This document shows positions 1 to 60,268 of a stretch of 60,268 nucleotides of DNA, one piece after another. The notes under the pieces are model-generated. The model made no database searches, was not told where the DNA came from, and saw only the letters and a program-made list of their open reading frames with translations. Position numbers and translations under genes: made by a program. Source of the DNA: an uncultured Synechococcus sp. (GTDB taxonomy: Bacteria > Cyanobacteriota > Cyanobacteriia > PCC-6307 > Cyanobiaceae); assembly GCA_913050565.1 (NCBI GenBank), contig CAJWZW010000002.1, positions 1 through 60,268 of the forward strand. The letters are read 5' to 3'. Positions within the stretch are counted from its first letter, which is position 1. The number at the start of each line of letters is the position of its first letter.

Positions 1-222
1 ATTACACAGCTGCGCCGCCAGCGTTTTGTTATGAGCCAACACCAGCGCCGGGCGTCCGGTCTGGGCGATCACGTTCGCCATCGTGAATGTTTTGCCCGTG
101 CCCGTTGCCCCCAGCAGGGTCTGATAACGCTCGCCACCGTTCACGCCCCTCACCAGCTGCTCAATCGCTGTGGGTTGATCACCCTTGGGGCTGTAAGGCG
201 CCGTGAGGTCGTAGGCGGGCAT
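1..222 (-). CDS. uvrB: UvrABC system protein B, N-terminal part only
   Basis: This is the first 74 codons of UvrB, the damage-verifying helicase subunit of nucleotide excision repair; the rest lies beyond the window start. The translation begins [20 protein letters not shown] and carries the Walker A motif GATGTGKT at residues 38-45, followed by the [10 protein letters not shown] stretch typical of UvrB. The ATG at 222 matches the usual start of cyanobacterial UvrB. It is divergent from the acetyltransferase at 294, with 71 bases between them. Family assignment is secure; only completeness is limited. Confidence 0.93.
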
Positions 223-293
223 GGGCGCGATGCCAAACAGCGGATGGTGATTATCGCCAGGTAGGAAGATGAAGTGCTTCGGTATCCAGACCC

Positions 294-749
294 GTGACCC
301 CGATCCGGCTGGTTGTGCACGCCCCCGGCGCCCCCGGGCTGCGCTGGCTGGGGCTGGGCCCGGATCTGCGACCCTGCCGCGCCCTGCTCAAACTGCAGCG
401 CCTGTTTGATCGCCATGCCTTCTGGGCCCGCGGCCGCAGTTTTGAGCAGTTGCGCCGGTTGCTGCGGGGCAGCGATGCCGTGGTGAGTCTGTGGCGGGGC
501 AAACGGCTTGTGGGTTTCGGGCGTGCCAGCTCGGATGGATTCAGCCGTGCCGTTCTCTGGGACATCGTTGTGGCAGGGGACCTGCAGGGCCATGGCCTCG
601 GCCGGCGTGTGATCGAGGAACTGCTGCACGCCAGGGCCGTTGCCGGTGTGGAACGGGTGTATCTGATGACCACCAACAGCGCGGGGTTCTATCAGCAGAT
701 GGGCTTTCGGGATGCCGCTCCACAGCAGCTGATGGTGCTGCGGCGATGA
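294..749 (+). CDS. GNAT-family N-acetyltransferase
   Basis: A 151-residue single-domain acetyltransferase of the GNAT superfamily, which moves an acetyl group from acetyl-CoA to an amine. The acetyl-CoA-binding motif A is visible as QGHGLG at residues 98-103, followed by a helix (RRVIEELL), and the C-terminal motif B reads GFYQQMGF near 131-138. The start is a GTG; an in-frame stop lies 24 bases upstream, so no longer form is possible. The substrate cannot be read from the sequence. Gene order (uvrB, this gene, mutS) does not reveal a role. Confidence 0.85.
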
Positions 750-802
750 ACGCAGACCACAGAAAATGAGCTGGGTACGATCCGGTTTCGGTTCTGTTCC
801 AG

Positions 803-3544
803 ATGCCACGGCCCGCTTCCCACTCCCAGGACGATGCCTTGCAGGGGAGCCTGTTCGGGGAGCCGGAACCCGCGCGGATCGAGGCTGAACCTGAAGCAGC
901 CACTGGCGAGCTGAGCGATGCCGAACTGGGGGCTGATGCAGCCGCCAGGCCTCGGTCGCGGCGCGACACCCACCCGGGCACCACCGCCGCTGACGCCGAG
1001 GACGCCTCCAAGGAAACCACCCTTGAAGACAGTGCCGGCAATGACAGTGCTGACGATGGCAGTGCTGAAGAAGACGATGCCCCGGCCTGGGCCCATCACA
1101 GCCAGGTGGATCCGTTGCAGCTCACGCCGATGCTGCGCCACTACGTGGAGCTCAAGGCGGCCCATCCCGAACGGGTGCTGCTGTACCGACTCGGCGATTT
1201 CTTCGAATGCTTCTTCGAAGACGCCGTGGAACTGTCGCGGGTGCTGGAGCTCACGCTCACCGGCAAGGAGGGCGGGAAAGCCATTGGTCGGGTGCCGATG
1301 GCCGGCATTCCCCACCATGCAGCCGAGCGCTACTGCACGGACCTGATTCGCCGTGGGTACAGCGTCGCCCTCTGCGACCAGCTGGAAACCACCCCCGCCA
1401 AAGGTGCGCTGCTCAGACGGGACATCACCCGGGTGCTCACCCCCGGCACCGTGCTTGAGGAGGGCATGCTCAGCGCCCGTCGCAACAACTGGCTTGCAGC
1501 TGTGGTGGTGGAACCAGCGGGTCAGGGGGAACCGCTGCGCTGGGGGCTCGCCAGCGCCGATGTGAGCACCGGTGAAGTGCAGGTGCTGCAGCGACAGGAC
1601 AGCGATGCTCTGCACCAGCACCTGGCCCAGCTCCAGGCATCAGAGCTGCTGTGGAGCGGGCCTGAGTCATGCCCCGCCTGGTGTCCGGACGGACTGCATC
1701 TCACCCGGGTGACCAGCACCCCCTTCAGCGGCCCGGATGCCGAAGCGACGTTGCTGCGCCACTACCGGCTGGCGAGCCTCGACGGCCTCGGACTTCCGGA
1801 GATCCCCCTGGCCCTGCGCGCCCTCGGGGGACTGGTTGCCTACCTGCGCGACACCCAACCGCTGGAGGAGACCAGCACCGTTCCGCTGGACACGCCAGCC
1901 ATCGTGCTCAGCGGTGATGCCCTAGTGCTGGATGCCCAGACCCGCCGCAACCTCGAGCTCACGGCCACCCAGCGGGACGGCCAGCTGCAGGGGTCGATGC
2001 TCTGGGCCATCGACCGATGCCTCACCGCCATGGGCGGTCGCTGCCTGCGGCGCTGGATTGAAGCGCCCCTGATGAATCTGGATGCCATTCAGCAGCGCCA
2101 GGCGGTGGTGACGGCACTGGTGGAGCAGCGCAAGCTGCGCCTGAGCCTGCGTCGGCTGCTTCGACCGATGGGAGATCTCGAACGGCTTTCGGGCCGGGCC
2201 GGAGCCGGCCACGCCGGTGCCCGCGATCTGGTGGCAATCGCCGACGGCCTGGAACGACTGCCACAGCTGGCGGCCCAGCTCCAGGGCCGGGTGAAGCAGG
2301 GGCCAGCGTGGCTGGATCAACTCCTGCAACCTCAGCCGAAGCTGGCGGAACTGGCGGATGCCGTGCGCCACCACCTGGTCGACGCACCGCCGCTCAGCCT
2401 GAGTGAAGGGGGGTTGATGCACGATGGCGTTGATCCACTGCTCGATGGGCTGCGAAATCAGCTCGACGACCAGGACGCCTGGCTGAGCCACCAGGAACAG
2501 CAGGAACGACGCCTCAGCGGCAACAGCAATCTGCGGCTGCAGTACCACCGCACCTTCGGCTACTTCCTCGCGGTGAGCAAAGCCAAGGCCAGTTCGGTGC
2601 CGGATCACTGGATTCGCCGCCAGACCCTCGCCAACGAAGAACGCTTCATCACCCCCGACCTCAAGGAACGGGAAGGCCGGATCTTCCAGCTGCGGGCGCG
2701 GGCCTGCCAACGGGAATATGAGCTGTTCTGCCAGTTGCGGGAGCAGGTCGGCGCGATGGCCGCACCCATCCGCGAGGCCGCTCGAGCCGTGGCGGCCCTC
2801 GACGCCCTGGCTGGACTTGCCGAGGTGGCTGCAACAAACGGCTACTGCGCTCCGGAGCTCAGCGAAACCAGGGAGTTGCAGCTGCTTGCATCCCGTCATC
2901 CGGTGGTGGAACAGCGGCTGGTGGAGACCCCCTTCACTCCGAATGACGTGCATCTCGGCCAGGGAACCGATCTCGTGGTGCTCACCGGCCCCAATGCCAG
3001 CGGGAAGAGCTGCTACCTCCGCCAGATCGGTCTGATCCAGCTGCTTGCCCAGATCGGGAGCTGGGTCCCGGCCAAAGCTGCCTGCATCGGCATCGCGGAC
3101 CGAATCTTCACCCGCGTCGGCGCTGTGGATGATCTCGCCGCAGGGCAGTCCACCTTCATGGTGGAAATGTCTGAAACAGCCAACATCCTTCACCACGCCA
3201 GCGACCGTTCGCTGGTGTTGCTCGACGAGATCGGCCGGGGAACCGCCACATTCGACGGCCTGTCCATTGCCTGGGCGGTGAGCGAGCACCTGGCCGGAGA
3301 TCTCGGCTCGCGCACGATCTTCGCCACCCACTATCACGAGCTCAACAACCTGGCCGGAGAACGGGACAACGTGGCCAACTTCCAGGTGTTGGTGGAGGAA
3401 ACCGGAGACGATCTCGTCTTCCTGCACCAGGTGAGCTCAGGCGGAGCCAGCCGCAGCTACGGGATCGAAGCAGCCCGGCTGGCCGGCGTGCCAACCCCCG
3501 TGCTGCAACGGGCCAGTCAGGTTCTCGACCAACTCACAAATTGA
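803..3544 (+). CDS. mutS: DNA mismatch repair protein MutS
   Basis: A 913-residue MutS1. The mismatch-probing Phe-x-Glu motif is in GDFFECF (residues 131-137), so about 100 residues precede the usual start of the domain. That extension is rich in Asp/Glu/Ala and contains QGSLF at residues 14-18. The ATPase domain carries Walker A GPNASGKS at 729-736, LLDEIGRGT as Walker B, and FATHYHEL. The protein stops just after the helix-turn-helix dimer region and seems to lack the C-terminal tetramerisation tail of E. coli MutS. It binds mismatches and signals repair. Next on the other strand is ribH, tail to tail 8 bases away. Confidence 0.96.
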
Positions 3545-3552
3545 GGTGATCT

Positions 3553-4035
3553 TCAGGCAGAGGGAAGCGCTTTCATCAGGCTGCCCATCTCCAAAGCCTC
3601 GAGGGCGTAACTCCAACCCAGGTTGCTCTTGATGCCGGCCCGCTCCAGAGCCTGCTGCATGGTGTCTGTGGTCAACACACCGAAAATCACGGGCACTGCG
3701 TTGTCGCGCGCCACGGTCGCGACCCCCTTGCTGGCTTCCGCCACCACCACATCGAAATGAGGTGTATCGCCACGAATCACCGCACCCAGGGTGATCAACA
3801 CCTGGTACTGACGGCTGCGCGCCATCTGTTGAGCCACGATCGGCAGCTCAAAAGAGCCGGGCACCCAGGCCACATCCAGCTGAGAACTGGTGTCTGAAAC
3901 ATCGATGCCATGCCGTTTCAGGCAATCCAGACATCCCGACAACAGTTTGGCCGTCACCAGATCATTGAAACGGGCCACGATCACGCCGATGCGGAGACCA
4001 CTCGCATCTGAGAAGCGTCCTTCAAACGTGGCCAT
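3553..4035 (-). CDS. ribH: 6,7-dimethyl-8-ribityllumazine synthase
   Basis: Lumazine synthase (160 residues) joins 5-amino-6-ribitylaminouracil with 3,4-dihydroxy-2-butanone 4-phosphate in riboflavin synthesis. Family landmarks are ARFND (21-25), PGSFELP (59-65), and [12 protein letters not shown] (84-95) with the catalytic His at 93. Length is normal for the shell-forming family. It lies 61 bases downstream of psbZ on the same strand and is probably co-transcribed with it. No FMN riboswitch is apparent upstream. Confidence 0.96.
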
Positions 4036-4096
4036 GGGGTGGTGTCGACTTCATTCACGCCATCGTGACACTCACCCTGGAGGGCAAGCGTAAAAA

Positions 4097-4285
4097 TCAG
4101 ACCACAAAGAAGCTCACGCCCCAGTTCAGCAGCACAAGAGCAACCCAGACAGCACTGCCCAGGAGGATCAGCCGATTGGAGCGGCCACTGTCTTCAGAGG
4201 AGGCATACAGCACCGGAACCGCAACGATCAGGGCGAAGGACATCACCACCAGGGCCAGAACGGTCAGCGTGTTGAGGAACTGCAT
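4097..4285 (-). CDS. psbZ: Photosystem II reaction centre protein Z
   Basis: A 62-residue protein with two transmembrane helices (about residues 4-22 and 36-58) joined by a short polar loop (ASSEDSGRSN), the hallmark of PsbZ/Ycf9. It sits in the thylakoid membrane at the periphery of photosystem II and affects PSII-antenna contacts. The start MQFLNTLTVLAL at 4285 matches the family; a longer upstream in-frame start would add 15 non-homologous residues. It shares the strand and probably the transcript with ribH. Confidence 0.95.
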   Translation of the reverse strand: MQFLNTLTVLALVVMSFALIVAVPVLYASSEDSGRSNRLILLGSAVWVALVLLNWGVSFFVV

Positions 4286-4424
4286 GGGTCCGTAAGACAG
4301 ACGTCGATTTTCACACGTGAAGCGAACCACCCGGAGACCCGGGCGGCAGTCTTCACACCATGAAGGCGTTGCAGAGTGATTCAGCCGATCCGCGGAGTGA
4401 GCAGCGGACCGTTCCCGGGCCCGG

Positions 4425-5183
4425 TCAGACCTTCGCCGCCACTGCGCTGTTGAGGGCTTCCCGCAAACCGCGGACGACGGCGATCATCGCCAGTTCATCC
4501 TCGAGACGGTTCACCGCCGAACCCACACCAACACCGGTGGCGCCGGCCGCAATCGCCATCGGCAGGGTCACCGCCGACAAACCGGATGCACACAGCACAG
4601 GGACGTTCACGGCGCGGCTGATGCTGTGGGCTGCAGCCAGGGTGGGAGCTGCCTTCTCGATCAGACCCAGGCTGCCGGCACTGAACGGCTTGGCACTGGT
4701 GCCACCCTCGGTCTGGATCAGATCGGCACCGGCGGCCACCAGATCAACAGCCAGCTGCTCCTGCTGATCCATCGGCAACACGTGGGGAACGGTCACACTC
4801 AGCACCACGTCCGGCAACAGGGCACGGGTCCGGCGGGTGAGCTCCAGCACTTCATCGGCCCCGAAGATGCGGCCCTGGGGATAGAAGGCGTCGTAATTAC
4901 CGATTTCCACCATCACCGCACCGGCCGACACCGCTGCGGGGAACTGCTCAGGTTCGACCGACGACACACACACCGGCACACCAGAGGACGCCTCGATCGC
5001 CAGTTTCACCAGCTCCGCATCGCAGGCCACATCGATCAGATCGGCCCCACCGTGACCGGCCGCCCTGGCCACCCGCTCCACACTGGCGGCATCGAAATTC
5101 ATCAGACCGGCGATCACCTTGAGGGTGGACCGCTGCTCAAGGCTGTGCTGCAAAGCGGCGGGCAGCTGCTGTAAACGGGTCAT
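4425..5183 (-). CDS. ycf23: Ycf23/DUF561 family TIM-barrel-like protein
   Basis: A 252-residue protein of the Ycf23 family, which is found in cyanobacteria and red-algal plastids and has no settled biochemical role. Visible features are alternating beta/alpha segments, a GGADLIDVACD segment, an IQTEGGTS loop, and a C-terminal phosphate-loop-like stretch rich in Gly (ATGVGVGSAVNRLEDE), all consistent with a TIM barrel. It is divergent from tilS, whose likely GTG start is only 34 bases away. A 139-base gap with no clear signal separates its end from psbZ. Confidence 0.85.
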   Translation of the reverse strand: MTRLQQLPAALQHSLEQRSTLKVIAGLMNFDAASVERVARAAGHGGADLIDVACDAELVKLAIEASSGVPVCVSSVEPEQFPAAVSAGAVMVEIGNYDAFYPQGRIFGADEVLELTRRTRALLPDVVLSVTVPHVLPMDQQEQLAVDLVAAGADLIQTEGGTSAKPFSAGSLGLIEKAAPTLAAAHSISRAVNVPVLCASGLSAVTLPMAIAAGATGVGVGSAVNRLEDELAMIAVVRGLREALNSAVAAKV

Positions 5184-5217
5184 GGGGACTGGACAGCGAT
5201 GCCCTGATTCTCACACC

Positions 5218-6222
5218 GTGGAGGAACAGTGCCCATTCGTCGTGGCCTGGACGTCCTGGCATCACCAACTGCACAACCGGCTGCTGCTGCTGCCACAACT
5301 CCTGCCTGAAGGGGCCCGGCTTCTGCTGGCCATCTCCGGAGGGCAGGACTCGATGGCCCTGCTGGGGTTGCTTCAGCTGCTGCAGGTCCGGCACCGCTGG
5401 ACCCTGAAGCTGTGGCACGGCGACCACGGCTGGCACCCCCGTTCATCCACCGTCGCCGCCGAACTGAAGGAGTGGTGCTCCAAACGGGATCTGAACCTTG
5501 AAATCCAGCAGGCCCCCAGGGACCTGGACCGGACGGAGGCTGCCGCACGCCGCTGGCGCTACGACGCTCTGGAGCGACAGGCCCGGGTGATCGATGCGGA
5601 TGTCGTCACCGGCCACACCGCCAGCGACCGATCCGAAACCATGCTGCTTCAGATCGCCCGGGGCAGTGATCTGGCGGGCCTGACCACCCTGCAGCCCATC
5701 CGCCCCCTGAGCGCAGACGGCCCCCAGCTGCGACGACCACTGCTTGGATTCAGCCGCGCGGACACGACCGCAATCTGCCGTGATCTGGCCCTGCCGGTGT
5801 GGGAGGACCCCAGCAACCACTCCGCCGCCTTCGCCCGCAACCGCATCCGCCAGGAGGTGCTTCCGGTGCTCGAGGAGCTCCACCCCGGCTGCAGCCGGCG
5901 CATGGCCGAACAGGCGGAGCGACTGTCCCAGCTGCGGGACACCCAGAACGAGCTGAGTGCCCTGGTGCTGGAACACCTTCGGAGCGCCGAGGGCCTCGAC
6001 CGCCGCCGTCTGGGCAACCTCAGCTCCGCCACCCGCAGGACGCTGCTGGCCCAGTGGCTTCAGATCCAGGGCGTTCCCGCCGTGGATGCCGCCCTGCTGG
6101 ATCAGCTCAGCCACAAACTCGCCCGCGGTGCACCCGGCGGCAGCAGCCACCTGCCAGGGGGCTGGCAACTGGACTGGCGGGGGGCTGACCTCAGGCTGAA
6201 GCCGCCCGCAGCAACGCATTAA
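5218..6222 (+). CDS. tilS: tRNA(Ile)-lysidine synthetase
   Basis: TilS attaches lysine to C34 of the tRNA-Ile CAU anticodon so that it reads AUA. The N-type ATP pyrophosphatase loop SGGQDS is at residues 40-45 and TASDRSETML follows about 100 residues later. The length of 334 residues fits the short cyanobacterial form. The start is uncertain: GTG at 5218 is chosen because it clears ycf23; GTG at 5242 is possible, and the ATG at 5182 would overlap the divergent gene. Its last 32 bases overlap the end of cobH on the other strand. Confidence 0.92.
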   Translation: MEEQCPFVVAWTSWHHQLHNRLLLLPQLLPEGARLLLAISGGQDSMALLGLLQLLQVRHRWTLKLWHGDHGWHPRSSTVAAELKEWCSKRDLNLEIQQAPRDLDRTEAAARRWRYDALERQARVIDADVVTGHTASDRSETMLLQIARGSDLAGLTTLQPIRPLSADGPQLRRPLLGFSRADTTAICRDLALPVWEDPSNHSAAFARNRIRQEVLPVLEELHPGCSRRMAEQAERLSQLRDTQNELSALVLEHLRSAEGLDRRRLGNLSSATRRTLLAQWLQIQGVPAVDAALLDQLSHKLARGAPGGSSHLPGGWQLDWRGADLRLKPPAATH

Positions 6223-6820
6223 CCGCTGCCCCCACCAGACCTGCACCGCCGCGACTCCCCTCCAGCCGGATCTGAGGCAAGCCACTGGCTGCCAGTCGTC
6301 GCTTGCTTTCCGCCACGCCCACGAATCCCACCGGCATCCCGATCACCAGGCTGGGGGCCACCGCTCCGCCAGCCACCAGATCCAGCAGCCGATCCAGGGC
6401 CGTTGGCGCGCTTCCGATCAGCAGCAACGGAGACGAGCGTTCCCCACTGAGATCGTTCCAGGCCCTTTCGATGCCGATGGCGGTGCGCGTTGATCCCTCC
6501 GGCGCACGATCGGGCGCCCATTCCAGAACAGTGCGCACCTGGGTTCCCAGGGTGCGCTTCGCCATCGGTGCCACAGCCGCCGCGGCCATCGCCGTGTCGG
6601 TGAGGATCAAGGCACCGGATCGCAGGGCCTCCAGGCCTCGTTCGCAGGCCCCGGGTGTGAACTGCAGCAGTCCCCCCAGTGTGAGATCGCCGCTGCTGTG
6701 GACCAACCGTTCCAGCACCTGCTGTTCCAGGGGACCCAGAGCCGTTGGCCCCAGAGCCTCACGGATCCGCCGGATGCTTTCGATGAAGATCGGGTGGTCC
6801 TGAGCCATCTCCGCCATCAT
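6191..6820 (-). CDS. cobH: Precorrin-8X methylmutase
   Basis: CobH/CbiC (209 residues) moves the C-11 methyl group to C-12 to make hydrogenobyrinate or cobyrinate in corrin synthesis. The segment ERLVHSSGDLTL carries the likely catalytic His at residue 41, and the GMPVGFVGVAESKRRL block near the C-terminus is characteristic. The ATG at 6820 (or 6817) lies only 6 to 9 bases from the start of holA on the opposite strand. Together with cbiD at 34-35 kb it supports cobamide synthesis by this organism. Confidence 0.94.
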   Translation of the reverse strand: MMAEMAQDHPIFIESIRRIREALGPTALGPLEQQVLERLVHSSGDLTLGGLLQFTPGACERGLEALRSGALILTDTAMAAAAVAPMAKRTLGTQVRTVLEWAPDRAPEGSTRTAIGIERAWNDLSGERSSPLLLIGSAPTALDRLLDLVAGGAVAPSLVIGMPVGFVGVAESKRRLAASGLPQIRLEGSRGGAGLVGAAVNALLRAASA

Positions 6821-6826
6821 CGACCC

Positions 6827-7792
6827 ATGCCGATCCATCTGATCTGGGGGGATGACGCCGCAGCGCGGGATCGGGCCATTCAGGGCCTGATCGAGAAGGT
6901 GGTGGATCCCAGCTGGAGCAGCCTCAACCTCAGCCGCCTCGATGGTGCGGAAACCGGTCAGGCCGCCCAGGCACTCGATGAAGCCCGAACGCCGCCCTTC
7001 GCTGCCGGGGAACGGCTGGTGCTGCTGCAGCGAAGTCCGTTCTGCAATGCCTGCCCGGCTGAGCTGGCCGACCGTTTCGAAAGCGCTCTCACCCTGATTC
7101 CCGACAGCAGCCACCTGGTGCTGGTGAATGCGGCGAAACCCGACGGTCGCCTGCGGACCACCAAGGCGCTGCAGAAACGCATCAAGCAAGGGCTCGATCA
7201 CGAGCAGAAATTTCCGCTGCCCGCGGTCTGGGATGGTGCCGGGCAGCGACAGCTGGTGCAGCGCACGGCCGAGGCCCTGAACCTGACGGTGGATGCCGAC
7301 GCCATCGATGCCCTGGTGGATTCCATCGGGACCGACAGTGCACGACTCGAATCGGAACTACGCAAGCTCTCGCTGCGCAGCAACCGCATTTCGGCAGAGC
7401 TGGTGAACGAGCTGGTGGGAGGTCGCTCCACCAATGCCCTGGCCGTGGGAGATGCTCTGCTGGACGGGGATCCCGGGGAAGCCATTGCGCTCTGGGATGC
7501 CCTGATCGATGCCGGCGAACCGGCCCTGCGCATCGTGGCCACCCTCACCGGACAGATCCGTGGCTGGCTCTGGGTCAGCCTGATGGAGCAACAGGGAGAA
7601 CGGGATGTGGGCGTGATCGCCAAGGCTGCCGGGATCGGCAATCCGAAGCGCATCTATGTGATGCGGAAGCAACTTCAGGGCCGACCGCCCAAACGGTTTC
7701 TCTCCTTGCTGAGCCGCCTGCTGGAGGTGGAGTCCCGTCTCAAGCGGGGAGCCCAACCGGGGGACGCCTTCCGCGACGGACTGCTGGGCTGA
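6827..7792 (+). CDS. holA: DNA polymerase III subunit delta
   Basis: A 321-residue delta subunit of the clamp loader, which opens the beta clamp during loading. The N-terminus PIHLIWGDDAAARDRAIQGL matches the HolA fold's first strand and degenerate P-loop, and the collar region near 215-300 (GDALLDGDPGEAIALWDALI) is typical. The ATG at 6827 is chosen because the conserved domain starts right there. The clamp-loader partner dnaX lies 12 kb downstream on the same strand. Confidence 0.92.
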   Translation: MPIHLIWGDDAAARDRAIQGLIEKVVDPSWSSLNLSRLDGAETGQAAQALDEARTPPFAAGERLVLLQRSPFCNACPAELADRFESALTLIPDSSHLVLVNAAKPDGRLRTTKALQKRIKQGLDHEQKFPLPAVWDGAGQRQLVQRTAEALNLTVDADAIDALVDSIGTDSARLESELRKLSLRSNRISAELVNELVGGRSTNALAVGDALLDGDPGEAIALWDALIDAGEPALRIVATLTGQIRGWLWVSLMEQQGERDVGVIAKAAGIGNPKRIYVMRKQLQGRPPKRFLSLLSRLLEVESRLKRGAQPGDAFRDGLLG

Positions 7793-7843
7793 GCAGGGCC
7801 TTCGCTGGCTGAGTGAGAAAATCCAGCGTTGCAGAGATCGGCC

Positions 7844-9649
7844 ATGGCCCTCCTGGTGCAGAAGTTCGGCGGCACCTCCGTCGGCAGCGTGGAACGCATC
7901 CAGGCCGTGGCCGAACGGATCGGGCGATGCCGTGACGATGGCCATGCCGTGGTGGTGGTGGTGTCAGCCATGGGGCACACCACCGACGAACTGACGGGCC
8001 TTGCAGCAGCCATCAACGCCAGCCCACCGCAACGCGAGATGGACATGTTGCTGGCCAGCGGCGAACAGGTGTCCATCGCTCTGCTGGCAATGGCCCTGCA
8101 CCAGCAAGGGGTGGCGGCCGTGTCGATGACCGGACCCCAGGTGGGAATCGTGACCGAATCCATCCACGGCCGCGCCCGCATTCTTGAGATCCGAACCGAT
8201 CGCATCCGCAACCACCTGAACGAAGGACGGGTCGTTGTTGTGGCTGGCTTTCAGGGCACCAGCAGTGGCCCCGGCGGCATTGCGGAAATCACAACACTCG
8301 GGCGCGGCGGATCCGACACCTCGGCCGTGGCGCTGGCCGCCGCCCTCAAGGCCGATGTCTGCGAGATCTACACCGACGTCCCCGGCGTGCTCAGCACCGA
8401 CCCGCGCAAGGTGCCCAATGCCCAGCTGATGTCTGAGGTGAGTTGCGATGAAATGCTGGAACTGGCCAGCCTGGGGGCGTCGGTGCTGCATCCCCGGGCG
8501 GTGGAGATCGCCAGGAACTACTGCGTTCCCCTGCGCGTGCGCTCCAGCTGGAGTGATGAGCCCGGCACTCTGCTCACCAGCCGCTGCAATCGGGCGATCG
8601 GGCAGGGCGGGCTCGAGCTGGGCAGCCCGGTGGATGGCGTGGAACAGATGGAGGGACAGGCCGTCCTGGCTCTCTCCCACATCCCTGATCAGCCCGGTAT
8701 CGCGGCACAACTGTTCGAAACCCTTTCGGCAGCAGGCATCAACGTGGATCTGATCATCCAGGCCACCCACGAAGGCAGCAGCAACGACATCACCTTCACG
8801 GTGGCGGAGACCGACATGGAGCATGCCCGGAACGTGAGCCAGTCGGTGCTCGACGGCCTTGGTGGTGAGCTCGTCGCCGAAGGTGGCCTGACGAAGCTCA
8901 GCATCAGCGGCGCCGGCATCATGGGTCGACCCGGCATCGCAGCGGGGCTTTTCAACTGCCTTTCCCAGCAGAAGATCAACCTGCGGCTGATCGCCACCAG
9001 CGAAGTGAAGGTGAGCTGTGTGATCGATTCAGCCTCCGGGCGCAAGGCTCTGCAGGCCGTGCAGCAGGCCTTTGATGTGGCGGACTCCCAGGTGCGTCTG
9101 AACCCCGAGCTGAGCTGCATTGACGAACCGGAGGTGCGCGGTGTCGCCCTCGACCGCGATCAGGCCCAGTTGACCGTGCGTCACGTTCCCAACCGTCCCG
9201 GCACCGCTGCCGCGCTGTGCAGTTCCCTGGCGGAACGAAGCATCAGCCTGGATGCCATCGTCCAGTCGGAACGGCAGCACAACGACGGCTCCCGCGACAT
9301 CAGCTTCATCCTGCGCAAGGAGGATCGCAGCCGTGCTGACGTGGCCCTGGCTCCGCTGCTGGCCCAGTGGCCAGGGGCAGCACTGGAAGAGGGCGACGCC
9401 ATCGCCCGTGTGAGTGCCGTCGGCGCAGGGATGCCGGCAACACCGGGAACCGCCGGCAGGATGTTCAGAGCCCTGGCTGATGTGGGCATCAACATCGGGC
9501 TGATCGCCACCAGCGAAATCCGCACCAGCTGCGTGGTGCCCGAGCAGGACGGCATCGCGGCATTGCAGGCGGTGCATGCGGGCTTCGGCCTGGGGGGTCG
9601 GGAGCAGCATCAGGCCCACGGAACAGCATCCCCTCTCGACAACGACTGA
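7844..9649 (+). CDS. lysC: Aspartate kinase with four ACT domains
   Basis: A 601-residue aspartokinase that phosphorylates aspartate at the head of lysine, threonine and methionine synthesis. The kinase motif KFGGTSVGS is at residues 7-15. After the kinase domain come four ACT segments that form a duplicated pair: DQPGIAAQLF and MGRPGIAAGLF, then NRPGTAAALC and ATPGTAGRMF, each pair ending in LIATSE(V/I). Cyanobacterial enzymes are known to have this layout, with feedback effectors bound at the ACT domains. The next steps, asd and dapA, lie 3-5 kb away on the other strand. Confidence 0.96.
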   Translation: MALLVQKFGGTSVGSVERIQAVAERIGRCRDDGHAVVVVVSAMGHTTDELTGLAAAINASPPQREMDMLLASGEQVSIALLAMALHQQGVAAVSMTGPQVGIVTESIHGRARILEIRTDRIRNHLNEGRVVVVAGFQGTSSGPGGIAEITTLGRGGSDTSAVALAAALKADVCEIYTDVPGVLSTDPRKVPNAQLMSEVSCDEMLELASLGASVLHPRAVEIARNYCVPLRVRSSWSDEPGTLLTSRCNRAIGQGGLELGSPVDGVEQMEGQAVLALSHIPDQPGIAAQLFETLSAAGINVDLIIQATHEGSSNDITFTVAETDMEHARNVSQSVLDGLGGELVAEGGLTKLSISGAGIMGRPGIAAGLFNCLSQQKINLRLIATSEVKVSCVIDSASGRKALQAVQQAFDVADSQVRLNPELSCIDEPEVRGVALDRDQAQLTVRHVPNRPGTAAALCSSLAERSISLDAIVQSERQHNDGSRDISFILRKEDRSRADVALAPLLAQWPGAALEEGDAIARVSAVGAGMPATPGTAGRMFRALADVGINIGLIATSEIRTSCVVPEQDGIAALQAVHAGFGLGGREQHQAHGTASPLDND

Positions 9650-9683
9650 CAGGCGATACAAAGGGGTCAAGCACACCCCGCGC

Positions 9684-10433
9684 GTGGACGACGACTTTCA
9701 GCAGCGATACAGAGCAGCCGAGCTGGCCTACGGCGCCGGTGACTACACCGAAGCCGGCAGGATCGCCGGCGCCCTGCTGAACGAACTCGAGGCAACACCG
9801 GAGGATCCTGAGGCGCAGATCGCTGCGAGGGGCTGGCGTGCCTTTGTGGCCCTGCTGCTGGCGAATGTTGAGCTCTATGGACTGAACCATGCGGAACGCG
9901 CCGCGGATCTATACCGGCTGGTGCTCGACAACCAACCCCATGAAACCCTCGCGGGACTGGCCGAACAGGGGCTGAAACGAGCCGGATCCATCCCCGACGA
10001 GCCAACACCCGTCCAACAGGAAGCGCCCTTCCAACAGACAACACCGGATCCGGTATCAACAGGGGGCAACCTGCTGCGCGATCCCTTCCTGAAGGATCAG
10101 GACTTCAGCAACAGCTCCAGCGCGTCAGCCAACCAGCAGGCAACAGCCAACCAGCAGGCAACAGCCATGCCATGGGTTGAGCAGTTGCCCGTTTCCACCA
10201 CACCGCCAGCCACCGTTCAGGAGCCGGAAATCCCAGCAGAACCCCAACCCACCGCAACGCCTGTCCCAACGTCCGAGCCAGCCCCTTCACCACAACCGGA
10301 TCCGATGGAGCTGCTTGCAGGCAGCCTGTTGCGGGTCAAGGTGAACCTTCCAGACGCACAAACCAGTGAAGGGGAATCCCCTGCGGAATCCCCCGGCGCC
10401 TCCTGGCTTCAGCGACTGCTGCGTCGACGCTGA
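9684..10433 (+). CDS. Unknown protein, helical N-terminal part and Pro/Thr/Gln-rich tail
   Basis: Not recognised as a named family. With the GTG start at 9684 the protein has 249 residues. The first 90 or so look like a TPR-type helical repeat (YRAAELAYGAGDYTEAGRIAGALL). The rest is low-complexity, rich in Pro, Thr, Gln and Glu, and ends in a basic LQRLLRRR tail. Two perfect 18-base repeats encode ANQQAT twice. An in-frame ATG at 9576 exists but would overlap lysC by 74 bases. It begins 34 bases after lysC, and its stop codon abuts the stop of rnj. Confidence 0.7.
   Translation: MDDDFQQRYRAAELAYGAGDYTEAGRIAGALLNELEATPEDPEAQIAARGWRAFVALLLANVELYGLNHAERAADLYRLVLDNQPHETLAGLAEQGLKRAGSIPDEPTPVQQEAPFQQTTPDPVSTGGNLLRDPFLKDQDFSNSSSASANQQATANQQATAMPWVEQLPVSTTPPATVQEPEIPAEPQPTATPVPTSEPAPSPQPDPMELLAGSLLRVKVNLPDAQTSEGESPAESPGASWLQRLLRRR
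10128..10163 (+). repeat. Two perfect 18-base tandem repeats
   Basis: The unit gccaaccagcaggcaaca occurs twice head to tail (10128-10145 and 10146-10163) and encodes ANQQAT twice inside the low-complexity tail of the unknown gene. It is probably a slippage or duplication product. Confidence 0.9.
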
Positions 10434-12431
10434 TCAGGCCGCCGCCGAACGGCGGCGGCGGGTGCGTCCGCTTGGCATCTCAGGTTCAGGAGCGGGCTTG
10501 GGCTGCACTTTCTCCACCACTGCGGCCGGAGCGGCAGGCCGGGCAGGAGCTGCATCGGTACGTCCGGGCTGGCGAATTGGTGCGGGGGTGCCGCCGCCGT
10601 TGTTGTGACCATTCCGACGGACGGGATGACCACCGCCACCGCGGCGCCCACGCGGGGAGGGACGGTTGTCGGGCTCGGCATCAGCACGACCCTTGTAAAC
10701 AGCGGTTCCTGCCGGTGCTGGCTGCACCAGGCAGAGAATCAGAGGCTCCACCTGCAGTTCGCGGCGCATGCGACGGCCAAGGCCGACCTCCACCTCACGC
10801 TGCACACCCATCCAGTCCACCTCAGGTGCCTTGCCACCGGTGTTGCGACTGAGCTGCTTCCACTTGTTCTCCAGAACCCAGGAGATCTCCCGCTCGGTCC
10901 AGAGCGACATCTTGCGGGCATCGGCTGTGGTGACGACACCCCGCAGATTCACCCGTGGCGGTGCGACCATCGCGCCGTCCGTGCTGACCGCCGTGAGGAT
11001 GGTGACCACACCGTCTTCCGCCAGCTGCTGACGCTCCTTGAGCACCCTGGCATCCACAATTCCATTGCGGGACTGATCCAGCAGCTCGATGCCGGCCTTG
11101 ACCGGATCTCCACGGCGGATCGAATCCGGAGTGAGCTCAATCACATCACCGTTGTTGATGATCAAGGTGTTGGTTTCAGGCACACCCATGGAATGACCGG
11201 TGCGTGCGTGCTGCACCAGCATGCGGTGCTCACCGTGGACGGGAACGAAAAACTTGGGCCGGGTCAGGGCCAGCATCAGCTTCTGGTCCTCCTGGAAGCC
11301 GTGACCGGACACATGAATCCCCTCGCCCTTGCCGTAAACGACCTTGGCGCCAAGCATCATCAGCTTGTCGATGGTGTTCACCACGGAAATGGTGTTCCCG
11401 GGAATCGGGCTGGCGGAGAAGATGATCGTGTCGCTGGTCTTGACCTTCACCTGTGGGTGCTCACCACGGGAGATACGACTGAGAGCGGCCAGTGGTTCCC
11501 CCTGGCTTCCGGTCATCAGCAACAACGTCTCGCGATCGGAAACGTCGTTGATCTGTTTGATGGGCACGAACAGTTCATCCGGAGCCCGCATGTAACCCAG
11601 CTCCCGGGCCTTGGCGATCACATTGAGCATCGAACGACCCAGCAGCCCCACCTTGCGGCCGTTCTTGAGTGCCAGCTCAAGAATCATCGAGACCCGGTGG
11701 ATGGAGCTGGCGAAGGTGGTGACGATGACCCGCCCTTCGGCATTGGCGATGTGGCGATCGAGATTGTCGAACACCGAACGCTCAGGCGGACAGAAGCCCG
11801 GCACCTCGGCATTGGTGGAATCACTGAACAGACAGAGAACACCCTTCTCGCCGTGGTGAGCCAGACGGGCCATGTCGAAATGCTCGCCATCAACCGGGGT
11901 GTGATCGAACTTGAAGTCTCCGGTGAAGACCACCGTGCCCACCGGCGTGGAGATGGCCAGTGAATAGCTGTCAGCCATCGAGTGGGTGTTGCGAATGAAC
12001 TCCACGGAGAAGTGCTGACCCACCTTCACCACTTCGCGCGGACTCACCGTCTGCAGGGTCGTTCTCTTGCTGACACCCGCCTCGTCCATTTTTCCGGTGA
12101 GCAGTGAAAGGGCCAGCCGAGGGCCATAAATCACCGGAATATTGAAGTGTTTGAGGTGATGCGAGATCCCACCGATGTGATCCTCATGACCGTGGGTCAC
12201 GATCATTCCCCGGATGCGTTTCTGGTTCTCGCGCAGGAACGTCGTGTCAGGCAGCACAACGTTCACTCCGTGCATCCCGTCGCTCGGGAAAGCCAAGCCG
12301 GCGTCCACCAGCATCAGGTCATCGCCGTACTCGAATACACAGGTGTTCTTTCCGATCTCATGCAGACCACCAAGAGGAATCACCCTCAGGCAGGGGGCCT
12401 GATCCTTTCCGGATTGTGAGTTGTAAGCCAT
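10434..12431 (-). CDS. rnj: Ribonuclease J
   Basis: A 665-residue RNase J, a metallo-beta-lactamase/beta-CASP enzyme with endonuclease and 5'-3' exonuclease activity in RNA decay. The metal motif HGHEDHIGG is at residues 80-88, and FTGDFKFDHTPV and the beta-CASP stretches (VSGHGFQEDQKL, VPVHGEHRML) follow. The C-terminus is longer than needed for catalysis, rich in Arg, Gly, Pro and Ala, and ends in RTRRRRSAAA, probably an RNA- or protein-binding tail. It is last in an asd-dapA-rnj unit and starts 48 bases after dapA. Confidence 0.95.
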   Translation of the reverse strand: MAYNSQSGKDQAPCLRVIPLGGLHEIGKNTCVFEYGDDLMLVDAGLAFPSDGMHGVNVVLPDTTFLRENQKRIRGMIVTHGHEDHIGGISHHLKHFNIPVIYGPRLALSLLTGKMDEAGVSKRTTLQTVSPREVVKVGQHFSVEFIRNTHSMADSYSLAISTPVGTVVFTGDFKFDHTPVDGEHFDMARLAHHGEKGVLCLFSDSTNAEVPGFCPPERSVFDNLDRHIANAEGRVIVTTFASSIHRVSMILELALKNGRKVGLLGRSMLNVIAKARELGYMRAPDELFVPIKQINDVSDRETLLLMTGSQGEPLAALSRISRGEHPQVKVKTSDTIIFSASPIPGNTISVVNTIDKLMMLGAKVVYGKGEGIHVSGHGFQEDQKLMLALTRPKFFVPVHGEHRMLVQHARTGHSMGVPETNTLIINNGDVIELTPDSIRRGDPVKAGIELLDQSRNGIVDARVLKERQQLAEDGVVTILTAVSTDGAMVAPPRVNLRGVVTTADARKMSLWTEREISWVLENKWKQLSRNTGGKAPEVDWMGVQREVEVGLGRRMRRELQVEPLILCLVQPAPAGTAVYKGRADAEPDNRPSPRGRRGGGGHPVRRNGHNNGGGTPAPIRQPGRTDAAPARPAAPAAVVEKVQPKPAPEPEMPSGRTRRRRSAAA

Positions 12432-12479
12432 GAAAGAGATTTGCGAAGACTTGTTTGCGTGAGCCGTTGAGCCGGACGG

Positions 12480-13388
12480 TCAGGTCTGACGAAGGGCAGA
12501 CAGGGTGGTGGCAAGGTTTGATCTCATCGCCTCGGGCAAGGGGGAGAGGGGAAGACGTGGGGGTCCGACGGGCCAGCCGTTCAGTTCCAGGGCGGCTTTG
12601 ACGGGAATCGGATTGGTGGTGGCGAACAGGGCCTTGAACAATGGAATCAATGCTTCATGCCCCGCCAGGGCTCGAGCACCGTCGCCACTGAGATAGGCCT
12701 CGATCATGCTGCGGATCTCAGGGCCGGCCACGTGGCTGGCCACGCTCACCACACCGACAGCACCCACGGCGAGCATCGGCAGAGTCAGACCGTCATCTCC
12801 GCTGTAGATCGCCAGTCGAGGGCCGCAGGCAAGGCGCAGGGCCGTGACCTCCTCCGTGGTTCCACTGGCTGCCTTGAAGCTCACCACATTGGGACAATCC
12901 ATCAGCCGCGCAACGGTCTCCGGCTGGATCGCACAGCCTGTGCGACCGGGGATGTTGTAGATCATCAGCGGCAGATCAGGTGCCGCATCTGCGACAGCAC
13001 GGAAGTGCGCCTCCAGACCCTCCTGAGGTGGCTTGTTGTAATACGGCACAACCACCAGAGCCCCGTTTGCGCCGGCCGCGGCCGCTTCGCGGGTGGCTTC
13101 CACCGCCTCAGCTGTGCTGTTGCTGCCGGTGCCCGCCAGCACCTTGGCATCGGAGCCGACGGCATCGCGAACCACCTGAAGCAGTTGCAGTTGTTCCTGC
13201 CAGCTGAGGGTTGGCGATTCACCTGTGGTGCCACTCACCAGCAGGCCATCAGAGCCCTGATCCACCAGATGCCGTGCCAGGCGTCCCGCCAGTGCGTAAT
13301 CCACAGCACCACCGGCATCAAAGGGAGTCACCATCGCGGTGACCACACGACCAAAAGGTGTTGGGGAAAGGGTCGCAGCGTTGGTCAT
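12480..13388 (-). CDS. dapA: 4-hydroxy-tetrahydrodipicolinate synthase
   Basis: DapA (302 residues) condenses pyruvate with aspartate semialdehyde, the first committed step to lysine and diaminopimelate. GTTGE is at 53-57, the catalytic Tyr at 144 in YNIPGRT, and the Schiff-base Lys at 172 in SFKAASG. It overlaps the end of asd by four bases (ATGA arrangement), so the two are translationally coupled and the substrate-making and substrate-using enzymes are made together. Confidence 0.97.
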
Positions 13389-14410
13389 GACTTCTGAATC
13401 AGGAGTTCAGCGATCTGCACCGCGTTGAGCGCAGCACCCTTGCGGATCTGATCTCCGCACAGCCAGAGTTCCAGGGAATTCGGATCGCTGATGTCCTGTC
13501 TGATGCGGCCCACCGCCACAGGATCGCGACCGGTGACATCCGTGGGCATCGGGAAACGATTGGCCGCCGCATCCTCGATCAGCTCCACTCCGGCCGCCCG
13601 CGAGAGCAGTTGGCGAGCTTCGTCCACCGGGAAAGGCTGATCAAACTCCACGTTCACAGCCTCGGAATGAGCCCTGAGCACCGGCACCCGCACACAGGTT
13701 GCCGTGAACCGCAGATCCGGGAGACCCATGATTTTCCGGGTCTCATTCACCATCTTCATCTCTTCCTCGCAATAGCTGTTCTCCTGTAGCGGCGAGTTGT
13801 GTAGAAAAAGGTTGAAGGCCAGGGAATACGGCAGCACCTCTCCCTGCGGAGTGCCGCCATCCAGCACTGTCTGCGACAACGTTTTCAGCTCTTCCATGGC
13901 GCGGGCACCCGCACCGCTGGCGGACTGGTAGGTGCTCACCACCACGCGGCGCATCGGCCGTTGTGCGGCCAGAGGAGCCAGAGCGAGGGTGAGCAGGATC
14001 GTGGTGCAGTTGGGGTTGGCAATCACCCCCTGATGCTCAAACGCTGCCTCGGGGTTGACCTCCGGAACCACCAGGGGGACACCCTTCTCCATCCGGAAGG
14101 CGCTGGAGTTGTCCACCATCACGGCTCCGGCACTGGTGATCGCCTCGCGCCAGTTCTTCGAAACGGATCCACCGGCTGAAGCCAACACCAGATCCACACC
14201 CTCAAAGGACTGAGCCGTCACTTCCTCAACCGTGAGCGTGTGGCCGTTCCAGATCTGAGTTTGTCCAGCTGAACGAGCCGAAGCGAGCAGCTTCAGCTCG
14301 GCGACAGGGAAATGACGCTCCTCCAGCAGAACCAGCAGCTCCTGCCCGACGGCGCCGCTGGAACCAAGAACTGCAACGTTGAGCGGACGGTTTGGAAGAG
14401 ACGAAGTCAA
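13385..14410 (-). CDS. asd: Aspartate-semialdehyde dehydrogenase
   Basis: Asd (341 residues) reduces aspartyl phosphate to aspartate semialdehyde. The NADP-binding [11 protein letters not shown] is near residue 17 and the catalytic Cys at 135 sits in NPNCTTI. The start appears to be TTG at 14410, without a strong Shine-Dalgarno sequence; family alignment supports it because the Rossmann motif follows within 20 residues. It heads the asd-dapA-rnj unit and is divergent from tig across a 167-base gap. Confidence 0.95.
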
Positions 14411-14577
14411 ACGGTGGGGTGAAAGGACATCAGTGCTTGCGGCTCATCGATGTTGTCCATCACATGCAGAGAGGGTGACGAAAGCAACAAAGGCTTGATC
14501 ACACCCTACCGGGATGGGTTGAAAAGCAATCGTTTCTTAAAGTGCGCTGCTGCCCTGCTGATTCCTGCAATCCCGCC
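14411..14577. promoter_or_regulatory. Divergent asd/tig intergenic region
   Basis: A 167-base gap between two divergently read operons, one of the largest in the window, so it should hold the promoters for asd-dapA-rnj (minus) and tig-clpP-clpX (plus). A TTGAAA hexamer occurs at 14519-14524 toward tig, but no well-spaced -10 box is clear. No recognisable operator, riboswitch or hairpin is seen. Confidence 0.4.
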
Positions 14578-15996
14578 ATGAGCGCTGCCGCCCTGAACGT
14601 CACCACCGAATCCCGCCCCGGCAGCCGACTGGCGGTAACGGTGACGCTTCCCGGAGAGCGGACCAAGGCCGGTTATGAGGACGCCATCACCAAGCTGAGC
14701 CGCAGCGTCAACCTGCCTGGGTTCCGCAAGGGGAAGGTGCCCAGAACCGTGGTGGTGCAGCAGATCGGAAGCCTGCGGATCAAAGCCACGGCTTTGGAGA
14801 ACATGGTTGATGCAGCCTGGCGGGATGCCATCAAGCAGGAGTCTCTGGAACCGATCAGTCAGCCGGATCTGACCGATGGCTTCGAGGGTTTGCTGGAGAG
14901 TTTTCAACCCGGCAGCGATGTGAGCTTCACCCTTGAGGCGGACATCGCCCCCACACCGAAGCTGAAAAGCACCAAGGGGCTCAAGGCCGAGTTCGAGACC
15001 GTCGCCTACGACGCCTCCCGCGTCGACGCGATGATCGAGGACTCCCGCAAGCAACTGGCCACGGTGGTGCCTGTCGAGGGCCGTGCCGCCGAAAAGGGCG
15101 ACATCGCCGTGCTGGGTTTCAAGGGCACCTACAGCGATGACGGAAGTGAGATCGATGGCGGCAGTGCTGACTCCATGGATGTGGATCTTGAGCACGGCCG
15201 GATGATCCCGGGTTTCATCGAAGGGGTGATTGGAATGAAGGCCGGCGAAACCAAGACCGTCGACTGCCAGTTCCCTGACGATTACCCCAAGGAGGACGCG
15301 CGCAGTCGCAAAGCGGCCTTCGAGATCGAACTGAAGGACCTGAAAACCCGGGAACTGCCTGAGCTTGACGACGCTTTTGCCAAACAAGCCAGCGAACAGG
15401 AAACCCTGGCCGATCTGCGCAAGGATCTGGAGCAGCGTCTCAAGGACGACGCTGAGCGACGTCAGACCAGCAACCGTCGCGACGCCCTGGTTGCGGCTTT
15501 GGTGGAGCAGCTCGAGGTGGAGCTTCCCGAAGCTCTGATTCAGCAGGAAAGCCGAAATCTGCTGGAGCAGACAGCTGCCCAGTTCGCGCAGCAGGGCATG
15601 GATGTGAAATCCCTTTTCACTCCGGAACTGGTCCGCAACCTGATGCAGAACTCCCGCCCGGAAGCTGAGGAGCGCCTGCGTCGCAGCTTCGCCCTCACCG
15701 CCCTGGCTGAAGCCGAGAACATCGCGGTGGACGACAAGGCTGTGGACGACAAAGTCGAAGAGGTGAAGAAAGACCTGTCCGCCGACGCCAAAATCGATCC
15801 GGCCCGGCTGCGACAGGCCGTGATGGATGACCTGATTCAGGAGCAGCTGATGAGCTGGCTCGAAGAAAACAGCACCCTCACGGAAAAGGCACCGTCGGCA
15901 GAGGATGCCGCAACGGATGAGAAGCCTGCTGCCAAGAAAAAGCCGGCAACCAAGACCAAAGCGGCTTCCAAGTCCAAGGCGGACGCCGGGAGCTGA
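14578..15996 (+). CDS. tig: Trigger factor (peptidyl-prolyl isomerase chaperone)
   Basis: A 472-residue ribosome-bound chaperone that meets nascent chains at the exit tunnel. The ribosome-binding signature is in the N-domain ([12 protein letters not shown]), the FKBP-type domain lies centrally ([18 protein letters not shown]), and a helical C-domain follows. The tail is rich in Lys and Ala ([18 protein letters not shown]), which is common in marine cyanobacteria. ATG at 14578 is preferred over an upstream ATG at 14542, which would add 12 unrelated residues. It heads tig-clpP-clpX. Confidence 0.95.
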
Positions 15997-16039
15997 GCAG
16001 CGCCCATAGATTGACCCCAAGCAATACGAGATCGAGAGC

Positions 16040-16714
16040 GTGATAGACGCCCGCAGCCACCATCCGATCCAGAACCGCTGGCGTGCCGAAATGCCGATCT
16101 CGGCACCGGGACCTCTGCCGACGGTGGTGGAGCAGTCCGGTCGCGGTGATCGCGCCTTTGATATCTATTCCAGGCTCCTGAGGGAACGCATCATCTTTCT
16201 CGGAACCGGTGTTGACGACGCCGTCGCCGATGCCCTGGTCGCCCAGATGCTGTTTCTGGAAGCCGAGGATCCGGAGAAGGACATTCAGATCTACATCAAC
16301 TCTCCAGGCGGTTCCGTCACGGCAGGACTGGCGATCTACGACACGATGCAGCAGGTTGCGCCGGATGTGGTGACCATCTGCTACGGGCTCGCGGCCAGCA
16401 TGGGCGCGTTTCTGCTGACCGGTGGAGCCAAGGGCAAACGCCTGGCTCTGCCCAATGCCCGGATCATGATCCACCAGCCCCTCGGCGGTGCCCAGGGGCA
16501 GGCGGTGGACATCGAAATCCAAGCCAAGGAAATTCTCTTCCTCAAGGAAACACTCAACGGCCTGATGGCGGAGCACACCGGCCAGCCCCTCGACAAAATC
16601 TCCGAAGACACAGACCGCGACTACTTCCTTTCGCCTGCAGAAGCGGTTCAATACGGATTGATTGACCGCGTCGTGGATAGCTCCGAGGGCGAAGGAATCA
16701 TTACGGAGAGCTGA
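16040..16714 (+). CDS. clpP: ATP-dependent Clp protease proteolytic subunit
   Basis: A 224-residue ClpP serine protease with an intact catalytic triad: Ser120 in GLAASMGAF, His145 in [10 protein letters not shown] and Asp194 in TDRDYFLS. The neighbouring clpX marks it as the ClpX-partnered paralogue. The start is a GTG at 16040; an internal ATG (residue 18) could give a shorter form, and an N-terminal propeptide is usual in this family. It lies 43 bases after tig. Confidence 0.96.
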
Positions 16715-16800
16715 CAAGCCACGCTCCGTTGTCGATCCTGAGTCTTCAGAGAGACCACCCGGTCAGCTCTGTGTTGTCCGTCTGAGGTGCCCGGCGTTCG

Positions 16801-18150
16801 ATGGCGAAATTCGATGCCCATCTGAAGTGCTCGTTCTGCGGGAAATCGCAGGACCAGGTGCGCAAGCTGATCGCCGGTCCGGGCGTCTACATCTGCGACG
16901 AGTGCATCGATCTCTGCAACGAGATCCTGGATGAGGAGCTGGTCGACAGTCAGGGCAATGCCCGTCATGGGGCGGAACCGACACGCAAGACCAGCGCAGC
17001 TCCCCACAAAGGTGGAGCGCCCGCTCCAACCCTGGCCTCCATCCCCAAGCCCCAGCAGATCAAGAGCTTCCTGGATGAGCAGGTGGTCGGCCAGGACGCC
17101 GCCAAGAAGGTGATGTCTGTCGCCGTTTACAACCACTACAAACGCCTCGCCTGGAAAGGGGACGGCCAGGGTGAAACCGACCAGACCGCCACGCGGCTTC
17201 ACAAGAGCAACATCCTGCTGATCGGACCCACCGGCTGCGGCAAGACACTTCTGGCCCAGACCCTGGCAGAGATGCTGGACGTCCCTTTCGCCGTGGCTGA
17301 TGCCACAACCCTCACCGAGGCGGGGTACGTGGGGGAAGACGTTGAAAACATTCTGCTTCGGCTGCTGCAGAAGGCCGACATGGATGTGGATCTGGCGCAA
17401 CGCGGCATCATCTACATCGATGAGATCGACAAGATCGCCCGGAAGAGTGAGAACCCCTCCATCACCAGGGATGTTTCAGGAGAAGGGGTTCAGCAGGCCC
17501 TGCTGAAGATGCTGGAGGGCACCGTCGCCAACGTGCCCCCCCAGGGTGGCCGGAAGCACCCTTACCAGGACTGCATTCAGATCGACACCAGCCAGATTCT
17601 GTTCATCTGCGGTGGTGCTTTCGTCGGCCTCGACGAAGTGGTTCAAAAACGAATGGGCCGAAATGCCATCGGCTTCATGCCTGGTGAGAACCGGGGCCGC
17701 AGTCGCAACAACCGGGACCTGCAGGCCTCTCAGGTGCTGCGGCATCTGGAACCGGACGACCTTGTGAAGTACGGCCTGATTCCTGAATTCATCGGTCGGA
17801 TGCCGGTGAGTGCTGTGCTGGAACCGCTGGACGAGTCCACACTTCAGTCGATCCTCACCGACCCCCGCGACGCCCTCGTGAAGCAGTTCCGAACACTGCT
17901 GAGCATGGACAACGTGCAGCTGCAGTTCGATGCTGACGCCATCCAGGCCATCGCCAAGGAAGCCCATCGGCGCAAGACAGGGGCCAGGGCTCTGCGCGGA
18001 ATCGTGGAGGAGCTGATGCTGGATCTGATGTACGACCTGCCGTCGCAGAGCGAGGTGAAGGAGTTCACCGTGACCAAGGCGATGGTGGAGCAACACACCG
18101 GAGGCAAGGTGCTGCCGCTGCCGGGCGCGGATCAGCAGAAGACCGCCTGA
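16801..18150 (+). CDS. clpX: ATP-dependent Clp protease ATP-binding subunit ClpX
   Basis: A 449-residue AAA+ unfoldase that delivers substrates to ClpP. The N-terminal zinc domain uses C10, C13, C32 and C35 (CSFCGK and CDECID). Walker A is GPTGCGKT at 142-149, Walker B is IYIDEIDKI, and the ClpP-contacting IGF loop appears as NAIGFMP. The length is normal, with a linker of about 40 residues after the zinc domain. It is the last clear member of the tig-clpP-clpX unit. Confidence 0.97.
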
Positions 18151-18157
18151 ATTCATC

Positions 18158-18796
18158 TTGGCCGCTGCTGACCATCTGCAGGTGCCGCGACAGCACGGTC
18201 TGTTCCGGCACCACGGGATCGACCTCGGCGACGGCACCGTGGCTCACTACCTCGAAGGCCGCGAGATTCTGCGCAGCCCCCGTGACGAATTCAGCCAGGG
18301 GCAACCGCTCAGCGTGATCGATCACCCCAATGCTTCGCCCACCGGCACAACGCTGCGGCGGGCGATGAGTCGCATCGGCGAGCAGAACTACAACCTGCTG
18401 TTCAACAACTGCGAGCACTTCGCCACCTGGTGCAAGACAGGACGCCACCGCAGTGGCCAGATCGACTCCGCTCTGAAGCGGGCCCGCCGATGGAGCGGTC
18501 TGATGCCATCAACCCTGATGCGCGGCCTGGAGCTGCTGGTGCAGCGCGGCCTGCTGGATGAGAACACCCGCCGGATCGCCCGGCAGGGCGTGGAAAAGCT
18601 GGAGCGGCTGCGCCAGCGGTTGCTGCAGCAACTGGAGACCCTCATCCAGCAGGCCGGGGAAGAGGGCAACAGCCAGCTTCTGCTGAGCGGCCAGAGCCTC
18701 GCCGATGAACTGGCGGATGTGGAGGAGCTCAAACAGAAGATCGATGCGCTGCTCGAGCAGCCACCAGCCCTTCCTGCCCACCGCAAGGCTGAGTAA
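18158..18796 (+). CDS. LRAT/NC-domain protein of unknown function
   Basis: A 212-residue protein with a lecithin:retinol acyltransferase-like domain, a circularly permuted NlpC/P60 cysteine-hydrolase fold. Likely catalytic residues are His19 in FRHHGID, His30 in GTVAHYLEG, and Cys85 in the signature NNCEHFA. The remaining 110 residues are helical and coiled-coil-like (QGVEKLERLRQRLLQQLETL). The start is a TTG only 8 bases after clpX, so it is probably co-transcribed with it. LRAT-fold enzymes act as acyltransferases or (phospho)lipases; which applies here is unknown. Confidence 0.75.
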   Translation: MAAADHLQVPRQHGLFRHHGIDLGDGTVAHYLEGREILRSPRDEFSQGQPLSVIDHPNASPTGTTLRRAMSRIGEQNYNLLFNNCEHFATWCKTGRHRSGQIDSALKRARRWSGLMPSTLMRGLELLVQRGLLDENTRRIARQGVEKLERLRQRLLQQLETLIQQAGEEGNSQLLLSGQSLADELADVEELKQKIDALLEQPPALPAHRKAE

Positions 18797-18819
18797 CCTC
18801 AGCGCACCGCCCGCAGCGC

Positions 18820-20703
18820 ATGAGTCCGGCATACCAGCCGCTGCATCACAAATACCGCCCACAGCGCTTTGATCAGCTGGTGGGCCAGGAGGCGATTGCG
18901 GCCACCCTCGGCCATGCACTGACCACCAACCGCATTGCACCGGCCTATCTGTTCAGCGGACCGCGCGGCACCGGAAAAACATCCAGCGCAAGAATCCTCG
19001 CCCGTTCGCTCAATTGCCTGAACACCCAGGGACCAACACCGGAACCCTGTGGCGACTGCGAACTCTGCACAACAATTGCCTCAGGCACTGCGCTCGATGT
19101 GATCGAGATTGACGCTGCCTCGAACACCGGTGTCGACAACATCCGCGAACTGATTGAGCGCTCCCGCTTCGCACCGGTGCAGGCCCGCTGGAAGGTGTAT
19201 GTGGTGGACGAGTGCCACATGCTCTCCACCGCAGCATTCAACGCTCTGCTGAAGACGTTGGAAGAACCACCACCACAGGTGGTGTTCGTGCTGGCCACAA
19301 CCGACCCCCAGCGGGTGCTGCCCACCATCCTCAGCCGTTGCCAGCGCTTCGATTTCCGGCGGATCCCGCTGGAAGCCCTGGAGAGCCATCTCCGCTGGAT
19401 CGCCGAACAGGAATCCATCCAGATCCAGACGGATGCGCTGCACGTTGTTGCCCAGCGTTCCCAGGGTGGGCTGCGGGATGCCGAAAGTCTGCTGGATCAG
19501 CTGAGCCTGCTGCCGCCGCCGATCGAAGCCGCAGCGGTCTGGGATCTCCTGGGAGCCGTTCCCGAACAGGAGCTGCTGGAGCTCGTGCGGGCCTTGAGCT
19601 CCGCTGAACCGGTGCAGCTACTCGAAGCCGCCCGCAATCTGCTGGACCGTGGCCGTGATCCCGGTGCGGTGCTCCAGGGGCTGGCTGGAATCCTCCGGGA
19701 TCTTGTGCTGATGGCTGCCGCCCCCGGGCGACCCGAACTGACCGGTGTTTCTCCGCAGTTCCGGGACCAGCTGCCCGATCTGGCCGGAGACATCGGACGA
19801 GCGCGCCTGCTGCGATGGCAGGCGGACCTGCGCGGCAGCGAGCAGCAACTGCGACAGAGCGTTCAACCCCGCCTCTGGCTGGAGGTTCTGCTGCTGGGGC
19901 TGCTGGCCGAACCACAGCTGCCCGCATCAGCCACTGCATCAGCTCCGGTGGCGGCATCAGTGGCAACACCAGTGGCAGCAGCTTCGCCTGCAACAACCGG
20001 TCGTTCGGCCGAAACCAGCCCTGAACATCCAACAAAACCCACACCAACAGTCAGCCCAGCGCCATCCGCCGGAGCTGAGCCAACGGTGACTCCGGCCCCT
20101 GCAGGCACTCCGGCTCCGACTCCTGAGCTGCCGCCTGTGACAACAACGCCATCGGCAGCTGCTTCCACGAACCTGCCGGAGCTGTGGAAACAGATCCTCG
20201 GAAGCCTGGAGTTGCCATCCACCCGCATGCTCCTCTCACAGCAAGGCCAGCTGGTGCAACTGGATGCCCACCGTGCCGTCGTGCAGGTGTCGAGCAACTG
20301 GATGGGCATGGTGCAAAGCCGTGCCGCACTGCTGGAACAGGCGATTGCCAAAGCTCTCGGTGGCAACCGCCAACTGGTGCTGGAGGCAGGCAACACCGTC
20401 ATCCCAGGCCAGATGGCGCCCTCACCTCCGCCTCAACCGCAGACCCCTCCTGCAGCGGTGGCAACCTCTGCGCTTACTCCCACGCCCACTCCTGCTCCCA
20501 CTTCTGCGCCCATCGCACCGGTGGTCGAACCAACCCTGCCGCGCCCAACTTCTCCAACCAAAAATTCGGAGGGAACCCCGGCGACGAAAGAACCCGCCCC
20601 GAAACAAACCAAGCCGATGGAGTTCACCGGAGTGGACCGTCAGGCCAAGAACCTGGCTGACTTTTTCAACGGTCAGGTGCTGGATGTTGACCTGAAGAAC
20701 TGA
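18820..20703 (+). CDS. dnaX: DNA polymerase III subunits gamma/tau
   Basis: A 627-residue clamp-loader ATPase. Walker A GPRGTGKTS is at 47-55, zinc cysteines are in CLN...CGDCELC (66-83), and VVDECHML and the sensor 1 stretch follow. After the ATPase and collar domains (to about residue 370) come two long Ala/Pro/Thr-rich linkers around a small folded segment (LPELWKQILGSLELPSTRML), a tau-like tail. No intein interrupts the P-loop, unlike some cyanobacteria, and no A-rich slippery heptamer for programmed frameshifting is evident. Confidence 0.95.
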   Translation: MSPAYQPLHHKYRPQRFDQLVGQEAIAATLGHALTTNRIAPAYLFSGPRGTGKTSSARILARSLNCLNTQGPTPEPCGDCELCTTIASGTALDVIEIDAASNTGVDNIRELIERSRFAPVQARWKVYVVDECHMLSTAAFNALLKTLEEPPPQVVFVLATTDPQRVLPTILSRCQRFDFRRIPLEALESHLRWIAEQESIQIQTDALHVVAQRSQGGLRDAESLLDQLSLLPPPIEAAAVWDLLGAVPEQELLELVRALSSAEPVQLLEAARNLLDRGRDPGAVLQGLAGILRDLVLMAAAPGRPELTGVSPQFRDQLPDLAGDIGRARLLRWQADLRGSEQQLRQSVQPRLWLEVLLLGLLAEPQLPASATASAPVAASVATPVAAASPATTGRSAETSPEHPTKPTPTVSPAPSAGAEPTVTPAPAGTPAPTPELPPVTTTPSAAASTNLPELWKQILGSLELPSTRMLLSQQGQLVQLDAHRAVVQVSSNWMGMVQSRAALLEQAIAKALGGNRQLVLEAGNTVIPGQMAPSPPPQPQTPPAAVATSALTPTPTPAPTSAPIAPVVEPTLPRPTSPTKNSEGTPATKEPAPKQTKPMEFTGVDRQAKNLADFFNGQVLDVDLKN

Positions 20704-20712
20704 ATCAGTGGC

Positions 20713-22035
20713 TCAGGCACCAGCGGGCTGCTGGGATGGTCCATGGGTGGTCTTGGCCCAGACAAGCCGCTTCGGCAGCAAGGCCATCCGGAGCGTCACC
20801 CATGGAATCACCACAAACCAATGGCCCAGATAGGCAATGGCCACCAACGTGTTCCAGATACCGGGCCGGGGGATCGCTGGCCCTTCACTGCGACCACGAC
20901 ATCCCCTCCAGTAGGCCAGACCCGAAACACTGAAAGCCACGATCGACAAAGGCCAGTAGGTGGGAGTGCTGCGGCTGATCAGGCTCGTGCCGAGGTCAGC
21001 GAAGGACACCACCGGCAGTCCGTATTGCAGCAGGAAGAAACAGGCCAGATCCCAGCGTTGCCGCAGGCTCAACTCGGCTGATGTGAGCGTGGGCCAGTAA
21101 TCGAAGAAGCGTTGCAGCCCACCCTCGGCCCAGCGCTGCCGCTGCTTCCACAAGGCCGACAGACCCGGCACCGCCTCTTCCTGAACCGGTGGATCCCAGA
21201 GCAGGCCGACCAAAGCACCTTGGCTCAACAGGCGGAAGCTGAGGTCGAGATCGTCGGTGACGGTGTCTTCATTGAAACCACCACTGCGCTCGAGTTCCGT
21301 GCGTTTGATCAGCTGCCCGTTACCCCGCAGCTCCGCCACGCCACCTCCAGCCAGTCGACCGGTCTGAATCACCGCGTCCAGAGCCATTTCCATGGCCTGG
21401 GCTCGGGTCAGCCAGTTGCAGTCGGCGTCAATCACCGCCTTGCGCAACTGCACCGCCGACCAGCCGCCATCGAGGGCATAGGGAACAAGACGTTCAAGCA
21501 GATCGTCCTGAAGCTGAGCATCGGCATCCAGCACAAGCAGCCACTCACCACTGAGCTGGCTCAGAGCCGTGTTGAGAGCACCCGACTTTCCTCCACCTGC
21601 ATCACGTTCGCGGTGGATCACATGGAGGCCTGGATGGCGTTCGGCCAGTTCGTCCAACAGCTGGGGGGTGCGGTCCTGGCTGCCGTCATCAATCACCCAG
21701 GTGGAGAGCCGATCGGGCGGATAGCGCAGTGACGTGAGCCGTTCCACCAGACGGGTGACCACACCTTCTTCGTCACGGGCCGCCACCACCACATCCAGGC
21801 TCGGCAGGGACTGAAGATCAACGGTGGTGGAGTCAACGCCACCGTTGCGATTCAGCTGGCCCCGCAGCACTGTTCGCAGGCCGTAGCCGCCGAGCATCAG
21901 AGCCATGCTGATCGCAGGCCACAGGGAACGAGCCGGGTCCAACCAGTGCGGGGCTGCACCCGCACATCCACAGGCGAACAGGAAGGCCGCAGATTTCACC
22001 CTTCGGTGATCACCAGTACCAGGGTTGGTCGCCAT
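20713..22035 (-). CDS. Family 2 glycosyltransferase, membrane-bound
   Basis: A 440-residue processive-type GT2 enzyme. It has hydrophobic segments at the N-terminus (AAFLFACGCAGAAPHWL and a second one), then the nucleotide-binding DVVVAARDEEG, the DXD motif in LVLDADAQ, the catalytic VTDDLDLSFRL, and QRQRWAEGG, the QxxRW acceptor motif. Three to four transmembrane helices close the protein. Such enzymes build or export polysaccharides or glycolipids at the cytoplasmic membrane. It follows the SpoIID-like gene by 24 bases on the same strand, suggesting a shared envelope role. Confidence 0.85.
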   Translation of the reverse strand: MATNPGTGDHRRVKSAAFLFACGCAGAAPHWLDPARSLWPAISMALMLGGYGLRTVLRGQLNRNGGVDSTTVDLQSLPSLDVVVAARDEEGVVTRLVERLTSLRYPPDRLSTWVIDDGSQDRTPQLLDELAERHPGLHVIHRERDAGGGKSGALNTALSQLSGEWLLVLDADAQLQDDLLERLVPYALDGGWSAVQLRKAVIDADCNWLTRAQAMEMALDAVIQTGRLAGGGVAELRGNGQLIKRTELERSGGFNEDTVTDDLDLSFRLLSQGALVGLLWDPPVQEEAVPGLSALWKQRQRWAEGGLQRFFDYWPTLTSAELSLRQRWDLACFFLLQYGLPVVSFADLGTSLISRSTPTYWPLSIVAFSVSGLAYWRGCRGRSEGPAIPRPGIWNTLVAIAYLGHWFVVIPWVTLRMALLPKRLVWAKTTHGPSQQPAGA

Positions 22036-22059
22036 GCGGCCTGTCAGGTGCGCAGGACT

Positions 22060-23637
22060 CTAAGGGGACTCAAGCGGCTGAGGCAGCGGACCGTAGACGG
22101 CGCCGGGGTAGTAGTGACTCAGGATCCTCTCGGCCGACCATCCCCACCGCGCCAGATCAATCGCACCGGCCTGGGACAGTCCGGCGCCATGACCGAAACC
22201 GCCGCCACGCACGATCCATTCCTGCGGTGCCACGGAATCAATCACAAACAAGGTGCTGGGCAGGGATCGCAGCGTTCGGCGTATCTGATCCAGCCGCAGG
22301 ATCACAGGCGACGCATCCGAAGCACCGGAGATTTTCAGGGACAGAACCCGGCCGCTGGTGCCGCGCTCAACCACCTCAAGCCGGAGTGGGTCCTGCAACA
22401 CAAGACCCTGTTGTCCCAGAGCCTTGCGCAGTTCGGCGGCTCGCAGGCTGCGACTCCAGCGGAAACGGGGGTGATTCCGGCCATAGGCACCATTCCCATC
22501 GGCCAGCAGAGAAGCCACAGCCTCGCGGTTGTTCAGCGGCAGCGTGTGACGAGCGCGCCAGGACTCATCGCCATCCGGCTTCGCCTTCAGGTACGGCTGT
22601 GGATCCATGGACCAAGCCTCCGGACCGGCAGCCATCACGCCGCCGTTGCTGGCGTGGTACACAGCGCTGATCGGTTGACGCTGCCAACTGAGCAGCTGGC
22701 CGCTTGTGGCGGCAATGGCCTCGCGAACAGCAGGTCCAGCCTGCCGTGGATCGCTGTACACCTGACACTGGGTGTCGCTGCAGAGGTGGTATCCGTCGAT
22801 GCGGAAGCGATGGCTGTTGGCCAGCGCCCACGTGCGGGCCAGAACGGTTTGTGCCTGCAGGGCGCTGGTGGGTGATCCGGCGCCGATCTCATGGGGCACA
22901 ACCCCCTCGAGATAGCGCTCCACCGGCACCTGCTCCACCAGGGTCCAGCTTTCATACGCGTCGCGCTGGAGCCGAAACGGCCCCTGGAACACACCGCGGT
23001 TCCATCGCAGGCCATCGGCCGCCTGAATCTTGAGAGGACCCTTCAGGAGCACATTTCCGTCAGCGGTCTCGAGCACAGGCTGAACACCTGCATCCAGCGT
23101 TTTGGACCAGCTGCGGAGCTCGAGATCCTCAGGCGCCGGCGCTCCGGGAGGAGCCCAGACCTCCCAGTCCTGCGGATGGGCCACCTGAGCAGGAGCTCCG
23201 ACTGCACGCCAGCGCTGCGCCACCCGATCGGCTGATTCGAAACTGGCGAAGGGTCCTGCCACCTGTCGTGCCAGCACCTGGGGCTGCTCCAGAGGCATCC
23301 GGCGCCAGCGGAGCCGCAAGGCGGAATCACTCCACTCGGCACCTGAGGCATCCCGGAGGACCAATGGGGCTGATCCCGCCGACTGCAGATTCAGCGACGG
23401 TGACGATTCAAGGACCCCGAGGCGGGATGCAAGGGACACCCAGAGCACAGGGTTGTTTCCCCGAATCGATGGGGGAGCCGCAACGGGCCGATGGGTCCTG
23501 GGTTCACCCTGGCGCTCTGGCAGGGGATCAGGTGAAACGAGGGTTGGAGCCGACTCCGCGACCGGCGGCGTCAGGTTCTGTGCACTGCATCCGCCCGGAA
23601 GCCACATCAGCAACGAAAGGGCTATCCAACGGGTCAT
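22060..23637 (-). CDS. SpoIID/LytB-domain secreted protein
   Basis: A 525-residue exported protein. The N-terminus [17 protein letters not shown] is a signal peptide with a lipobox-like Cys17 (Pro at -3 is unusual), followed by a Pro-rich spacer. The SpoIID domain is recognised by [19 protein letters not shown] and ARTWAL and by the C-terminal [15 protein letters not shown]. SpoIID/LytB proteins cut or stimulate cutting of peptidoglycan glycan strands; in cyanobacteria the role is little studied. The ATG at 23637 is chosen because it gives the signal peptide; upstream in-frame starts do not. Confidence 0.88.
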
Positions 23638-23694
23638 GCCATCTGGGTCACGCAAGGACGTATTGTTGTCGTTTGTGTCCGGACGAGCAGAGCA

Positions 23695-23892
23695 ATGCCC
23701 AAGCTGAAGACCCGCAAAGCTGCCGCCAAGCGGTTCAAGGCGACCGGCACCGGCAAGTTCATGCGTCGACGCGCATTCCGCAATCACCTGCTGGATCACA
23801 AAACCGTCAAACAGAAGCGTCACCTGGCCACCAAGGCAGTGGTTCACGAGTCCGATGAACTGCGCGTGGTGCGAATGCTCCCCTACGCCTGA
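23695..23892 (+). CDS. rpmI: 50S ribosomal protein L35
   Basis: A 65-residue, very basic protein starting [20 protein letters not shown], the unmistakable L35 signature, with [12 protein letters not shown] in the middle. It is followed by rplT after 45 bases, the classical L35-L20 pair. No infC lies immediately upstream here, unlike in E. coli. Confidence 0.98.
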
Positions 23893-23937
23893 TTGACGCT
23901 TCCCCTCGTTCTGAACTGACTCAACCCTTTACACCTC

Positions 23938-24285
23938 ATGGCTCGCGTTAAGAGAGGCAACGTCGCCCGCAAGCGCCGCAACAAGATCCTGCGGCTGGCC
24001 CGTGGTTTCCGCGGTGGCAACGGAACGCTGTTCCGGACCGCCAATCAGCGGGTGATGAAGGCGCTCTGCAACGCCTACCGCGACCGTCGTCGTCGCAAGC
24101 GCGACTTCCGTCGTCTTTGGATCGCCCGGATCAACGCTGCTGCGCGGATCAACGGCGTGAGCTACAGCCGCCTGATGGGAGGACTGAAAAAAGCTGATGT
24201 GCGTCTGAATCGCAAGATGCTGGCGCAACTGGCCGTTGCGGATCCCGGTAGCTTCACCAGCGTGGTTACGGCAGCCAAGAGCTGA
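23938..24285 (+). CDS. rplT: 50S ribosomal protein L20
   Basis: A 115-residue basic 23S-rRNA-binding assembly protein, beginning [20 protein letters not shown] and containing [20 protein letters not shown]. The length is standard. It is translated with rpmI and followed after 10 bases by the Ycf37-like gene, which probably shares the transcript. In other bacteria L20 represses its own operon; no obvious L20-binding structure was identified here. Confidence 0.98.
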
Positions 24286-24295
24286 CTTCAATTCC

Positions 24296-24811
24296 GTGAA
24301 TTTGCTGCCCCAGACCTACCTGCTGGGCCTGGTAGGCCTGCTCGCCATCGTTGCGGTTGTGGTGGGCAGGCAATTGTTGCGTGTTCGCCGTGATGAAGCT
24401 CGGCTGATGCAGCTTGAGCAGGCCAATACCGCCCAGTCCCGTGAGGCCGCCGACCTGTACGAACTGGGTTCCGTGCAGCTGCGCAAGCGACTTTTTCCAC
24501 AGGCGGCTGCAACCCTGAAACAGGCGTTGAAGCGGCTTGGCAATGAGCCTGATGAAGCAAGGGCTGTGATTCAAAACGCCCTCGGTTTTGCCCTGGCTGC
24601 CCAGAAGGATTACGAAGGAGCCAGCAAGCACTACAAACTTGCACTGAAGGCGAAGCCGGATTATCCGGTTGCCATCAACAATCTGGCGTACGCCCAGAAC
24701 AAACTGCTGAAGACAGAGGAAGCTCTCAGCCTGTACCGCAAAACCCTTGAGTTCGAACCGGAAAACAGCACAGCCTCGAAGGCTGTGAAGAAGCTGGAAA
24801 AACGGGTTTAA
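24296..24811 (+). CDS. TPR protein, Ycf37-like photosystem I assembly factor
   Basis: A 171-residue protein with an N-terminal transmembrane helix (about residues 7-25, LLGLVGLLAIVAVVVGRQLL), a short charged linker and three TPR-like repeats (AADLYELGSVQLRKRLFPQA, then ALGFALAAQKDYEGA and AINNLAYAQNKLLKTEEAL). Length and layout match Ycf37 of cyanobacteria and algal plastids, which helps photosystem I assembly or stability. The start is GTG at 24296. The family assignment rests on architecture rather than a diagnostic motif. Confidence 0.7.
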   Translation: MNLLPQTYLLGLVGLLAIVAVVVGRQLLRVRRDEARLMQLEQANTAQSREAADLYELGSVQLRKRLFPQAAATLKQALKRLGNEPDEARAVIQNALGFALAAQKDYEGASKHYKLALKAKPDYPVAINNLAYAQNKLLKTEEALSLYRKTLEFEPENSTASKAVKKLEKRV

Positions 24812-24829
24812 CCAACAGCTCCGGCCTGA

Positions 24830-25429
24830 TCACCAGAGAGGTTGAACAGGAACTTCGGCTTCACAGCTGCTGGTGAGGGCTAAGCGGCCGCCGGTTCCAG
24901 CTGAAGGATCGCTGACGTTGACCAGCCGAGGTGACTGCCAGCCGGTGGGGCTGAATCCCTGTAAACCGAGAAACACACCTCCGGGTTCCAAACCGGCAAT
25001 CAAGGGGTCAGCGAGGGGGATGAGATCCAGCTGATCGGATTTGGCATGAAGGTTGCCCTGCACCGGTGTCACCACCGATCCAAACGTCATGCTTCCCCGC
25101 AGGTTCACCATCTGACCGACGGCTGTTGCCGAAGCGATCTCGAGGGTTACATCAACCGTGGGACTTCCATCGAAAGGCTCAAAGCTTCCGCACCAGTTGC
25201 GGGGCAATGAAGCAGCAAGATCAGCAGCCCGGGCCACCGGATCAAAGCTTTCCACCGATTCACCTTCGATGACTGCGGGAACCATCAGCTGAATCGGATC
25301 GAGGGGCAGCTGAGGATTGCTCTGAAACGGCACCTGACTGCCATCAGCAAGATCCATGGCAAGCAGGACAGGCATGGTGAACACGAGGATGATGGGAGCA
25401 AGGTAGGCCCTTTTGCTCAGGCGCGTCAT
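24830..25429 (-). CDS. Unknown exported protein
   Basis: Not recognised. The 199-residue product has an N-terminal signal-like helix ([17 protein letters not shown]), then a mostly beta-type sequence with two cysteines (NWCGSF near residue 79 and SSCEAE near 189) that could form a disulphide after export. Alternating hydrophobic segments such as [20 protein letters not shown] suggest a beta-sandwich or lipocalin-like fold. Its start codon overlaps that of thiG on the other strand. Confidence 0.7.
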
Positions 25430-26249
25430 GGATTACTCCCCTCCCGCACCCTCCAGAAACAGCGATGTGCTGACCATCGGCGGACGCGCCTTCAACAGCC
25501 GTCTGTTCACCGGCACAGGCAAATATCCCTCCCTGCAGGTGATGCAGAGAAGTATCGAATGCTCCGGTTGCGACATGGTCACCGTGGCTGTGCGCCGGGT
25601 TCAGGCTGTTGCCGCAGGCCACGCCGGCTTGATGGAGGCCATCGACTGGCAGCGCATCTGGATGCTGCCGAACACCGCTGGTTGCAGCAGTGCCGAGGAA
25701 GCGGTGCGGGTCGCCAGGCTCGGCCGTGAACTGGCCAAGCTCGCTGGCCAGGAAGACAACACCTTTGTGAAGCTCGAAGTGATCCCCGACAGCCGTCATC
25801 TGCTGCCCGACCCGATCGGAACCCTCGAAGCAGCGGAACAACTGGTGAAGGAGGGATTCACTGTTCTGCCGTACATCAACGCGGATCCGCTGCTGGCCAA
25901 ACGGCTGGAGGACGCTGGCTGCGCAACCGTGATGCCTCTGGGGTCTCCGATCGGGTCCGGCCAGGGCCTGAACAATGCCGCCAACATCGCCCTGATCATT
26001 GAAAATGCAGGGGTTCCTGTGGTTGTGGATGCTGGAATCGGTGTCCCGAGCGAAGCCGCACAGGCCATGGAAATGGGGGCCGACGCGGTGTTGGTGAACA
26101 GTGCCATCGCCATGGCGGGCGAGCCTGCAGCCATGGCCCAGGCCATGGGTCAGGCGGTCACGGCCGGCCGCATCGCCCACCGCTCAGGCCGGCTGCCGAA
26201 ACGCGGAGAGGCTTCCGCGAGCTCACCAACCCAGGGAGTGGTGAAGTAA
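25428..26249 (+). CDS. thiG: Thiazole synthase
   Basis: ThiG (273 residues) forms the thiazole phosphate of thiamin from deoxyxylulose phosphate, dehydroglycine or glycine imine, and ThiS thiocarboxylate. The catalytic Lys is K115 in [17 protein letters not shown] (52-58) and the phosphate loop [12 protein letters not shown] near the C-terminus are typical. The ATG at 25428 sits in a CATG shared with the start of the exported unknown on the minus strand. thiL, another thiamin gene, is at 45 kb; other thi genes are not in the window. Confidence 0.96.
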
Positions 26250-26349
26250 TCAATTGTGATGAAGAGATCTGAAGTGAAATGAAGCCTCCGAAACATCGGC
26301 TGCTGTTAGGCAAATGGACTCATAAGGTCCGACCAATCGCATTCGACCC

Positions 26350-26523
26350 ATGCAGGTCACCACGGAAGACGGCGGCCGCCTGAACGCTTTTGCGAAGGAG
26401 CCTCGGATGGAGGTGATGGATGCTGAAACCAGCCGCAACCGGGGTCGCAGTTCCTTGATGATGCTGATCGGAGGCACTGTGCTGGTCGGCGCGATGATGG
26501 CGGTTTCCGTTGCCATCAGCTGA
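26350..26523 (+). CDS. Small one-helix photosystem II assembly protein, Psb34-like
   Basis: A 57-residue gene. It reads MQVTTEDGGRLNAFAKEPRM in the first 20 residues, then a polar stretch and one hydrophobic helix (about residues 37-56) to the C-terminus. The TTEDGGRLN-FAKEP N-terminus and single helix match the ssl1498/Psb34 family, HliP-related in size, which binds CP47 during PSII assembly. The upstream 100 bases are AT-richer than the surroundings and may hold its promoter. Family call from memory of the motif; moderately sure. Confidence 0.75.
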   Translation: MQVTTEDGGRLNAFAKEPRMEVMDAETSRNRGRSSLMMLIGGTVLVGAMMAVSVAIS

Positions 26524-26595
26524 AGGAAGTGAAGGCAAATCCCTGTAGTAGCTTGCCTTGAGTGAGCGTCTCGCTCGTTCCTGCAGGAGTTTGGG

Positions 26596-27792
26596 GTGAA
26601 AGTTCTCGTTCTCGGCGGCGACGGCTTCTGCGGCTGGCCCTGTGCGGTGAACCTGGCGGATCAGGGCCACGAGGTTTTGATCGTCGACGACCTCAGCCGA
26701 CGAAAAATCGACATCGACCTCGAGGTGGAATCCCTCACGCCGATCGTCAGCATCGGGGAGCGGCTGAGGGCCTGGGAGGAGATCGGCGGCAAACCGATGC
26801 GCTTTCTCCACATGGATATCGCCCATGAATATCAGCGTCTGCTCGACCTGCTGCTGGAGGAGAGACCCGATTCAGTGGTGCACTTCGCTGAACAGCGGGC
26901 CGCGCCTTATTCGATGAAAAGCAGCGCCACCAAGCGCTACACAGTCGACAACAACGTCAACGGGACCCACAACCTGCTGGCCGCCATTGTTGAAAGCGGT
27001 CTCGACATTCACGTGGTGCATCTCGGCACCATGGGGGTCTACGGCTATGGATCCCACCGCGGGGCCACCATCCCTGAGGGATACCTCAAGGTTGAAGTGC
27101 CTCAGCCGGACGGCAGTCGCTTCGAGGAGGAAATCCTCCATCCCGCCAGTCCTGGCAGCGTTTATCACATGACCAAGACGCTGGACCAGCTTCTTTTCCT
27201 CTACTACAACAAAAACGACAGGGTCCGCATCACAGACCTGCATCAGGGCATCGTCTGGGGCACCAACACCGAAGCCACAGACCGTGATCCCCGTTTGACC
27301 AATCGCTTCGATTACGACGGCGATTACGGCACGGTGCTCAATCGTTTCCTGATGCAGGCAGCCATCGGTTACCCCCTCACCGTTCACGGCACCGGCGGCC
27401 AGACACGGGCATTCATCCACATTCGCGACTCGGTGCGCTGCGTCCAGCTCGCCCTTGAGAACCCTCCGGAACAGGGTGAGCGGGTCAAGATCTTCAACCA
27501 GATGACCGAAAGCCATCAGGTGGGCGAACTGGCCAAAAAGGTGGCTGCCCTCACCGGTGCGCAGGTCAATAATCTGCCCAACCCGCGCAACGAAGCCGTT
27601 GAAAACGACCTGATCGTTGATAATCGCTGCTTCCTTGAACTGGGTCTGAACCCCACCACCCTCGACAACGGTCTGCTGAAGGAAGTGGTGGAAATCGCCA
27701 CCCGCTACGCCGACCGTTGCGATCGCAACCGCATCCTCTGCACATCCGCCTGGACCAAAACCCAGGCCCAGGCCATCGGCACCGCCTCCTGA
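26596..27792 (+). CDS. sqdB: UDP-sulfoquinovose synthase
   Basis: SqdB (398 residues) makes UDP-sulfoquinovose from UDP-glucose and sulfite for the thylakoid sulfolipid SQDG. The NAD-binding GGDGFCGWP is at residues 8-16 and the SDR active site is visible as TMGVYGYG and YHMTK. The start is GTG at 26596, preceded by CAGGAG. Next downstream, 13 bases away, is sqdX, so the two steps of sulfolipid synthesis are one operon. The long unique N-terminal insertion (RRKIDIDLEVESLTPI) is typical of SqdB. Confidence 0.97.
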   Translation: MKVLVLGGDGFCGWPCAVNLADQGHEVLIVDDLSRRKIDIDLEVESLTPIVSIGERLRAWEEIGGKPMRFLHMDIAHEYQRLLDLLLEERPDSVVHFAEQRAAPYSMKSSATKRYTVDNNVNGTHNLLAAIVESGLDIHVVHLGTMGVYGYGSHRGATIPEGYLKVEVPQPDGSRFEEEILHPASPGSVYHMTKTLDQLLFLYYNKNDRVRITDLHQGIVWGTNTEATDRDPRLTNRFDYDGDYGTVLNRFLMQAAIGYPLTVHGTGGQTRAFIHIRDSVRCVQLALENPPEQGERVKIFNQMTESHQVGELAKKVAALTGAQVNNLPNPRNEAVENDLIVDNRCFLELGLNPTTLDNGLLKEVVEIATRYADRCDRNRILCTSAWTKTQAQAIGTAS

Positions 27793-27805
27793 TCAGGCTC
27801 AACCC

Positions 27806-28951
27806 GTGAAAATCGCCTTCTTCACCGAAACCTTCCTGCCGAAGGTGGATGGCATCGTCACCCGTCTCACCAAGACCGTGCGACATCTGGTGGATGCGGG
27901 CGATGAAGTGGTGGTGTTCTGTCCGGAGGGCTGCCCGGACAACTACATGGGAGCTCGATTGATCGGGGTGCCTGCCATGCCACTCCCTCTGTACCCGGAA
28001 CTCAAGCTGGCCTTGCCACGACCAGCCGTGTCTGAAGCCATCGATGAATTTCAACCGGACCTGATCCATGTGGTCAATCCCGCTGTGCTCGGCCTCGGTG
28101 GAATCTGGCTGGCGAAAAGCAAGGACATCCCTCTCGTAGCGAGCTACCACACCCACCTGCCGAAATACCTCGAGCACTACGGCCTCGGCATGCTGGAACC
28201 GCTCCTGTGGGAAATGCTGAAAGCCGCCCACAACCAGGCACTGCTGAACCTCTGCACCTCCACCGCCATGGTGCAGGAACTGAGCGACAAGGGGATCCAG
28301 CACACGGACCTGTGGCAGCGGGGTGTCGACACGGAACTCTTCCGCCCCGAGCTGCGCAACACGACCATGCGGCAGCGACTGTTGGGGGGCCACGACGATC
28401 GTGGTGCCGTGCTGCTGTACGTGGGCCGACTTTCAGCCGAAAAGCAGATCGAACGCATCCGGCCGGTGCTGGAGGCTCTGCCCGATACGCGCCTGGCCCT
28501 TGTCGGCGACGGTCCACACCGTCAACAACTTGAAAAGCATTTCGACGGCACGGCCACCACCTTCGTTGGCTATCTGTCGGGGGAGGAGCTGGCCAGCGCT
28601 TACGCCAGCGGCGATGCCTTTCTGTTTCCATCCAGCACCGAAACCCTCGGACTGGTCCTGCTGGAAGCCATGGCTGCCGGTTGCCCGGTGGTGGGGGCCA
28701 ACCGCGGAGGCATTCCCGACATCATCACCGATGGGACCAATGGATGTCTCTACGAACCCGATGGTGTTGATGGCGGCGCCGGCAGCCTGATCAAGGCCAC
28801 CCAGCGCCTGCTTGGCAACGCAACCGAACGGCAGGCTCTGCGAACAGCCGCTCGCCAGGAAGCTGAACGCTGGGGCTGGGCTGGGGCCACCGAACAACTT
28901 CGCGGCTACTACCGAAAGGTGCTCAGTCAACCGGCTCTGACGGCGGCCTGA
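27806..28951 (+). CDS. sqdX: Sulfolipid (SQDG) synthase, GT4 glycosyltransferase
   Basis: A 381-residue GT-B enzyme that transfers sulfoquinovose to diacylglycerol. It begins KIAFFTETFLPKVDGIVTRL, the acceptor-side signature of SqdX and related lipid glycosyltransferases, with GVDTELFRPE at mid-protein and the donor-binding EAMAAGCPVVGANRGGIPD near residue 290. The start is GTG at 27806. Its last 29 bases overlap the end of mrdA on the opposite strand. Position directly after sqdB settles the function. Confidence 0.95.
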   Translation: MKIAFFTETFLPKVDGIVTRLTKTVRHLVDAGDEVVVFCPEGCPDNYMGARLIGVPAMPLPLYPELKLALPRPAVSEAIDEFQPDLIHVVNPAVLGLGGIWLAKSKDIPLVASYHTHLPKYLEHYGLGMLEPLLWEMLKAAHNQALLNLCTSTAMVQELSDKGIQHTDLWQRGVDTELFRPELRNTTMRQRLLGGHDDRGAVLLYVGRLSAEKQIERIRPVLEALPDTRLALVGDGPHRQQLEKHFDGTATTFVGYLSGEELASAYASGDAFLFPSSTETLGLVLLEAMAAGCPVVGANRGGIPDIITDGTNGCLYEPDGVDGGAGSLIKATQRLLGNATERQALRTAARQEAERWGWAGATEQLRGYYRKVLSQPALTAA

Positions 28952-30734
28952 CGGTTCGCAGGCTCTGCCATCTGGCCAGGACTTTTTTAGCCATCGGCAG
29001 GGCATGCACCGAGCCTCCGCCTGGAGTGTTCTGAGCAAAGGCCACCACCACAATCTCCCCGTCGGGGTAAGGGGCATAGGAACCGAACCAGGCGTGGTCG
29101 GGGCCTCCGGTGCTGTCTTCTGCCGTTCCGGTCTTGCCGGCTGCTGGTGGAATGCCAGGACCGTTGAGTCCGAACCCTGTTCCGGAGGAAACAACCTTGC
29201 GCAGTCCCTCGCGGATGGTCTGCAGGGTTGATGGTTTCAGGTCGACCCGACGCCGTCGCTCCGGAGACATCCAGTCGACACCACCCGAGGCCAGATGGGG
29301 GGTCACCAACCAGCCGCCGTTGGCAAACACGGCGTAAGCGCGGGCCAGCTGCAACGGCGTGATCTGCACAACCGACTGCCCGATGGAGGCACTGGCCATG
29401 TCCTCCGGAATCCAGGGCACTGAACCAGGCTCAGCCCAGCCACGTCCACGATCAGCCCAGGTCTCATCTCCCACAAGACCGACGCTTTCTTCCCAGCCCA
29501 CCTCAATGCCTGTTTTTCTCTGGAAACCAAGCTGGTCAGCTGCCTTCTTCAACTCCAGAGATCCGGCACCAACGCCAACCTGGTAGAAGAAGGTGTTGCT
29601 GGAGTGCCGAAGGGCATCGGCGTACCCAATGGTGCCGAAGCCGCGGCCATTGTGGTCCGGGAAACAGTGACCGCCGTAGGTGATGCAGGCGGTGGTCTTC
29701 AGTTTGATCTCTGATGGAAATTTGCCCGATTCCATGCCAGCCATCGCCGTGACTGGTTTCCAGGTGCTTCCTGGGTCGTAGGAATTCATCGCCCGCGAGA
29801 GCAGCGGTTTGGCTGGATTGGAAAACAGTGCGTCGTACTCCTTCTGGGTCGTGATCAGCTTTGAAAAAAAGTTTGGATCGAAGCTCGGCTTGCTCGCCAT
29901 GGCCAGCACTGCGCCATCTCTGGCATCGAGAGCCACCACCGCACCGCCCGGTTTATCGGCCAGCGCCTGCTCCGCCACACGCTGCAAATCAAGATCCAGC
30001 GTCAGCGTCAGATCCATGCCTGCTTTCGAAGGACGATCACCGAGGTTGCGCTGGACCTCACCCATGGCGTTGACCTCCAGCATCTGACCACCCCACGCCC
30101 CCCGCAGATGGGACTCATAGGCCGCCTCGACTCCGGTGCGACCAATGCGGTCCCTGATCCGGTAGCCCTTCTCAGCCAGATCCTCGTACTCCCCTTCCGT
30201 GATCGGCTGGGTGTAGCCAAGGGCATGGGCCGCAAGGGTTCCGTGGGGGTAGTGACGGAGAATTTCCACATCCACCTCAGCCCCCTTCAGGCCCAGAGCC
30301 TGCTCGCGAAACCGAAGAACCTGCTCCGGCTTGAGCTCCAGCGCCAGGGTTGTGCGATAACCACCGGGGTCAGGACCACGATCGCGACGCTGATCAAGCA
30401 ACGCCGGATCCAGGTTCAGCAACCGCGCCAGCCGATCGCGCAGATCCGGCCAGTCCGCGTCGAGCACCAAGCGGGGCTCGAGGAACAGGGAATAGGAGAG
30501 TCGGCTTGATGCCAACACCCGCCCCTTCCTGTCCAGCAGACGGCCGCGCATGGGTGAACGCGGCACCAGACGAATGCGATTCTCGTCGGCCAGTTCCCGG
30601 AAGCGAGGTCCCTCCAGCAACTGCATCCAAACCAGGCGCGCCGTCATGGCAGCGCTGAACATCAGCACCACGCAGAGCAACACCAGAGGTTGTTGACGCA
30701 GCCCCGCCTGTCGCTGCTGCGTGGACCTGGCCAT
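28923..30734 (-). CDS. mrdA: Penicillin-binding protein 2 (elongation transpeptidase)
   Basis: A 603-residue class B PBP that cross-links peptidoglycan during lateral growth. It has one N-terminal transmembrane helix (PLVLLCVVLMFSAAMTARLV), the PBP dimer domain (PRGRLLDRKGRVLA-like), and the transpeptidase domain with Ser323-x-x-Lys in DPGSTWKP, SSN in RHSSNTFF and KTG in AAGKTGTAE. The Trp in STWK replaces the more common Phe. Two unknown genes precede it closely on the same strand. Confidence 0.94.
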   Translation of the reverse strand: MARSTQQRQAGLRQQPLVLLCVVLMFSAAMTARLVWMQLLEGPRFRELADENRIRLVPRSPMRGRLLDRKGRVLASSRLSYSLFLEPRLVLDADWPDLRDRLARLLNLDPALLDQRRDRGPDPGGYRTTLALELKPEQVLRFREQALGLKGAEVDVEILRHYPHGTLAAHALGYTQPITEGEYEDLAEKGYRIRDRIGRTGVEAAYESHLRGAWGGQMLEVNAMGEVQRNLGDRPSKAGMDLTLTLDLDLQRVAEQALADKPGGAVVALDARDGAVLAMASKPSFDPNFFSKLITTQKEYDALFSNPAKPLLSRAMNSYDPGSTWKPVTAMAGMESGKFPSEIKLKTTACITYGGHCFPDHNGRGFGTIGYADALRHSSNTFFYQVGVGAGSLELKKAADQLGFQRKTGIEVGWEESVGLVGDETWADRGRGWAEPGSVPWIPEDMASASIGQSVVQITPLQLARAYAVFANGGWLVTPHLASGGVDWMSPERRRRVDLKPSTLQTIREGLRKVVSSGTGFGLNGPGIPPAAGKTGTAEDSTGGPDHAWFGSYAPYPDGEIVVVAFAQNTPGGGSVHALPMAKKVLARWQSLRTVRPPSEPVD

Positions 30735-30738
30735 GACT

Positions 30739-31101
30739 TCAGGCGTCCTGAAGGTGTCCCTTCAGAGCATTCAGCCGCTGTTCGATCCGCAGCAGGGTCT
30801 CGATCAGATCATCACGCTCATCGGAGGGATCCTCCACCGAAACCGCCACGGGCATCACGGGATTCCCCAACCCGGGGCTGACGGCATCCAACTGATCACG
30901 CACACTGCGTGCCGCCGGTTCCCCTTCCTGCCGAAGAGTTTCCACAGGATCGTCAGTACCGGTGGTGAAGGCCTCAGCCACCTTGCCCGGACCCCCTTGT
31001 CTCGCCCGTTCCAGCACAGCGAGACCAATCGGCAGCACGTCCTGCATCACTGACAGGCGCAGCTGATCCAGGGGATTGTCGGGAACGGAGTCAGCAGGCA
31101 T
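30739..31101 (-). CDS. Unknown protein upstream of mrdA
   Basis: A 120-residue protein I cannot name. It has no signal peptide or membrane segment. The N-terminal part is amphipathic (DQLRLSVMQDVLPIGLAVLERAR), followed by a polar middle and a C-terminal helix with heptad character (DDLIETLLRIEQRLNALKGH). Its stop is 4 bases from the start of mrdA and it follows the other unknown by 9 bases, so it is likely co-expressed with cell-wall elongation functions. Confidence 0.75.
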   Translation of the reverse strand: MPADSVPDNPLDQLRLSVMQDVLPIGLAVLERARQGGPGKVAEAFTTGTDDPVETLRQEGEPAARSVRDQLDAVSPGLGNPVMPVAVSVEDPSDERDDLIETLLRIEQRLNALKGHLQDA

Positions 31102-31110
31102 CGGTTCCGT

Positions 31111-31719
31111 TCAGGAACGTTCAGTCTGTCCTGACGGCAGCGAAAGTGTCGGGCAGGCACTCTGACCGGCCCCGATTGACCAGCCGCCAACCGCGCTGAG
31201 CACCATCAGCATCACCATCGGCACCACGGCTTTATGGGTGGTTTCCAAAGCCAGCCATTCCCGCCAGGCTCTCAGAAATCGCGTGCGCTCAAAGCGACGC
31301 TGGTCGCGCTGCTCCTCCCGGCTGCGGCGCCGCAAAGCCTTGTCCACCCAGCGCTCGAAAGCCTTCTTCTTCGTGATGGTCATCTTGCGCTCCACCTCGA
31401 GCATCTGGCCGGAGCCCAACTCAGGGTGGAAGGTGCTGATCAGCTCCAGACTCTTGAGGAACATCTCCACTGCACCGTCGTGAACGGCGGTGGCATGGCC
31501 GTCCAGCTGATCCCAGGCCAGTTCGGGATAAAAGCGCACACGGTTGGCGGCAATCTGATCCTCGGTGAGCTGACCTGGCTCCCGTAACCATCGATCGGTG
31601 TTGCTGTCGAAGCGACGCCAGTAGAGAAACGGATTGAGATAGATCGTGCGGCCGCCCAGCTGAATGCTGTCCTGCTGCAGTCGTCTCTGCTGCACATCCT
31701 GCGATTGAGTCGCCGTCAC
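31111..31719 (-). CDS. Unknown membrane-anchored protein upstream of mrdA
   Basis: A 202-residue protein of unknown function. The N-terminal region is soluble (GGRTIYLNPFLYWRRFDSNT), the middle is highly charged and helical (KKKAFERWVDKALRRRSREE), and one transmembrane helix lies near the C-terminus (KAVVPMVMLMVLSAVGGWSI). The start appears to be GTG at 31719. It heads a three-gene run ending with mrdA. A cytoplasmic body with a C-terminal anchor fits an accessory factor for the wall machinery, but that is inference. Confidence 0.75.
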   Translation of the reverse strand: MTATQSQDVQQRRLQQDSIQLGGRTIYLNPFLYWRRFDSNTDRWLREPGQLTEDQIAANRVRFYPELAWDQLDGHATAVHDGAVEMFLKSLELISTFHPELGSGQMLEVERKMTITKKKAFERWVDKALRRRSREEQRDQRRFERTRFLRAWREWLALETTHKAVVPMVMLMVLSAVGGWSIGAGQSACPTLSLPSGQTERS

Positions 31720-31806
31720 TTCACCAAGGCCGATGGCTCAGGGTATCCAGCCCGCCTGGCTCCCACCAGCCCCAACAAAGCACCAAATCCATCTCAGAAT
31801 GCATCC

Positions 31807-32577
31807 ATGCAGTGCGACAGGGCCTTGGTGCGACTCAGGCGAAGCCTGGCCAGGCTTCTCAGCAACGAATCAGGAAACACCTGGCTGAACAATCTCATCG
31901 GCCTGGGAATCCTCGGTTCCATCGTTGTCGCCGTGCTGGCAACCGAACCGCTGATCCGTGAACGGCATCTGGATCTGCTCAAGCAGCTCGACATTCTTCT
32001 GGCTCTGGTTTTCGCCATCGAATATGCAGCCCGCGTCTGGGTGGCTCCGATGCGGCCAGGTGCTCGACGCGGTGTGCTGGGGGCCTGGGACTACGTCCGA
32101 TCACCGCTGGCATTGCTGGACATGCTGGCCTTCGCACCAACTCTGATCGGCCTGATCAGTCCACAGCTGTACCTGCTGCGGTTGATCCGGCTGCTCAACA
32201 TCGCTCGTTTGGCCCAGTCCAGCCATGTGAGAACCAGCCTGAGGTATTTCAACCGCGCCTTGATGCGCAAATGGACCGAACTGCAGATCGCAGCGACCTA
32301 CACCGTTGTTCTGCTCCTGATCAGCAGTACAGCGCTTTACCTGTTGGAGTCCAGAGTGCAACCGGAGCATTTCGGTTCGATTCCGCGTTCTCTCTGGTGG
32401 GCTGTCACCACCGTCACCACCGTGGGCTACGGAGATGTTGTGCCACTGACCGCCGCAGGCAAGATCGTGGCCAGCCTGACGGCTCTCGGCGGGATCGCTG
32501 TTGTCGGGATCCCTGTGGGCATCATCGCTGCGGGATTCAGCGAATCAATCCGCGAGGACGATCCCGAGCAGAGCTGA
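31807..32577 (+). CDS. Voltage-sensor-type potassium channel
   Basis: A 256-residue six-helix cation channel. The selectivity filter TVGYGD is at about residues 205-210, preceded by the pore helix PRSLWWAVTTVTT. The S4-like helix has regularly spaced arginines (LLRLIRLLNIARL), so a voltage sensor is plausible, as in bacterial Kv-type channels. It should conduct K+ across the cytoplasmic membrane. ATG at 31807 is chosen; a TTG at 31705 would add a 34-residue unstructured leader and overlap the divergent gene. Its stop abuts that of guaA. Confidence 0.88.
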   Translation: MQCDRALVRLRRSLARLLSNESGNTWLNNLIGLGILGSIVVAVLATEPLIRERHLDLLKQLDILLALVFAIEYAARVWVAPMRPGARRGVLGAWDYVRSPLALLDMLAFAPTLIGLISPQLYLLRLIRLLNIARLAQSSHVRTSLRYFNRALMRKWTELQIAATYTVVLLLISSTALYLLESRVQPEHFGSIPRSLWWAVTTVTTVGYGDVVPLTAAGKIVASLTALGGIAVVGIPVGIIAAGFSESIREDDPEQS

Positions 32578-34164
32578 TCATTCCCACTCAATCGTGCCGG
32601 GCGGCTTGCTGGTGATGTCCAGCACGACGCGGTTCACCCCTTTCACCTCATTGACGATCCGATTGGAGATCGTTTCCATCAAGTCGTAAGGCAACCGCGA
32701 CCAATCGGCCGTCATGCCGTCCTCACTGGACACGCAGCGCAGCACAATCGGCCAGGCGTAGGTGCGCTTGTCTCCCATCACCCCGACGGAACGCACCGGC
32801 AGCAGCACGGCAAAGGCCTGCCAGATGTCGTGATACAGACCGGCCTCCTTGATCTCTTCGCGCACGATCAGATCCGCGTCGCGCAGGCAGTTGAGCTTTT
32901 CGTCAGTGACCTCACCCAGGATGCGGATCGCAAGCCCTGGTCCTGGGAAGGGATGGCGACGCACGATCTCTTCCGGCAATCCAAGGGTGCGACCGACTTT
33001 GCGCACTTCATCCTTGAACAGCTTTCTCAGCGGTTCAACCAATTTGAACTGGAGATCCTTGGGCAGGCCGCCCACGTTGTGGTGGCTCTTGATCTTCACC
33101 GCAACCCGCTCACCGGTTTTGGGATCGACGTTGGTTCCAGCACTCTCGATCACGTCGGGATAGAGGGTTCCCTGCGCCAGGTAATCGAACGGTCCGAGAC
33201 GCTTGCTCTCCTCTTCGAACACCCGGATGAATTCCGTCCCGATGATCTTTCGCTTCTCCTCGGGATCCGTGATGCCCTTCAGCTTGCCGATGAAGCGCTG
33301 ACGGGCATTGATGTACTCCACATGGATATTGAACTTGCGGTCGAAAAAATCCATGAGGAACTCGGGCTCACCCTTCCGCATGAAGCCCTGGTCAATGAAC
33401 ATGCAGGTGAGCTGATCGCCAATCGCTTTCTTGAGCAGAAAGGCGAGGGTGGATGAATCCACACCACCGGAGAGGGCGAGCAACACGCGCTTGTCGCCCA
33501 CCTGCTCACGCACCATGGCGACGGCCTCCTCAATGAAGGCACTGGTGGTCCAGTCCGGATCACACCCGCAGACGTGGTACACGAAATTGCGGATCAAAGC
33601 CATCCCGCAGGAGGAATGCACCACCTCCGGGTGGAACTGCACGCCGTAGAGCTTGCGCTGCAGATTGGCAACCGCCGCCTCAGGTGTGTTGGCGGTGTGG
33701 GCGAGACGCACGAAGCCTTCGGGCAGCGCCTTGACCGAATCCCCATGGCTCATCCACATCGTCGAACCGTTGTCGACGTTGGTCAGAAGATCCGTTGGGT
33801 CATCAACCTCAAGGGGTGCCTTGCCGTATTCGGCCTTGCCCGTGGCCGCTTCGACCACACCACCCAGCTGCTGCACCATCAGCTGCATGCCGTAACAGAC
33901 CCCGAGCACAGGGATATCCAGGTTCCAGATCTCCGGATCACACAGAGGCGCATGATCCGCATAAACGGAGCTGGGGCCACCGCTGAGAATGATTCCCCGG
34001 GGGGCGATCCGACGCAGCTCCTCCGCAGACGTGCTGTAGCCGAGCACCACTGAAAACACCTCGGTCTCCCGCACGCGGCGGGCAATCAGCTCGGAGTACT
34101 GCGAGCCGAAATCAAGGATGACGATGGCCGGCTGACGCTGACCATCGGAGGAGTGCTGGGACAT
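32578..34164 (-). CDS. guaA: GMP synthase (glutamine-hydrolysing)
   Basis: GuaA (528 residues) aminates XMP to GMP. The glutamine amidotransferase domain has Cys90 in GVCYGMQLM and the His/Glu pair in QFHPEVVHS. The ATP pyrophosphatase loop LSGGVDSS follows, and the C-terminal dimer domain ends with the family signature [13 protein letters not shown]. Length is standard. Convergent with the K+ channel gene with no intervening base. Confidence 0.97.
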
Positions 34165-34196
34165 CGATCCTCAAATCTGTCGCGTTGCGACGACCG

Positions 34197-35270
34197 CTAA
34201 TCCTTCAGCGTAAAGAAGCGCTTCTCCGCCACCGGACCGCACCAGCGAACCGAACGGCTGCGATCAAACACCCCGGCTCCGATCCTCATCGGCCAGTTGC
34301 CGTATCGCTGGATATAGGACTGGCTTCGCTGCTCCACTGCAGCAGCAAGTGCTCCTCCCAACCTCTCTGCCGCGTTGGGGGGGAGACCCTGAAATGCCTC
34401 CTCAACGGAGGCAGCACAACGGATTTGCTGAAGTTGAGCGGCAGCCAATCCCTGATCCACTGCCAGAGCGGTGAGAACCTCCAGCCGGCCATCCGCCAGA
34501 TGGTGATGGGTGTGAAAAATGCCTCCGGCGAGCTTGACCAACTTTCCGTGGTAGCCGAACAGGAGAAGATCCCTCACCCCCGCTTCCGCAGCAGCCACCA
34601 GCACCGGGCCCATCCAGTTGCCGACCTTCAGTCTCGGGGCCAGTCCAAGCCGCTCAGCCAGCTCCAGGCCGTTCTCACCAACAACCAGACTCAGAGATCC
34701 TTCAAAGCCGGACTCCGCCGTCAGGCTCCGCAACGCATTCAGAACCTGTTGCAGTTGCTCGGGAGCCGCACTTTGCTGCACTTCGGCCTGGGTGCCGATC
34801 AACGCCAGACCATCGACCACACCGAAGGCTGCATTGCTGGTTCGCTCTGCCAGCTCCCGCCCGCGAGGGAAAACCGGCTCCACCTGAAGACCTCGATCAG
34901 AAGGCAACAGAGGCATCAGATTGAGCTCGAGCAGTTCGCGAGCAAAGGCGGACAGGCACAGAGCACCGCCGGCACCCAGGGTGCCGAGCCCCTCGCCGGC
35001 CAGGAGCTGCAGACCCTCACCAGGTGATGGGATCCAGGCAACCCGGACCCAGACCTCGAGGTCCCGAGTGAGATCGAGCCCCTTTCCCGGGTCGCAACGG
35101 CAGATGGCCAGGGCCTGGCCTGCACCCAGTCGAGCCGCTGATTGCACCGGCACCGACAACGGTTCGGCCTCCCCAGGCTGATCCAGAGACTGCAAGGCAA
35201 TGAACGGTTGTTCCAGCAATGCCCGCAGCGCTGCCTTGGCCGCCGCGGCCACCCAGACCGGAAGAGTCAA
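34197..35270 (-). CDS. cbiD: Cobalt-precorrin-5B (C1)-methyltransferase
   Basis: CbiD (about 357 residues) methylates C-1 of cobalt-precorrin-5B in the anaerobic corrin pathway. The N-terminal TLPVWVAAAAKAALRAL matches the GxTxxxxAAAAA start of the family, and GYHGKLVKLAGGIFHTHHH near residue 250 is diagnostic. The best standard start is TTG at 35270, although the frame stays open upstream (encoding STG before LTLPVWV), so a rarer start codon cannot be excluded. It is divergent from the aminotransferase gene at 35342. Confidence 0.92.
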   Translation of the reverse strand: MTLPVWVAAAAKAALRALLEQPFIALQSLDQPGEAEPLSVPVQSAARLGAGQALAICRCDPGKGLDLTRDLEVWVRVAWIPSPGEGLQLLAGEGLGTLGAGGALCLSAFARELLELNLMPLLPSDRGLQVEPVFPRGRELAERTSNAAFGVVDGLALIGTQAEVQQSAAPEQLQQVLNALRSLTAESGFEGSLSLVVGENGLELAERLGLAPRLKVGNWMGPVLVAAAEAGVRDLLLFGYHGKLVKLAGGIFHTHHHLADGRLEVLTALAVDQGLAAAQLQQIRCAASVEEAFQGLPPNAAERLGGALAAAVEQRSQSYIQRYGNWPMRIGAGVFDRSRSVRWCGPVAEKRFFTLKD

Positions 35271-35341
35271 TCCAGTGCTCGACTGATCGATAACTGAAGG
35301 GAGGCTGTTTTCTAGAGTCGCCGATTGGCATCCCCCACGCC

Positions 35342-36490
35342 ATGCAGGACAAGCTCACCCTGATGATCCCGGGACCGACGCCGGTGCCCGAGACTGTGCT
35401 CAAAGCGATGGGACGTCACCCCATCGGGCACCGCAGCGGTGAGTTTCAGGCCACGGTGCATCGCACAACCGAGCAGTTGAAGTGGTTGCACCAAACCAGC
35501 GGAGATGTGCTGGTGATCACGGGCAGCGGCACAGCCGCCATGGAAGCCGGAATCATCAACACTCTGAGCCGCGGGGACAAGGTGCTTTGCGGCGACAACG
35601 GCAAGTTCGGTGAGCGCTGGGTGAAGGTGGCCCGTGCTTACGGCCTGGACGTCGACGTCATCAAGGCCGAGTGGGGCCAGCCGTTGGATCCGGAAGCCTT
35701 CCGCGCTGCACTGGAGGCGGACACGGCCAAAGCCATCAGAGCTGTGATCCTGACCCACTCCGAAACCTCAACCGGGGTGATCAATGATCTTGAAACCATC
35801 GCCGGTCACGTCAAAGCCCATGGCACGGCACTGACCCTGGCGGACTGCGTCACGAGCCTCGGGGCAACTGATGTGCCCATGGATGCCTGGGGGCTTGATG
35901 TGGTCGCTTCCGGCTCCCAGAAGGGATACATGCTGCCGCCCGGCCTGAGCTTCGTGGCCATGAGCGATCGAGCCTGGACGGCCTATGAGCGCTCCGATCT
36001 TCCCAAGTTCTATCTGGACCTCGGGCCTTACCGAAAAACAGCTGCAAAAGACAGCAATCCCTTCACTCCGGCGGTGAATCTCTATTTCGGCCTGGAAGCA
36101 GCTTTGGAGATGATGCAGAAGGAAGGCCTTGAAGCGATCTTCGCCCGCCATGCCCGCCATCGCGCTGCAGCCCAGGCCGGAATGAAGGCCATCGGGATGC
36201 CGCTGTTCGCCGCCGAGGGCTATGGCAGCCCAGCCATCACCGCTGTGGCACCGGAGGGGATTGATGCCGAACAATTACGAAAAGCGGTGAAAGAAAAATT
36301 CGACATCCTGCTGGCGGGAGGCCAGGACCACCTCAAAGGCCAGGTGTTCCGCATTGGCCATCTCGGATACGTCTGCGATCGGGATGTGCTGACGGCGGTT
36401 TCAGCGATCGAAGCAACCCTGCAGGCCCATGGAGCACACAGGGGAACCTTTGGCTCAGGCGTGGCGGCAGCGGCGGCCGCACTGGGCTAG
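35342..36490 (+). CDS. Class V aminotransferase (serine/alanine-glyoxylate type)
   Basis: A 382-residue PLP enzyme. MIPGPTPVPETVL at the N-terminus is the mark of the alanine-glyoxylate/serine-pyruvate aminotransferase family, and the PLP lysine is K194 in SGSQKGYML. Cyanobacterial members were once called soluble hydrogenase small subunit; a transaminase role in glyoxylate/photorespiratory metabolism is better supported. Whether it prefers serine or alanine cannot be read from sequence. The C-terminus is Ala/Gly-rich. Confidence 0.9.
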   Translation: MQDKLTLMIPGPTPVPETVLKAMGRHPIGHRSGEFQATVHRTTEQLKWLHQTSGDVLVITGSGTAAMEAGIINTLSRGDKVLCGDNGKFGERWVKVARAYGLDVDVIKAEWGQPLDPEAFRAALEADTAKAIRAVILTHSETSTGVINDLETIAGHVKAHGTALTLADCVTSLGATDVPMDAWGLDVVASGSQKGYMLPPGLSFVAMSDRAWTAYERSDLPKFYLDLGPYRKTAAKDSNPFTPAVNLYFGLEAALEMMQKEGLEAIFARHARHRAAAQAGMKAIGMPLFAAEGYGSPAITAVAPEGIDAEQLRKAVKEKFDILLAGGQDHLKGQVFRIGHLGYVCDRDVLTAVSAIEATLQAHGAHRGTFGSGVAAAAAALG

Positions 36491-36522
36491 AACGGAGGTG
36501 GCGAGGGACTTCTCGCCATTCC

Positions 36523-36594
36523 GCGGGTGTAATTCAGCGGTAGAATGTCAGCTTCCCAAGCTGAACGTCGCCGGTTCAAATCCGGTCACCCGCT
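36523..36594 (+). tRNA. trnG: tRNA-Gly, anticodon CCC
   Basis: A complete cloverleaf. The acceptor arms GCGGGTG (36523-36529) and CACCCGC (36587-36593) pair perfectly. The anticodon stem TCAGC/GCTGA encloses the 7-base loop ttcccaa with anticodon CCC, reading GGG. The T loop ggttcaaatcc is normal. The discriminator is T and CCA is not encoded. A short T run follows directly. Confidence 0.95.
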
Positions 36595-36611
36595 TTTTAA
36601 TTTCGACAAAA

Positions 36612-36827
36612 TTAACTTCTTGGTTTGATCAGCTGCATGATCTGTGGACCAGCTGATTGAGCACGACGCTCCTGATCCAAACCGCGAAGAATCAAAATAC
36701 CGGCTTCGCGAAATGAACCTGATTCCGCCTTGGCTTTGGCCTGTTCAAACAACGTTTTCGCAGAGCCAGCATGTTGAGCACGCTGAATATCTGCCGGACC
36801 CTCAGATTTTGCTGGAGCGATTGTCAA
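36612..36827 (-). CDS. Small unknown protein
   Basis: Putative 71-residue protein. The C-terminal 45 residues look like a real helical protein (AKTLFEQAKAKAESGSFREA, then a LILRGLDQERRAQ segment) and end IMQLIKPRS. It is not assigned to a family. The only standard start is TTG at 36827 and no convincing Shine-Dalgarno sequence precedes it. It faces tRNA-Gly tail to tail, in DNA visibly richer in A and T than the neighbouring core genes. Confidence 0.55.
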   Translation of the reverse strand: MTIAPAKSEGPADIQRAQHAGSAKTLFEQAKAKAESGSFREAGILILRGLDQERRAQSAGPQIMQLIKPRS

Positions 36828-36906
36828 CGAATCTGCAGATCAATTTTTCATAGAAATCTTACCCTTATCGATAATGATTTCCAGTGATGATTGACCGGCC
36901 CGAAGG

Positions 36907-37107
36907 TCAAGTTCCTGGCTCTTCGGAATTACCTCCCAGATCAGCAATGCGATCTCGCAATGTGGAGCAGCGCAATTGATCTCCGCGGGCTTCAGCGATT
37001 GCCAGAGCAAATTCAAGTTTTTCCAACTGATGACCACCCTCAAGAAACCCTGACCGGGATGCGGCGGTGAGGCTGGTAACAGTCGAGGCAGGAATGGTGA
37101 TCGCCAT
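36907..37107 (-). CDS. Small unknown protein
   Basis: Putative 66-residue cytosolic protein beginning MAITIPASTVTSLTAASRSG and continuing FLEGGHQLEKLEFALAIAEA, an amphipathic helix, then RGDQLRCSTLRDRIADLGGN. The ATG at 37107 has an AAAGG sequence at proper distance, which favours it over the overlapping frame at 36840-37043. No family is recognised. The gene lies between two other small unknowns. Confidence 0.55.
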   Translation of the reverse strand: MAITIPASTVTSLTAASRSGFLEGGHQLEKLEFALAIAEARGDQLRCSTLRDRIADLGGNSEEPGT

Positions 37108-37145
37108 AGTTGCCTTTCTTTTTATTCTGGCACCCCTGGCCACCC

Positions 37146-37421
37146 TTATGCGGCCAACTCCTGACTGAAAGCACCGTCATCAGCCTGGGTGTCCGTGAGC
37201 TCCAGCAACTGGCGGGTCTCCTGCAGAAGCTGCTCGATGCCGTCCAGTGTTGCCTGCTCCTCATCCGGAACCTGCTGAGCAGACTGAAGCTGCTGACGCA
37301 CCTGCAGTTCCAGTGCTTCCTGGCGCTGCTCAAGCTTCACCAGCCGCTGGGACAGGGTGGTGATCGTCTGCGCCAGATCCTCCGCAGTGCGGGTGATCCG
37401 AAAGGACACCGATGAGCTCAT
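37146..37421 (-). CDS. Small coiled-coil protein of unknown function
   Basis: A 91-residue protein that is almost wholly predicted helix with heptad repeats (LAQTITTLSQRLVKLEQRQE, then LELQVRQQLQ and GIEQLLQETRQLLEL). There is no signal or membrane segment. The ATG at 37421 is divergent from the AbrB-like gene, about 80 bases away. The function is unknown; such short coiled coils often act as scaffold or partner proteins. Confidence 0.65.
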   Translation of the reverse strand: MSSSVSFRITRTAEDLAQTITTLSQRLVKLEQRQEALELQVRQQLQSAQQVPDEEQATLDGIEQLLQETRQLLELTDTQADDGAFSQELAA

Positions 37422-37501
37422 GGCAGAAGATGAACACTGGCCCGATGACAACACATGGAGGCCGGTGGCTCAAGATCGGAACGCAGTCCACACCGGAACC
37501 G

Positions 37502-38005
37502 ATGCCACCTCTGGCCACACTGACGCTCTACGTGCTGGCCGGCACCACCATCGGGCTGCTTGCACTGTTCAGCCGGATCCCCGCAGCTCCGTTGGCTGGA
37601 GCCTTGCTCGGAGCGGGTGTCCTGAGCATCAGCGGGCGACTGGAACCCGCGACATGGCCGACAGGGACACGAACGGCGCTTGAAATCGGCATCGGCACGG
37701 TGCTCGGTGCAGGCTTGACGCGCACATCCTTTGTCCAGCTGCAGATGCTGTGGAAACCAGCCCTGCTGATCACCCTGAGCCTGGTGCTCACGGGAATCGT
37801 GGTTGGGCTGTGGAGCAGTCGCCTCCTCGGCCTTGATCCCGTGGTGACTCTGCTGGGTGCTGCTCCAGGGGGGATCAGCGGAATCAGCCTGGTTGGAGCG
37901 GAATTCGGTGTCGGAGCTGCCGTAGCAGCCTTCCACGCCGTGCGATTGATCACGGTGCTGCTGGTGTTTCCTCTCGTGGTGCGCCTGATCAGCACTGGAC
38001 AGTGA
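37502..38005 (+). CDS. AbrB-type membrane protein (putative transporter/regulator)
   Basis: A 167-residue membrane protein matching one repeat of the AbrB/MmpL-like membrane duplication family (not the AbrB DNA-binding protein). Around five hydrophobic helices are visible, with the family signatures RIPAAPLAGALLGAG near the N-terminus and LLGAAPGGISGISLVGAEFG before the last helices. The usual bacterial protein has two such repeats; this has one, so it may work as a dimer. The start is uncertain: ATGs at 37430 and 37445 are also open. The substrate is unknown. Confidence 0.78.
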   Translation: MPPLATLTLYVLAGTTIGLLALFSRIPAAPLAGALLGAGVLSISGRLEPATWPTGTRTALEIGIGTVLGAGLTRTSFVQLQMLWKPALLITLSLVLTGIVVGLWSSRLLGLDPVVTLLGAAPGGISGISLVGAEFGVGAAVAAFHAVRLITVLLVFPLVVRLISTGQ

Positions 38006-38049
38006 CGCTGCCATCGATACGTTGTGTTGACGCCGTGTTCCTCCCTGCC

Positions 38050-38493
38050 ATGCGTCGCCTGCTCGTGCTCAGCACCGCCGGACTGATCGGTGGATTGCTG
38101 GGCTGTTCCATGGGCGCCATGGCTGGCGAAACAACCCAGGCGAAGGGAGCCAGGATCTACTGCTTCATGCGATCCAGCGGCAACGATCACGATGTGAGCT
38201 GGAACGCTGCTTACGCGCTGATCAAGCGCCAGGGGCGCAGCATGTTCAAGACATCACCGGAACATGCTTCGGTGATGATCACAGAAGCTGTGGTCAATGA
38301 CCCGGGCAGCTACCCGGATTGCGGACGCTACCTGGGAGATTTGTTCGGAGGATCCAAGCCCTCAACGGCATCACTGAAGAGCGCCACCTCCAACGTCAGC
38401 AGATCGACAACCGCCACCGACACAACCGCGGGCCTGTCCGGTGGCACTGATCTGGGCGGTTCCACTGGAACCAGCGAGCGCTACAGCTACTGA
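38050..38493 (+). CDS. Unknown exported protein
   Basis: A 147-residue protein with an N-terminal signal (MRRLLVLSTAGLIGGLLGCS), which could be read either as a lipoprotein signal (Cys19) or as cleaved after AMA. The mature part has a compact domain (GARIYCFMRSSGNDHDVSWN, then MFKTSPEHASVMITEAVV) with two cysteines, followed by a Ser/Thr/Gly-rich tail. It appears to be a picocyanobacterial conserved protein, but I cannot assign a role. Confidence 0.7.
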   Translation: MRRLLVLSTAGLIGGLLGCSMGAMAGETTQAKGARIYCFMRSSGNDHDVSWNAAYALIKRQGRSMFKTSPEHASVMITEAVVNDPGSYPDCGRYLGDLFGGSKPSTASLKSATSNVSRSTTATDTTAGLSGGTDLGGSTGTSERYSY

Positions 38494-38517
38494 CGCACAA
38501 GTCCGGCGGCGCCTCAC

Positions 38518-40143
38518 TCAGGCTGACTTCAGACACTGACGAACCATCGCTGGAAGTGATGTCCGGGAGAGTTGCAAGCGACGTGGACCCAGCAGAATCT
38601 CAATCTGCTGAGCTTTGCTGGCCACAAGCCCATCCACCAACTGGTCGGCCGGTCCGAGCTGCAACCAATGGCAGGTGAGACCCACGCCATCCATTCCAAG
38701 GCGATGGCAGCGGTCTTCCGCTTGATCGACATCGCCTGGTGTCCAGGGCCTTTCCAGGAGAACAACATGTCGCGCGCGGTGGAGGGTGAAGCCCAGACCC
38801 CCTGTTCCGAAAGTGGCAAGAAGCAGATCGCTGTCCCCCTGCTGAAAACGATCAACAGCAAGCTGACGCTCCGCCGGACGCTGACGACCGATCAGCAGCT
38901 CGCCACCCAGCCGTTGCTGCAGCAACTGAAGAGGTTCGATGAATCCACTGAAGAGCACCACCGCCTCACCGCGATCAAGCAGCTCTCGAAGCAGATGAAC
39001 GGCAGCCGGGAGCTTGAACTCTGCTGCGATACGACGAAGAGCGGTGAGCAAAGCCAGAGGTTCGGCATCGGATCGCACCTCCCCCAGGGCAGCCCGGCGA
39101 CGGTAATCCTCAAGGATGAGATCCACCCGGTGATCAAACCCCAGGGCTTCGGCCTCCGTCAGCACAACAGGTTGCTGGCGACGTCGTTTGGGCGGAAGGG
39201 TCAGCACCTGCGACTTGCGTCGATGCAGGATCAGCGGTCGGGTCAGACGCCGGAGTTCCTCGAGCTGCGACGCACCGCTGGCCTGCCACTGGCGTCTTCC
39301 GTGACGTTCACGCCAATGCCCCTGGCAGTAGCGCTCCTCATACTGCCGCTGGTCCCGTGCGATCGGATGGTCGATCGCCGCCAACAGTGGAAACAACTGA
39401 TCCGGACGACCATTCTTCATCGGAGTGCCGGTGAGCATCCAGATCGCCCTGAGTCGGGGATGTCGAGCCAATCGCAACAACGCCGTCGTGCGCGCGGCTC
39501 GCAGCGACTGAGCGAAGTGAGCCTCGTCGACCACCAGAAGTGTGCCCGCGGGTGGAAGCTCTGTCGGCAACCGGGCCCAGCTCACCAGCTGAAGCCGAAG
39601 GTTGACTCCTTCGGCCTCCCGGCGCCAGTGCGGGTGGAGGCCGACCGGTGCCACCACCATCAGCCTCAGTGACGTGCATCGCATGAGAGCCCTCGCCGCC
39701 AGCAATGCCGTGAGGGTCTTGCCAAGGCCCATCTCATCAGCCAGAACAGCTCCCCGACGAGCCAACAGCCAGCGGGCTCCCGACCGCTGATGGGACAGCG
39801 GAACCCGACCATCCGGTAGGGGTTGATCAAGATCCGCTGCCTTCACAAGCTCCCGATGGAGCGGTAGCGGGGGAAGCGGACTGTCGCACCAATCCAGCCA
39901 CTGCTTCAGTTCGGGCGTCAGTGGAAAGCGCCGTCCGAGACACTCGCGAAGCGGGTTCGCCGCTCCCAGAGGAAACTCCCACCCCTGCTTGGAACCGATC
40001 CAGCGTCCACGCGGTCTGATGCGACGCAATTGAGCCTGAGTGACCGCATCAAAAGGGCTGACCACCCGGATCAGGCCGGAGGGAGACAGATCAAGGCTGC
40101 ACCGAGGACGCTCAGAAGCGGAAATTGAAATCCCCGCAAACAA
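38518..40143 (-). CDS. SNF2-family DNA-dependent ATPase, HARP/SMARCAL1-like
   Basis: A 541-residue superfamily 2 motor. Motif I is DEMGLGKT (136-143), motif II is VVDEAHF (about 209-215), motif III is LTGTPMKN, motif V is ATFGTGGLGFTL, and motif VI is QAEDRCHRLG. The roughly 90-residue N-terminal region (RRIRPRGRWIGSKQGWEFPL) resembles the HARP domain of annealing helicases such as SMARCAL1. That suggests strand rewinding or fork remodelling, which is inference. The start is TTG at 40143. It is divergent from an HNH nuclease gene. Confidence 0.85.
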   Translation of the reverse strand: MFAGISISASERPRCSLDLSPSGLIRVVSPFDAVTQAQLRRIRPRGRWIGSKQGWEFPLGAANPLRECLGRRFPLTPELKQWLDWCDSPLPPLPLHRELVKAADLDQPLPDGRVPLSHQRSGARWLLARRGAVLADEMGLGKTLTALLAARALMRCTSLRLMVVAPVGLHPHWRREAEGVNLRLQLVSWARLPTELPPAGTLLVVDEAHFAQSLRAARTTALLRLARHPRLRAIWMLTGTPMKNGRPDQLFPLLAAIDHPIARDQRQYEERYCQGHWRERHGRRQWQASGASQLEELRRLTRPLILHRRKSQVLTLPPKRRRQQPVVLTEAEALGFDHRVDLILEDYRRRAALGEVRSDAEPLALLTALRRIAAEFKLPAAVHLLRELLDRGEAVVLFSGFIEPLQLLQQRLGGELLIGRQRPAERQLAVDRFQQGDSDLLLATFGTGGLGFTLHRARHVVLLERPWTPGDVDQAEDRCHRLGMDGVGLTCHWLQLGPADQLVDGLVASKAQQIEILLGPRRLQLSRTSLPAMVRQCLKSA

Positions 40144-40283
40144 TCACCCTACAGAAATTGAGGTGATCAACAAGCGACTGCGAATTGCCGTGTCACATCA
40201 GCAACGAACTGTCGAAAATGCAACGCTCGACACATTGACTCATCTTTCCTCTGCGCCAGAATTGATTCAGCCGAAACTCTCGG

Positions 40284-40685
40284 ATGCACAGCAGGGATGC
40301 AGTTTTTCTCGATGAACTCTGCCCCAAATTACGCGTCCGACGATGGAGACAATCTCTACACAAATGCACCGGCAAAAAGTGTATTTATTGCGGCAAGCCA
40401 TCCGAATCAATTGATCACATTCATCCCCGGGCGCTTGGTGGATTAAGCGTGACTCAAAACTGCGTGCCGGCGTGTCTGTCCTGCAACGGTCATAAATCGG
40501 ATTCTGAAGTCTTTGATTGGTACAGGCGTCAGCGCTTCTACGACCCCCGACGCGCCATGGCCATCCGCGCCTGGATGGATGGTGATTCGAGATTGGCGTT
40601 GCGACTGCTGCAATGGGCGGAACCTCTCAATGGATCCTCATCACCGACGGACGAGGACGACAACCTGAACTGCCAGGTTGCATGA
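40284..40685 (+). CDS. HNH endonuclease-family protein
   Basis: A 133-residue protein with a complete HNH zinc-finger nuclease core: CIYCGK at 33-38, the catalytic SIDHIHPRALGG, and NCVPACLSCNGHKSD supplying the second Cys pair and the Asn/His. Helices before and after (RRWRQSLHKCT, RAMAIRAWMDGD) may contact DNA. An in-frame stop lies just upstream, so ATG 40284 is the only start. It is divergent from the SNF2 gene by 140 bases of AT-richer DNA. The target is unknown. Confidence 0.82.
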   Translation: MHSRDAVFLDELCPKLRVRRWRQSLHKCTGKKCIYCGKPSESIDHIHPRALGGLSVTQNCVPACLSCNGHKSDSEVFDWYRRQRFYDPRRAMAIRAWMDGDSRLALRLLQWAEPLNGSSSPTDEDDNLNCQVA

Positions 40686-40689
40686 GCTT

Positions 40690-40863
40690 TCACCACACGC
40701 GACAGGCATCCGAGGAATGGTGCCGTTCGCAGATCGAAGCCTGAGAACTGGGATCATCCGGTGCGATCACCAAGGCGGCCATCAACACAGCGAAGGCCAC
40801 AATGCTGGGGCTGAAGGCAGAGCGAGCTCGGGCGGAGACGCGATCGAGACTGCTGGTCGTCAT
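40690..40863 (-). CDS. Small single-helix membrane or exported protein
   Basis: Putative 57-residue protein MTTSSLDRVSARARSAFSPS, then a hydrophobic helix (IVAFAVLMAALVIA) and a polar tail with CERHH and DACRVW. The two cysteines could pair after export. It ends 4 bases from the HNH gene's stop, tail to tail. It is not recognised; the alternative frame on the plus strand (40678-40896) lacks any protein-like feature. Confidence 0.5.
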   Translation of the reverse strand: MTTSSLDRVSARARSAFSPSIVAFAVLMAALVIAPDDPSSQASICERHHSSDACRVW

Positions 40864-40895
40864 GCCGTCAGAAAACAACTAATACAGGTGTACTG

Positions 40896-41801
40896 ATGCT
40901 TTCCCGGCTTGTCAACCAGGCCCAGCCGCTCGAGCCAACCGCCAGGGTTCTGGTGCTGGGGAAGGGCTACAGCGGCCGCTGTTTTTCACAGTTGCTCAAT
41001 GCCCTCGGAACCCCAGTCATCGGCACGCGACGGAAGCCTGACAACAACAGCACCGACATCGCCTTCGACAGCGCGACAGACCTGCAACCCAGCCCAGGCG
41101 ACCTCGAGGGCGTCAGCCATGTGCTGTGCACCATTCCTCCCTCACAGGATGGACGGGATCCGGCCCTTGAATGCCTTGGACCTCTGCTGACCAAGATTTC
41201 ACCGGTCTGGGTGGGCTACCTCTCGACCACTGGGGTCTATGGAGATCGCCAGGGGCAGTGGGTCAGCGAAACCGATCCAGCTTCACCGGGCCAGGAACGC
41301 AGTCGCCGCCGTCTGGGGTGTGAACAGGCCTGGCTCAACAGCGGCCTGCCGGTTCAGATCCTGCGGCTGCCTGGAATCTATGGACCGGGACGCTCCGTGC
41401 TCGATGGATTGAAATCCGGTCGGGCCCGTCGCATCAATAAACAGAATCAGGTCTTCTGCCGTATTCATGTCGAAGACATCGCCGGTGCCTGTTTGCACCT
41501 CATCCACAGGGCATCCAGAGGTCATGCGCCGTCGATCGTCAACGTTGTCGACGATGAACCAACCCCTTCCGGGGAACTGCTGGTGTTCGGTGCAGACCTG
41601 CTCAACTGCAATCCGCCTCCGGAGGAGAACTACACGGATGCCTGCCGGAACATGAGCCCAATGGCCCGGTCCTTCTGGAGTGAAAATCGTCGGGTCAGCA
41701 ACCGGCTGCTTTGCAACGAGCTCGGATACAAGCTGCTGCACCCCAACTACCGCGACGGCCTGCGGGACTGCCTGATGCAAAGCGATCAGTCGAACATTTG
41801 A
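40896..41801 (+). CDS. NAD-dependent epimerase/dehydratase-like (SDR) protein
   Basis: A 301-residue extended-type SDR. The nucleotide-binding loop reads VLVLGKGYSGRCFSQLL (about residues 18-34), the central GYLSTTGVYGDRQGQWV resembles the Ser/Tyr active-site region, and LRLPGIYGPGRSVLD is typical of the YeeZ-like subgroup. The usual YxxxK is not clearly present (SRRRLGCEQAW instead), so catalysis by the standard mechanism is doubtful. Its function in the cell is unknown. It precedes pdxA on the same strand. Confidence 0.82.
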   Translation: MLSRLVNQAQPLEPTARVLVLGKGYSGRCFSQLLNALGTPVIGTRRKPDNNSTDIAFDSATDLQPSPGDLEGVSHVLCTIPPSQDGRDPALECLGPLLTKISPVWVGYLSTTGVYGDRQGQWVSETDPASPGQERSRRRLGCEQAWLNSGLPVQILRLPGIYGPGRSVLDGLKSGRARRINKQNQVFCRIHVEDIAGACLHLIHRASRGHAPSIVNVVDDEPTPSGELLVFGADLLNCNPPPEENYTDACRNMSPMARSFWSENRRVSNRLLCNELGYKLLHPNYRDGLRDCLMQSDQSNI

Positions 41802-41927
41802 TCGCCGATGATCAGCGAGCTGATGTCATCGGGACGATCCATCCTCTGAAACGGTGAGATTCAGCTCGTCCACCCAGCGACCAGAGCCACCAGCACGAAC
41901 CCGAGCAGAAACAACCGCAGCGAAGGG

Positions 41928-42959
41928 ATGTCTCCTCCATCAGGATCCGAAGCCAGTCCGCACATCGTCATCAGCCTGGGGGATCCGGCAGGAATCGGCA
42001 TGGAAGTGGTGCTCAAAGCACTTGCTGACGCAAGCCTTCCCTCTGACATGAAGCCCATCCTGGTTGGCTGTCGCCGCACCTTGATCGACACCCATCAACG
42101 GCTGCAACAACAATCCAGCGTTGCACTGGCCGATCCCGACGATCTCTGGATCGAGGACCAGCCCCTCACAATCGCTGTTGAGCCAGGCAAGCCAAGCGTT
42201 TCAGGAGCGTCTGCCGGATTCGACTGGCTGACGCGCGCAGTGATGCTCCTGAAGGAACGAAAGGCTCGAGCCCTGGTCACTGCCCCGATCGCGAAGCACC
42301 TCTGGCATGAAGCGGGTCGGATCTACCCCGGCCAGACCGAACGGCTGGCCGAACTGGCGGGCTCTGCCAGCTCCTCGATGCTGTTCACAGCCATCTCTCC
42401 CCACACAGGCTGGCGGCTGAACACCCTCTTAGCGACCACACATCTGCCGTTGAGTCAGGTTTCGGAAGTCCTGAGTCCAGCGATCGTGGAGCAGAAACTT
42501 TCCGTTCTGCTGGCTTTCTGCCAACGGTTCCGGCCCAATCCCCATCTGGTCGTGGCCGGTCTCAACCCCCATGCCGGAGAAAACGGACGTCTGGGGTCTG
42601 AGGAGACGAGCTGGCTCGGGCCACTCCTTGACTCATGGCGTCAACGCCATCCCGACGTGCGACTGGATGGCCCGATCTCCCCGGACACCTGCTGGCTCAG
42701 TGCGGGACAAGCCTGGCAATCCGGACGTGCGGGCGCCCCTGACGGTTACCTCGCGCTGTACCACGATCAGGGGCTGATTCCCCTGAAGTTGCTGGCCTTC
42801 GACGCAGCGGTGAACACCACCCTCGAGCTGTCCTTCCTGCGAACCTCTCCGGACCATGGCACCGGATTTGATATCGCTGCCGATGGAATTGCTCGAGCAG
42901 ACAGCATGGTGGCGGCGCTGCAGGCGGCCTGGGATCTGAGTGCGATCAGGCGGGCTTGA
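41928..42959 (+). CDS. pdxA: 4-hydroxythreonine-4-phosphate dehydrogenase
   Basis: PdxA (343 residues) oxidises 4-phosphohydroxythreonine in the DXP-dependent route to pyridoxal phosphate. The signature ISLGDPAGIGMEVVLKAL is at residues 15-32 and the metal-binding histidines appear in TTHLPL, GLNPHAGE and ALYHDQGLIPLK. DHGTGFDIA near the end is also diagnostic. It follows the SDR gene by 126 bases and overlaps the end of accB by 14 bases, tail to tail. Confidence 0.96.
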   Translation: MSPPSGSEASPHIVISLGDPAGIGMEVVLKALADASLPSDMKPILVGCRRTLIDTHQRLQQQSSVALADPDDLWIEDQPLTIAVEPGKPSVSGASAGFDWLTRAVMLLKERKARALVTAPIAKHLWHEAGRIYPGQTERLAELAGSASSSMLFTAISPHTGWRLNTLLATTHLPLSQVSEVLSPAIVEQKLSVLLAFCQRFRPNPHLVVAGLNPHAGENGRLGSEETSWLGPLLDSWRQRHPDVRLDGPISPDTCWLSAGQAWQSGRAGAPDGYLALYHDQGLIPLKLLAFDAAVNTTLELSFLRTSPDHGTGFDIAADGIARADSMVAALQAAWDLSAIRRA

Positions 42960-43422
42960 CCCGCATCAGCACCTGGCCGAATTCCACCGGTGTGCCGTTG
43001 TCCACAAGAATCTCCACCACCTCGCCGCTCACCTCAGCCTCCAGCTCGTTCATCAGCTTCATCGCTTCGAGGATGCACACGGTCTGGCCGACATCCACCC
43101 GGTCACCCACCTCGATGAAAGAGGGCTCACCCGGAGCTGGAGCGCGATAGAAGGTTCCCACCATGGGTGCAGTGATGTCCTGCAGATCACTGCGGGTGGA
43201 TGCTGCAGCCGGTGGAGGAGAGGTTGGCTCTGCCGGCATCACCGGTGCAGCGGCGGCTGTCACCACGGGAGCTGCCGCTGATGTGACAACGGTCTGCCCC
43301 GGCAGATTGCGACGAACCTCAAGCCGGAAGTCATCCCCCTCAAGCCGGAATTCCTGGATGTCGCTTTCTCCAAGCGTTTCCAGGAGCCGATGGAGCTGCT
43401 CGTAATCAAGTTGCATGGTCAT
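42946..43422 (-). CDS. accB: Biotin carboxyl carrier protein of acetyl-CoA carboxylase
   Basis: AccB (158 residues) carries biotin between the carboxylase and transferase of acetyl-CoA carboxylase. The N-terminal helical part is followed by an Ala/Pro-rich linker (about 48-76) and the biotinyl domain; the biotinylated Lys is K122 in EAMKLMNE. It overlaps the end of efp by four bases, giving the efp-accB pair common in cyanobacteria. Confidence 0.97.
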
Positions 43423-43982
43423 CCGTTCTCGCGGCCCAGGTAGCTGTCGGTGCGGGTATCAACCTTGATCTTCTCCCCGATGGAGAGGAACAACGGCACC
43501 ATCACCTGTGCGCCTGTCTCAAGGATGGCGGGCTTGGTGCCTCCGGTCGCCGTATCCCCCTTCAGGCCAGGGTCGGTCTGCGCAATTTCCAGAACCACTG
43601 AATTAGGCAGTTCCACTTCCAGAGGGGTGTCGTTCCAGGAGACGACATTCACCTCCATTCCCTCCTTGAGGTACTTGCGGCTTTCACCGATCTGATCGGC
43701 GGTCAGGCGCGTTTCCTCATAGGTCCCCATGTCCATGAAGACATAGTCTTCACCCTCCATGTAGGTGTGCTGGAGAGAGGCTTTTTCCAGAAGAGCCTGA
43801 GGAATCATCTCCCCGGCGCGAAAAGTCTTCTCCACCACATTGCCGGTTTTGACCGCCTTGAGCTTGGTACGCACAAAAGCGGAGCCCTTGCCGGGCTTCA
43901 CATGCAGGAACTCGACAACACGCCACACGGCACCGTCAATCTCGATCGTGGTGCCGGTGCGGAAGTCGTTGCTGGAGATCAT
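43419..43982 (-). CDS. efp: Elongation factor P
   Basis: EF-P (187 residues) rescues ribosomes stalled at polyproline. It starts [20 protein letters not shown] and ends with the family box [20 protein letters not shown]. The loop residue that is modified in other bacteria is Lys32 in KPGKGSAF. No modification genes are in the window. ATG at 43982 is preferred over an upstream start that would add 13 unrelated residues. It is translationally coupled to accB. Confidence 0.97.
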
Positions 43983-44046
43983 TCCGGCCGAACGGTTCAT
44001 CGGACTATACGGCTGTGCCAAAGTCGCGTCAGCACTGGGGTTCCCC

Positions 44047-45123
44047 TTGGCCTATCAGCGTTTCAAGGCCCTTCTGATCAGCCTGATCAGCATTGCTCTG
44101 TTCAGCATCGCCGCACCGGCATGGGCCGGACTGCCCCAGGGCAACGCCGTGAAGGACCCTGCAGCGATCCTTCGCGATGCCCTGCCGTTCGAGCAGGACG
44201 ACATCCGTGAGCTGCAGCATCGACTGGAGCTGACCAGCGATGACCTGCGGGCAAAGCGGTGGCCTGCACTTGGGAAGTCCGTCTCCCGCAGCGAGGCCGT
44301 GCTCGAAAAGCGTCGTGCCACGATCCTTGAAGCGGTGCCGGCTGACCGTCGAGATCAGGCCGTTTCCCTTCTGAAAGAAGTGGATCAGGGACTGATCCTT
44401 CTCAAGGAGCGCATCGGCGAAACCGACAAACCCGGGTTCATCGCCGCGCGGCGAAGCACCCTCAGCCGCATCGGCGCCGTTGAGGCTCTGATGGTGGAAG
44501 ACGGCTTCGAGCGAGAGATTCCAGCTGAGTTCGATGCTCTGCCTCGTCTCCAGGGTCGTGCAACCCTCGCGATCAGCACCAGCCAGGGCGATCTGACCGC
44601 CATCGTTGACGGTTACAACGCACCCCTGACCGCCGGTGCCTTCGTTGATCTTGCTCTGAAAGGGTTTTACGACGGTCTCCCGTTCATTCGCGCCGAAGAC
44701 TTCTACGTGCTCCAGAGCGGAGATCCGAAAGGGCCTGAGATCGGATACATCGATCCGTCAACCAAACAGGAACGCCACGTCCCCCTTGAAATCCGCGTCC
44801 CCCAGGAAGACGACACGATCTACAACGAAACCTTTGAAGATGTCGGGCTGTTCAAGGCCACACCGACCTTGCCGTTTGCCACCCTCGGCACCCTCGGCTG
44901 GGCCCATTCGGACCAGGCTTTGGACGACGGATCCTCTCAGTTCTTCATGTTCCTCTATGAGGCTGAGCTGACACCGGCCGGGCTCAACCTTGTGGATGGC
45001 CGCAATGCCGCATTCGGTTATGTCGTCGAGGGCTTCGATGTTCTCGAAGAGCTGGGGGTGGACGACAGCATCCGATCGATCACTGTGACCGACGGAGCCG
45101 ATCGCCTCCGCAAGCACGCATGA
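44047..45123 (+). CDS. Thylakoid-lumen-type cyclophilin (TLP40-like)
   Basis: About 358 residues. The N-terminal signal peptide ([20 protein letters not shown]) is followed by a helical region of some 150 residues with coiled-coil character, then a cyclophilin-type peptidyl-prolyl isomerase domain ([20 protein letters not shown], then FYDGLPFIR and [14 protein letters not shown]). This matches TLP40 and its cyanobacterial relatives in the thylakoid lumen. The start is uncertain; TTG at 44047 places the signal correctly. It overlaps thiL by four bases. Confidence 0.87.
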
Positions 45124-46109
45124 GCCCATCCCTGGCGGAGCTTGGTGAAGCGGAGCTGCTTCAGCGGCTTGCCATCTTTGCCCCGCCAGGACAGCTGAAC
45201 GACGACACGGCCTGCCTGAAGTCCGATCCGCGTCCACTGATCGTCAACACCGACGTGCTGGTGGACGGCATTCACTTCAGCGACAGAACCACCTCCGCAG
45301 ACGATGCAGGCTGGCGTGCGGTGACGGCCAACCTGTCAGACCTTGCCGCCAGTGGTGTCACAAGCGTGGATGGAATCACGGTTGGTCTGGTGGCACCAGG
45401 AGAAACAAGCTGGGACTGGGTGGAAGGGGTCTACAACGGCATCAGTGCAGCCCTGAAACAGTTCGGCGGCACGCTTCTTGGGGGGGACTGCTCAGCTGGA
45501 ACCGATCGACTGCTGGCTGTCACCGCCCTGGGACGACTGGGACCGCTGCGGCTGCTGCGGAGCAGTGCGGAGCCGGGCGATGTCGTGATGACGAGCGGTC
45601 CCCACGGCTTGAGCCGCCTTGGGCTTGCCCTGCTCCGTGATGAGGTTGATCCAGCCACAGCTGCACTGAATCAGTCCCTGCGGGACAGGGCCATCCACCA
45701 GCACCGTCGACCTGCTCCCCGGTTTGATGCCCTTGAGAGTCTGCTGCGCTGCAAGCCTGCCAGCCTGCCGTGGCGCGCTGGTGGAACAGACAGCAGCGAC
45801 GGGTTGATCGCTGCGGTGCAGGGACTTTGCAATGCCAGCGGTTGTGGCGTTGTCCTGGAGGAAACTCAGATTCCAAGGGCCCAAGGCTGGCCGCAGGGAC
45901 AACCGTGGGATGAATGGTGCCTCTCGGGGGGCGAAGACTTCGAGTTGGTGCTCTCACTGCCTCCAGCATGGGCAGAGGCATTTGAGTTAGCCATGCCGGG
46001 CAGCCGTCGTCTGGGGCGAATGACTTCAGACAACGATCAAATCATCTGGAGCGCCGGTTCACCACTCACCCTGAACGGCGGTTTCAGCCATTTCCAGGCC
46101 AGCAACTGA
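45120..46109 (+). CDS. thiL: Thiamine-monophosphate kinase
   Basis: ThiL (329 residues) phosphorylates thiamin monophosphate to the active diphosphate. The metal/ATP-binding stretch is visible as NDDTACLK and TDVLVDGIHF, with AVTANLSDLAASG, LLGGDCSAG and DSSDGLIAAV in the expected order, and GGEDFELVL at the C-terminus. The start overlaps the cyclophilin stop (ATGA), implying coupled translation though the products are unrelated. Confidence 0.96.
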   Translation: MSPSLAELGEAELLQRLAIFAPPGQLNDDTACLKSDPRPLIVNTDVLVDGIHFSDRTTSADDAGWRAVTANLSDLAASGVTSVDGITVGLVAPGETSWDWVEGVYNGISAALKQFGGTLLGGDCSAGTDRLLAVTALGRLGPLRLLRSSAEPGDVVMTSGPHGLSRLGLALLRDEVDPATAALNQSLRDRAIHQHRRPAPRFDALESLLRCKPASLPWRAGGTDSSDGLIAAVQGLCNASGCGVVLEETQIPRAQGWPQGQPWDEWCLSGGEDFELVLSLPPAWAEAFELAMPGSRRLGRMTSDNDQIIWSAGSPLTLNGGFSHFQASN

Positions 46110-46112
46110 CAT

Positions 46113-46140
46113 GAAAAAGCCCTCCCCAAGGGGAGGGCCT
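46113..46140 (-). terminator. Intrinsic terminator of gap2
   Basis: A GC-rich hairpin with 8-9 perfect pairs (ccctcccc at 46120-46127 with ggggaggg at 46130-46137) is followed, in the minus-strand sense, by five T residues (46118-46114). It starts 25 bases after the gap2 stop. On the plus strand no T run follows, so it mainly serves gap2; it may also slow transcription leaving thiL. Confidence 0.85.
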
Positions 46141-46164
46141 GCAATGAACGTCAAGACGTGACGA

Positions 46165-47190
46165 TCACTTCCAGTTCCTTGCCACGACTTCCGCCAGATC
46201 AACCACCCGCTGGCTGTAGCCCCACTCGTTGTCGTACCAGGCCAGGATCTTCACAGCCTTGTCACCCATGGCATAGGTGAGATCAGCATCAAAAATGGTG
46301 GACTCGTTGGTGCCCGCGTAGTCGGTGGAGACCAGGGGAAGGTCGCTGTACTTGATGATTCCCTTCATGCCGTTCTCGGAGGCCGACTTGATGGCAGCTT
46401 TGATGTCGTCAACGCTGGCTCCGCGGGAAGGGCCGAAAGTGAGGTCAACGGCGGACACGTTCGGCGTGGGAACGCGCATGGCGAAGCCGGTGAGCTTGCC
46501 CTTCACCTCGGGGTAAACCAGAGCAACAGCTTTGGCGGCACCGGTGGTGGTGGGAACCATGTTCAATGCTGCAGCGCGGGCACGACGCAGGTCGCGGTGG
46601 CTGTTGTCCAGGATCCGTTGATCACCGGTGTAGCTGTGAATGGTGGTCATCAGACCCCAGTCGAGGCCGAAGTTCTGATCCAGAACCTTCACGATCGGCG
46701 CCAGGCAGTTGGTGGTGCAGCTGGCGTTGCTGAGAATGTCCCAGTCCTCATGGCGGTACTGGTCTTCGTTGACGCCCACCACAAAGGTGCCGACACGATC
46801 ACCTTTGCCAGGTGCGGTCAGGATGACCTTCCTGGCACCGGCCTGCATGTGCATGCTGGCCTTTTCATCGGTGTTGAACACACCGGTTGACTCAATCACC
46901 AGGTCAACGCCCCACTCCTTCCAGGGACAGTTCAGGGGATTGCGGTCAGCAAAGAATTTGATCTCCTTGCCGTTGATGAACATCGAATCATCGGTGGTCT
47001 TGATGTCCACCGATGGATCCAGACGACCCAGGATCGAGTCGTAGGTCAGAAGATGAGCGCTGGTTGCAGGGTCAGATGTGGAATTCATTCCCACAATCTC
47101 CAGACCCGTGTCAGCACCACGGCTGATCCATCCGCGCAGCACATTGCGACCAATCCGGCCGAATCCATTGATCGCAACGCGCAGGGTCAT
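46165..47190 (-). CDS. gap2: Glyceraldehyde-3-phosphate dehydrogenase, Gap2 type
   Basis: A 341-residue GAPDH with the Rossmann motif [13 protein letters not shown] at 8-20 and catalytic Cys158 in [12 protein letters not shown]. The sequence resembles the Gap2 (GapB-like) form, which uses NADPH and NADH in the Calvin cycle, rather than glycolytic Gap1. The ATG at 47190 gives the usual start; an upstream in-frame start would add 34 unrelated residues. A candidate promoter lies 40 bases upstream and a strong terminator follows. Confidence 0.95.
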
Positions 47191-47227
47191 GGCAGGAACG
47201 GCAAAGCCGCAAGGGTTTTGGCCGCCG

Positions 47228-47233
47228 ATCATA
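47228..47233 (-). promoter_or_regulatory. Candidate -10 box of gap2
   Basis: Read on the minus strand this is TATGAT, close to the sigma-70 consensus, about 38 bases before the gap2 ATG, in an AT-rich stretch (tttttgcttatttctg just upstream). The -35 element is weak. The prediction rests on position and composition only. Confidence 0.4.
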
Positions 47234-47315
47234 CAGAAATAAGCAAAAATTCCTTGAGTCCGTCGCAGCGAATTCGAACCGATCCGCTCCACAACAGAGG
47301 GACACCACTGCTTGG

Positions 47316-48752
47316 TTGATCTATCTTTCGGCCGTCTGGAAAGAGTCTTTGGCCTGTCTGCTCGAACGCCAGCACCCAGTGCACTTCATTGGCGTCGGCG
47401 GAATCGGAATGTCAGCTCTGGCACGGATTCTTGTTGACCGTGGCCATCCCGTCACGGGATCTGATCCACGCGACAACGCGACCGTTCAACAACTCAGGGC
47501 CTGCGGAGTTGGGGTTTACCCGGAGCAGACCGCCACGACCATCAAGGCGATCACTGCGGCGGGCCAGAACCCGATTGTGGTGATCAGTTCGGCCATTCCG
47601 GCAGACAACGAGGAGCTGGTGCAGGCCAGGGCCGCTGCACTGACGATCTGGCACCGTTCCGATCTCCTGGCAGCACTGATTGCCGAGCAACCTTCGATCG
47701 CGGTTGCGGGCAGTCACGGCAAAACAACAACGAGCACACTGATCACCACCCTTCTGCTCAGCGCCGGCGAGGATCCCACCGCCGTCATCGGCGGGATTGT
47801 TCCCTGCCTGAAGAGCAATGGCCATGCAGGCCGCGGCCGTCTTCTCGTCGCAGAAGCCGATGAATCAGATGGCTCACTGGTGAAATTTGCGGCTCATCTC
47901 GGGGTTTTGACCAACCTTGAGCTCGACCACACAGACCATTACAGCGATCTCGACGATCTGATCGCCACAGTTCAACGTTTCGCCCGAGGCTGCGACCGTG
48001 TGCTGGCCAATCGCGACTGTCCGATTCTTCGGGAACACTTCCAACCGGACACCTGGTGGTCGGTGACCAGCCATGAGGGGGTTGATTACGCCGCTCTGCC
48101 TCTTCAGCTGGACGGTGACCGTTGCCTGGCGCGCTTCTATGAAGCCGGATCAGCCGTAGGGGACTTCACCCTGCCACTGCCTGGGTTGCACAACCTCAGC
48201 AACGCCACCGCGGCACTGGCTGCATGCCGCATGGAAGGCATTCCCTTCCAGAAGCTGATCGAAGGTCTGGCTGATCTGCAACCACCCGGTCGGCGCTTCG
48301 ATCTGCGCGGCACCTGGGAGGGTCGACACATCGTTGATGACTACGCCCATCACCCCAGTGAGGTGGAGGCCACCCTCTCCATGGCCCAGCTGATGGTGAG
48401 CAGCGGTCGCAGCCCTCTCCCCAGCCCTCCGCAGAGGCTCCTGGCCGTGTTTCAACCGCATCGTTACAGCCGAACTCAGGAGTTTCTTGAAGCCTTTGCC
48501 GGAGCCCTGCAGAACTGCGACGCCTTGCTTCTGGCACCGGTGTACAGCGCAGGAGAAAAGCCGGTGGCCGGGGTCTGCAGCAAAACCCTGGCAGACCGCA
48601 TCCGAGAACTGAAACCCGAGCTGAATGTGGCGGTGGCCGACAGTCTTGACCACCTCACGGAACTGGTCCGGACCCACAGCCGTCGGGAGGATCTTGTTCT
48701 GGCCATGGGTGCCGGAGACGTGAACGGCCTCTGGAACCGTCTGGCTGCCTGA
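47316..48752 (+). CDS. murC: UDP-N-acetylmuramate--L-alanine ligase
   Basis: MurC (478 residues) adds L-alanine to UDP-MurNAc, the first peptide step of peptidoglycan synthesis. [17 protein letters not shown] gives the nucleotide/UDP-binding start, [12 protein letters not shown] is the ATP P-loop, and [10 protein letters not shown] and FQPHRYSR are the family's C-terminal marks. The start is uncertain between TTG at 47316 and TTG at 47349. It shares one base with murB. Confidence 0.95.
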
Positions 48753-49651
48753 TGTCCCCAAGAATGCTGGAACCAAGGCGGAACGTTCCTCTGGCGGAGT
48801 TCACCACCTGGCGGGTTGGAGGTCCTGCGAGTTGGATCCTTGAACCGGAGTCCGTGGATGAAACGCTCGAAGCTCTCCAGTGGGCCAGGGCCAATGGCCA
48901 TCCCTGCCAGGTGATCGGAGCTGGATCGAATCTGCTGATCCACGACAACGGGCTGCCGGGCCTCACCCTCAGCCTGCGGCGACTGCAGGGTGCTGAATTG
49001 GACAGCAACGCCGGAGTGGTTGAAGCTCTTGCCGGTGAACCCATCCCAACACTCGCCCGACGAGCTGCCCGTGCCGGACTCAGGGGTTTGGCCTGGGCGG
49101 TGGGCATCCCGGGCACCGTTGGTGGCGCCGCGGTGATGAACGCCGGTGCCCAGGGGGGCTGCACCGCCGACTGGCTGGAAGCGGTTCGGGTGGTGCCCAT
49201 CGAGGGTGGAGAGAGTTTTGAACTCGGGAGAGATCAGCTTGAGTTCGATTACCGCCACAGCCGCCTGCAACAAGGGGACCTTCTGGTGCTCTCCGCCCGG
49301 TTCAGGTTGGAGGCGGGTCACAACCCCCAGGAGCTCAGGCGCGAAACCAACAGCAACCTCAGCCATCGAACCAGCACGCAGCCCTACACCCTGCCGAGCT
49401 GCGGCAGTGTGTTCCGCAATCCCGAACCGCTGAAAGCGGGCCGCCTGATCGAGGAGCTCGGACTGAAAGGCAAACGCGTCGGAGGTGCCGAAATCTCCAA
49501 CATCCATGCCAATTTCATTGTCAACACCGGCAACGCAACAGCGGTGGATATCGATCGTCTGATCGGATTGGTTCAGGATCAGGTCGAACATCGGCATGCC
49601 GTACGACTGCATCCCGAGGTGAAACGGCTGGGTTTCGCTGATGCCGCTTAA
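48752..49651 (+). CDS. murB: UDP-N-acetylenolpyruvoylglucosamine reductase
   Basis: MurB (299 residues) makes UDP-MurNAc with FAD and [15 protein letters not shown] marks the FAD-binding start, IGAGSNLLI the pyrophosphate loop, [16 protein letters not shown] the second loop, and [10 protein letters not shown] contains the catalytic Ser. It supplies the substrate of MurC, encoded just upstream with a one-base overlap; the two are one unit. Confidence 0.97.
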
Positions 49652-49675
49652 CCTGCCTGCTCCCTAAGCAGCAAC

Positions 49676-50017
49676 ATGGCAGGGTTCGGACTTCCCAATT
49701 TCGGTCAGCTCACCGAAGCCTTCAAAAAGGCACAGGAGATTCAGCAGAACGCTCAGGCCCTGCAGGATGAGCTGGATGCAATGGAGATCGAGGGAAAAAG
49801 CAGCGATGGACGCATGAGCATCTGGCTTTCCGGCAACCAACAGCCCCTGCGGGTGCGGATCGACCCCTCCCTGCTCAGCGAAGGGCAGGAACCCTGCGAA
49901 ACGGCAACTCTGGAAGCTCTCAAGGCTGCCTACGAACAGTCCACAGCCACGATGAAGGGTCGCATGGAAGAACTGACCGGGGGACTGAATCTCAACCTGC
50001 CCGGGATGGGCGACTGA
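49676..50017 (+). CDS. YbaB/EbfC-family nucleoid-associated protein
   Basis: A 113-residue small DNA-binding protein. The first helix ([20 protein letters not shown]) and the central beta hairpin ([20 protein letters not shown]) match the YbaB/EbfC dimer fold, ending with a Gly/Leu/Pro-rich tail typical of cyanobacterial members. It follows murB by 24 bases and overlaps the end of rsgA by 26 bases, tail to tail. Confidence 0.9.
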
Positions 50018-50891
50018 CGCTGGAACACTCCATCAGGCCAGCGGTATAGAGCGAATAACGCTCCCAGTCGCGATGCACTCCGCAACCGGGCTCGCCCCGG
50101 TGCAGGCAATCGCGGAACCGACACGGCCATGGATCCAGCTGATCGCGTAATTCAGGAAACAACATGACCAGCTCCCGGGGGTCCTCCGGCAGGTCTGGGC
50201 GATTAAACCCGGGGGTATCCGCCACGCGGGATCCCTGGGTGAGAGGGAACAACTCCACGTGCCGAGTGGTGTGACGACCCCGTTGCAACCGGCCTGACAG
50301 GGCTCCAACCCGCAAGCTGAGAGTGGGCAGCAGGGTATTGAGCAGGCTGCTTTTGCCAACACCTGAGGGACCGCACAGAACAGAGAGCGCGCTGTCCTGC
50401 AGCCGTCGCCGGAGAGACTCCATGCCAAGCCCGGTCTCACTGGACAACAGCAACGGCTCGTAGCCCCAACCCCTGAGGCGATCTCTCAGGAGTGCCAGCC
50501 GATCGTCATCCAGAAGATCGCATTTGGTGAGCAGAACCTGCACAGGCAACCCGGTTCTTTCGGCAGTGAGAAGAAAACGACTGGCCTGATCGGCATCAAA
50601 GGCAGGCTGGTCCACTGCGAGAGCCACCGCCACCAGGGAAACGTTGGCCACCGGTGGTCGTGTCAGCCAGCTGCTTCGACGCTCGACAGCCGCGACAACA
50701 GCCCTTGCCTGGACGGGATCAATCGCCTGGACCTGAACACGATCACCGACGTGAACCGCCGCACCGCGGTGACTGAGACGCATGCGGCGTGTGCAGAGCA
50801 GACGCTCAGGAATTCCTTTGGGCGGATGATCCAGCTCCACCTCGAGATAGTTGGCCTGCAACGCCACAACGATGCCGGCCAGATCGGTCAC
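49992..50891 (-). CDS. rsgA: Small ribosomal subunit biogenesis GTPase RsgA
   Basis: RsgA/YjeQ (299 residues) is a circularly permuted GTPase that checks late 30S maturation. An N-terminal OB domain is followed by the G4-like LTKCDLL, then the P-loop [12 protein letters not shown], then G3-like VADTPGF, the order that defines the permutation. The C-terminal zinc motif (C[15 protein letters not shown]) is present. The start is GTG at 50891, 6 bases after the TusA-like gene. Confidence 0.96.
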
Positions 50892-50897
50892 AACCGG

Positions 50898-51128
50898 TCA
50901 GCCCCCACAGGTGATCGCCAGAGCAACCCAGGCCGACTCACGGGTCATCACTTCAACTTCATGGCCAGCATCCCTGAGTCCAGGCACCACCATCTCCTCC
51001 GGCTCACCCCGATCGAGCTGCACCACAAGCTGATCGCCTGACTGGAGAGCTTCCAGAGCCAGCTTGCAGCGAATGAAGTTCACCGGACAGGGGGTTCCCC
51101 GCAGATCAAGGGAGTGCGTCGTGCTCAT
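50898..51128 (-). CDS. TusA/SirA-family sulfur carrier-like protein
   Basis: A 76-residue protein of the TusA fold. The active-site Cys14 lies in [15 protein letters not shown]; TusA normally has CPxP, whereas here the fourth residue is Asn, with a second Cys at 21. The C-terminus ends in TCGG. TusA proteins pass persulfide sulfur, for example for tRNA thiolation or cofactor synthesis. It overlaps dnaJ by four bases and lies in grpE-dnaJ-this-rsgA. Confidence 0.88.
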
Positions 51129-52255
51129 CCCTGACCGAACAAACGGGCAAACAATCCGCTGTTGTGGTGATGGTGCTGCTTGCCACGCGCCGAATGGTGA
51201 CCGGCCAACTGCTCCAGAAGCTGCCGTTCCGCCTCGGACAGCCGCTTCGGCAGTTCCACCGTGACCGAGATCCGCTGGTCGCCGCGGGCCACAGGATTAC
51301 CCAGCTTCGGAATTCCCCTGCTGGTCAGCGTCTGCACGGCGCCGGGCTGAGTGCCTGCGGGGATCTCCAGTTGCTGAGGGCCGTCAACGGTCTCCACCTC
51401 GATGGTGTCGCCAAGAATGGCCTGCAGATAACTCACTTTCACCTCCGAGTTGATGTTCAACCCGTCTCGACGCAAGCGGGGATGGGACCTCACCGTGAGA
51501 AAAACGTAGAGATCACCGGATGGACCCCCTCTGGGACCGGCATTACCCTCTCCCGAAACCCGCAGGCGTGTTCCCGTGTCAACGCCAGCCGGAATGTTGA
51601 TGCGCAGCTTCTTGCGGACCTGGTTCACACCCTGTCCGCCACAGGCTGTACAGGGATCAGCGATCACCTGACCCGTTCCGGTGCACGTTGGACATTCCGC
51701 CACCTGGGTGAAGCTGCCGAAGGGCGTTCGGGTTGCCCGGCGCACCTGACCCGCTCCACCACAGGTGCTGCAGGTGGCGGGACCGCTGCCCTGCTTGGCA
51801 CCCGAGCCACTGCAGGTGCCGCAGGTTTCCAGGTGAGGAATCTTGATCTCCTGTTCCTGGCCGAAAACCGCCTGCTCAAAATCGACCGTGAGGTCGTAGC
51901 GAAGATCGTCACCCTGCTGAGGACCCTGACGTCGCGTCCGACCACCTCCGGCACCGGGTCCTCCGAATCCCTGGAAGAACGTCTCGAACAGGTCGGCAAA
52001 GCCGCCCATATCTCCCATGTCGGGCGCACCGGCAGCACCACCCAGTCCCGCTTCACCGAACTGGTCGTAACGAGCGCGGGTCTGCGGGTCACTCAGAACC
52101 TCATAAGCCCTGCCGATCTCCTTGAAACGGTCTTCCGCTCCGGGATCCTTGTTGATGTCGGGGTGATACTGCCGAGCCATCCGGCGGTAGGCCCGCTTCA
52201 GCGTGTCCGCATCAGCGTCTCGCCCGACCCCAAGCAGGTCGTAGAAATCGGCCAT
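51125..52255 (-). CDS. dnaJ: Chaperone protein DnaJ (type I)
   Basis: A 376-residue full-length DnaJ. The J domain has HPD at 31-33, followed by a Gly/Phe-rich region (about 75-115) and four CxxCxGxG-type zinc repeats ([32 protein letters not shown]), then substrate-binding domains. It stimulates DnaK ATPase. It shares one base with grpE, its partner co-chaperone. Confidence 0.97.
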
Positions 52256-52905
52256 CAGGACTGCTCCTCGGCGTCTTCAGCGGCCGGCGTCTCCGATGGG
52301 CCAGGCCCCATGGAGACCTTCACCAGGGCGTGGCGAAGAACTTTGCCGTTCAGGTGATAACCGCGCTGCAGCTCTTCCGTCACCACATCTTCCGAATAGG
52401 CGGTGCTCTCCTCCCTCAGAACCGCTTCATGCAGGGTTGGATCGAAGAGCTGGCCCACCACCTCCATGCGGGCAACTCCCTGCTGCTTGAGCACATCAAC
52501 AAGCTGTTTGTAGAGACCCTGATAACTGCGGTGCAGCGCCTGGGCTTCCTCTCCCTCAGGGTTGAGCTGCTGACGCGCGCGCTCGAAGTTGTCCACCACC
52601 GGAAGGATTTCGCTGAGGGTGGAACAGATCAGTTGCTGACGGATGTCGTCCTGGTCACGGCTTTGACGCTTCCGGAAGTTGTCGAAATCCGCTGCGATCC
52701 GCATGTACTGGCTCTGAAGCGTCTCGTGCTCCTGTTTGAGCGTGTTCAACTCCTGCTCCAGTTGCTGCAAGCGATCTGCCGGGTCAGCCATCGGACCTTC
52801 AGCAACGGTCTCAGGGGCAGCGTTCTCAGCTTCGGGGGCCGTTGAAGCCTCCACCGGCTCAACAGTCTGATCCTGGGCTGGGGTGGAAGCGTCGTCGCCG
52901 CTCAT
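52255..52905 (-). CDS. grpE: Nucleotide exchange factor GrpE
   Basis: GrpE (216 residues) releases ADP from DnaK. After an acidic disordered N-terminus (to about residue 50) comes a long coiled coil ([20 protein letters not shown]) and the beta-domain ending [16 protein letters not shown], the family signature. The ATG at 52905 is divergent from pilB by 99 bases. No CIRCE inverted repeat is visible upstream, so HrcA-type control is not supported by sequence. Confidence 0.96.
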
Positions 52906-53004
52906 GCTGACCGCTCTGCAAGTGCTGTCTAGACATGTTGAAGGGCAACGCACACCTCCCACAAGCTGCGGAAGCCCGCACCTCCCTTTCGAGCCACAAC
53001 GGCG

Positions 53005-54867
53005 ATGACCAGGATTCGTCCGATTCCCGAAACCAAGGATCCTGCAACGCTGCGCCTGGAACTGGAACTGTTGCTGCAACAACCCGTTCCAGGGCCTGAA
53101 CAACTGGAACGGGCCCTGCCCTTGCTCCACTCCGTTGACAACATCTCGGCAGATCAGTGGCGGAATCTGCAGGCGCTGCCGCTGTGGGTGGACACCGAAA
53201 CTCTGGACCTCGCCGTTCCCAGCGACTGGGAAGAGCCTGAGTGGAGAAGCCTGATCAATGCCCTGCCGGAGAGCGGCAGAACCGTGCGCCTTCACCCGGT
53301 GCTGCAACAGGACCTGATCCATGCACTCACCAATCGAAACGGCGAGGCGACCCACACCGGCAGGCTCCCCTCAGCAGGGGAGGAACCCTCTGAGCCGAGG
53401 AATGGATCATCTGATGAATCCAATTCCGTTGAAGCAACCGCCTCCTCCTTTCTGGAGGGGTTTCACACCGAAGGGGTGCTCGAAGCGACGGAGAACGACA
53501 GCGCAGACCTGTCGAATGACGCCGTCGACCTGGAAGCAAGCCTCCAGGACGCCGAAGCCTCACCGGTGGTGGCTCTGGTGGACCGCATCCTGCTGCAGGC
53601 GATGTCGGTCAGCGCATCAGACATCCACGTGGAGCCGCAACAGAAGGGCCTGCGGCTGCGATACCGCCAGGACGGCGTCCTGCAGCAATACGTGGAACCA
53701 CTGCCCAGCAGACTGATCCCCGCAGTGACGTCACGCTTCAAAATCCTGGCGGATCTGGATATCGCCGAAAGACGCCAGGCCCAGGACGGGCGAATCCGTC
53801 GCCGGTATCGCGACCGTGTGGTGGATTTCCGGGTGAACACCCTTCCCAGCCGCTTCGGAGAAAAAATCTGCCTCCGGCTGCTCGACAGCAGTGCCACCCA
53901 GCTGGGACTGGACAAGCTGATCTCCAACCCCACGACGCTTGATCTGGTTCGGGAGTTGGGCTCAAAGCCCTTCGGAATGATTCTGGTGACAGGACCGACC
54001 GGATCGGGTAAGTCGACAACCCTCTATTCACTCCTGGCGGAACGCAACGACCCCGGCATCAACATCTCCACCGTCGAGGATCCGATTGAGTACACCCTTC
54101 CAGGCATCACCCAGTGTCAGGTGAACCGGGAGAAGGGATTTGACTTCGCCACGGCTCTGCGGGCCTTCATGCGCCAGGACCCCGACGTGCTGCTGGTGGG
54201 AGAAACCCGCGATCTGGAAACCGCGAAAACAGCGATCGAAGCCGCGCTCACCGGTCACCTGGTTCTCAGCACACTGCATGCCAATGACGCACCCAGCACC
54301 GTCGCCCGCCTCGATGAAATGGGCGTCGAGCCCTTCATGGTGTCGGCGGCACTGATCGGGATCGTGTCCCAACGACTGATGCGTCGTGTGTGTTCCAGCT
54401 GCCGGAAGCCTTACAGACCTGATGAACAGGAGCTGGGACGCTTCGGACTCATGGCCAGCCGTGAAAGCGAGGTGACCTTTTTCAGGGCCCATCATCACGA
54501 CGGACGTGGCCAGGCTTGTGCGCACTGCAAAGGAAGTGGTTACAAGGGCCGGATTGGCGTCTATGAGGTTCTGAGGATGAACGAAGAGCTGGCGACAGCT
54601 GTCTCCTCCGGCGCCACCACTGACGTGATCAGACAGCTGGCACTGGAATCAGGCATGGTCACCCTGCTGGGCTACAGCCTGGATCTGGTCCGGCAGGGCG
54701 AAACCACCCTCGAGGAGGTTGGTCGGATGATCCTGACCGACTCCGGCCTGGAATCCGAGCGCAGAGCCAGGGCTCTCAGCACAATGACGTGTAAAGGCTG
54801 CGGTGCCGGACTGCAGGAAAGCTGGCTGGAATGTCCTTACTGTCTCGCGCCACGTCACAGCCTCTGA
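53005..54867 (+). CDS. pilB: Type IV pilus assembly ATPase PilB
   Basis: A 620-residue pilus extension motor. Walker A is GPTGSGKS at 330-337, the Asp box and Walker B follow ([24 protein letters not shown]), and a zinc motif uses C463/C466 and C505/C508. The N-terminal 150 residues are divergent and acidic. The last 25 residues contain a further CKGC...CPYC pair (C596, C599, C610, C613), a zinc-ribbon-like tail. It heads pilB-pilT-pilC and is divergent from grpE. Confidence 0.93.
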
Positions 54868-54877
54868 GGACAACACC

Positions 54878-55954
54878 ATGGCCCTGATGATCGAAGATCT
54901 GATGGAACAGCTGGTGGAGGGTGGCGGCAGCGACCTTCACATCGCCACAGGGCAACCGCCCTTCGGGCGGTTCAGTGGAGAGCTGCGGCCGATGACGGAC
55001 GATCCCCTCGACGAGGAGGACTGCAACAAACTGATTTTCTCGATGCTGAACAACAGCCAGAGAAAGACCCTTGAGCAGACCTGGGAACTTGACTGTGCTT
55101 ACGGACTCAAGGGAGTTGCCCGCTTCCGGGTCAACGTCTACCGGCAGAGGGGGAGCTATGCCGCCTGCCTGAGAGCTCTGGGCAGCACGATTCCCAGCGT
55201 GAAGCAGCTCAACCTGCCACCGGTTGTGCTCGAGATGAGCCAGCGTCCCCGTGGGATGGTGCTGGTGACAGGCCCCACGGGTTCCGGCAAAACCACCACC
55301 CTGGCGGCTTTGCTCGATCACATCAATCACACGCGCAGCGAACACATCCTCACCATCGAGGACCCGATCGAGTTCGTGTACAAGAGCGACAAGAGCCTGG
55401 TGCACCAACGGCAACTCAATGAAGACACCCGCAGCTTTGCCAACGCCCTGCGGGCAGCCCTGCGAGAGGACCCTGACGTGATCCTGGTGGGAGAAATGCG
55501 GGACCTGGAAACCATTCAGCTCGCTGTGAGCGCAGCCGAAACCGGTCATCTGGTGTTCGGCACCCTGCACACCAGCTCAGCCGCCCAGACCGTGGACAGG
55601 ATGGTGGATGTGTTTCCGCCCGAACAACAGACCCAGATCCGGGTTCAACTGTCCGGAAGCCTCGCGGCGGTCTTCTCTCAGACGCTCTGCAAGCGACACG
55701 ATCCCAAACCGGATCAGTTCGGCCGCGTGATGGCGCAGGAGATTCTGATCAACACTCCCGCCACGGCGAACCTGATCCGGGAAGGAAAAACCGCTCAGTT
55801 GTATTCACAGATCCAGACTGGAGGTGAACAGGGAATGCAGACCCTGGAGAAAGCTCTGGCCAATCTGGTCACGCAGGGGGAGGTGACTCGGGCAGAGGCC
55901 ATGGCCAAGGCCAGCAAACCCGCGGAACTGGAACGGCTGCTCGGCGGTGTCTAG
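54878..55954 (+). CDS. pilT: Twitching motility/retraction ATPase PilT
   Basis: PilT (358 residues) powers pilus retraction. Walker A GPTGSGKT is at 132-139, the Asp box is ILTIEDPIEFV, the Walker B region reads REDPDVILVGEMRD, and the family box AAETGHLVFGTLHT is intact. The ATG at 54878 follows pilB by 10 bases. In marine Synechococcus type IV pili serve buoyancy, prey avoidance or DNA uptake; the window does not say which. Confidence 0.96.
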   Translation: MALMIEDLMEQLVEGGGSDLHIATGQPPFGRFSGELRPMTDDPLDEEDCNKLIFSMLNNSQRKTLEQTWELDCAYGLKGVARFRVNVYRQRGSYAACLRALGSTIPSVKQLNLPPVVLEMSQRPRGMVLVTGPTGSGKTTTLAALLDHINHTRSEHILTIEDPIEFVYKSDKSLVHQRQLNEDTRSFANALRAALREDPDVILVGEMRDLETIQLAVSAAETGHLVFGTLHTSSAAQTVDRMVDVFPPEQQTQIRVQLSGSLAAVFSQTLCKRHDPKPDQFGRVMAQEILINTPATANLIREGKTAQLYSQIQTGGEQGMQTLEKALANLVTQGEVTRAEAMAKASKPAELERLLGGV

Positions 55955-55974
55955 CTGAGGCGAAAGCGGAATCC

Positions 55975-57219
55975 ATGCCAGCGTTCATCGCCACGTACAC
56001 AGGGCCTGCAGGGCAATCCAGAAGCCTGACCCTCAAGGCCTCCGACCTCAGTCAGGCCCGCAAACTGCTTCGCCGCCGAGGCATCCGCGCGGAAGAACTG
56101 AAACCAGCCAGCGACAACAAGAATGATGAAAACGGTTCGTCAGGACTGCTGTCCTTCGACCTCAACAAACTTCTGGAAAAGCCCCCCGGGGTGAAAGAGA
56201 AGGCCGTGTTCGCCAGCAAACTGGCAGCGCTGGTGGATGCCGGCGTGCCGATCGTGCGCAGCCTCGATCTGATGGCAACCCAGCAGAAACTGCCGATGTT
56301 TCAGCGCGCCCTCATGAAGGTGAGCCTCGACGTGAACGAAGGCATCGCCCTTGGAACAGCCATCCGCCAGTGGCCCAAGGTGTTCGACGAACTCAGCATC
56401 GCGATGGTGGAAGCCGGAGAAGCGGGCGGAGTTCTGGATGAGGCACTGAAGCGCCTGGCGAAGTTGCTGGAGGACAACGCCAAACTGCAGAACCAGATCA
56501 AGGGTGCTCTGGGTTATCCGGTGGCTGTGCTGGTGATCGCGATCCTCGTCTTTCTCGGCATGACGATCTTTCTGATCCCCACGTTTGCCGGCATCTTCGA
56601 GGACCTCGGAGCTGAGCTGCCTGCCTTCACCCAGTTGCTGGTGAATCTGAGTGATCTGCTGCGCTCCAGCGTTGCCCTCTACGCAGCCGGAGCACTGCTG
56701 ATGGCGGTCTGGTTGACCAGGCGTTACTACGGCACCCACAACGGCCGTCGGGTGATCGATCGGTTGCTGCTGAAGCTTCCTCTTTTTGGAGAACTGATCC
56801 TGATGACAGCCACAGCTCAGTTCTGCCGGATCTTCAGCTCCCTCACACGAGCCGGGGTTCCCATTCTCCAGGCCATGGAGATCTCCAGCCAGACAGCCGG
56901 AAACGCGATCATCTCCGATGCCATCCTGACGTCCCGCTCCATGGTTCAGGAAGGCGTCCTGCTCAGCACGGCGCTGATCCGGCAGAAAGTGTTGCCTGAC
57001 ATGGCTCTGAACATGTTGGCCATCGGCGAGGAAACCGGAGAGATGGACCGGATGCTGAGCAAGGTCGCCGACTTCTATGAAGACGAAGTGGGGGCCATGG
57101 TGAAAGCCCTGACGTCGATGCTGGAACCGGCAATGATCGTGGTGGTTGGCGGCATCGTCGGGTCCATTCTGCTGGCGATGTATCTGCCGATGTTCACCGT
57201 GTTCGACCAGATCCAGTGA
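55975..57219 (+). CDS. pilC: Type IV pilus inner-membrane platform protein PilC
   Basis: A 414-residue GspF/PilC-family platform protein. Two repeated cytoplasmic domains are visible (FASKLAALVDAGVPIVRSLD and FCRIFSSLTRAGVPILQAME), each followed by hydrophobic segments; three transmembrane helices lie near residues 175-200, 225-250 and 380-405. It translates motor action to pilin assembly. Starting 20 bases after pilT, it completes a pilB-pilT-pilC operon; its end overlaps the next gene by 26 bases. Confidence 0.95.
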   Translation: MPAFIATYTGPAGQSRSLTLKASDLSQARKLLRRRGIRAEELKPASDNKNDENGSSGLLSFDLNKLLEKPPGVKEKAVFASKLAALVDAGVPIVRSLDLMATQQKLPMFQRALMKVSLDVNEGIALGTAIRQWPKVFDELSIAMVEAGEAGGVLDEALKRLAKLLEDNAKLQNQIKGALGYPVAVLVIAILVFLGMTIFLIPTFAGIFEDLGAELPAFTQLLVNLSDLLRSSVALYAAGALLMAVWLTRRYYGTHNGRRVIDRLLLKLPLFGELILMTATAQFCRIFSSLTRAGVPILQAMEISSQTAGNAIISDAILTSRSMVQEGVLLSTALIRQKVLPDMALNMLAIGEETGEMDRMLSKVADFYEDEVGAMVKALTSMLEPAMIVVVGGIVGSILLAMYLPMFTVFDQIQ

Positions 57220-58507
57220 GGGCTCCGGCAACCGCCTGACCAGCAAGCCAGCCGCCGCTCCAGCAGGCCTGAAAGTTGAAACCCCCGGTCACTCCATCCA
57301 CATCCAGCAGTTCACCAGCCAGGTGAAGGCCAGGACAACGACGGCTTTCCATGCTGGCCAGATTCACGTCCCCCAGATCCACACCACCGGCGATGACGAA
57401 TTCCTCGCCGAAGGGTCCGCGCCCCCTGACCTCGAGATGCTGGGCACAAAGAGTTTCCACCAAACGGCGTTCGGCCTTCAACGGCAGCTCCGCCCAGCGC
57501 CGCTCAGCCTCCAGTCCCGTCATGGCGAGGAGGGCATGCCAGAGGCGGCGGGGCAGATGACCGAACGGTCTGGAGGCTGACAGCGTCCGGGAAGGCTGAT
57601 CCTGTCTCCACTGCTGCAGCCGACGCTCCACACCAGCACGGCCGAGACCGGCACTCCAGTCCACCCGAAGCACCCCCTTGTAATGGCTGTGATGCAGCGC
57701 TCTGGCGGCAAATGCTGAAAGCCGCAGCATGGCCGGACCACTCAGACCACGATGGGTGATCAACACCCGCCCGGTCTGCCGGAAACGCTGATCACCCAGC
57801 TTCAGATCGAGGCCCACATCATCAATGGCAATCCCGCTGCACGCGGACAGGATCTTGTCGTGCAGCGTCAGGCTGAACAACGACGGCACCGGTGGGACCA
57901 CCCGATGACCGAGTTCCTCGGCCAGCCTCCGGCCACTCGGATGGCCGCCAGTCGCAAGCATCAGCCTGCGCGCCCGCAACGGTGCCTCGAGGCCGCGGCC
58001 TTCGACCACGAAACCAGCATCACCACTGGTCGTCACGCGCTGCACCATCACTCGAGTGCGGAGCTGCACACCCGCCATTGCAGCGGCCCGATGCAGGCAC
58101 TGAATCACTGCCTCGGAACGGTTCTGCTGTGGAAACATCCGCCCATCGGGCTCTTCAACAAGGGTGAGACCACGCTCATCAAACCAGGCAACGGCATCGC
58201 CACAGGCGAAGCGACTGAACGGCCCCCGCAGAGGGCGGCTTCCCCGTGGATAGTGACTGATCAGCTCAGAGGGGTCCCAGCACGCATGGGTGACGTTGCA
58301 TCGTCCGCCACCACTGATGCGCACCTTCTGGAGCGGTTCAGGGGTGCCCTCCAGAATCAACACCCTGGCCACTCCCTGCTCAGCGGCAGTGATCGCAGCC
58401 ATGTAACCGGCTGGACCGCCCCCGACAACAATCAGGTCATGCGGGCTGGAATCGCAGAGCGACGCCGTTGTTGCAGTAGCGCTTGCCCGTCGGTCTGGGT
58501 CCGTCAT
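57194..58507 (-). CDS. HI0933-type FAD-dependent oxidoreductase
   Basis: A 437-residue flavoprotein of the HI0933/YhiN/BaiN family. The FAD-binding loop VVGGGPAGYMAAITAAEQG is about 25 residues from the start, KVRISGGGRCNVTHA is the family's second mark, and LMLATGGHPSG and GGVDLGDVN follow. The C-terminal NFQACWSGGWLAG is also characteristic. Physiological substrate unknown. ATG at 58507 makes it overlap the end of msrB by 71 bases on the same strand. Confidence 0.88.
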   Translation of the reverse strand: MTDPDRRASATATTASLCDSSPHDLIVVGGGPAGYMAAITAAEQGVARVLILEGTPEPLQKVRISGGGRCNVTHACWDPSELISHYPRGSRPLRGPFSRFACGDAVAWFDERGLTLVEEPDGRMFPQQNRSEAVIQCLHRAAAMAGVQLRTRVMVQRVTTSGDAGFVVEGRGLEAPLRARRLMLATGGHPSGRRLAEELGHRVVPPVPSLFSLTLHDKILSACSGIAIDDVGLDLKLGDQRFRQTGRVLITHRGLSGPAMLRLSAFAARALHHSHYKGVLRVDWSAGLGRAGVERRLQQWRQDQPSRTLSASRPFGHLPRRLWHALLAMTGLEAERRWAELPLKAERRLVETLCAQHLEVRGRGPFGEEFVIAGGVDLGDVNLASMESRRCPGLHLAGELLDVDGVTGGFNFQACWSGGWLAGQAVAGALTGSGRTR

Positions 58508-58937
58508 TGAACACGTGGCCCTGGTGACCACCGCAGCGACTGCAGTGGTATTCCGTACGGGGAATGATCAGTTTGAAATCTACTTTTGTGGCGATTCCCT
58601 TTTCGAGTGGCTGGAAAAAACTGGGCCAGCCGGTGCCACTGTTGAACTTTGCCTCTGAGGAGAACAAAGGCAGATCGCAACCGGCGCAGTGATAGTTACC
58701 AGGACGCTTTTCGTCGTTGAGAGGACTGGTGAAGGGGCGCTCGGTTCCCTCATTGCGAAGCACGTGAAAGGCTTCAGGAGAAAGGCGTTTTCTCCAGGCG
58801 TCGTCACTCAGATTCCAGGCTGAGTCGCCGGCCTTTGAAGCGGCCAGCACCGGTCTCACCCCAAAGGTGTTGCTCAGGATTCCAACAGTCGCCCCCATCA
58901 GCACGGATCGACGAGTAACAACGCTATCGAAGGACAA
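58437..58937 (-). CDS. msrB: Peptide methionine-R-sulfoxide reductase, Tat-exported
   Basis: A 166-residue MsrB that reduces methionine-R-sulfoxide. Zinc cysteines C84/C87 and C132/C135 are present, and the catalytic Cys155 sits in RYCNNG. The N-terminus carries a twin-arginine signal (VTRRSVLMGATVGILSNTFG) with VLAAS as a likely cleavage site, so the enzyme should act in the periplasm or lumen. The start is TTG at 58937. It is divergent from the DUS gene by 41 bases. Confidence 0.92.
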   Translation of the reverse strand: MSFDSVVTRRSVLMGATVGILSNTFGVRPVLAASKAGDSAWNLSDDAWRKRLSPEAFHVLRNEGTERPFTSPLNDEKRPGNYHCAGCDLPLFSSEAKFNSGTGWPSFFQPLEKGIATKVDFKLIIPRTEYHCSRCGGHQGHVFNDGPRPTGKRYCNNGVALRFQPA

Positions 58938-58978
58938 AGCAACCGGAACGCGGCGTCATCGGCGTTTCTAATGGATCC

Positions 58979-59971
58979 ATGACTGCCCCCGACACCGCTG
59001 CCTACCGCTTCAGCGTGGCGCCGATGCTCGATTGCTCGGATCGGCACTTCCGCGTGCTGATGCGACAGATCAGCCGACGAGCGCTTCTCTATTCGGAAAT
59101 GGTGGTGGCACAAGCGCTGCACTACAACAAACGCCGCGACAAACTGCTCGACTTCGACTCCACGGAGCATCCAATCGCCCTTCAGGTGGGGGGCGACGAT
59201 CCAGGCCTGCTCGGAGACGCCGCGCGTCTTGCCCACGATTGGGGCTACGACGAAATCAACCTGAACGTCGGATGTCCCAGTCAGAAAGTTCAGGCCGGAA
59301 ATTTCGGTGCCTGTCTGATGGCGGAGCCGGACCTGGTGGCCCGCTGTGTGGAGGCGATGACAACGGCGAGTTCACTGCCCGTGACGGTGAAACACCGAAT
59401 TGGCATCGACAACCTCGACAGCGATGAACTGCTCACCGCCTTTGTGGATCGGGTGGCAGCTGCCGGTGCATCACGCTTTGCAGTTCACGCCCGCAAAGCC
59501 TGGCTGGAAGGTCTTGATCCCAAACAGAACAGAACGGTGCCCCCTCTGCAGCACGACAGGGTGGTGGCACTCAAACAACGCCGTCCGGGGTTGATCATTG
59601 AGCTCAACGGCGGTCTGGAATCTCCCGAGGATTGCCTGAAGGCACTGGAGACCTGCGATGGAGCCATGGTGGGACGGGCTGCCTATGCACACCCGCTGCG
59701 CTGGAGCAGCGTCGACGAACAGGTGTTTGGAGAGGCACCAAGAACAATCAGAGCCTCTGATGTTGTTGAAGGTCTGATCCCACACGCATCAGCACATCTC
59801 AGCCGTGGCGGCCGTCTCTGGGACTTATGCCGACACCTGATGCAGCTGGTGGAAGGTGTGCGGGGAGCTCGTCACTGGCGCAGAAATCTCGGAGAACGTG
59901 CCCAGAAACCTGGCGCCGATCTGGATGTGCTGGCGGAGGCCGGTCGCCAGCTGAGAGACGCCGGCCTCTGA
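58979..59971 (+). CDS. dusA: tRNA-dihydrouridine synthase, DusA type
   Basis: A 330-residue FMN enzyme that reduces uridines in the tRNA D-loop. SVAPMLDCSDRHFR at the N-terminus and the catalytic Cys in LNVGCPSQKVQAGNFGACLM mark the DUS family; the AVHARKAWLEGLDPKQNR block is typical of the DusA branch. The ATG at 58979 is 41 bases from the msrB start. No overlap with the glycine-rich protein gene that follows tail to tail. Confidence 0.93.
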   Translation: MTAPDTAAYRFSVAPMLDCSDRHFRVLMRQISRRALLYSEMVVAQALHYNKRRDKLLDFDSTEHPIALQVGGDDPGLLGDAARLAHDWGYDEINLNVGCPSQKVQAGNFGACLMAEPDLVARCVEAMTTASSLPVTVKHRIGIDNLDSDELLTAFVDRVAAAGASRFAVHARKAWLEGLDPKQNRTVPPLQHDRVVALKQRRPGLIIELNGGLESPEDCLKALETCDGAMVGRAAYAHPLRWSSVDEQVFGEAPRTIRASDVVEGLIPHASAHLSRGGRLWDLCRHLMQLVEGVRGARHWRRNLGERAQKPGADLDVLAEAGRQLRDAGL

Positions 59972-59981
59972 ACGCCTGAAT

Positions 59982-60268
59982 TCAGCCTTCAGCCCCCCCG
60001 TATCCGGAGTAGTCATCTCCACTGCTGGTTGAGGAACCGCGACGACGACGGCTGCGACCGTCTTCATAAGGATTGGAATCACCGCCACCGCTGGCGTTGT
60101 CACGGGCTCCATAGCTGCGGTCCTCCCAGCCACGGGCTCCGGAACGGCGATCACCACCGTCACCTCCGCCTCCGTAGCCGCCGCCACCTCCACCTCCGTA
60201 GCCGCCGCCACCTCCACCTCCGTAGCCACCGCCTCCGCCGTAGCCACCGCCTCCGCCACCGCCGTAGC
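59982..60268 (-). CDS. Glycine-rich RNA-binding protein, C-terminal part only
   Basis: The last 95 codons of a gene that runs past the window end. The translation is a Tyr-Gly-Gly repeat region (blocks of 5-7 Gly split by Tyr), then DRRSGARGWEDRSYGARDNA, a basic SRRRRGSS stretch and the end DDYSGYGGAEG. This matches the tail of RRM-type glycine-rich RNA-binding proteins common in cyanobacteria, but the RRM domain itself is outside the window, so the call is an inference from the tail. Confidence 0.75.
   Translation of the reverse strand, partial: YGGGGGGGYGGGGGYGGGGGGGYGGGGGGGYGGGGDGGDRRSGARGWEDRSYGARDNASGGGDSNPYEDGRSRRRRGSSTSSGDDYSGYGGAEG
60171..60268. repeat. Tandem 24-base repeats coding Gly-Tyr blocks
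   Basis: The 24-base unit at 60171-60194 is repeated without change at 60195-60218; a diverged, shortened series continues to the window end. On the coding (minus) strand each unit encodes a Gly7-Tyr block. Such arrays change length easily by slippage. Confidence 0.85.

Follow-up and report, generated by a model that had tools for sequence, protein, structure and literature searches.

A compact SNF2 helicase with a putative HARP-like domain beside a stand-alone HNH nuclease in a frozen gene block of picocyanobacteria

The stretch of DNA analysed here (the window, 60,268 nucleotides from an uncultured picocyanobacterium of the genus Synechococcus) is one of the contigs of a 1.78 Mb genome that is 87% complete, and it carries a divergent pair formed by a SNF2 helicase gene on the minus strand (38518–40143) and a stand-alone HNH nuclease gene on the plus strand (40284–40685), with 140 bp between them. 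On balance, we favour the reading that the helicase is a compact HARP-like junction motor with relatives among the helicases of phages and plasmids, that the adjacent HNH nuclease is a protein also kept alone, and that their pairing is a matter of frozen gene order. The helicase would thus act as a compact DNA translocase, in which a HARP-like domain placed immediately ahead of the SNF2 motor probably grips DNA junctions, and the motor probably rewinds or branch-migrates these junctions at stalled forks and recombination intermediates, in a manner comparable to SMARCAL1 or to phage UvsW. The HNH protein would be a small zinc-site nuclease, probably a nicking enzyme acting on damaged or branched DNA, which certain lineages retain also without the helicase. 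The two genes would remain side by side because the chromosomal block in which they lie is frozen; cooperation between them is possible.

Among the papers listed by literature searches there is none on a helicase-HNH gene pair in cyanobacteria, and the general idea of a bacterial ZRANB3 counterpart is already in print (PMC5481773). The results point to a compact HARP-like SNF2 motor on the chromosome of ecologically major cyanobacteria of ocean and lakes, with phage and plasmid relatives and a layout near the minimal one defined for the annealing helicase activity of SMARCAL1, and hence to a candidate simple system for fork remodelling and for the origin of HARP domains. Also, a natural experiment is on offer, as the motor is missing from some lineages with small genomes that still have the nuclease.

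The SNF2 motor and its N-terminal domain

The helicase is a member of the SNF2 (SF2) ATPases, as its two Pfam domains score well over their cut-offs (SNF2-rel_dom, E 1e-21 and 77.8 bits against 24.9; Helicase_C, E 2.8e-12 and 47.3 bits against 23.5) and the motif residues are invariant in the 80 closest named loci. This is observed both for K142 and T143 of the Walker A motif DEMGLGKT (residues 136–143, positions 39715–39738, minus strand) and for the DEAH of motif II (residues 206–209, 39517–39528, minus strand), each in 80/80 loci. The motor extends over about residues 97–520 (38584–39855, minus strand), and solved SNF2 motors align over about 97–521. PDB fold searches retrieved SNF2 motors, mostly of chromatin remodellers and none of them informative on the N-domain, with no HARP entry among the matches listed.

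A search of 291 genomes of the class at an E-value of 1e-30 detected the helicase in 22, and all but one of these belong to the family of the window. Within this family, of Synechococcus/Cyanobium type, the gene is chromosomal and has a fixed position. The remaining genome, outside the family, has its copy on a contig that agrees with plasmid NC_019691.1 of Synechococcus PCC 7502 in length (63,272 bases) and in the start of the match. Plasmid copies from Nostoc, Microcystis and PCC 7502 share 36–38% identity with the query over 93–94% of its length; altogether 29 plasmid records match, 16 of them from Pseudomonas, with 28.5–29.1% identity among the matches listed. The copy on the Nostoc PCC 7524 plasmid lies near dnaB and that of N. 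commune near an SSB gene, and no named replication gene was found within 5 kb of the Microcystis plasmid copy. The phage side is represented by a match to phrog_62 (E 4.8e-65), by viral contigs in IMG/VR with up to 43% identity among the best 80 matches, and by seven records of GenBank phages (28–31%). A fold search of BFVD likewise has phage SNF2 helicases among its best rows, the query TM score being 0.36–0.65 in the first ten. Three viral loci were examined for their neighbours, which are exonuclease, RecT-like, DnaC-like or DnaB-like in two of them and ParB-like in the third. As a side observation, one viral relative (L219, 2634–6098) is 1155 residues long, and its motor contains an intein-like match that stays under the cut-off (PF14890, E 9.3e-7).

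Judged by sequence, the nearest outside relatives of the helicase are thus those of phages (phrog_62) and cyanobacterial plasmids, which are the best among the matches listed and differ from it in being borne on phages and plasmids and in that no HNH of this profile was found beside them in the loci scanned; a descent of the chromosomal gene from a phage or plasmid replicon appears plausible. These relatives and their neighbours, together with the proposal, in PMC7824862, that Snf2-type helicases of jumbo phages substitute for UvsW in recombination, argue for a role in replication or recombination. The likeness to T4 UvsW and T5 D10 resides in the role proposed for the helicase, branch migration in recombination-dependent replication (PMC5180179 and PMC7824862); these two belong to another SF2 group, and the comparison is a functional one only.

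The initial annotation had recognised a HARP pattern ahead of the motor, and this pattern is present at residues 45–59 (RGRW-IGSKQ-GWEFPL). It had also proposed to check this by a HARP profile search, and in this search the window protein gives no match to PF07443 up to E 10. Each of 23 cyanobacterial N-domains was scanned singly and none matched, and in 61 genomes the locus of the helicase likewise gave no match, with none of them (0/61) reaching the curated cut-off of 25 bits; matches below this cut-off occur elsewhere by chance in 16 of the 61 genomes and in 3 of 14 controls. In turn, PF07443 is matched by five of nine phage relatives, with E-values of 0.0005–0.0065 which are below the cut-off, and by none of six further outside relatives (four plasmid proteins and two viral) at E 1.

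Comparison of profiles links the N-domain to HARP indirectly. A profile built from 13 phage N-domains retrieves 4O66 (SMARCAL1 HARP2) from the PDB as first match, with an E-value of 0.0016 against 1.5 for the next one, and a mixed profile with these 13 and 15 cyanobacterial rows does the same (E 0.0024, the next being 0.42). The profile made only from cyanobacterial N-domains did not find 4O66 in the PDB and yielded only chance matches, with repeat proteins on top. The phage rows are a sample biased towards resemblance, as they were selected out of the best 80 viral relatives for an N-terminus that could be aligned or had a similar appearance, and in many of the remaining 67 the N-terminus looks different. 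The cyanobacterial and phage N-domain profiles align with an E-value of 1.5e-11, and since this alignment took in the start of the motor it was repeated on the HARP segment alone: hhalign then gives an E-value of 1.5e-7, for one comparison, and a score of 36.4, to be compared with a maximum of 23.4 over 40 column shuffles and with 9.8 for the reversed control. Finally, AlphaFold2 predicts for residues 16–72 (39928–40098, minus strand) a strand-strand-helix-strand-strand-helix arrangement, an order plausible for HARP (mean pLDDT of 87.7 for the model and block pLDDT of 81–94 across residues 11–80).

Altogether, the HARP assignment has indirect support from the phage-profile link, with a plausible predicted structure, and falls in what concerns a direct PF07443 match. 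As the link runs through phage intermediates without a direct match, we term the domain HARP-like and not a PF07443 member, an assignment which derives from profiles and from a model. The resemblance to SMARCAL1 lies in the position of this domain, directly N-terminal to the SNF2 motor; the difference is that the HARP similarity is established via phage intermediates only, with the Pfam match absent. In human SMARCAL1 the second HARP domain plus the motor are sufficient for annealing helicase activity, according to PMC4035279, and because a HARP-like domain directly precedes the motor here as well, we liken the layout to that of a minimal annealing helicase, for which an annealing activity would be expected.

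The HNH nuclease

The HNH protein belongs to PF01844, which it matches with an E-value of 1.6e-9 (38.2 bits, the cut-off being 21.4), and its catalytic residues are invariant. The zinc and catalytic core (residues 33–68, positions 40380–40487, plus strand) comprises C33, C36, D44, H45, N59, C64, C67 and N68, which are conserved without exception in 77/77 loci with the helicase, in 18/18 loci without it (from 15 genomes) and in 2/2 second copies. Following the core, a stretch comprising residues 77–112 is conserved among the cyanobacterial proteins.

The gene pair evokes ZRANB3 (AH2) in that it, too, comprises a SNF2 motor and an HNH nuclease whose zinc site has four cysteines, but there are several differences: here we find two divergent genes and not one polypeptide, and the HARP-like part of the helicase is N-terminal to the motor, whereas in ZRANB3 it is C-terminal. 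Moreover, ZRANB3 has a specific helical insert between the CxxC and the DH of its HNH, which is absent here, since residues 33–73 (41 residues) fill 46 of the 47 positions of PF01844 (positions 1–46) and the core alignment of 29 rows has zero gaps and zero insertions, so that no stretch of about 39 residues has been added. The deletions 975–1013 and 972–1010 in PMC5481773 concern this insert, and the same paper already mentions ZRANB3-like proteins of bacteria as well as HNH relatives that stand alone.

A profile search identifies Gmet_0936 (PDB 4H9D) as the closest solved structure, with an E-value of 4.4e-8. It is also a small stand-alone HNH with a four-cysteine zinc site and has the catalytic residues D-H, N and N in register, the difference being the conserved C-terminal stretch (residues 77–112) that belongs to the cyanobacterial family. 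When a single sequence is used as query, 4H9D ranks fourth (E 7.8e-6), behind larger HNH-domain proteins. The predicted structure of the HNH protein was rejected as a search query (mean pLDDT of 60). Gmet_0936 is described, in PMC3765158, as a weak nickase with a preference for abasic-site DNA, and its N77H variant as having no preference for cruciform DNA; a nicking activity of the cyanobacterial protein would agree with this.

Some further observations concern additional copies and relatives of this gene. Most family genomes have one more match to the HNH protein at E 1e-5, and a second HNH gene, with 42% identity over residues 21–73, is located at G000:C4:29443–29607 (L002). The small genomes of group g17 without the helicase have two or three near full-length copies, the extra ones listed sharing 62–67% identity with the HNH of the window (for example at 937978–938313 and 1349376–1349756 of G152:C1). 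Beyond the cyanobacterial family, the core shows similarity to the HNH domains of Cas9d (E 7.1e-11) and IscB (E 4.4e-7), with scores far under the cut-offs of those families. The Prochlorococcus HNH gene PMM1528 is UV-induced, as stated in PMC2921402, and it was set aside as expression evidence because its orthology to the HNH gene of the window could not be shown.

Gene order and the relation between the two genes

By the terms of the initial annotation, rare co-occurrence of the two genes would have refuted it; instead, the HNH gene is found in 134 of 136 genomes with the helicase. Once 11 genomes with only a weak helicase paralogue had been set aside, the 201 genomes of the family comprise 134 with both genes, 39 with only the HNH, two with only the helicase and 26 with neither; the HNH gene was counted as absent in 28 genomes in which its best match was worse than 1e-10 or there was none. 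Restricting the count to the 120 genomes at least 95% complete gives 88, 24, zero and eight, respectively. The HNH gene thus lacks the helicase in 39 of the 173 genomes that have it, and those of these HNH-only genomes that are well completed are small and, judged by this size, may be streamlined Prochlorococcus; several Prochlorococcus loci, such as that of MIT 0701, do have the helicase. The HNH gene is the divergent neighbour of the helicase in 79 of the 80 best named loci, with 42–272 bp between matches. The exception is L182, a 9,808-base contig of Prochlorococcus sp. AG-463-F15 in which the helicase is kept, the HNH is gone and the epimerase gene abuts the helicase, which may reflect either a true deletion or an error in the assembly.

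The two genes are flanked by those of a DUF6554 protein (38002–38493, plus strand) and a NAD-dependent epimerase-like protein (40896–41801, plus strand), which Pfam and locus comparison identify as syntenic. In named loci with sufficient flanks, the helicase and the HNH gene are adjacent in 72/73 cases, the helicase and DUF6554 in 71/72, and the HNH and the epimerase in 70/72; further along the block the values are 66/68 for epimerase-pdxA and 64/64 for pdxA-accB. The adjacency of helicase and HNH is therefore no tighter than that of four other pairs of the same block, and carries no special weight, as the whole block is frozen; we have rejected it as evidence of shared function. In five HNH-only loci the helicase is absent from its site between DUF6554 and HNH, and both genes are absent between DUF6554 and the epimerase in one genome (G025) and between AbrB and the epimerase in four loci of group g8. 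A guaA tree of 28 rows groups five of six HNH-only rows together in a single clade and has the remaining one, G017, on a long branch, while the genomes with neither gene fall in a g8/g49 clade and, apart, in G025; with 8 of 25 inner branches of this single-gene tree open, and given the long G017 branch, the number of losses is approximate.

In view of these results, it appears unlikely that the pair is a single functional unit, a two-gene bacterial counterpart of ZRANB3 whose HARP-SNF2 motor would bring the HNH nuclease to forks or activate it there, a possibility raised at the outset. The lack of helicase-only genomes among the 120 more complete ones, the nearly constant divergent arrangement with short spacing, and the joint absence of both genes in the four g8 loci and also in G025, which lies on another branch, would all fit such a unit. 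But the four neighbouring pairs are equally tightly kept, the HNH gene stands alone in 39 genomes (of which 24 are at least 95% complete), L182 has the helicase alone, and the ZRANB3-specific insert finds no space in the HNH core, so that the proposal is left unsupported. Moreover, a search with the HNH profile at E 0.001 gives no match in the best 80 viral helicase loci, with flanks of up to 5 kb of which many are incomplete, and at E 1 none in the four plasmid loci. A weak HNH-like ORF (L290, 311–1135, E 0.014) is noted about 40 bases upstream of a viral SNF2 helicase, on the same strand. Quite unlikely in our view is also a joint entry of both genes into the ancestor of the picocyanobacteria from a phage or plasmid replication module, giving rise to a two-component fork machine with an HNH-dependent helicase, in which the HNH would be the core that persists and the helicase an accessory that some streamlined lineages have lost.

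The role in anti-phage defence, also put forward initially for a helicase-nuclease module, is highly improbable. PADLOC profiles do match, DpdE, ZorD and DrmD with the motor and PDC-M01B and PtuB with the HNH core, but the best stretches span just these cores, and the NCBIfam cut-offs are far from reached (for ZorD, 53.6 bits against 1500), so that no whole-length family match to Zorya, Dpd, DISARM or Septu was obtained. Pfam identifies the four neighbours examined as AbrB, DUF6554, epimerase and pdxA, and almost all of the compared loci share this block, unlike patchy defence islands; we have rejected a defence module on the grounds of partial matches and a fixed chromosomal context. The initial interpretation is supported in part: the HARP-like N-terminus gains indirect support and the co-occurrence is high, but a PF07443 match is lacking, the adjacency is no better than that of other pairs, the HNH core lacks the ZRANB3-specific insert and defence is disfavoured. 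A sharper form of our preferred reading, which we hold as a serious if tentative option, is that the HNH is a domesticated phage-type nuclease, for example one nicking abasic or damaged DNA, whose role is unrelated to the helicase, the latter being a separate genome-maintenance motor. It is consistent with the 207 phage records that match the HNH protein, 105 of them under Synechococcus (35.6–43.5% identity in the 20 rows listed), with the extra HNH copies in several helicase-less genomes, and with the abasic-site preference of Gmet_0936 and the lack of cruciform preference of its variant. However, three genomes of other cyanobacterial families also match (32–43%), 4H9D is behind larger HNH-domain proteins by single sequence, and the function is drawn from a distant relative.

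Base composition, gene start and intergenic region

Both genes are real and divergent and the HNH gene is small and complete, as initially described and as confirmed by the open reading frames and the Pfam domains over cut-off. The most similar named helicase locus is that of Synechococcus sp. AG-679-D13, with 92% identity. The AT-richer composition noted for the HNH side is also confirmed, the GC content being 53.5% in the HNH gene and 48.6% in the intergenic region against 62.0% in the window, in which 1.3% of the 402-nt stretches are as low in GC as the HNH gene. This was ruled out as a sign of recent import, as the GC content of the HNH gene is below that of the helicase gene in 63 of 70 relatives measured.

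The HNH protein has 133 residues from an ATG, and the helicase has 541 when counted from a TTG. The latter start is doubtful, since one relative with 92% identity (L136) has an in-frame TGA at helicase codon 6 and 16 of 99 orthologues have no ATG, GTG or TTG at least 12 codons ahead of P30, a point upstream of the conserved first strand; in four of the 99 there is none anywhere before P30. The helicase gene of the window (region 40056–40143) and its orthologues may use a non-standard start codon. In the divergent intergenic region (40144–40283) a promoter scan detects one sigma-70-like match, for the HNH gene (40235–40262), where 0.2 are expected. An alignment of this region from the window and 20 relatives contains conserved blocks in which visual inspection suggests two distinct promoters pointing outward and not one shared operator; of these two putative promoters, the scan picked up that of the HNH gene only.
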